Shown: positions 1 through 21,399 of the stretch, piece after piece
Numbering within the stretch: the first letter of the stretch is position 1
How the letters are laid out: each line of letters starts with the position of its first letter
Virus record (IMG/VR): IMGVR_UViG_3300017788_000209
Coordinates: 1 to 21,399 of that record
Source: a virus
Direction: 5' to 3' (one strand)
DNA length: 21,399 bases
The notes under the pieces: generated by a model
What the model saw: only the letters and a program-made list of their open reading frames with translations
What the model was told of the DNA's origin: nothing
Database searches by the model: none
Position numbers and translations under genes: made by a program

Positions 1-18
1 AAAAAAGGAGCTTTGTAA

Positions 19-1065
19 ATGTCTAAATCCAGTTTCGTTCGTATCCGTTCTGGCGCTTACCGTACCCATGATGTGTCGGGCCAAGTGTTCCAGCTGGTAG
101 AGCAATTCAAGCAAACTGCCAAAGGTGGCTATGTTACCGTGAAGAACGGTGGACGCTTTCCTGGCTTTCCCGAAGAAATCCGTGTGAAAGTCGAAGGCAT
201 GACTGACTATGAGTTTGTGGGTGCCGAAGAGTTTGATGGCGAAGTAGCAGCCGTGGACGCAGATGTGCAGGGTGCTATCAACGACAGCAAAACAGATGAC
301 GAGCGCATGGTCGAAATTGGCGAGCGTTTTGAGATCTTGCACGACATGACCAAGGCCTGTGTAAACGGTGAGATCCGTGCCATGATCGTGTCAGGTCCCC
401 CGGGAGTAGGCAAATCTTACGGTGTGGAGCAAGAGATTGAAAAAGTGCAGATGATGCAGATGCTGGGTAGCAACCGACTGCGAGCTGAAGTGGTCAAAGG
501 TTCAGCCAGTCCTATCGGCCTGTACCAGACCCTGTACAAGTATTCCGATCCCAATTGCGTGGTGGTGTTTGACGACTGCGACTCAATCCTGCTTGATGAC
601 GTTTCGTTGAACCTGCTGAAAGGTGCGCTGGACTCAGGCAAGAAGCGCAAGATTTCCTGGTTGAGCGAAAGCCGTGTGCTCAAAGAAGAAGGGATTCCGG
701 ACAGCTTTGAGTTCAAAGGCTCGGTGATCTTTATCACCAACCTTAAGTTTGACAAGATGAAGAGCCAGAAGCTGAAGGATCACTTGGACGCACTCCAGAG
801 CCGATGCCATTATTTGGATCTAACCCTGGACACCATGCGTGACAAAGTGTTGCGCATCAAGCAGATCGCCAAAACAGGCGAGCTGTTCCAGGACATGGAC
901 ATCACTGATGCTGGCTCAGACGAGATAATTGAGTTCATGGACGCCAACAAAAACAGCCTGCGCGAGGTGAGCTTGCGCATGGCGATCAAGGTGGCTCAAC
1001 TGTACAACAGTTTCCCCAACCGTTGGAAGGCAATGGCTCAGACCACTTGCATGAAGATGGCGTAA
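19..1065 (+). CDS. AAA+ ATPase, phage type, function unknown
   Basis: A 348-residue P-loop ATPase. The N-terminal 100 residues are not recognised. Walker A is GPPGVGKS at residues 126-133, Walker B is VVVFDDCD at 181-188, and a sensor-1-like strand VIFITN lies at 236-241, followed by an Arg-bearing helical C-terminus that suits an AAA+ lid. The order and spacing fit a single-domain AAA+ protein. Similar standalone ATPases are common in T4-like environmental phages, but I know of no assigned substrate; remodelling of a DNA or protein complex is only inference. The start is set by an AAGGAG Shine-Dalgarno just upstream, one of the strongest in the window, so high translation is likely. It stands alone: the gene is closed downstream by hairpins and a terminator before the next promoter. 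The ATPase call is firm, the role open. Confidence 0.85.
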   Translation: MSKSSFVRIRSGAYRTHDVSGQVFQLVEQFKQTAKGGYVTVKNGGRFPGFPEEIRVKVEGMTDYEFVGAEEFDGEVAAVDADVQGAINDSKTDDERMVEIGERFEILHDMTKACVNGEIRAMIVSGPPGVGKSYGVEQEIEKVQMMQMLGSNRLRAEVVKGSASPIGLYQTLYKYSDPNCVVVFDDCDSILLDDVSLNLLKGALDSGKKRKISWLSESRVLKEEGIPDSFEFKGSVIFITNLKFDKMKSQKLKDHLDALQSRCHYLDLTLDTMRDKVLRIKQIAKTGELFQDMDITDAGSDEIIEFMDANKNSLREVSLRMAIKVAQLYNSFPNRWKAMAQTTCMKMA

Positions 1066-1071
1066 AGAATT

Positions 1072-1126
1072 AAGCGGGCATCGTCCCGCTTGATGGTTGT
1101 GGTTTGATAGCTCCTTTCCACAATCA
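1072..1126 (+). other. two stem-loops after the AAA+ gene
   Basis: Two hairpins follow the stop codon. The first pairs AAGCGGG (1072-1078) with CCCGCTT (1085-1091) around a 6-base loop. The second pairs 1094-1102 with 1118-1126 (nine pairs, one of them G-U) around a 15-base loop. Neither has a U tract, so they are not complete terminators alone. They may protect the 3' end of the ATPase mRNA or act with the terminator that follows. Confidence 0.5.
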
Positions 1127-1135
1127 ACTTTTAAG

Positions 1136-1165
1136 CCCTGCTACCAAAATAGCAGGGTTTTTTTT
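1136..1165 (+). terminator. Rho-independent terminator of the AAA+ gene
   Basis: Perfect 8-bp stem CCCTGCTA (1136-1143) / TAGCAGGG (1150-1157), a 6-base loop and a run of eight T (1158-1165). The last T residues of the tract also form the start of the next promoter's -35 box TTGACT, so termination and initiation signals overlap. Confidence 0.92.
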
Positions 1166-1193
1166 GACTTTGTGCTGTGCATGATGCTATACT
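1164..1193 (+). promoter_or_regulatory. sigma70-like promoter giving a leaderless transcript
   Basis: -35 TTGACT (1164-1169), 18-base spacer, -10 TATACT (1188-1193). The start codon ATG begins at 1200, seven bases after the -10 box, so the expected transcription start falls on or beside the A of the start codon. No Shine-Dalgarno could be present in such an mRNA. Confidence 0.72.
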
Positions 1194-1199
1194 TCTATC

Positions 1200-2357
1200 A
1201 TGAAAACCTTCTCTACTGTTGAAGACTACCTAGAAGTGATCTCCGGCAAACGAGATATCACTGGTGCGATAAGTTCGAACGCTGCAAACTTTTTTGGGTT
1301 CCATGAGTTCAAACCCATCGTCAGTCTGGCCAGATATGATGTGAACTTCCTGGACAGCGTGACCGACAGCACACTTGGCGGCAGCGCACTCACGGACCGG
1401 CAAGCAGAACTGGCCGTGCGCATCATCCAAAAGTACCAACGACAGTTGGTTCAAAAGGGCATAGACACATCACCATTGTTGTCGCCCCAGTACAGGAATT
1501 CACTGAGATATATTGACCGCACACGACGTTGTTACATCGACAGAGAACAGTTAGTGGTCCGATTTCCTTATGACAGCGCCATGATACAACAGCTGAGAGA
1601 TCTGTTGCAAAGCAGACAAGGGGCAGCCAAGTTTGATAAAAGCAGGAAAGAGTGGATCATCGCGCCTAGCGAATATAACATAAACTTTGTTGTTGCCTGG
1701 GCACAAGCTCATTCGTTCGATATCGATCCTGAACTGCACAAGCTGATGGATGAAATCCTGTTGATGGAAAAACAGGAATATTTGATTCAGCTGAGACACA
1801 CCGATTCAGATGACCTTGAGATCACGCATGCAGAACAGAGCCTCTTGGATCACATACACCGATTGGGCATGCGATTGACTTGGGATCATGTGTTAGGATT
1901 GGTAGATTTGGCTCCAGTGCTGGGCTACACTGTGCATGAAGATGTGATCCGGCGATTAGAAAGCTCAATAGGTAGCGATGTATTAGTGTTTGCTCTAAAT
2001 CGTTTCTATGAATTGTCGGGCGATCATGCCCAGTTGCATCGTGTGTTACGCTATGCTCGCCTGGTAAATAGATTGCCTGTGGTGGTATTTGACAGTTCAG
2101 CCAACAGTAGTATCGATGCCTATCGACAATTGCTAGAGCCGGAGGATGAATCTAGGCTGTTGGTACTAGGCAATCATGCCATAGACGATTGGTCAAGTGT
2201 GCAGGCCGACATTGTGTTTGCCAATCGCGTGCCTAAAGTTCCGGGACCAATTCCTCTATTGCTAAGTCATAACGGCATTCTGGTGGGCGGCGAAAAACAG
2301 ATGATGCTACAAAACAGCGAAAAGATCATATATTTCGAAAAGAAACTGACCCCTTGA
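1200..2357 (+). CDS. HARP-like-domain protein without helicase motor
   Basis: A 385-residue protein. Residues 61-110 contain a TDRQAELAVRII..KYQRQL pattern followed by an IDR..R stretch. Residues about 117-175 read like the HARP domain that precedes SNF2-type annealing helicases such as SMARCAL1: a strand LVVRFPYD, a helix with IQQLRDLL, then AKFDKSRKEWII and an E-Y-x helix. The C-terminal third (PVVVFDSSANSS, LLVLGN, IPLLLSHNGILVGG) alternates strands and helices like a degenerate Rossmann or helicase C-domain, but no Walker A, DExH or motif VI is present. A DNA-binding or repair accessory role, perhaps beside the UvsW helicase encoded downstream, is inference. The start is fixed by the leaderless promoter and the absence of any upstream in-frame alternative with a ribosome site. 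Confidence 0.75.
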   Translation: MKTFSTVEDYLEVISGKRDITGAISSNAANFFGFHEFKPIVSLARYDVNFLDSVTDSTLGGSALTDRQAELAVRIIQKYQRQLVQKGIDTSPLLSPQYRNSLRYIDRTRRCYIDREQLVVRFPYDSAMIQQLRDLLQSRQGAAKFDKSRKEWIIAPSEYNINFVVAWAQAHSFDIDPELHKLMDEILLMEKQEYLIQLRHTDSDDLEITHAEQSLLDHIHRLGMRLTWDHVLGLVDLAPVLGYTVHEDVIRRLESSIGSDVLVFALNRFYELSGDHAQLHRVLRYARLVNRLPVVVFDSSANSSIDAYRQLLEPEDESRLLVLGNHAIDDWSSVQADIVFANRVPKVPGPIPLLLSHNGILVGGEKQMMLQNSEKIIYFEKKLTP

Positions 2358-2382
2358 CTTTGATACGCTGTAATGTTAAAGT
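2354..2382 (+). promoter_or_regulatory. sigma70-like promoter giving a leaderless transcript
   Basis: -35 TTGACT (2354-2359), 17-base spacer, -10 TAAAGT (2377-2382). The next start codon lies at 2389, again about seven bases beyond the -10 box. The -35 region TTGACTTTG is identical to the one at 1164, and it overlaps the stop codon of the preceding gene. Confidence 0.6.
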
Positions 2383-2388
2383 AAACTT

Positions 2389-3204
2389 ATGATAGCTACA
2401 ATGAAACTGGTGTTTGCCAACAATCAGGTTTTTGATCTTGGCTTGTATTCTAGTGCGCTTGCCGATGTCTACAAGAAAATTTACAAACATCTCTGTCATG
2501 TGGAATTGCGATTCCGCCCTTGGGACAATCCCTATTACCTTGACAGTTTGACACATGAGCAGGTGGTTGATCAGCTGACCTTTTATGGCAGTCAGGTGTG
2601 CGTGACCGTTGATCGATCCAGGTGTATGGCTCGCGATCAGCAGTATCTAAATCAACTGCATAAAATTTATGAAGACAACTATCAAGGACAACCACAGTGG
2701 CTTGACTATCACGAGCATGTTCATCTTTGCGAGCCCAGAGTTGGGCTGAAATTCAAAGTTTTAGAAATTGACTTTAGAGAAAAAGCAGGCTTGTTGGAAC
2801 GACAGTTTGATCCAGCGTGGCTTGAGCACAGCACCACGCAGGTAAAGGCAGGAGATGTCTATGTCACCTGGGCTGAGTTGGGAAAGACTCCTTATCGATA
2901 TTGGAAAGATCAGGAGCCAGAGGATATCAAACGCATGTGTGTATTGGCCAAACCTTGGCTCAAATTGCGACCCAAGATTAAAATCGCCATGCAAGACATA
3001 GACCTGTTGGACAACCCTGACATAGAAGCTTTTGAGTCATGGTGGAAAACCTACGAGCGTGAGTGGTGCAATCATTGGCATCTATCGTCGTGGTCAGTGC
3101 AGGATATTTTTGCGCATTCAGTATTTGGACATATAGAAAACTTGCGCACAATAAAATCTCTATTGCAAAGTGGAGTCAGTCCTGTTGGGATATCGATCAC
3201 GTGA
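2389..3204 (+). CDS. conserved-looking phage protein of unknown function
   Basis: A 271-residue soluble protein I do not recognise. It is rich in Trp, Tyr and His (for example WLDYHEHVHLCEP near 104-116 and WWKTYEREWCNHWHLSSW near 218-235), with no membrane segment, Walker motif or metal cluster I can name. The C-terminus (LKSLLQSG.. type, ending GVSPVGISIT) looks like a short helical tail. ATG 2389 is chosen because the promoter's -10 box lies seven bases upstream; a second in-frame ATG at 2401 is possible. It overlaps the next gene by four bases (GTGA), so it is the first member of a coupled three-gene unit that ends in a 2-oxoglutarate oxygenase. Confidence 0.72.
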   Translation: MIATMKLVFANNQVFDLGLYSSALADVYKKIYKHLCHVELRFRPWDNPYYLDSLTHEQVVDQLTFYGSQVCVTVDRSRCMARDQQYLNQLHKIYEDNYQGQPQWLDYHEHVHLCEPRVGLKFKVLEIDFREKAGLLERQFDPAWLEHSTTQVKAGDVYVTWAELGKTPYRYWKDQEPEDIKRMCVLAKPWLKLRPKIKIAMQDIDLLDNPDIEAFESWWKTYEREWCNHWHLSSWSVQDIFAHSVFGHIENLRTIKSLLQSGVSPVGISIT

Positions 3205-4343
3205 CATGGCCTGTGGTGATCAAAGCAGGTGCCAGCTTACATCAAACGCTGGCTACCGTAAGGTTTGACCGTTGGGGATCCCCCACCCAGCAAACTGTAT
3301 TTGTCTGCGATACATGGCCAGCTGGACTGACCTGGGCCAAAGACCAAGGGCATCGTCATGCATTGTTTGTCAACAGCGGTACAGTATTCACTAATTGGGA
3401 TGATTTCTGTCAGCTGGTCAACAACTACCCGCATCAAGGATTGATTGGACATCTTATCGCTCGTGCTGACACACCGCTGTACCTGGATGATCAGTGTTGG
3501 TTCATGGACCTTGATCTATTTGATGTTAGTGATTGGTCTGCCACGCATGTGTGTCATCCTCAAGCAGTGCGAAGTGAACAGAACTTGCATGACGACTACA
3601 CACCTTTGTGGGTACGGCCAGGCGCGGTATCTGCAACCGTCGAGATCAGTCATTTTACTCAAGTGTGGATCGCCCGACAACTTAACCTCAACCGGCTGAT
3701 CGTTAACTGGAACAATGCCTGTAGAGATATCAAACACTACATGTACGACAATCAGTTGCCCAAAAACATGTTCCGGGACTATGATGATCTGGCCACGAAT
3801 CAACTGTGGTTGTTTAACAATGAACCAATGGTTATGATCAATCAACCTTGTTTGGTTTCTCCAGGCTCAGGTCTGTCGTGGATATTAAATATTATCCAAC
3901 CTCGGACAGAACGCATGCACATGGTAGACATCAGTCGAGCACAAATAAACTTTTGCCAGCACCTGTGGCAACACTGGGATGGAACTGACTATGGCACAGT
4001 GGCCTGGAATTTTGTGCAAGAAAATAACATAATCCATTGCCAATTCGATCGAACTGATCTATCTGCCATGGATCGTGCCAGGCTGAAAGGCCGGACCAGA
4101 TTCATTGACTATGTCAACACGGTGTTCGCAAAACTGGTACCTGATACGTTTAGTGAGCAATGGCAACAGGCAAGACGTGACAAAACTGTTGTCTTCTATA
4201 ATGACAGTTTGCTTGATTGGGTGATCAACAATACTGCTGTGGACTATGACCATGTGTGGGAATCAAATGTCCTTGATTACAAGTGGACTCTGTTGCATTC
4301 TACACCTGAGCAATTTGAATTGTACAAGGCTCGACGCCGATGA
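3201..4343 (+). CDS. unknown protein; possible glycosyltransferase-like plus methyltransferase-like halves
   Basis: A 380-residue protein when started at the GTG at 3201, which overlaps the upstream stop codon as GTGA; the frame stays open further upstream inside the previous gene, but a coupled start is more plausible. The N-terminal half has alternating strands and a WFMDLDLFD segment whose D-x-D resembles the metal site of GT-A glycosyltransferases. The second half has CLVSPGSGLSW followed by MHMVDISRAQINFC and a WDG.DY segment, a pattern like the glycine loop and acidic strand end of class I SAM-dependent methyltransferases. Both readings are weak and rest on short motifs. ATGA overlap with the oxygenase gene downstream suggests the products act in one modification pathway. 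Confidence 0.7.
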   Translation: MTWPVVIKAGASLHQTLATVRFDRWGSPTQQTVFVCDTWPAGLTWAKDQGHRHALFVNSGTVFTNWDDFCQLVNNYPHQGLIGHLIARADTPLYLDDQCWFMDLDLFDVSDWSATHVCHPQAVRSEQNLHDDYTPLWVRPGAVSATVEISHFTQVWIARQLNLNRLIVNWNNACRDIKHYMYDNQLPKNMFRDYDDLATNQLWLFNNEPMVMINQPCLVSPGSGLSWILNIIQPRTERMHMVDISRAQINFCQHLWQHWDGTDYGTVAWNFVQENNIIHCQFDRTDLSAMDRARLKGRTRFIDYVNTVFAKLVPDTFSEQWQQARRDKTVVFYNDSLLDWVINNTAVDYDHVWESNVLDYKWTLLHSTPEQFELYKARRR

Positions 4344-5044
4344 AATATCAAGTCAGTCAAGCGATGTTCCGGCGCTTCAGGCAACATCAACCTGCTTTAC
4401 CTGCCTACAATGCGTCAGCTTCCTTTGGATGGATACAACACCAGTCTGGTTTGCCTTGGTTGAAGTTGGACATCAAAGTCCCTTACCAAATCATACTGTC
4501 AGAGATACCCAACATCCAATCACATCTGACAGCACATCGACAGGATCTCGACGAGCACAAAGGTTGGTACAGTTTCTGTTTGCACGGGAAAAGTTATGAC
4601 GCTACTAGAGAAGATGAGCACTACGATGACCTGCGCCCATACACATGGACCGCAGAAGCCGAACAATTCATGCCCAAAACTGTGGATTACTTCAAACAGC
4701 ATTGGCCCGGTGCCGAATATCAGCGTGTTAGAATCATGTTGTTGGAACCTGGAGGCTATATTACTGTACATCGGGACTGCACCCAGCCTCGGCTATATCC
4801 TATCAACATCGCTGTTACCCAGCCACAAGACTGTAGTTTTGTCATGGAAAACCACGGAGTGATACCTTTCGAACCGGGCGACTGCTATTGGCTAGATGTG
4901 AGCAATCGGCACGTGGTATTCAATCACAGTGATCAACCAAGATGGCATATCATTGTCCATCAGGACGTGGAACATCTGCAGTTTCAGAGTCTGGTTGCGA
5001 ATTCATACAAAAGACTATATAATAACAATCATGACAACGGCTAA
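4340..5044 (+). CDS. aspartyl/asparaginyl beta-hydroxylase-like 2-oxoglutarate/Fe(II) oxygenase
   Basis: A 234-residue protein whose C-terminal half matches the AspH-type double-stranded beta-helix. GGYITVHRD places the first iron ligand at H144 (D146 close by). RHVVFNHSDQPRWHIIVH places the second ligand at H191 and the 2-oxoglutarate-binding Arg at R201; the ten-residue His-to-Arg gap is that of AspH. FEPGDCYWLD before it is the usual strand and turn. Members hydroxylate Asp/Asn side chains or related substrates; the substrate here is unknown. The ATGA overlap with the gene before it implies translational coupling. The last 50 bases of the gene contain the promoter and start codon of uvsW, an overlap of 14 bases. 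The family call is good, the role open. Confidence 0.8.
   Translation: MKYQVSQAMFRRFRQHQPALPAYNASASFGWIQHQSGLPWLKLDIKVPYQIILSEIPNIQSHLTAHRQDLDEHKGWYSFCLHGKSYDATREDEHYDDLRPYTWTAEAEQFMPKTVDYFKQHWPGAEYQRVRIMLLEPGGYITVHRDCTQPRLYPINIAVTQPQDCSFVMENHGVIPFEPGDCYWLDVSNRHVVFNHSDQPRWHIIVHQDVEHLQFQSLVANSYKRLYNNNHDNG
4995..5023 (+). promoter_or_regulatory. sigma70-like promoter inside the oxygenase gene, driving uvsW
   Basis: -35 TTGCGA (4995-5000), 17-base spacer, perfect -10 TATAAT (5018-5023). The uvsW ATG lies at 5031, seven bases after the box, so the mRNA should have no leader. The promoter sits entirely within the C-terminal codons of the preceding gene. Confidence 0.72.
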
Positions 5045-6488
5045 AATTATAATCAAGGATGAGGTCAATATCAAGATCGAGGGTCTGGATCTGACCGCTC
5101 GCAAGAACCTGGTCAATGCATTCAAATATGAAAACCCTGCGGCAAGATACTTGCCAGCGGTGCGACTGGGGCGGTGGGATGGAAAGGTGGCCTACTTCCA
5201 ATTGGGCGGGTCAACTTACGTGAATCTACTGCCTGAGATCTTGCCCATGTTGGAACAGTGGGACTACGATGTTGAGCTGGATGATCAGCGCGACTATTCC
5301 ACCACCTTTGAGTTTCAGTTAGTAACTGAAACCAGCTTCTCTCATGTGGACTGGCCCAAGAGTCATCCAGCCGCAGGTGAGCCCATTATGTTGCGTGACT
5401 ATCAGGTGGAAATCATCAATAACTTCCTGACCAATCCGCAGTGCATACAGGAAGTGGCCACTGGTGCAGGTAAGACAATCATGACAGCCGCGCTCAGCAA
5501 CGCTGTGACTCCATATGGTCGTAGCATCGTGATAGTGCCCAATAAAAGTCTTGTTACACAGACAGAAGCCGACTACATCAACATGCAACAGGATGTGGGC
5601 GTGTTCTACGGCGATAGGAAAGAGTTTGGACGACAGCACACCATCTGCACCTGGCAGAGCCTGAACGTGTTGCTCAAAAATACCAAGAACTATGAAGCTG
5701 ATATCACCATACAAGAGTTCCTTGAAGACGTTGTATGTGTTATCGTGGATGAAGTACACATGGCCAAGGCCGACGCATTGAAAACCTTGCTCACAGGCGT
5801 GTTTGCTCGAGTGCCAATACGCTGGGGACTGACTGGTACCGTGCCCAAAGAAAAGTTTGAAAGCCAAGCCTTGTTGGTAGGCCTGGGTCCTGTGATCAGC
5901 CGTCTCGGTGCCAGCGAGCTACAGCAACAGGGTGTGCTGGCACAGTGTCACGTGAACATAGTACAGCTAACCGACCATGTGGAGTACAGCAACTATCAGA
6001 GCGAACTTAAATATCTATTAGAAACTCAGGGCCGGTTGGACTTTCTGTCCAGGCTAGCCGAGACCATCCGAGAATCGGGCAATACTTTGATCTTGGTTGA
6101 TCGCGTGGCAGCAGGTAAAGCTATAACTGAAAGGATCAAAGATGCGGTATTTGTCTCAGGTGCCACGAAGGCCACGGACCGTCAGGATGAATATGACGAC
6201 GTTGCGACTAGTGACAGCAAGGTTATTGTGGCGACTTACGGTGTGGCCGCTGTGGGTATTAACATCCCTAGGATTTTTAATCTGGTTCTTCTGGAGCCCG
6301 GAAAGAGCTTTGTCCGCGTTATACAATCAATTGGACGAGGCATTAGGCGAGCACAAGACAAAGACTTCGTTCAGATCTGGGACATAACCAGCACCTGCAA
6401 GTTCGCTAAACGTCATCTTACCAAGAGAAAGGCCTACTATAGAGAAGCAAATTATCCATTTAGCGTGGAAAAAGCCGATTGGCAATAA
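5031..6488 (+). CDS. uvsW: UvsW-like superfamily 2 DNA/RNA helicase
   Basis: A 485-residue SF2 helicase. A small N-terminal domain (about 1-95; FKYENPAARYLPAVRLGRWDGK) is the DNA-binding domain typical of phage UvsW. Then follow LRDYQ (121-125), Walker A/motif I ATGAGKT (143-149), motif II VDEVH (239-243), motif III LTGT (267-270), and in the second RecA lobe LILVDR (353-358), TYGVAAVGINIP (402-413) and motif VI QSIGRGIRR (432-440). In T4, UvsW unwinds R-loops and branched recombination intermediates and helps change origin-dependent replication into recombination-dependent replication. The frame is open back to 4929, but ATG 5031 is chosen because it gives the family's normal N-terminus and has a promoter just before it. 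All catalytic motifs are intact. Confidence 0.95.
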   Translation: MTTAKIIIKDEVNIKIEGLDLTARKNLVNAFKYENPAARYLPAVRLGRWDGKVAYFQLGGSTYVNLLPEILPMLEQWDYDVELDDQRDYSTTFEFQLVTETSFSHVDWPKSHPAAGEPIMLRDYQVEIINNFLTNPQCIQEVATGAGKTIMTAALSNAVTPYGRSIVIVPNKSLVTQTEADYINMQQDVGVFYGDRKEFGRQHTICTWQSLNVLLKNTKNYEADITIQEFLEDVVCVIVDEVHMAKADALKTLLTGVFARVPIRWGLTGTVPKEKFESQALLVGLGPVISRLGASELQQQGVLAQCHVNIVQLTDHVEYSNYQSELKYLLETQGRLDFLSRLAETIRESGNTLILVDRVAAGKAITERIKDAVFVSGATKATDRQDEYDDVATSDSKVIVATYGVAAVGINIPRIFNLVLLEPGKSFVRVIQSIGRGIRRAQDKDFVQIWDITSTCKFAKRHLTKRKAYYREANYPFSVEKADWQ

Positions 6489-6499
6489 GGAAAAAACAA

Positions 6500-7000
6500 A
6501 TGAGAATACTAACTCTCGAAAACACTGCTTTTGAAATGGATGAAATTCCTGATGAAGTAGAAGACTTAAGATTTTGTGTATTTGACAATAGCAATCCCAA
6601 GGACCCAGACTATTTTTTTATTCCCTTGATATTCTTAGAAAGTTTCAACAGCCCGGCCCTGGTGTTGCGCATAGGACCGCATACGATAAAAATGCCGGTG
6701 GATTGGCAGGTATTGATTGGAGAGCCTGATCTAGGCGACTTAGAAGTAGTACCACTCACGTCTATCAACGATAGAGGATTCAGCGTGTTCTCTTTCAATC
6801 CTTTGAAAAGCTTCAAGCCTGAATTCCATCCGATAGAGATAGTTGACATCTATCACGATATCAAATGGTACTTTCCAAAACTCCGACCTGGTCAGATGTT
6901 GGCCATTCCTTTGACCACAGGAGAAAATCCTGTGTGTGCATATTTTGTCAAAGATATATCAAGGCAGTGTGAAGTGGTTGATTATGGTAAAGTTTGGTAG
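6500..7000 (+). CDS. conserved phage protein of unknown function
   Basis: A 166-residue acidic protein started at the ATG at 6500, preceded by an AAGGA ribosome site at about 6487-6491. The C-terminal half is patterned (FHPIEIVDIYHDIKWYFP, then GQMLAIPL and CAYFVKD, ending EVVDYGKVW) like a compact beta-rich domain. It has the look of a family I have seen in T4-like marine phages without a function. No catalytic motif, membrane segment or metal site is visible. It follows uvsW by 11 bases and precedes the cupin by nine, so it is probably cotranscribed with both. Confidence 0.8.
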   Translation: MRILTLENTAFEMDEIPDEVEDLRFCVFDNSNPKDPDYFFIPLIFLESFNSPALVLRIGPHTIKMPVDWQVLIGEPDLGDLEVVPLTSINDRGFSVFSFNPLKSFKPEFHPIEIVDIYHDIKWYFPKLRPGQMLAIPLTTGENPVCAYFVKDISRQCEVVDYGKVW

Positions 7001-7009
7001 GAGAAAGCG

Positions 7010-7357
7010 ATGACTAAAATCAAATATCATGTGCATGACATTGGCGGAGAAGTTGTAAAGGACAACGAGACCTATGTACTCAAGGACAATAAAATCTTGA
7101 ACAATCTCGTGCTCAGCAGCACCTGGCTGTATCGTGGACAGCAGACTCGTGGACATCGTCATGAGGGACAGGAAGAAGTTTACTTTTTTGTTCAAGGTCG
7201 TGGACACATGATAGTTGGCGATGAAACAGACCAACCGTTCGCAGTTGGCCCGGGCGATGTTGTACTAATTCCCGATGGTGCTTTCCATCGCGTGATCAAC
7301 GACGGTGACGGCCACATGCTGTTCAACTGTGTGTTTGATGGCAAACGAAATCACTGA
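7010..7357 (+). CDS. small single-domain cupin
   Basis: A 115-residue protein with both classical cupin motifs. Motif 1 is GHRHEGQEEVYFFVQG (48-63), giving metal ligands H49, H51 and E55 or E56. Motif 2 is GDVVLIPDGAFHRVIN (82-97), giving H93. It is about the minimum size of a one-domain cupin, so probably a dimer. Cupins of this type bind a metal and a small polar ligand (sugar phosphate isomerase-like or sensor-like); which one cannot be told. An AGGAGA ribosome site lies nine bases upstream. It shares one base with the next gene (TGATG), an arrangement that favours re-initiation. Confidence 0.88.
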   Translation: MTKIKYHVHDIGGEVVKDNETYVLKDNKILNNLVLSSTWLYRGQQTRGHRHEGQEEVYFFVQGRGHMIVGDETDQPFAVGPGDVVLIPDGAFHRVINDGDGHMLFNCVFDGKRNH

Positions 7358-7578
7358 TGATCATCCAGAATATCACTACAGTTAATATCCACCACGGTGT
7401 GGATGAGCATGAGGTTTGGATCAAACATCCGGACCTTAAAGAAATGGTCCGGGCCGACAGTTTATACGATCTGCCTGAGCTGATGGATGCAATGTTTCGA
7501 GCACCATACAATCCTGCCTTGCAAGATGCCTTGGATCGTGTTAAAATAGTCTACAGATTAAGCAAAAATAATGAGTGA
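7357..7578 (+). CDS. small unknown protein
   Basis: A 73-residue protein, not recognised. It is moderately acidic, with a helical C-terminus (NPALQDALDRVKIVYRL). It is kept as a gene because it fills exactly the space between its neighbours: one base of overlap with the cupin stop codon (TGATG) and eight bases (ATGAGTGA) with the following gene. No domain or motif is visible. Confidence 0.65.
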   Translation: MIIQNITTVNIHHGVDEHEVWIKHPDLKEMVRADSLYDLPELMDAMFRAPYNPALQDALDRVKIVYRLSKNNE

Positions 7579-8038
7579 TAAACTGAACATCAACAATGAG
7601 ATGGCACAACTGGATCGCAAGAATCGAGGGTTTTATGATGAGCTCACAGATGAAGAACGTAAAAAATTCAGCATCTATCTCATGTTGCGTTGGAGTAGTA
7701 GTGTGCAGGCATCGTCTGCTGTGCAGGCCTACTATGTCATGAGCTGTAATGAAAATCTCAACAAAAACTTTTTTGACATATCCAAACATCCAAAACTGCA
7801 ATGGTTGTGCGCTACCACAGTCAGTCCAGGCATAGGCACACACAAACACCAGTGGATTCCGAACAAAAAGAAGAACTCTGCCATAGAAAACAAAACAGTT
7901 CGTGCTCTACGGCAAGTATTTCCTGTGCTCAAACGAGAAGAGCTAGAGATGCTGGCCATTATCAATAGCAAAGACGAAATCAAACAACTGCTGAAAGCAC
8001 ATGGTTGGGACGACAAGCGAATCAAATCTGATCTATAA
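7571..8038 (+). CDS. possible clamp-loader small subunit (T4 gp62-like)
   Basis: A 155-residue protein. The central part (FSIYLMLRWSSSV, AYYVMSCNENLNK.FFDIS.HPKLQWL, then SPGIGTHKHQWI) follows the same order as T4 gp62, where a helix ending in a Ser-containing turn, a mid helix with Asn-Leu, and a basic K..KW stretch pack against gp44. The match is remembered and loose, without hallmark catalytic residues, since gp62 has none. If right, it would work with gp44 to load the gp45 sliding clamp; neither partner is in this window. Its position between UvsW and primase/helicase supports a replication role. It overlaps the previous gene by 8 and the next by up to 38 bases. Confidence 0.62.
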   Translation: MSDKLNINNEMAQLDRKNRGFYDELTDEERKKFSIYLMLRWSSSVQASSAVQAYYVMSCNENLNKNFFDISKHPKLQWLCATTVSPGIGTHKHQWIPNKKKNSAIENKTVRALRQVFPVLKREELEMLAIINSKDEIKQLLKAHGWDDKRIKSDL

Positions 8039-8711
8039 ATGCCGCTATTGCGAAAAAGAATTCCGCAAGGAGAGCACACTAGCGGTGCACCAGTGCGAGA
8101 TCAAGCGCCGTTGGCAACAGGAAAACGAAACAGGAGTGCAATGGGGACTGCGTGCTTACCTGCGCTTTTACGAAATCACACAAGGCAGCGCCAGGCTGAA
8201 AAACTATGAAGACTTCGTGACCAGTCCTTATTATCTGGCATTTGTTCGATATGGACGTTATTGCGTATCTATACACAACATAAATTTCATATCCTACACC
8301 GACTGGCTGCTCAAGAACAACAAAAAGCTGGATCACTGGTGCCGGGACAGTTTGTACGAAGAATGGTTGAATGAATATCTCCGCCGAGAGAACGTGCAAG
8401 ATGCCCTCGAGCGAGGCCTTAAAGAAATGCAAGGCTATGCCGACAGCCATCCGGATCTCAAGAATGGATTCCGCGACTACTTTCGCTATGGCAATCCCAA
8501 TCGTATCTGCCATCACATTACCACCGGTCGCATCAGTCCTTGGATCGTGTTCAACTGTGACAGTGGCATTGCTTTTCTCGAGGGTCTGGACGAGACGCTG
8601 TTGGCCATCGTTCTTCCTTGGATAGATCCTGATCACTGGCATCGTAAACTGCAGGACTATCTCGCTGATGCCGAGTGGTGCAAGCATGTGTTGGCAGAGG
8701 CTGGCTTATGA
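8001..8711 (+). CDS. zinc-finger-bearing phage protein, function unknown
   Basis: A 236-residue protein with an N-terminal C2HC zinc-finger-like motif: C14-x2-C17, then H30 and C32, within YKCRYCEKEF and LAVHQC. A charged KRRWQQENETG follows. The rest is helical (LYEEWLNEYLRRENVQDALERGLKEMQ) with RDYFRYGN and a conserved-looking DPDHWHRKLQDYLADAEWCK tail. The finger suggests nucleic-acid binding. ATG 8001 is the only ATG that keeps the finger, though it lies 38 bases inside the previous gene; a non-ATG start nearer 8030 cannot be excluded. It is coupled to the next gene by ATGA. I think this is a conserved hypothetical of T4-like environmental phages. Confidence 0.75.
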   Translation: MVGTTSESNLIYKCRYCEKEFRKESTLAVHQCEIKRRWQQENETGVQWGLRAYLRFYEITQGSARLKNYEDFVTSPYYLAFVRYGRYCVSIHNINFISYTDWLLKNNKKLDHWCRDSLYEEWLNEYLRRENVQDALERGLKEMQGYADSHPDLKNGFRDYFRYGNPNRICHHITTGRISPWIVFNCDSGIAFLEGLDETLLAIVLPWIDPDHWHRKLQDYLADAEWCKHVLAEAGL

Positions 8712-8947
8712 GCATGATCCGATTAAAATACGGTGGGGAGAACACAGTGGTCAAGCCTGTACAAGCGGCCCTACGACTCAGTGACGAACTGCGCGAACAG
8801 TATGGACTGGTCCGTGGCAGAGACTACAGCTGGCATTTCAGTTCCGCTGACCGAGAATTACATGTGTTGTTCCACGGCACCGCGGCAGAACAGGTGTCCA
8901 CCATCGTATCGATGAAATATCTAGGAAAGGATCTAGATGAAATTTAA
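8708..8947 (+). CDS. small unknown protein upstream of the mini-polymerase
   Basis: A 79-residue protein started at ATG 8708 (ATGA overlap with the previous stop codon); the frame is open 33 bases further upstream but the coupled start is favoured. It has an alternating pattern ending in TIVSMKYLGKDLDEI and no recognisable motif. It overlaps the following gene by 11 bases, so translation of the two is probably linked; a partner role for the mini Pol III alpha-like protein is possible but only positional inference. Confidence 0.65.
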   Translation: MSMIRLKYGGENTVVKPVQAALRLSDELREQYGLVRGRDYSWHFSSADRELHVLFHGTAAEQVSTIVSMKYLGKDLDEI

Positions 8948-9527
8948 CTCAGACATTGATATTGACTTCGCTAACAGAGAACAGATACTTGGCCACATAA
9001 TTCATGTGCCAGCCAGCATGCTCCGTGACGGAAAGTTTGTAGCGCACAACACCGGTATCTATGCCACAGCAGTTCCACAAGATCCGTTTACTGGACTTTG
9101 CAGTATAGATTATGAACAAGCGGAACAGCGTGGATACGTAAAACTGGATCTGCTCAATGTAAGTCTGTATCGGCAAGTTCGTGACGAAGCGCATCTACTG
9201 GAGCTGATGCAGCATGCTCCAGACTGGCAGCGTTTCAATATCGATCGGGAGTTTTTTGAACAGCTGATGCATGTGAACAGCCACTGGGATCTCTTGAAAA
9301 AGATGCCTGAGCCAGTGGATACTGTGGCTCGTTTGGCCATGTTCTTGGCCGTAATACGCCCGGCAAAGAGATATCTAGTAGGACGCACGTGGAAAGAAGT
9401 AGCGGATGAAGTGTGGACCAGGCCAGTGGATGATGCATACTTTTTCAAGAAAAGCCATTCGCTGGCCTATGCGCATCTAGTGGTCGTGAATATGAATCTA
9501 ATCAGTCTTGCGGACCAAAACAATTGA
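8937..9527 (+). CDS. miniature DNA polymerase III alpha-like protein (C-family catalytic core only)
   Basis: A 196-residue protein that aligns by eye, in order, with landmarks of bacterial Pol III alpha. SDIDIDFANREQIL (5-18) matches the PDFDVDF..RDQVI motif with catalytic Asp pair D8/D10. AHNTGIYATAVP (36-47) matches KHAGGVVIAP. RGYVKLDLLNV (66-75) matches LVKFDFLGL with the third catalytic Asp, D71. HVNSHWDLLKKM (112-123) matches the LESRGMKDLIKRL region, MFLAVIRPAK (135-144) matches ALVALFRPGP, and FKKSHSLAYAHL (170-181) matches NKSHSAAYALV. Missing are the PHP domain, much of palm and fingers including the YQEQ segment, the clamp-binding and OB regions; E. coli alpha has about 1160 residues. 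The start has an AAGGA ribosome site. Whether it polymerises, regulates or has another job is unknown. Confidence 0.82.
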   Translation: MKFNSDIDIDFANREQILGHIIHVPASMLRDGKFVAHNTGIYATAVPQDPFTGLCSIDYEQAEQRGYVKLDLLNVSLYRQVRDEAHLLELMQHAPDWQRFNIDREFFEQLMHVNSHWDLLKKMPEPVDTVARLAMFLAVIRPAKRYLVGRTWKEVADEVWTRPVDDAYFFKKSHSLAYAHLVVVNMNLISLADQNN

Positions 9528-9875
9528 TCTGCGTTTGGTTTTCTTGGCTGCGATTTCTTTCAGACTCACATACGGCCCAAACGGGATTTCAACATCTCTG
9601 CTGTTCATGGTCTTGAGGCAATAACGGAACTGTTTCCAGTCGTGACGTAAAAACACATTGATTGGAATGGTGCGATTGCTTTCCCACCACCATATTTCGC
9701 CTAGGTTTAAGAACGTGTGTTTTTCTGCTTCGGTGCGCAACATCGCATAGTCGTAGATGCAGGTCAGCATATCATCCACGTTTTGCACGATACCTATATA
9801 TTCGTTGCCGCCGTAGACTACATAACTTAGGAATGGATATTTTTTACAAAAGTCTTTTAAGATATCTTCTGACAC
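9498..9875 (-). CDS. lone minus-strand protein of unknown function
   Basis: A 125-residue protein on the minus strand, beginning at a GTG (the only usual start codon before an in-frame stop). It has GEIWWWESNRTIPINVFL in the middle and a basic tail AAKKTKRRSIVLVRKTD. No known domain. No better plus-strand frame fills 9528-9958, which supports it. Its 3' end overlaps that of the mini-polymerase by 30 bases, tail to tail, and it diverges from the primase gene. A GGTAAATA box on its own strand (plus-strand positions 9900-9907) about 25 bases upstream of the GTG could be a late-type promoter, weakly supported. Confidence 0.68.
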   Translation of the reverse strand: MSEDILKDFCKKYPFLSYVVYGGNEYIGIVQNVDDMLTCIYDYAMLRTEAEKHTFLNLGEIWWWESNRTIPINVFLRHDWKQFRYCLKTMNSRDVEIPFGPYVSLKEIAAKKTKRRSIVLVRKTD

Positions 9876-9890
9876 AATAGTTGGAATTTC

Positions 9891-9910
9891 TTTACCAAAT
9901 ATTTACCAAA
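9891..9910. repeat. 9-base direct repeat in the divergent intergenic region
   Basis: TTTACCAAA occurs at 9891-9899 and again at 9902-9910, two bases apart (11-base period, about one helical turn). It lies between the minus-strand gene and the primase promoter, where an operator or an A+T-rich control site would be expected. Function unproven. Confidence 0.5.
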
Positions 9911-9922
9911 GCACCATAACCG

Positions 9923-9951
9923 TTGCTTTTATTCGGATGCCGTGTTACACT
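9923..9951 (+). promoter_or_regulatory. sigma70-like promoter giving a leaderless primase transcript
   Basis: -35 TTGCTT (9923-9928), 17-base spacer, -10 TACACT (9946-9951). The primase ATG is at 9959, seven intervening bases after the -10 box. This is the same geometry as at 1164, 2354 and 4995. Confidence 0.65.
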
Positions 9952-9958
9952 GCTGTTT

Positions 9959-11032
9959 ATGAATGATCTCATCCAACAGGAACTGATATCGCTGCTGCCG
10001 GCACGTAGAAAACGTACCGGAGACTGGATCAGTTTCAATGCTGTGTGCTGCCCCCACAATGGAGAAACACCGGACACCCGCGGGCGTGGAGGTGTGCGTC
10101 CAAACAGTGATGGCAGCGTGAGCTATCACTGTTTCAACTGCGGGTTCAAAACAGGATTCTATCCGGGACGACCACTCAGCTACAAGTTCCGCCGGCTGCT
10201 GGGTTGGTTTGGCGCAGATGAAAACCAACTGCAGAGGCTCACGCTCGAAGCTCTGCGTATTAGAGAAATCACGCCGATAGAATCGCATGTGGCACCCCCA
10301 CCTGTGGAGATTTCGTTCAAAGCACGCGGACTTCCTGACAACAGCTCATCCATGAGAGAAAAATGTTTCCAACTGGCGCATGATGCAGTTGGTATAGAAC
10401 AATTGCAGGACTCACAACTGATACAGGCCGCGGACTATCTCAACAGCCGTCGTATGGGCCTGGACAGCTATGATTTTTATCTCACGCCAGATACCAGTTA
10501 CAACCTGCATCGCCGTATCATCATTCCTTTTTATTGGCAAGGCGGATTGATAGGTTACACTGCGCGAGCAGTTGATCCTGGTATACGACCAAAATATCAC
10601 AGCAGTTATGAACCCAACTATGTGTTTAATCTGGACAGACAGCAGCCAGATGCCAAGTTCGTGATAGTTACAGAAGGTCCTTTTGATGCCATGGGCATAG
10701 ACGGTGTGGCAGTACTGAGCAACAGCATCAGCGAAGTGCAAGCAGACATCATCGATTCTCTGGGCCGCGAAGTGATAGTGGTACCGGATTTTGATGCAGA
10801 GATGGACGAACGAACAGGTAAAAAGAAATGGTCTGGACGAGCACTAGTTGATGCTGCGCTGGAGTATGGGTGGAGCGTGAGTTTCCCAGAGTGGTACGAG
10901 CGGTGCAAGGATACGGCAGACGCTGTGGCTCGTTATGGCCCGCTGTTTACCCTGGCCACTATCTTGCGCGGCAAAGAGACGAGCGCATTAAAGATAGAAC
11001 TCAAGAGAAAAACAATATATAATAAACTATGA
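9959..11032 (+). CDS. 61: DNA primase, gp61/DnaG-type with zinc-binding and Toprim domains
   Basis: A 357-residue primase. The N-terminal zinc-binding domain has C31-x-H33 (CCPHNGE) paired with C58-x2-C61 (HCFNCGF). The Toprim domain begins at FVIVTEGPFDA with the catalytic Glu E239 and continues to VVPDFDAE with D277 and D279, the metal-binding DxD. NLHRRIIIPFYW and GYTARA in between are typical of the polymerase core. Length agrees with T4 gp61 (342 residues). It makes RNA primers on the lagging strand together with the helicase encoded next. ATG 9959 is preferred over a TTG at 9923, because 9923 is part of the promoter. The stop codon overlaps the helicase start (ATGA), so primase and helicase are made together. 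Confidence 0.93.
   Translation: MNDLIQQELISLLPARRKRTGDWISFNAVCCPHNGETPDTRGRGGVRPNSDGSVSYHCFNCGFKTGFYPGRPLSYKFRRLLGWFGADENQLQRLTLEALRIREITPIESHVAPPPVEISFKARGLPDNSSSMREKCFQLAHDAVGIEQLQDSQLIQAADYLNSRRMGLDSYDFYLTPDTSYNLHRRIIIPFYWQGGLIGYTARAVDPGIRPKYHSSYEPNYVFNLDRQQPDAKFVIVTEGPFDAMGIDGVAVLSNSISEVQADIIDSLGREVIVVPDFDAEMDERTGKKKWSGRALVDAALEYGWSVSFPEWYERCKDTADAVARYGPLFTLATILRGKETSALKIELKRKTIYNKL
11016..11023 (+). promoter_or_regulatory. weak -10-like box before the helicase gene
   Basis: TATATAAT at 11016-11023, just before ATG 11029, repeats the -10-to-start spacing seen elsewhere (TATATA ends eight positions before the A of the start codon). No convincing -35 box is seen 16-18 bases upstream, so independent transcription of the helicase is only a possibility. 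Confidence 0.3.
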
Positions 11033-12435
11033 CCAAAGAATACAACGTCAGCATACAAAAACTGTTCCTAGAGATGATGTTGCACGATGCACAGAACTTT
11101 GTGCGAGTGCAGAATATCTACAACGAAGAAAATTTCGATCGCAGCCTGAGATCTGTCGCCAAGTTTATCAAAGAGCACAGCAACAATCACAGGACCTTGC
11201 CTACCCTGGACCAGATACAGGCAGTGACAGGCCTAGAGCTCAAAGCACTGCCAGACATCACTGAAGGGCATCATGAATGGTTCCTAGGCGAGTTTGAGAG
11301 TTTTACCAAGCAAAAAGAACTGGAACGAGCCATCCTCAAAGCAGCGGACATGCTGGAGAAAGGCGAGTTTGATCCAGTAGAAAAACTGATCAAGGACGCT
11401 GTGCAGATCTCGCTTACCAAGGATCTTGGCACAGACTTCTGGTTGGATCCTGAGGGCATGCTGACCAAGTATTTTGATGCAGGTGGACAAGTGTCAACAG
11501 GTTGGCCACAGTTGGACAAGCTATTATACGGCGGGTTTTCACGTGGCGAGCTCAACATCTTTGCGGGCGGATCTGGATCAGGCAAAAGTCTCGTGATGAT
11601 GAACATAGCACTCAACTGGGTGCAGGCAGGCTTGCATGGTGTGTACGTCACGTTGGAACTGAGCGAAGAGCTCACGGGACTGCGAACCACGGCCATGCTA
11701 ACGAACATGAGCACCAAGGACATCCGCCGGGACAAACAGACTGCTGCGCTCAAGGTCAAGATGGTGGGCAAAAAGGCTGGCAGCTATCAGGTCAAAGCCT
11801 TGCCCGCGCAGAGCAACATCAATGACATCCGTGCGTTCTTGAAAGAATATCAGATCCAGACCGGCCGCCGGGTGGATTTTATCATGATCGATTATCTGGA
11901 CCTGCTCATGCCCGTGAGTGCCAAGGTCAGTCCCAATGACTTGTTTGTAAAAGACAAATACGTTTCAGAAGAACTGCGCAATCTCAGCAAAGAGCTGGGG
12001 GTGCTCATGGTCACTGCCAGTCAGCTGAATCGTGGTGCAGTGGACGAAATCGAGTTTGATCACAGCCATATTTCCGGTGGTATCTCGAAGATTAACACAG
12101 CAGATAATGTGTTTGGTATTTTCACTTCAAGAGCCATGCGTGAGCGTGGACGTTATCAAATCCAGTGCATGAAAAGCCGTAGTTCAACTGGTGTAGGCAA
12201 CAAGATCGATCTTGAATACAACGTGGAGACCATGCGCATCACGGATCCGGGCGAAGATGCTAATATACAGCAACCACATGCCAGCAGCATCATGAACCAG
12301 ATCAAGGCCAGATCCACAGTGGAACGCACAGACCCGGACACCGGAGAAGTCAGCGAATCCGCGCCGATCAAGACAGAAATGGGCAGTAACAAGCTCAAGA
12401 GCATGCTAGCGAACATAAAGGCGCAGGCGCGGTGA
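11029..12435 (+). CDS. 41: replicative DnaB-like helicase, T4 gp41-type
   Basis: A 468-residue RecA-fold hexameric helicase. The N-terminal part (1-130) is helical, as in the DnaB/gp41 N-domain that contacts primase. The C-domain begins near TGWPQLDKLLYGGFSRGELNIFAG, a DnaB signature. Walker A is GGSGSGKS (180-187), LELSEE (209-214) carries the catalytic-Glu region, Walker B is FIMIDYLDL (284-292), SQLNRG (331-336) is motif H3/H4-like, and MKSRSSTG (381-388) is near the arginine finger region. T4 gp41 has 475 residues, so this is full length. It unwinds the fork 5' to 3' and forms the primosome with the primase coupled upstream by ATGA. It ends the early/middle replication block. Confidence 0.95.
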   Translation: MTKEYNVSIQKLFLEMMLHDAQNFVRVQNIYNEENFDRSLRSVAKFIKEHSNNHRTLPTLDQIQAVTGLELKALPDITEGHHEWFLGEFESFTKQKELERAILKAADMLEKGEFDPVEKLIKDAVQISLTKDLGTDFWLDPEGMLTKYFDAGGQVSTGWPQLDKLLYGGFSRGELNIFAGGSGSGKSLVMMNIALNWVQAGLHGVYVTLELSEELTGLRTTAMLTNMSTKDIRRDKQTAALKVKMVGKKAGSYQVKALPAQSNINDIRAFLKEYQIQTGRRVDFIMIDYLDLLMPVSAKVSPNDLFVKDKYVSEELRNLSKELGVLMVTASQLNRGAVDEIEFDHSHISGGISKINTADNVFGIFTSRAMRERGRYQIQCMKSRSSTGVGNKIDLEYNVETMRITDPGEDANIQQPHASSIMNQIKARSTVERTDPDTGEVSESAPIKTEMGSNKLKSMLANIKAQAR

Positions 12436-12467
12436 CGTTTCTTTGTAGGTTTTGCAACCTCTGATTC

Positions 12468-12475
12468 GATAAATA
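12468..12475 (+). promoter_or_regulatory. T4-late-promoter-like box
   Basis: GATAAATA (12468-12475) differs from the T4 late -10 element TATAAATA at one position. Transcription would start about ten bases before the GGAG ribosome site of the next gene. A short stem AGGTT/AACCT (about 12447-12460) precedes it. It lies exactly where the gene content changes from replication to probable virion genes. Confidence 0.6.
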
Positions 12476-12496
12476 ACTAGGAATTGGAGCCTGACC

Positions 12497-12760
12497 TTGC
12501 TGAAAAAAACCCGTAGCATATTGGAAGAGCTGGATAGCCATTTTCTTGAAAAAGACAAGGAAAACGTGCTGGAAAGTCGTGCTGATCATGTGATACAGGG
12601 TGCTATCAACTTGATTAACACCATACGTGAAAATTACAGCAGTGAGGCAGCAGCCGAACTTGAACGGCGCCTGCTGAACAGTATAAGGGCACAGGATCCT
12701 AATAAATTCGTAAGAGGCATTAGGAGAGTGCGCAGTGAAACTACAACATCTAACAAGTGA
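12497..12760 (+). CDS. small helical protein at the start of the late operon
   Basis: An 87-residue, mostly helical protein started at TTG 12497, with GGAG seven bases upstream (12486-12489). It contains ILEELDSHF, ENVLESRADHVIQGAINLINTI and AAELERRLLNSIRAQDPNKFVRGIRRV, the last a basic helix. No known domain. Similar short proteins seem to occur in environmental T4-like phages without function. Its 3' end overlaps the long structural gene by 26 bases. Its placement under the late-type box suggests a late role, perhaps in assembly. Confidence 0.72.
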   Translation: MLKKTRSILEELDSHFLEKDKENVLESRADHVIQGAINLINTIRENYSSEAAAELERRLLNSIRAQDPNKFVRGIRRVRSETTTSNK

Positions 12761-15521
12761 CGCCGAGCTGGACCTGGCGTCACACCCGCTGTATCAAGAA
12801 GCAGTGGCCTTGGTACGTGAGCTAAACAAGCTCACGGAAGGCAAAGCTCTCGGACGCGACGACATCCACAATCTGTTCAAAGGCGCAGAAGAAGCCATGA
12901 CCACAGGTGGTCAGAACCGCACGGTATTGGGACGAGCAGGCGAGCTGGCTGGCGCCTTGGGCAACAAGATAAAATCTCTAGGCCAAGCCCTGCAGAATAC
13001 CACTGTGATCAAAGGCGTTGATGCCAAGTTTGATGAACTCAAACAGATGGTGGGACAGAGCATGGGCAAGAGTCCAGACGGCTCTCGTGTGCTACGGGCG
13101 CTGGACACCTACAAACAAACAGTCCAACGTTATCCTACTACCAGTAATTTTTTCTGGGGAGTGGCAGGTGTGCTCACAGGTCTGTTGACAAGTGGCGCAG
13201 CGCCAGTGCTGGCTTTAGGTGCGATAAAAATGATCGACGGACTCATGCAAGGCGAGCAGTTTAGCACTGCCGCAGGGCGTGCCACTCGTCCAGTAGGTGC
13301 TGCATTAGGAGCCAAGGCCTTGGCAGGCGCAGCAGATGCAGCCGCACAAGGAATCGATACCGCAGTAGACACTGTGCAGAACATCGACCCAAACAAAATA
13401 AATCCCTTCAAGCCAGACGTGAACCCACCTGGCCCTGACAACGTGAACCCACCTGGCCCCGACAACGTGAACCCACCTGGCCCCGACAATGTTGTGCCTC
13501 CGGGAGTGGAAACACAAACTTACGTGGCCAAACAAGGGGACACCCTGACCGGCATCAGCGCCAAGTTCAAGGTCAATCCAGATGAACTGGCACAGTTAAA
13601 TCCTGGCAAGTTTAGCCCTGACGGTAATCCAAATCTCTTGCAACCGGGCGAACAAATCATACTGCCAAAAAATCCCACCGGTCCTTACACAGGTCCGTAC
13701 AGTGGCGACAATGCCATGACGGCGCAAAATATACAAAACAAAATGGACGCTGGTCAATATGGATCTGATGGCGGCATGGCATCTAAACGTATCGCAGCAG
13801 ATACAGCAGCTCAACCGGCACCTTCTGCACAATCCTCGGCACCTTCTGCACCCTCTGCACAATCCCCAGTACCAGCACCATCCCCAGCACCATCCCAATC
13901 GAATCCGTTTGCTGCCAGAACTATACGTACAGAATCTATCAAGATCAAAGCAGGGCGTGATATCCTAGAAGGATTTGATATTATTACTGCACCTGTTGCA
14001 CAATTGGTTGATCGTCAAGCCACAGTGCGCAAGTGGGCACTAAACGAAAGCCTAAGCCGTGGTGGTCGTAGCATTCAATTGAACGAAGCTGGAGTTCGCA
14101 CAGTGTTTGCCAACCTAGAGCGATTGCATGAATTCGTCATTGATGAAAGACGTCGCAACAACATCGGTCGCGAACGCAGCCGGGCCATGGGCCAGGCAGC
14201 AGGACGCAAAGGGCAAACAGCCCAACAATTTGCACAATCCAATCCGGCTGCGGCAGCAGACATCGCTGCCTCTACTCCGGAACCTGACAGTTACGACCCC
14301 GGTACGAGACGTACCAATGCAGAAAGAGGGAGAACCCAGGCTGATCTAGATCGTGACCAACAAGGCGGCACAGTGCGCAGCCGGCCTGCCAATGCCAACG
14401 ATCCTGCGGCCATGGCCAAGAATGCGAGAACATCAGCTGCCAATACCAGCACCACAGCTGGACCACTGGGCGGGTTGCCTGGCGGAGCAGCACCTGCTGG
14501 TAATACCATGCCTTACTTGGCAGCTAATCCAGAAGGTAAATTCAAGACCACCGGACAAGGTCCTCTAGGCGGCTCAGTCGCTCGCGGTGTTGAAACAGGT
14601 CTCCGTAGATTCAGCAATTGGGCCGGAGACACCTGGCGCGAAGCCACTACTAAGGTAACACTCAACGGCCTGTTGCGTCACTGGAAAGATGCCAAAGAAC
14701 CCAAGGACAGCGACGAAGTGGCTGCTTTTTTAGTTGGCAGGAAAGTTCCGCCAGAGATAGTGAAACAACTGTATCAACAGTTGGGATTCCCTGCACCCAA
14801 CTTGGATGCACCGGCTTCACAAACAGCTGGTTCCGCTGCTGCATCACCTGAAATGACTGATGACCAGGTCATTGCTGCTGCCAATCAAGCCCTTGAGAGA
14901 GGTACAGCAATAACTCCTGAACAAAAAGCGAGACTCGATGCTATCAGACAACGCCAAGGTTTATCCGCGGTAGATATTCCAGTGGCCAGTGCAGACACTA
15001 CAGCACCAGTGGGTACCACCCGAGGTACAAGAACCGCGGCCGCAGGATCCTCTGCAGCACCAGCTGCATCTGTGACCATGGCAGGAGACAACCAACAGTC
15101 ACAGGCCACTGCCATGATACTACCGCAGATAGCCAGAATGACCGGCACTATGTATGCTGACGATCTCATCACTATCATTGACACTGCTCTCAGCGTGTTG
15201 TCACGCAGTGCTCCTACTGCCTATAGAGAAAAGCTGATGCAACTGCGAGGCTCGGCCTCCGGCAAACAAAGAGAACGTGCCGACGACATAATCAAGCGTA
15301 CCAAATCTAAGAAGAAAAAGGCAGCGCCGGCACCGGCCACGTCTACTTTCACTCCACCAAGCGGAACCCCGGTTCCAGACTGGATGTCATCGGGTATGCC
15401 AGAACCGGTCAGAGCCGAAAGCCAGACCAGAGTATATGGCGGAAGATACATACGTGAAAGTGCCGACGCCAGGCTGATTAGAGAGTTTGAAAATTTTGTT
15501 ATAGGATCATTGAAGTCATGA
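12735..15521 (+). CDS. large LysM-containing probable virion protein
   Basis: A 928-residue protein started at GTG 12735. Residues 1-135 are helical. A hydrophobic stretch (about 139-170, FFWGVAGVLTGLL...LALGAIKMIDGL) could enter a membrane. Three NPPGPDNV octapeptides (230-253) lead into a LysM domain (261-311: YVAKQGDTLTGISAKF, PDELAQLNP, LLQPGEQIILP), a peptidoglycan-binding fold. A Pro/Ala/Ser linker (about 355-392) follows, then ordered-looking modules (LLEGFDIITAPVAQLVDRQATVRKW; LSRGGRSIQLNEAGVRTVF; TLNGLLRHWKDAKEPKDSDEVAAFLVGRKVPPEIV) split by low-complexity linkers. No lytic catalytic domain was recognised. A tail or internal virion protein that meets the cell wall or inner membrane on entry is the best inference. 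It is coupled to the next gene by ATGA. Confidence 0.82.
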   Translation: MKLQHLTSDAELDLASHPLYQEAVALVRELNKLTEGKALGRDDIHNLFKGAEEAMTTGGQNRTVLGRAGELAGALGNKIKSLGQALQNTTVIKGVDAKFDELKQMVGQSMGKSPDGSRVLRALDTYKQTVQRYPTTSNFFWGVAGVLTGLLTSGAAPVLALGAIKMIDGLMQGEQFSTAAGRATRPVGAALGAKALAGAADAAAQGIDTAVDTVQNIDPNKINPFKPDVNPPGPDNVNPPGPDNVNPPGPDNVVPPGVETQTYVAKQGDTLTGISAKFKVNPDELAQLNPGKFSPDGNPNLLQPGEQIILPKNPTGPYTGPYSGDNAMTAQNIQNKMDAGQYGSDGGMASKRIAADTAAQPAPSAQSSAPSAPSAQSPVPAPSPAPSQSNPFAARTIRTESIKIKAGRDILEGFDIITAPVAQLVDRQATVRKWALNESLSRGGRSIQLNEAGVRTVFANLERLHEFVIDERRRNNIGRERSRAMGQAAGRKGQTAQQFAQSNPAAAADIAASTPEPDSYDPGTRRTNAERGRTQADLDRDQQGGTVRSRPANANDPAAMAKNARTSAANTSTTAGPLGGLPGGAAPAGNTMPYLAANPEGKFKTTGQGPLGGSVARGVETGLRRFSNWAGDTWREATTKVTLNGLLRHWKDAKEPKDSDEVAAFLVGRKVPPEIVKQLYQQLGFPAPNLDAPASQTAGSAAASPEMTDDQVIAAANQALERGTAITPEQKARLDAIRQRQGLSAVDIPVASADTTAPVGTTRGTRTAAAGSSAAPAASVTMAGDNQQSQATAMILPQIARMTGTMYADDLITIIDTALSVLSRSAPTAYREKLMQLRGSASGKQRERADDIIKRTKSKKKKAAPAPATSTFTPPSGTPVPDWMSSGMPEPVRAESQTRVYGGRYIRESADARLIREFENFVIGSLKS
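13419..13490 (+). repeat. three tandem copies of a 24-base coding repeat
   Basis: Copies at 13419-13442, 13443-13466 and 13467-13490 begin GTGAACCCACCTGGCCC and differ by single bases. Each encodes VNPPGPDN, a Pro/Gly-rich flexible spacer just before the LysM domain. A degenerate fourth unit (VVPPGV) follows. In-frame gain or loss of units by slippage would alter spacer length without breaking the gene. Confidence 0.93.
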
Positions 15522-16291
15522 AATTGCACGAAGGTGGTAACGCCATCCCCAATAGCATTCCTGTAGCCAAAAAAGACGTCGCTAAAGTAGTAGGCGAGGT
15601 GCGGTCTGCGCTGCCACCTGCCTTGGTAGGTCGCATGCAGATAGACATAGGCAGTGCTGGATACAAAGTAGAAAGCGGAGACATCGATGTCATGGTAGAA
15701 GCCGATGACGTGGTAGCTCTGTTTCAAACACAAAATGAAAAAGAACCGGTCAAAGCAGGAAAAAAAGCCCTTGAGAACTTTTTCCGTGCCAAAGGTTTTG
15801 AAGGGTGCGTGACCAAAGGCAACAACGTGCATGTGGGAGTTCCATATAAAGATGCTCTAGCACAGGTAGACGTCATGGTGATAGGTGATGCTGCCTTGGT
15901 AGCTCCTTACCATCAGCACGGGCCACGCGGTAGCTATGATGATCCTGACTTTGTTGGCAATGCTATATTCATACTCATGAACAGCATAGGCAAGCCATTG
16001 GGTCTGAAGTTTGATGCATTTGGTGCCAAGCTCATGCGCAGGGAAGACAACGCTGTGGTAGCCAGAGATCGCGACAGCGTGGCTAAGATCTTGCTTAACC
16101 CACGAGCTACCGGCGACGACCTCAACAGCGTAAAATCCATCATGCGAGCATTGGCAAACGATCCCATGCGAGACGAAAAGCTGGCACAGGCTCGCGATGA
16201 TGAAGCCAAGGGTTTAATCATGTTGCCTAAAAAGCTAGAAGAAGGATCTCCCAGCTGGTTCCGTGCCATGCAATCCCTACTGGTACGCTAA
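15518..16291 (+). CDS. nucleotidyltransferase-fold protein (pol-beta superfamily), first of two
   Basis: A 257-residue protein with the pol-beta nucleotidyltransferase signature. IDIGSAGYK (42-50) is the hG[GS] turn, ESGDIDVMV (52-60) supplies metal ligands D55 and D57, and AQVDVMVIGD (115-124) supplies the third Asp D118. Spacing fits the superfamily, so the active site looks intact. The C-terminal half (GNAIFILMNSIGKPLGLKFDAFGAKLM and a helical tail) is not recognised. Such enzymes move a nucleotide onto RNA, protein or a small molecule; the acceptor here is unknown. It is joined to the structural gene before it by ATGA and to the next nucleotidyltransferase-like gene by TAATG, in an operon without gaps. 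Confidence 0.8.
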   Translation: MKLHEGGNAIPNSIPVAKKDVAKVVGEVRSALPPALVGRMQIDIGSAGYKVESGDIDVMVEADDVVALFQTQNEKEPVKAGKKALENFFRAKGFEGCVTKGNNVHVGVPYKDALAQVDVMVIGDAALVAPYHQHGPRGSYDDPDFVGNAIFILMNSIGKPLGLKFDAFGAKLMRREDNAVVARDRDSVAKILLNPRATGDDLNSVKSIMRALANDPMRDEKLAQARDDEAKGLIMLPKKLEEGSPSWFRAMQSLLVR

Positions 16292-17421
16292 TGAAATCCA
16301 GAGATTTTGTTATCGAAAAGCGTCGCAAAAAACCTGCACGATTTGCCTACGGAGGATATTGGTATCCTGGGTTCGCTCACTCGGGAGACAGCGCAGGCGA
16401 TGGCGGCGGTGGCGAAAGTGTACGCGAAGGAGGGTGGGATACTACTGCCACACAAAACACAGTGATCACTCCTGCTGTGGTCAAAGCATCTCTTAACGTG
16501 GTACAACAGTTTGTTACAGATTTCAATGCTTGGCTAGCACCACAAGGCCAAGGTCCGGTACAAATGGGTCGTCCTACAGGCAGCAGTGCATATCATGCAG
16601 CAGATGCTAAAGATGATCCAGAAAAAGTCTATGGTGATGTGGACCTGCAGATGATAGCACCTCCTGTTGAAGGATTAACGTACGGTCAGTTCACTAGTTT
16701 TTGGAATAGATTGGCCGACGAGTTTGTGAAAGAAAACAATCCTGCCTATGTGCTGCAAACAGAAAGCAAGCCAGGACATCCTATTTTAGCCATTGGTAAC
16801 AACGCCTACGTACAAGTTGATTTCATGTGGCACGAGCCCGGCATGAGCAAGTGGGGCGCTACCAGAGTCACGCCCGAACGCGGTACCAAAGGTTTACTGT
16901 TTGGCAACATGTGGAGTGTGTTTGGTGAGTTGTTAAACATGAGCATACAACATGCAGGTGTGCAGCTCAAAGTGATTGACAATGAACGTGTGCCATTCAG
17001 CAAACAAAAAGACACCCAGATCGTCACAGTTACAACCAATCCAGAAACATTCATACTGGACACATTTAGATATCTGGCACAACAGCAGGGCATAGAAAAG
17101 CCGCGCATGGTGCCTGCACTCAAAACCTATGGTGGTGTGCGCATAGAGCAAGTGAGCATTGAAAACATGGTAAAAGGAGTAAAAGCATTTGCCGCCAGTG
17201 CAGAAGCCAATGGCATGTTTGGCCGCGGTGATCTAAAACCGTTTGCCAGTGCAGATGATTTCTTAAATAAATTTTTACAACGCTATGAAGAAAAAGCCAT
17301 GATAGATGTACAGGGCAAAAAACGTGACAAAGCACAAACTCCGGCTGCTATGGCTCGTGCAGAAAATGACAAACAAAAAATACTACAAGGCCTGGAAAAG
17401 GTGCGAGGATATTTCCGATGA
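16291..17421 (+). CDS. nucleotidyltransferase-fold protein (pol-beta superfamily), second of two
   Basis: A 376-residue protein with a second, different nucleotidyltransferase site. MGRPTGSSAYHA (92-103) is the G-S turn, VYGDVDLQMIAP (113-124) gives D116 and D118, and AYVQVDFMWH (172-181) gives the third Asp D177. An N-terminal Gly-rich low-complexity stretch (about 31-49) precedes it, and a basic helical tail (QGKKRDKAQT and beyond) ends it. It is longer than its neighbour and shares only the motif plan, so the pair looks like ancient paralogues or convergent recruitment rather than a recent duplication. It shares one base with the upstream stop codon and an ATGA with the ligase-like gene downstream, so the three proteins should be made in linked amounts. 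Confidence 0.8.
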   Translation: MKSRDFVIEKRRKKPARFAYGGYWYPGFAHSGDSAGDGGGGESVREGGWDTTATQNTVITPAVVKASLNVVQQFVTDFNAWLAPQGQGPVQMGRPTGSSAYHAADAKDDPEKVYGDVDLQMIAPPVEGLTYGQFTSFWNRLADEFVKENNPAYVLQTESKPGHPILAIGNNAYVQVDFMWHEPGMSKWGATRVTPERGTKGLLFGNMWSVFGELLNMSIQHAGVQLKVIDNERVPFSKQKDTQIVTVTTNPETFILDTFRYLAQQQGIEKPRMVPALKTYGGVRIEQVSIENMVKGVKAFAASAEANGMFGRGDLKPFASADDFLNKFLQRYEEKAMIDVQGKKRDKAQTPAAMARAENDKQKILQGLEKVRGYFR

Positions 17422-18560
17422 AGATAACTGAAGTATTTGCTCCGCCTGCTGCGACAATTCTCAAAGAAGGTATAGTGCATCCTGAAGATGCTATCTGGAC
17501 CGACGGAATAGACGGCGCGAAAAGATCAGTAGCAGCTTTGTCTGCCATGAGCCGAGGTAATCAGTTGATCACTATCAAGTGGGACGGTTTTCCAGCTCTG
17601 GTATTTGGCCGCAATGTAGACGGTGAACTCATGGTCACAGACAAACACATGTTTGAAAAGAAAGATGGTAGCGGCCGTGTGACCAGTGCCCAGGCATTCC
17701 AACAGTATGATGTGAATCGTGGCGCTGATCGTAGCGATCTTTATGCCAAGATCAATCTGCTTTGGCCGGCGTTGGAATCTATCATACCAGCCAACTTCCG
17801 TGGATTTTATTTTGGAGACTTGCTCTACGCTGGTCGTCTACAAGCCACAGACGGTTACTATGTATTCCGACCCAACACAGTGACCTACCGTGTGAAAGCA
17901 GATAGTCCAGAAGGCGAACGCATAGGCAATAGCATAGCAGGCATAGCCGTACACAGCTTCATACCCGGTGTAGGAGAACCCGATCAACCTTTGCAAGGGC
18001 TAGGCGGCCTGCCCGCAGACGGAAATCCTGTATGGTTTGTTACCGGTGAGATGCCTGCACCTCGGGTAAAAATTGCAACCACAGACACCTCGGCAGTCAC
18101 GCAGGTGATAGATCAATACGCCGACCACGTGACTGGTTTCCTAGCCGATCTCACCACGCTCAAGGCCAAAGGCATAATTGGGTTGGCCAGCAAGTACATC
18201 ACCAGCAAGATCACCGCAGGCAATTTTGACAACATGTTGGAAGGATTTTACGATTATCTAGCTAACAATCTTTCAGACGCTGCCAAAAACAAACTGCTGG
18301 GTTCTGCGGATCAGCCCGGGTACCTATACCAGCAAGGGCAGCAGGGCCTGCAAGGCATGTTCGCTATCTGGGTAGCATTGTACAATCTCAAGATCAAAGT
18401 CAAACAACAGATTGATGCACAGCAGGCCAGCGGCAACATACAGGCCTATACTGGCAGTGACATTGGTCACGAAGGCTATGTGGTAGGTGGTGGTGCTGAC
18501 AAATTCAAGCTGATCGATCGCCTGGGATTCAGCCGCGCAAACTTCGCGAAAAACACATGA
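17418..18560 (+). CDS. KxDG ligase-like covalent nucleotidyltransferase
   Basis: A 380-residue protein with an ATP-dependent ligase/capping-enzyme-like site. ITIKWDGFPALVFGR (51-65) contains motif I KxDG with candidate adenylated Lys K54. LMVTDKHMFEKK (71-82) resembles the following strand. FRGFYFGDLLYAG (127-139) resembles motif III, though with GD where ligases usually have GE. YYVFRPNTVTYRV (147-159) is a further strand pair as in motif IIIa/IV. The C-terminal 200 residues, with FIPGVGEPDQ and helical runs, are not recognised; no C-terminal OB fold is evident. An RNA- or DNA-ligase-like activity, or protein AMPylation, would all fit. Third of three nucleotidyl-transfer-type proteins in the operon, joined to both neighbours by ATGA. 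Confidence 0.78.
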   Translation: MKITEVFAPPAATILKEGIVHPEDAIWTDGIDGAKRSVAALSAMSRGNQLITIKWDGFPALVFGRNVDGELMVTDKHMFEKKDGSGRVTSAQAFQQYDVNRGADRSDLYAKINLLWPALESIIPANFRGFYFGDLLYAGRLQATDGYYVFRPNTVTYRVKADSPEGERIGNSIAGIAVHSFIPGVGEPDQPLQGLGGLPADGNPVWFVTGEMPAPRVKIATTDTSAVTQVIDQYADHVTGFLADLTTLKAKGIIGLASKYITSKITAGNFDNMLEGFYDYLANNLSDAAKNKLLGSADQPGYLYQQGQQGLQGMFAIWVALYNLKIKVKQQIDAQQASGNIQAYTGSDIGHEGYVVGGGADKFKLIDRLGFSRANFAKNT

Positions 18561-19111
18561 AATATCAGTTCTTACAAGGCGAACTGGTAGAAAGCAGATT
18601 GTTCCGCAGCCCGATGGGTGTGGAAGGTAAAACAGCATCCGAACTGGCCCGGGTGGCTTATCTCATACTGCTGTCCATAGAAATGATACGACAAACCGAC
18701 GAGCCTACTGCGCAGTGGTATTCGGCACTGACCATACAGTTTGGCGATTTTGACAGCATGCGGCCGGGCGCCACCGATCTAGCCAATCTGCTGGCAGTGC
18801 TGAGCAATCAACGCAAGTTTGAGGACCGGATAGAAGCCAATTTTGATATCAGCGCACCAGTGCTACAGATCAAAACTTATCTTAGATCTGTGTGGCAAAG
18901 CAACTGGTGGCACGGGCGCGATAGGCAGACTTTCCTCAACATCGAACACATGTTGAACATCAGCGATACCATGTTGAGCCAGATCAGGCGCATAGTGCTG
19001 GACTGGGATCTCAGCAGTCCAGGAGAACGTCGTGGTGCCATGAGTAATATACGCAGAGAACTAGCTCGCCATGCCCTGCGCATAGACATCATCGATTATC
19101 TGCCAAAATAG
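18557..19111 (+). CDS. helical protein of unknown function ending the late operon
   Basis: A 184-residue, mainly helical protein (ELARVAYLILLSIEMIRQ; DLANLLAVLSNQRKF; IRRELARHALRIDIIDYL) with a Trp-rich centre, RSVWQSNWWHGRDRQTF. The first hydrophobic run is amphipathic rather than a clear membrane segment. No family was recognised. The ATGA overlap with the ligase-like gene makes it the last member of the coupled unit; a new late-type promoter follows within 20 bases of its stop codon. A partner of the nucleotidyltransferase set is a positional guess. Confidence 0.75.
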   Translation: MKYQFLQGELVESRLFRSPMGVEGKTASELARVAYLILLSIEMIRQTDEPTAQWYSALTIQFGDFDSMRPGATDLANLLAVLSNQRKFEDRIEANFDISAPVLQIKTYLRSVWQSNWWHGRDRQTFLNIEHMLNISDTMLSQIRRIVLDWDLSSPGERRGAMSNIRRELARHALRIDIIDYLPK

Positions 19112-19129
19112 AGAGTTTTTGGCGCAGAT

Positions 19130-19137
19130 CATAAATA
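19130..19137 (+). promoter_or_regulatory. T4-late-promoter-like box before a small virion gene
   Basis: CATAAATA (19130-19137), one base from the T4 late element TATAAATA, inside the string ATAAATATCTA. The expected transcription start is near 19143-19145, leaving a leader of about 40 bases with a hairpin and a good ribosome site. Confidence 0.65.
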
Positions 19138-19142
19138 TCTAC

Positions 19143-19163
19143 ATGTAGCGTACACACGCTCAT
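19143..19163 (+). promoter_or_regulatory. 5'-terminal mRNA hairpin
   Basis: ATG (19143-19145), bulged T, AGCGT (19147-19151), loop ACAC, ACGCT (19156-19160), CAT (19161-19163): eight pairs with one bulge, placed exactly at the predicted mRNA 5' end. Such hairpins slow 5'-end-dependent decay. The ribosome site AGGAGA (19171-19176) remains free. Confidence 0.5.
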
Positions 19164-19182
19164 TAATATTAGGAGAACTAAA

Positions 19183-19626
19183 ATGGCTGTTTTTACAAGA
19201 GTAAATGGTGATGCACTAGGCATCAATAACGTTGGCGCAGCTAGCAAAGCTAATGCCAACTCTGCGGTTATCGTAACCGGTGTAGCCAATCCACTGAGCT
19301 TTATCCGCGTTGAAGTAGGTGGTAACTTGGCAGCACAACTTGGCACCGGTGGTGCAGTTGAGTCTATTATCAATTCAATTTCGGCAAACGCAACAGTGCT
19401 GGGCTATCAAATTGACCCCACAGTGGATGCAGGTGCTTTGGGCAGCCAGGTGTCTGTGCTTGTTGAGCGTTCAGCTTGGACCAGCAACGCAGCATTGGCT
19501 ACCTTTATCGCAGCCGCAGGTACTGTGAACGGTTTGAGCTTGAGTGGTGTTCGCGTGTACGGCGACAAAGGCTTCAACCTGGTACGTGGTACAGTTGCCA
19601 CTGGCAGCTCACACACCATTGTTTAA
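19183..19626 (+). CDS. small abundant virion protein, probable
   Basis: A 147-residue protein rich in Ala, Gly, Val, Ser and Asn with short beta-strand patterns (AVIVTGVANPLSFIRVEVGG; GSQVSVLVERSAW; LSGVRVYGDKGFNLVRGTV) and no Cys. Composition and size resemble decoration or minor capsid proteins. It has its own late-type promoter, a 5' hairpin, a strong AGGAGA ribosome site seven bases from ATG and a strong terminator, a monocistronic layout suited to high expression. I cannot assign it to a named virion protein; the structural role is inferred from composition and expression signals. Confidence 0.82.
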   Translation: MAVFTRVNGDALGINNVGAASKANANSAVIVTGVANPLSFIRVEVGGNLAAQLGTGGAVESIINSISANATVLGYQIDPTVDAGALGSQVSVLVERSAWTSNAALATFIAAAGTVNGLSLSGVRVYGDKGFNLVRGTVATGSSHTIV

Positions 19627-19645
19627 TCACAATCACCGTGACAAG

Positions 19646-19670
19646 AAAAGCACCGAGAGGTGCTTTTTTT
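19646..19670 (+). terminator. Rho-independent terminator
   Basis: Perfect 9-bp stem AAAAGCACC (19646-19654) / GGTGCTTTT (19659-19667), GAGA tetraloop and seven T in a row (19664-19670). It ends the small virion gene and sits four bases before the next late-type box. Confidence 0.95.
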
Positions 19671-19673
19671 GTG

Positions 19674-19681
19674 GCTAAATA
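19674..19681 (+). promoter_or_regulatory. T4-late-like box with start codon at the expected +1
   Basis: GCTAAATA (19674-19681), followed by TCTCT and the ATG at 19687. The CTAAATATCT string echoes ATAAATATCT at 19131. Transcription would begin at or just beyond the start codon's A, so this late gene may also be leaderless, or depend on read-through of the terminator. Confidence 0.5.
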
Positions 19682-19686
19682 TCTCT

Positions 19687-20127
19687 ATGCTGGTCCCTAA
19701 AGATAAAACTTTTATAGGATATACCTTGGTTGATATCACATCTACAGGCGTGATACGCAACGACACTGGTAAAGACCTAGAACGAAACCAGCAGCGCAAC
19801 TGGGAAACAGTGTTGCAATGCATTGGCATAAGATCGCAGCCTATAGACATCAGCTGGCGAGAGGACACAGTTAAACTGGACTCGTATGAATTTGGTGAGA
19901 TGTATCAAGGAGAGCACCGGGTCTGGAGCTTTGCTTTCACAGTAGAACATTCAGGTGTGTTCGGTGATGCGCAGGATCCTGTGAAACTGTTGCATGCGGA
20001 CTTTGACGAAGTGCCTATAGTACCTTATCTTACCGAAACAGCACGTTTCTTGTTGCCAGTGTTTTATACCGCGGGCGCGATAAAAAACATATATTTTAAG
20101 ATTCCAGATCTAGGTGTAAATATCTAG
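19687..20127 (+). CDS. probable virion-associated protein, unknown
   Basis: A 146-residue protein started at ATG 19687; the frame is open back to 19660 but that would read through the terminator hairpin. It has ITSTGVIRNDTG, then a helix ERNQQRNWETVLQCIG and beta-rich segments (YQGEHRVWSFAFTVEH; ARFLLPVFYTAG). No family was recognised with confidence; the size and late-block position suggest a small structural or assembly protein. No Shine-Dalgarno is visible (the upstream bases are the late-type box), so initiation may be leaderless. Confidence 0.75.
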   Translation: MLVPKDKTFIGYTLVDITSTGVIRNDTGKDLERNQQRNWETVLQCIGIRSQPIDISWREDTVKLDSYEFGEMYQGEHRVWSFAFTVEHSGVFGDAQDPVKLLHADFDEVPIVPYLTETARFLLPVFYTAGAIKNIYFKIPDLGVNI

Positions 20128-20179
20128 TCAGGTGCATAGGCATCCATTGGCATAGTATTAAGGCTCATATCAAGGCTCA
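20115..20179 (+). promoter_or_regulatory. late-like box and 8-base direct repeat before a coiled-coil gene
   Basis: TGTAAATA (20115-20122), within TAAATATCTA, overlaps the end of the preceding gene and is a weaker match to the late element. The 86-base gap that follows (20128-20213) holds AAGGCTCA twice, at 20160-20167 and 20172-20179 (12-base period), then GGAG at 20201-20204 as ribosome site for the GTG start at 20214. I see nothing else in the gap. Confidence 0.4.
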
Positions 20180-20213
20180 AAAAACGCATCGTATTATTAC
20201 GGAGCATAAGTCG

Positions 20214-20471
20214 GTGTCGACAAATATTGAAAAAACCAACCTTGAGGCCCACGTAGAGCTGTGTGCGGAAAGGTATGAGAAGTTGGAACATAAATTAGAG
20301 GCCGTTGAAAAGAAGGTCGAACAGCTTGAACATCATGTCATTGACATCAAGCAGACCCTAGCTGGCGCAGGTGACCGTCAGAGCAAACAGCTGATAGCCA
20401 TCGGAACAGCCATCATCAGTGTGCTGATCACCGGTTTGATCACTATACTGGTAAACTTCGTTAATAAATGA
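20214..20471 (+). CDS. coiled-coil protein with C-terminal membrane anchor (XhlA-like)
   Basis: An 85-residue protein. Residues 8-50 are heptad-patterned (YEKLEHKLEAVEKKVEQLEHHVIDI), a clear coiled coil. Residues 60-83 (LIAIGTAIISVLITGLITIL and on) form one transmembrane helix, with a short basic end. This plan is that of the XhlA hemolysin/holin-accessory family and of similar phage proteins. A membrane-bound role in lysis or in holding a virion or host complex at the inner membrane is inferred. It starts at GTG 20214 with GGAG nine bases upstream. ATGA overlap with the next gene. Confidence 0.78.
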   Translation: MSTNIEKTNLEAHVELCAERYEKLEHKLEAVEKKVEQLEHHVIDIKQTLAGAGDRQSKQLIAIGTAIISVLITGLITILVNFVNK

Positions 20472-20677
20472 AGATAATTGAAGTAACCAAAAATCTGCTG
20501 CTGCCTATCAACAACGAGGAAGCAGATTTACTTTTGAAATTCAACGATGGAAACAGCGTGTCAAGAAAAGACCTAAATGAACGGCAGATAGAGATAGCCA
20601 ATCACCTGGTCAACAAAGACGTGCTGCTGAGGACAAATCAAGATGGCCGTATCAACTACACAAAAAAAGCGCCATAA
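20468..20677 (+). CDS. small unknown protein coupled to the membrane protein
   Basis: A 69-residue protein, not recognised. It reads LLLPINNEEADLLLKFNDG, then SRKDLNERQIEIANHLVNKDVLLRTNQDGRINYTKK. The middle helix-turn-helix-like stretch followed by a two-strand hairpin resembles a tiny winged-helix (NERQIEIANHLVNKDVLLR..DGRINY), suggesting possible DNA binding; this is pattern reading only. It starts at ATGA with the upstream stop codon and overlaps the following gene by 35 bases. Confidence 0.65.
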   Translation: MKIIEVTKNLLLPINNEEADLLLKFNDGNSVSRKDLNERQIEIANHLVNKDVLLRTNQDGRINYTKKAP

Positions 20678-21206
20678 AAAATTCAATAAAAAACTTTTCG
20701 CTAAAGCCACACAACAAGCTACCACGGAAACAGTAGAACATGTCTTGCTAGGACTGATATCGGCCTGGAGTTCTCGAGAACTGGATCGCATGTCCAATAG
20801 GCAGGATTTTGTATGCTTGAATCTAGGCAAGGATTTTTACAGGGTCGGACGGTTCAATTTGCAAAAACAGCCCAATGGCGACTGGCAGGTATCTGACATA
20901 GATGGCTATCAAGTTCATGCGTTTTACAACCAACACGCTGCGGTTTTTTATTGTTTGTTTGAAACCAAGAAACTTTTCCACAAAGCACGAGAATTCATAC
21001 AGTGCGATCATGCAGTTTACCGGGCACGTCTAGAGGTGTCCTATCTACAGGAAAAACTGCAAAAAGCCATTAAAAAGAAAGACTTTTTTTCTGCGGATGT
21101 TTTCCGTGCTCGTCTCAGCGACATGCTGCCCAAGATGGAAGCTCTGGAAACTAATCTACAGAAAACCTTGATCAGTGCTAAATACACTAAAAGTTTGGGA
21201 AACTAA
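20643..21206 (+). CDS. unknown protein with basic N-terminus and coiled-coil C-terminus
   Basis: A 187-residue protein. The N-terminus is strongly basic (TQKKRHKKFNKKLFAKA). The middle is beta-patterned (DFVCLNLGKDFYRVGRFNLQ; DWQVSDIDGYQVHAFYN; AVFYCLFETKKLFHKA), and residues about 137-187 are a charged helix with heptads (RARLEVSYLQEKLQKAIKKKDFF). No family recognised. It starts at ATG 20643, overlapping the previous gene by 35 bases; a Met later in frame would shorten the basic tail. Late-block position only hints at a structural role. Confidence 0.7.
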   Translation: MAVSTTQKKRHKKFNKKLFAKATQQATTETVEHVLLGLISAWSSRELDRMSNRQDFVCLNLGKDFYRVGRFNLQKQPNGDWQVSDIDGYQVHAFYNQHAAVFYCLFETKKLFHKAREFIQCDHAVYRARLEVSYLQEKLQKAIKKKDFFSADVFRARLSDMLPKMEALETNLQKTLISAKYTKSLGN

Positions 21207-21209
21207 ATC

Positions 21210-21399
21210 ATGAAACTGCAAGATATAGCCACAAAACCCACGTCTCGTAAAATCAACCAGATCAATGAAAGCCGTTTTGGCTTCAGCATTGATTACAGTA
21301 ATCTTACCGTGGGCAAGGCCCGTTCGTTGAGCGCAGCTCTGAGCGAAAACCTGTCACGCCTCAAGCAGAATTTTGGCGTACACACAGCCGAAAAAAATC
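21210..21399 (+). CDS. unknown protein, cut by the window end
   Basis: An open frame from ATG 21210 to the window edge (63 complete codons). It begins MKLQDIATKPTSRKINQINE and continues with RFGFSIDYSNLTVGKA and a helix RSLSAALSENLSRLKQNFG. No stop is reached. It follows the previous gene by three bases. The opening resembles other small late genes here that start MK-I/L, but no family can be assigned from the fragment. Confidence 0.7.
   Translation, partial: MKLQDIATKPTSRKINQINESRFGFSIDYSNLTVGKARSLSAALSENLSRLKQNFGVHTAEKN

Follow-up and report, generated by a model that had tools for sequence, protein, structure and literature searches.

The reading frame at positions 8937–9527 of a 21,399-nucleotide viral sequence (hereafter the window, meaning the whole stretch of DNA that was analysed) raises the question of how a protein of 196 residues can hold the landmarks of the bacterial replicase DNA polymerase III (Pol III) alpha, and what such a protein would do in a phage. 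The original prediction, made from the letters of the DNA alone, took it for a self-contained miniature of Pol III alpha in a T4-like replication block. Our analysis confirmed the reading frame and the occurrence of Pol III alpha landmarks in order within its 196 residues. The gene is almost certainly the C-terminal unit (C-unit) of the split Pol III of jumbo phages, and we predict that this unit and a separately encoded N-terminal half (N-unit) are likely to reassemble into an active enzyme.

The C-unit gene, its relatives and its neighbourhood

The C-unit lies in a block with the following genes.

4929–6488, plus strand: UvsW-type DNA helicase (phrog_16), marking the upstream limit of the conserved block
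8001–8711, plus strand: upstream syntenic gene (phrog_11058), beside the C-unit in 6/6 named jumbo phages
8937–9527, plus strand: C-terminal (Mg2+- and template-binding) unit of a split minimal DNA polymerase III alpha, 196 aa (PHROG match, model and conservation)
9498–9875, minus strand: phrog_11637, the lone minus-strand gene, convergent with the C-unit and overlapping its end
9923–11032, plus strand: phage primase (phrog_47)
11029–12435, plus strand: DnaB/gp41-like replicative helicase

The first 11 bases of the C-unit reading frame are shared with the preceding frame (8675–8947), and the stretch AGGAAAGGA stands upstream of its ATG. A PHROG profile search matched residues 3–190 to phrog_11778, annotated 'DNA polymerase' (1.7e-55), and matched the KSHS end to the large family PHROG 405 (1.6e-5). 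Pfam and NCBIfam gave no match to the single sequence at E ≤ 10, and the sole phmmer matches in the PDB were gamma/tau clamp-loader chains (E 0.5–1.3), which were taken as chance; the family is therefore hidden from single-sequence searches. Thus, the profile search that had been proposed as a check succeeded with PHROG and failed with Pfam. A profile of twelve C-units matched PDB chains weakly (E 1.8), and hhalign of the C-unit against E. coli alpha as single template gave a probability of 23.8% (E 8e-4).

Relatives of the C-unit were found by tblastn (E ≤ 10) in 68 phage records, with 80% or more of the query covered in 63 of them; carriers include Atu_ph07, Phosso, PA5oct, 121Q/PBECO4, RaK2, GAP32, CBB and Munch. 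Tail proteins of the Streptomyces phages Itza and Celia and of Pseudomonas phage Nican01 (tblastn E 2–5) were dismissed as chance matches. In IMG/VR, 237 stretches match the C-unit, and 80 of these were taken into the analysis. The reading frame is closed by a stop codon in 86/86 loci, 186–207 aa from the start of the match. In many listed records, the annotation of the protein reads 'putative membrane protein' or 'hypothetical protein'. A C-unit is also encoded on 13 contigs from 12 GTDB genomes (L190–L202; 12 titled MAG and one 'uncultured bacterium'), with the match in L202 limited to a 20-residue piece. Their titles include Natrialbaceae archaeon and Candidatus Pelagibacter, and they are probably phage contigs that were binned with cells.

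The order of UvsW helicase, the gene at 6479, the gene at 8001, C-unit, convergent gene, primase and DnaB/gp41 helicase is found in 6/6 named jumbo phages, and the remaining genes of the replication block in the window are present in fewer of the six. The description of the surroundings as a T4-like replication block, with its UvsW-type helicase, primase and DnaB/gp41 helicase, therefore stood. Of 107 C-unit loci (counted without deduplication) that leave 450 bases or more of room, 99 have a phrog_11637 relative as neighbour, and in 69 of these 99 it overlaps the C-unit frame. Among 92 distinct phrog_11637 relatives, WWWESNR, GP and KR positions are conserved. We rejected the idea that a DnaQ-type exonuclease regularly joins the pair as a third partner, since only 5 of 12 records had RNase_T above cut-off; at E ≤ 0.01 it was absent from all 6 IMG/VR records among the 12 searched. 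In PBECO4, GAP32 and Vibrio 2.275.O, an exonuclease of this type does lie close to the C-unit.

Three other regions of the window were noted. Just upstream of the replication block, 4340–5044 (plus strand) encodes an aspartyl/asparaginyl beta-hydroxylase domain (PF05118, 5.5e-13). A 928-aa frame at 12735–15521 (plus strand) contains PPGPDNVN as a repeated unit, together with a stretch that weakly resembles an endolysin (phrog_380, 3.4e-5). The adjacent frames at 15518–16291 and 16291–17421 (both plus strand) carry GS...DxD segments (IGSAGYKVESGDIDVMV and GRPTGSSAYH...YGDVDLQM) and by eye resemble pol-beta-type nucleotidyltransferases, with no Pfam or PHROG match at 0.01.

Landmark residues and fold

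We assigned the landmarks of the C-unit to E. coli Pol III alpha as follows, with numbering from the MG1655 dnaE gene, whose product has PDFDVDF at 400, KHAGGV at 510, KFDFLG at 553, FRPGPL at 638 and the His of KSHS at 760.

8952–8966, plus strand: D6-I-D8-I-D10 motif, in which D6, D8 and D10 correspond to E. coli D401, D403 and D405 (twelve-C-unit profile)
9045–9056, plus strand: H37-x-x-G40, corresponding to E. coli H511...G514 (matched by eye, no aligner)
9141–9149, plus strand: K69-L-D71, corresponding to E. coli K553-F-D555, with the third catalytic Asp (hhalign)
9357–9368, plus strand: R141-P142-x-K144, corresponding to the E. coli FR639P640GPL region (alignment and conservation)
9450–9470, plus strand: K172-S-H174-S-L-A-Y178, a remnant of the fingers helix in which K172-S-H174 corresponds to K758-S-H760 and H174 to H760

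The HxxG, FLAVIRPAK and KKSHSLAYA segments named in the original prediction thus equate to H511/G514 (by eye), R639-P640 and K758-S-H760. The catalytic triad needed correction. It had been placed at D8, D10 and D71; D71 was right and the first two were shifted by one, so that the triad of the C-unit is D6, D8 and D71 (E. coli D401, D403 and D555), which are the active-site Asp residues of E. coli alpha according to the sections of PMC3919608 and PMC8485763 consulted. D10 corresponds to D405, described in the same portion of PMC3919608 as an extra Asp of DnaE groups that is Asn in PolC. This mark of the DnaE branch is Asp in 94/95 proteins, the window protein included, and Ser in one. H760, the counterpart of H174, was proposed from structural modelling as a steric gate that excludes ribonucleotides (PMC8485763, in the part consulted).

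After deduplication (114 C-unit frames to 95 proteins; 73 N-unit frames to 54), D6, D8, D71, K69, H37, G40, R141, P142, K144, H174 and Y178 were invariant in 95/95 distinct proteins; for D6 and D8 in the IMG/VR loci, this count carries some selection bias, since the search patterns included MKFNSDID. D71, K69, H37 and H174 lie outside the IMG/VR patterns, and the named phages were gathered by tblastn; the patterns for the GTDB-contig search contained the KSH segment (H174). The survey of homologues thus found none of the three triad Asp residues replaced, and these residues are invariant across phages of Alpha- to Gammaproteobacteria hosts. Between the window and L001, dN/dS was 0.139/1.91 (NG86; dS near saturation). 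The catalytic Asp residues are therefore kept under selection, as had been argued against simple decay. The spacing between landmarks is shortened, D8–D71 being 63 residues apart vs 152 in E. coli and D71–H174 103 vs 205, from which we conclude that the protein has no thumb and lacks most of the fingers.

The AlphaFold2 model of the C-unit has a pLDDT of 91.9 and a pTM of 0.80, with pLDDT below 50 for residues 1–5, which adjoin D6. Foldseek alone was weak, with best E values of 0.019 for this model and 0.073 for the N-unit model described below, and no match at 0.001. The ranges and Z scores given here come from VIA-align, which re-examines Foldseek matches only. The twelve best entries for the C-unit model were all bacterial replicases (Z 5.5–8.8), and the next entry had a Z of 2.8. 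Among the replicase entries for the two models, three titled only 'DNA polymerase' (9qpc, 9qrl and 9qrn) were taken as PolC, because their residue ranges match those of 3f2b. On 2hnh, the C-unit model aligned over 181 residues spanning E. coli 398–784 (Z 8.5, 3.9 Å), and 181–190 residues aligned over the same range in 2hnh, 2hqa, 5fku and 5fkw. Together with the phrog_11778 match, these twelve entries bear out the claim that the protein is a stripped relative of the C family. The reading frame terminates with the helix that carries KSHS, leaving no room for clamp-binding parts.

The partner gene and the other polymerases of the relatives

The GxGRGS nucleotide-binding segment of Pol III alpha is absent from the 196-aa C-unit and is carried in relatives by the N-unit, a protein of about 170 aa (PHROG family 11127) with the motif GRGSS; GRGS is present in 54/54 distinct proteins. 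The N-unit matches only approximately positions 16–98 of the Pfam family DNA_pol3_alpha (PF07733), above the family cut-off. Nine of ten C-bearing records hold an N-unit above this cut-off, which all nine matches used exceed, and the exception is the 139-kb contig G003; at E ≤ 10, 12 of 14 control genomes also match PF07733, 10 of them above the cut-off and two archaea among the 12.

The N-unit model (pLDDT 88.1, pTM 0.67) found bacterial replicases as its fifteen best entries (Z 6.2–10.4), followed by an entry with a Z of 2.5. On 2hnh, residues 61–169 aligned over E. coli 272–393 (Z 8.5). The ranges of the two units (272–393 and 398–784) abut on E. coli alpha and make up one palm with a four-residue gap. 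In 47 of the 54 N-units, the protein ends two residues past the EF of EFLK, which corresponds to E. coli N393. According to a VIA-align warning, a common arrangement can be enough for a Z of less than 8, or of less than about 13 if the fold is helical, and the N-unit model is mostly helical; we nevertheless assigned the C-family fold to both units, because the next entries score far lower and the two ranges abut. The C-unit is thus not the self-contained core that had been proposed: it lacks the GRGS half, which relatives encode in a gene of its own, with the cut at about 393/398.

The N-unit was not found in the window's 21-kb record, and we therefore infer the partner in the window's own phage. 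A close large relative, the 355-kb L002/L110 contig (C-unit 65–66% identical), does have an N-unit. The two genes are 15–224 kb apart in the 15 named jumbo phages measured, and no single frame with both halves was found among frames of at least 40 aa in 185 sequences.

Among records of at least 249 kb, a size limit picked after the results were known, all 8 C-bearing records have N and all 7 N-bearing records have C (15/15 in total); two contigs of 231 and 230 kb have the N-unit and lack the C-unit. Below 249 kb, 3 of 10 N-bearing contigs have C and 4 of 15 in the other set have N, with the 139-kb G003 counted in both the ten-record set and the 15-contig set. From the listed phage accessions with a C-unit, 59 of 60 also appear in the N-unit list, in which 60 of 84 records are listed. 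The one that does not is PP728206, 109 kb long and marked 'UNVERIFIED'; it is not among the unlisted N-unit records, since all 10 Klebsiella records are listed. Distance matrices of the N- and C-units were correlated (r 0.919, 23 genomes; 0/2000 permutations reached r), which could also be explained by shared descent alone.

A family B polymerase (PF00136) is present in 9/10 relatives, in line with the expectation that T4-like phages replicate with such an enzyme. The family B exonuclease domain PF03104 was found in 12/12 records; it is weaker proof on its own because it also matches the B. subtilis control. B. subtilis is not known to have a family B polymerase.

The matches to family B fall in two open frames in Atu_ph07 (NC_042013 212336–214615; 418 and 578 aa) and in Cassandra (OR805292 87976–92605; 825 and 379 aa), so this polymerase may be split in these phages too. 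A 525-kb viral contig, G009, has two family B exonuclease domains (G009:C1:18899–19528 and 510384–510956) in two separate frames (907 and 917 aa) that lie on opposite strands, each close to one contig end, and a duplication, a repeat or an assembly effect would each account for them. The viral contig G004 (150,743 bases) contains, besides its N-unit match, a contiguous 570-aa DnaE-like frame without PHP (L096:1411–3120; PF07733 and PF17657) with a nearly full-length DNA_pol3_alpha match. This contig is maybe chimeric; otherwise, three polymerases (the 570-aa DnaE-like protein, the split pair and family B) possibly occur in one phage.

Role of the pair and comparison with known systems

Homology to Pol III alpha, the tiling of the two units, their co-occurrence, the conservation of residues and the family B polymerase of the relatives are computational observations. 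The explanation that we favour, and consider probable, is that the pair refolds into a distributive dNTP-adding enzyme that assists the family B polymerase. The C-unit of these phages, which are related to Atu_ph07, PA5oct, RaK2 and 121Q, would supply D6, D8, D71, K69 and the HxxG loop as well as the helix of the fingers that bears the steric-gate His, and the N-unit of about 170 aa, encoded far off in relatives, would supply the GRGSS nucleotide-binding part. The two would associate physically and form a single pol-beta-like palm that lacks the PHP, thumb, OB and clamp-binding parts and most of the fingers. The predicted catalysis is addition of dNTPs, which the pair would prefer, at low processivity, and biologically it may help the family B (gp43-type) polymerase to fill gaps, to carry out repair or to perform a special replication step.

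Loss of the thumb and most of the fingers, which the shortened D8–D71 and D71–H174 spacings indicate, could abolish DNA synthesis. Together with the family B polymerase of the relatives (9/10; exonuclease domain 12/12), this loss would suit a reassembled pair that acts as a nucleotidyltransferase, for example in terminal transfer or in nucleotidylation of protein, DNA or RNA ends, and not in template-directed synthesis. We consider such a role unlikely, as the KSH-Y helix with its His, which contacts the dNTP according to the modelling in the part of PMC8485763 consulted, is invariant (H174 and Y178, 95/95) and the gene sits among replication genes. A more specific version of the favoured explanation holds that the pair (about 170 and 196 residues) is a thumbless template-directed polymerase beside family B, a model of an ancestral C-family core, with phrog_11637 as a third subunit or regulator; we put this forward as a tentative proposal that may well prove wrong.

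The original prediction had also offered a decoy or clamp-binding accessory. A non-catalytic protein that attaches to the clamp loader or replisome of the host would be in keeping with the presence of a small piece of a host-type replicase in phages that have one of their own. However, the catalytic Asp residues, K69 and the steric gate are invariant under strong purifying selection, the GRGS-bearing N half is kept along with the C-unit, and the frame, which ends at the KSHS helix, has no room for a C-terminal clamp- or tau-binding region, making this role very unlikely. It is at least as improbable that the C-unit is a polymerase by itself: the three Asp residues and the steric gate are all on its chain, but it lacks the GRGS half of the palm, which is maintained as a gene of its own that co-occurs with it. 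Decay of a captured dnaE gene, which would fit the large missing parts of Pol III alpha, is contradicted by the conservation data (a stop at similar length in 86/86 loci, dN/dS well under 1, and residues invariant across Alpha- to Gammaproteobacteria phages) and can be set aside as extremely improbable.

If the pair is active as we predict, it would amount to a replicase core of very small size in two pieces, through which one could ask how much a C-family polymerase can achieve without thumb and most of the fingers, and whether the large bacterial enzymes were preceded by cores of this kind, as suggested in the part of PMC7824862 considered here. The exact cut, the partner family and the invariant residues make the question of activity testable in E. 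coli jumbo phages such as Sharanji, whose record gives K-12 MG1655 as host. Database naming is affected as well, since many of the listed C-units are carried as hypothetical or putative membrane proteins; in KU574722, the 172-aa N-unit match is named 'DNA polymerase III alpha' and the C-unit 'putative membrane protein'.

Bacterial DnaE (E. coli 2hnh; Taq 2hpi/3e0d) and the C-unit share the palm fold, the residues D401/D403/D405/D555 and K553, and the HxxG, RP and KSH segments. Unlike bacterial DnaE, the C-unit lacks the PHP, thumb, most of the fingers, OB and clamp- and tau-binding parts, and the palm is distributed over two proteins. The 570-aa frame of G004 is like the C-unit in belonging to the C family (Pfam), having no PHP match and lying on a viral contig; it differs from the split pair in being one chain with a finger domain, and it occurs alongside the pair.

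Parts of this system have been reported in individual phages. According to the relevant sections of the genome papers, phage CBB encodes a truncated 172-aa Pol III alpha (CBB_328) and an epsilon subunit (2017, PMC5259590), Atu_ph07 has predicted alpha and epsilon subunits (PMC6102473), and Callisto has a 'DNA polymerase III' frame (2024, PMC11079468). By its length and name in that portion of PMC5259590, CBB_328 is the N-unit partner and thus the other half from the C-unit. Our literature search, which covered few subscription journals, returned no title promising an experimental study of the pair.

The split enzyme itself is not new. The C-unit of the window is one half of the already described split minimal Pol III, a computational finding of 2021 (Iyer et al. 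2021, Viruses 13:63, PMC7824862); we equate the two on the basis of the paper's text and because Atu_ph07 is named there. In the part of that paper considered here, group 2.2 jumbo phages have, along with a family B polymerase, a minimal Pol III alpha that is specific to phages and split into two distant genes for an NTP-binding part and a Mg2+- and template-binding part, and the split Pol III is suggested to share in strand synthesis or repair. On that text, we see no essential difference between the two, the window being a 21-kb fragment without the N-unit. What the present analysis adds to that account is the position of the cut at E. coli 393/398, the corrected triad, the invariance of the steric gate, the co-occurrence counts and the convergent neighbour.

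Follow-up and report, generated by a model that had tools for sequence, protein, structure and literature searches.

The window analysed here is a stretch of DNA of 21,399 nucleotides from an uncultured phage related to T4 (IMG/VR record IMGVR_UViG_3300017788_000209), in which two nucleotidyltransferase genes (NT1 and NT2) and a gene of the DUF6267 family follow one another behind a gene for a LysM protein. The features are as follows:

11029..12435, plus strand: gp41-like replicative helicase (DnaB_C, E 1e-20), which marks the genomic position of the module
12497..12760, plus strand: 87-aa gene matching PHROG 11854 'virion structural protein' (E 7.1e-18)
12735..15521, plus strand: LysM protein, 928 aa (PF01476, E 1.8e-8)
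15518..16291, plus strand: NT1, a 257-aa pol-beta/Pol X-like nucleotidyltransferase
15518..15532, plus strand: NT1 leader MKLHE, then GGN; putative capsid-targeting/prohead-protease site between LHE and G
15680-15688 (D55/D57) and 15869-15871 (D118), plus strand: NT1 active site, with hGS at residues 45-48
16291..17421, plus strand: NT2, a second pol-beta/Pol X-like nucleotidyltransferase, 376 aa
16291..16428, plus strand: disordered NT2 leader, residues 1-46, ending in VRE before GGW
16636-16644 (D116/D118) and 16819-16821 (D177), plus strand: NT2 active site, with GS at residues 97-98
17418..18560, plus strand: DUF6267 protein (PF19782), 380 aa, KxDG covalent-nucleotidyltransferase/ligase-like
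17418..17468, plus strand: DUF6267 leader MKITEVFAPPAATILKE, followed by G
17577..17588, plus strand: DUF6267 motif I, KWDG, with the putative nucleotidyl-lysine K54; invariant
17814..17819, plus strand: DUF6267 motif III-like GD (G133, D134), on a predicted strand; invariant
18471..18509, plus strand: DUF6267 motif IV, EGYV (E352), and motif V, K364; invariant
18557..19111, plus strand: 184-aa gene coupled downstream of DUF6267, leader MKYQFLQGELVE, followed by S
21210..21398, plus strand: start of a gene cut by the window end, leader MKLQDIATKPTSRKINQINE, followed by S

The genes are closely coupled, as an ATGA overlap joins the LysM ORF to NT1, a TAATG junction joins NT1 to NT2, and two further ATGA overlaps join NT2 to DUF6267 and DUF6267 to the gene at 18557. 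The coordinates, frames and couplings of the trio behind the 928-residue LysM protein agree with those of an initial annotation made from the letters of the DNA. In close relatives, the LysM gene is kept upstream of NT1 and the 184-aa gene has homologs. Replication genes (a gp61-like primase and the gp41 helicase) lie upstream of the trio, and the position beside gp41 is common to cyanophages, a pelagiphage and the Agrobacterium phage Atu_ph07. The 'virion-type operon' of the initial annotation therefore fits these neighbours only in part, the PHROG match of the 87-aa gene speaking for it.

Both nucleotidyltransferases carry the hG[GS], DxD and third aspartate of the pol-beta superfamily in invariant form: G45, G48, D55, D57 and D118 of NT1 are 100% conserved in an alignment of 33-34 homologs, and so are G97, S98, D116, D118 and D177 of NT2 in 42-45 homologs. 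The metal-binding aspartates singled out earlier, and K54 of the KWDG motif, were correctly named, and their complete conservation in relatives is not due to chance. The fold of NT1 was read through a relative, the natural NT1-DUF6267 fusion L130, whose AF2 model (pLDDT 92) had Pol lambda, mu, beta and TdT as top PDB matches in Foldseek (best E 3.2e-5 for Pol lambda, prob 1.0), while the AF2 model of NT2 matched Pol lambda/beta (E 7.2e-4, prob 1.0); TM to the target was only 0.3-0.46, and the matches are of the overall fold. A pol-beta fold, anticipated from the motifs, is thus borne out by the models, and both proteins are predicted to contain the palm of this superfamily. Neither NT1 nor NT2 matched a Pfam family, nothing relevant came out of searches against PDB sequences with single sequences or with profiles, and tblastn returned no NT1 or NT2 in known phages. 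A profile search of six phage records for NT1 was positive in Atu_ph07 alone. A bacterial origin of NT2 was also considered, and none was confirmed in a scan of genome contigs.

The third protein matches the PF19782 profile with E 3.4e-34 over residues 21-378, and belongs to a family that also occurs in cyanophages (tblastn search of 362 phage records; S-PM2 record); in marine T4-like phages it is a conserved hypothetical (cyanophage cluster T4-GC71). Of its motifs, the initial annotation had named only KWDG, next to ligase-like strands. Motifs III, IV (EGxV) and V are present as well and stand together with motif I in the order known from ligases, with D in motif III where E is usual, and K54, D56, G57, G133, D134, E352, G353 and K364 are 100% conserved (41-43 homologs). 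Only 16 residues follow K364 of motif V, so that a C-terminal OB domain and motif VI are both missing. It matched no ligase profile at E<=1, including PF01068 and RNA_ligase PF09414, and hhalign against T4 gp30 and Rnl2 was not significant, in a comparison in which the known pair Rnl2-gp30 failed too. One weak fold match was to the RNA ligase of phage Atu_ph07 (E 5e-3, prob 0.95), and the PDB list of the fusion model was taken up by Pol X matches. The motif order and this one structural match point weakly to a ligase-type fold, so that of the earlier ligase-like assignment the invariant residues stand firmly and the fold less so.

The three genes also travel together. NT1 adjoins DUF6267 in most environmental phages, the order NT1-NT2-DUF6267 was found in 83 fetched loci, and NT1 and DUF6267 form a single ORF in 42 loci, giving 26 non-redundant fusion proteins, as would be expected of the joint pathway proposed in the initial annotation. 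In other relatives, a HIGH-type nucleotidyltransferase is fused to DUF6267. In Atu_ph07, the NT1 homolog (E 5e-12) is downstream of the primase/helicase and next to an RNA-ligase-like gene, whose match to PF09414 is sub-threshold (E 0.002). An NAD-dependent ligase that has the HIGH domain as its NMN-recycling partner was an attractive but unsupported reading, since PF01653 was found in 0 of 26 records.

Pairing of a Pol-beta nucleotidyltransferase with an RNA ligase is known from RlaP (PMC7824862). The window shares with it the genetic pairing with an ATP-dependent ligase-type enzyme and the proposed logic of filling and then sealing. Unlike RlaP, it has two nucleotidyltransferases instead of one, its DUF6267 protein is missed by RNA_ligase profiles, and its leaders suggest head packaging; NT1 and NT2 do not match RlaP, and nothing in the window matches PF10127. 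Large eukaryotic DNA viruses encode a family X polymerase together with a ligase, and predicted Pol X proteins of giant viruses are among the matches of NT1, but the sequences are unrelated, the proposed delivery in a phage head sets the window apart, and the OB domain that DNA ligases have at the C-terminus is missing from DUF6267.

An indication of where these enzymes may be carried comes from their N-termini: all three families begin with a putative leader ending in [LI]xE before a small residue, which is new and resembles the capsid-targeting sequence (CTS) of T4 that gp21 cuts and that ends in L/I-X-E (PMC9026906). The patterns were chosen after the sequences had been seen and the homologs counted are related, so the following counts are not independent events: [LIVMF]xE[GASN] occurs within residues 3-25 of 92% of 98 NT1 homologs (7% of internal windows), the leader motif is present in 92% of NT2 homologs, and [LI]xE is found in residues 3-25 of 87% of NT1 and 88% of NT2 homologs (internal windows 7-11%) and of 92% of 139 DUF6267 homologs (internal windows 11%). 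The T4-type ending holds at the level of the families, and the NT2 of the window has VRE instead; its AF2 model has pLDDT <50 at residues 1-47. In the window, the LysM ORF also has LTE followed by G at its N-terminus, and the gene starting at 21210 represents the largest leader-positive family outside the nucleotidyltransferases. Among the leader-positive proteins, those containing YRG were searched for an ADP-ribosyltransferase, with no Pfam match.

As a control, the strict regex selected 8 of 251 T4 genes, among them ipI, ipII, ipIII, gp67 and gp21. In G002, 6 of 12 operon genes were leader-positive vs 4 of 255 elsewhere (Fisher p 4e-7), and in G001, the closest relative (168 kb), the enrichment was modest (3/10 vs 5/213, p 0.003). 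These leaders are a better argument for a link to the virion than the late-operon position offered in the initial annotation, which is weak; T4-GC190, the HIGH-type partner of DUF6267 in cyanophages, has moreover been detected in S-SM1 virions by mass spectrometry (PMC3037559). The sequences suggest that NT1, NT2 and DUF6267 are packed in the head and injected with the DNA.

It could be argued that the trio are cytoplasmic enzymes of the usual end-repair kind, synthesised after infection, and that the likeness to leaders reflects some other N-terminal feature of expression or folding. The genes do come after a helicase gene, virion detection is reported for the partner T4-GC190 only, and gp21 (PF03420) was not found in G001. 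Further head and tail genes of T4 were not found in G001 either, which leaves its head module absent from the contig or divergent, and a gp21-type prohead protease was found in 9 of 21 contigs and 4 of 4 marine isolates. The same leader pattern is nearly missing from the helicase and primase families of these loci (gp41 10%, primase 2%). Furthermore, the site persists inside the fusions, where translation initiation has no role: [LI]xE is kept at the junction of 25 of the 26 NT1-DUF6267 proteins (background 12%) and [LI]xE[GASN] in 22 (background 1.4%), in or beside the sole internal disordered stretch of the L130 model. With T4-GC190 in virions in addition, we consider a cytoplasmic role very doubtful.

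The T4 internal head proteins IPI, IPII, IPIII and Alt likewise have a short N-terminal leader (MKTYQEFIAE before A in IPIII) with L/I-X-E before a small residue, and several neighbouring genes with similar leaders, but what T4 is known to carry in this way is an anti-restriction protein and an ADP-ribosyltransferase. To our knowledge, no polymerase- or ligase-type head cargo, and no fused, internally cleavable cargo protein, has been described. Pol-beta folds include RNA-modifying toxins, and injected NT1, NT2 and DUF6267 might NMPylate a host protein or RNA rather than repair anything. This would resemble T4, which packages and injects the modifying enzyme Alt (PMC9026906), but the top structural matches are polymerases and not toxin or antibiotic-modifying nucleotidyltransferases, and the close association of NT1 with a ligase-like enzyme fits end repair better, which makes host tagging improbable.

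We therefore favour, with a probability of roughly 45%, a head-packaged and injected kit for fill-and-seal repair, with RNA as the slightly favoured substrate. Each of the three would carry a cleavable capsid-targeting leader at its N-terminus and be loaded during prohead assembly, where a gp21-type protease would trim the leaders after [LI]xE and, in the natural fusions, also free the two enzymes from each other. The trimmed enzymes would enter the host with the phage DNA, NT1 and NT2 adding missing nucleotides at nucleic-acid ends and DUF6267 forming a lysyl-nucleotide and then sealing the strand, so that nucleic acid is mended at the very start of infection. The slightly likelier substrate would be RNA, e.g., tRNA cut by host defence nucleases; we infer this substrate, the ligase activity of DUF6267, and the packaging and injection of the three proteins.

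The same head-delivered kit could instead serve DNA, by Pol X gap filling and nick sealing of a damaged or restricted incoming genome before phage genes are expressed. Among solved structures, NT1 and NT2 come closest to family X DNA polymerases that fill gaps, which leans towards DNA; the module adjoins the replicative helicase, and none of four cyanophages and pelagiphages with DUF6267 has a recognisable DNA ligase, the missing g30 of such marine phages having been remarked by reviewers (PMC2984593). However, a gp30-like DNA ligase is encoded in 15 of 21 environmental contigs bearing DUF6267, including G001, so that DUF6267 is rejected as a general stand-in for a missing replicative DNA ligase (in cyanophages this could still apply). 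The lack of an OB domain and motif VI, and the RNA-ligase type of the NT1 partner in Atu_ph07, also argue against DNA, which we regard as a possible but less likely substrate.

Applied more broadly, the repair reading would mean that a set of several repair enzymes is packed into the head by T4-related and jumbo phages of the environment, and probably by marine cyanophages. The set would comprise Pol X-type nucleotidyltransferases, DUF6267 as a new KxDG ligase-like clade and, in others, HIGH-type nucleotidyltransferase or kinase partners; some phages would make it as a polyprotein cut into single enzymes by the prohead protease, and repair would begin as the genome enters. We hold this equally tentatively. 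DUF6267 is a widespread gene with no assigned function in marine T4-like phages reported to have no recognisable DNA ligase, and to give it an enzymatic identity, a partner and a route of delivery would account for several 'conserved hypotheticals' together and mean that phages inject repair enzymes as well as inhibitors. The leader signature also gives a simple sequence rule to spot injected cargo in uncultured phages.

The cyanophage genes T4-GC71 and T4-GC190 (the latter a 'cytidyltransferase') share with the window the DUF6267 family and its position after gp41, and DUF6267 there adjoins a HIGH-type enzyme, to which it is fused elsewhere. They differ in that a profile search found no NT1 in four cyanophage, pelagiphage and methylophage records, phage records had no NT2 match, and the DUF6267 proteins of Syn1 and P-RSM6 have no clear leader. 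In cyanophages and pelagiphages, the position upstream of DUF6267 is taken by genes other than NT1 and NT2, which by eye only read as PD-(D/E)XK.

The initial annotation had described three consecutive nucleotidyl-transfer proteins here, an observation that is confirmed, and had proposed that they work together in a virion-linked nucleic-acid pathway; this proposal is partly supported, and it is narrowed to what is probably a head-packaged fill-and-seal enzyme set centred on DUF6267. The genes, within a fragment of only 21.4 kb, are:

15518-16291, plus strand: NT1, pol-beta-type nucleotidyltransferase-like protein, 257 aa
16291-17421, plus strand: NT2, pol-beta-type nucleotidyltransferase-like protein, 376 aa
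17418-18560, plus strand: DUF6267 protein, KxDG ligase-like, 380 aa

Start/stop overlaps couple each pair of these ORFs as well as both flanking genes, and 5' of them lie genes for a gp61-like primase and a gp41-like helicase, then an 87-aa gene with a match to a PHROG named 'virion structural protein' and a gene for a 928-aa LysM protein. NT1 and NT2 had no family match in Pfam or PHROG, and the third protein belongs to DUF6267 (PF19782, E 3.4e-34; phrog_455), a family without assigned function. Relatives of each of the three were recovered by scanning viral contigs. In these, the metal-binding aspartates and G[GS] signatures of NT1 and NT2 do not vary, nor do K54, D56, G57, G133, D134, E352, G353 and K364 of DUF6267. 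Covalent nucleotidyltransferases, that is ligases and capping enzymes, carry motifs I, III, IV and V, and the sequence KWDG ... GDL ... EGxV ... K of DUF6267 follows this order; since just 16 residues follow K364, there is no C-terminal OB domain.

NT1 and DUF6267 form a single natural protein in 26 non-redundant cases, and one such fusion (L130, 615 aa) was modelled from an alignment that included the window proteins too (mean pLDDT 92, with low confidence at residues 1-11 and linker 263-278). Its best PDB matches all fell within the NT1 part and were the DNA polymerases lambda, mu, beta and TdT (E from 3e-5, prob 1.0); as the best 50 listed were of this kind alone, they are uninformative on DUF6267. 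Among the matches listed from the viral library were DUF6267 relatives and giant-virus Pol X proteins, with an RNA ligase encoded by Agrobacterium phage Atu_ph07 as a weaker match (E 5e-3, prob 0.95). The NT2 model, for which the window sequence itself was used (pLDDT 86.5; disorder at residues 1-47), likewise matches Pol X (E 7e-4). NT1 and NT2 are thus predicted to possess a Pol X-type fold, yet the modest TM scores to the targets (0.3-0.46, NT1 via L130) mean that they are no close kin of known Pol X enzymes. For DUF6267, a putative ligase fold is suggested by the motifs, by the order of predicted secondary-structure elements and by a single weak structural match; the motif III to IV interval is mostly helical in the L130 model, and the profile comparison was without power because its positive control failed.

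The order NT1-NT2-DUF6267 was present in 83 fetched loci and NT1-DUF6267 lay within one ORF in 42, while in others the order was NT2-NT1-DUF6267, or DUF6267 was joined to a domain that matches phage 'cytidyltransferase' families (HIGH-type; phrog_3041, phrog_395). Cyanophage DUF6267 corresponds to cluster T4-GC71, adjoining T4-GC190 'cytitidyltransferase', which has been identified in purified virions of S-SM1 (PMC3037559). Four records (cyanophage, pelagiphage, methylophage) were searched for NT1 without a match. The S-PM2 record (L342:5974-7753) annotates DUF6267 (about 190 aa) and cytidyltransferase as separate genes, and BFVD A0A0M6VVW4 from the same phage is a 591-aa cytidyltransferase-like protein that aligns to the fusion model across about 400 columns; a frameshift or sequencing difference is possible.

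Downstream of its primase/helicase gene, Atu_ph07 carries an NT1 homolog (E 5e-12) right next to an RNA-ligase-like gene (PF09414, sub-threshold). This is independent evidence that the NT1 family is associated with a ligase-type partner at this genomic position. Because this neighbour is of RNA-ligase type, because RlaP offers a precedent of Pol-beta plus RNA ligase (PMC7824862), and because DUF6267 has no C-terminal OB domain, RNA is slightly favoured over DNA as substrate of the predicted set. DNA, the less favoured substrate, would suit the predicted Pol X-type folds, the adjoining helicase gene and the four marine isolates tested, where no DNA ligase was recognised, in agreement with a comment that g30 is missing from cyanomyoviruses (PMC2984593); however, 15 of 21 environmental contigs already carry a gp30-like DNA ligase, which again favours RNA.

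The proposed link to the head comes from the N-termini of the families, which, though different in sequence, follow one pattern: Met and a basic residue, next a short run of hydrophobic/acidic residues, and then [LI]xE followed by Gly/Ala/Ser (e.g., MKIFEILRE/GGW, MRAFEFLTE/S; the slash follows [LI]xE). Such a leader is found in the T4 internal head proteins IPII and IPIII (MKTYQEFIAE/A), and capsid protein gp24 begins comparably (MAKINELLRE/S). The first ten residues of IPIII are enough for packaging, and the T4 prohead protease gp21 cleaves after L/I-X-E (PMC9026906). Within residues 3-25, 92% of DUF6267, 87% of NT1 and 88% of NT2 sequences contain [LI]xE, compared with 7-11% of internal windows in the same proteins and with 10% of the gp41 family and 2% of the primase family from the same loci; the window NT2 has VRE instead. 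A strict pattern occurs in 8/251 T4 genes (including ipI, ipII, ipIII, gp67 and gp21), in 6/12 genes around the trio vs 4/255 elsewhere in a 245-kb contig (Fisher p 4e-7), and in 3/10 vs 5/213 genes of the 168-kb closest relative, G001 (p 0.003); as the patterns were picked after the sequences were seen, the T4 control and the fusion junctions outweigh these p-values. A gp21-type protease is present in 9/21 contigs and 4/4 marine isolates; in G001 neither it nor T4-type head or tail genes were found by the same approach.

A leader that serves as a cleavage site would be expected to persist between the enzymes in fusions. In the 30 residues ahead of the DUF6267 HxED motif, 25 of the 26 non-redundant NT1-DUF6267 fusions, which are mutually related and not independent events, have [LI]xE and 22 have [LI]xE[GASN] (12.1% and 1.4% in the rest of the same proteins). 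The site lies within or beside the disordered linker, an internal position that does not fit an explanation by translation initiation. DUF6267-HIGH fusions had no such site at the junction and may stay joined.

Such N-termini also occur in other genes nearby, among them a peptidoglycan hydrolase (glucosaminidase PF01832, E 2e-16; L063:10087-10767, MRITELLE/A), a gene with a weak metallopeptidase match (L028:1433), and gp129 of Pelagibacter phage HTVC008M (L283:9700-10362, MIPFILKE/G), a P-loop protein (Zeta toxin/AAA_33; polynucleotide kinase PHROG, E 8.5e-8) between DUF6267 and a HIGH-type NTase, with an NT5C nucleotidase nearby. Five adjacent Atu_ph07 proteins (L351:416-4593, 46.4-50.6 kb) have leaders such as MRWHQLNE/A and MRWDQLTE/A plus a YRG motif, and resemble ADP-ribosyltransferases by eye, without Pfam support; L112:4495-5082 is of the same family (phrog_11975). 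This mix is as expected of head cargo. Another series of neighbouring genes whose N-termini look like leaders (MRYNELVNE, MKINEIITE, MRYNELLE, MRYNEIIE, MRYSELIE, MKSLEFLLE), possibly a second head-cargo operon, lies at 87.9-97 kb of G001 (loci L313, L314); its last protein contains VFLDMDGVLCDF and resembles a HAD phosphatase.

Small genes downstream of the module (clusters cl16 and cl19, e.g., L163:7116-7427) have N-termini resembling IscU/IscA iron-sulphur assembly proteins, by eye only. In the window, a conserved 125-aa gene (9498-9875, minus strand) is kept between a 196-aa gene and the primase in close relatives, and a 426-aa ORF with a GTG start (3063-4343) overlaps a 271-aa ORF (2389-3204) by ~140 bases, its real start probably being further downstream.
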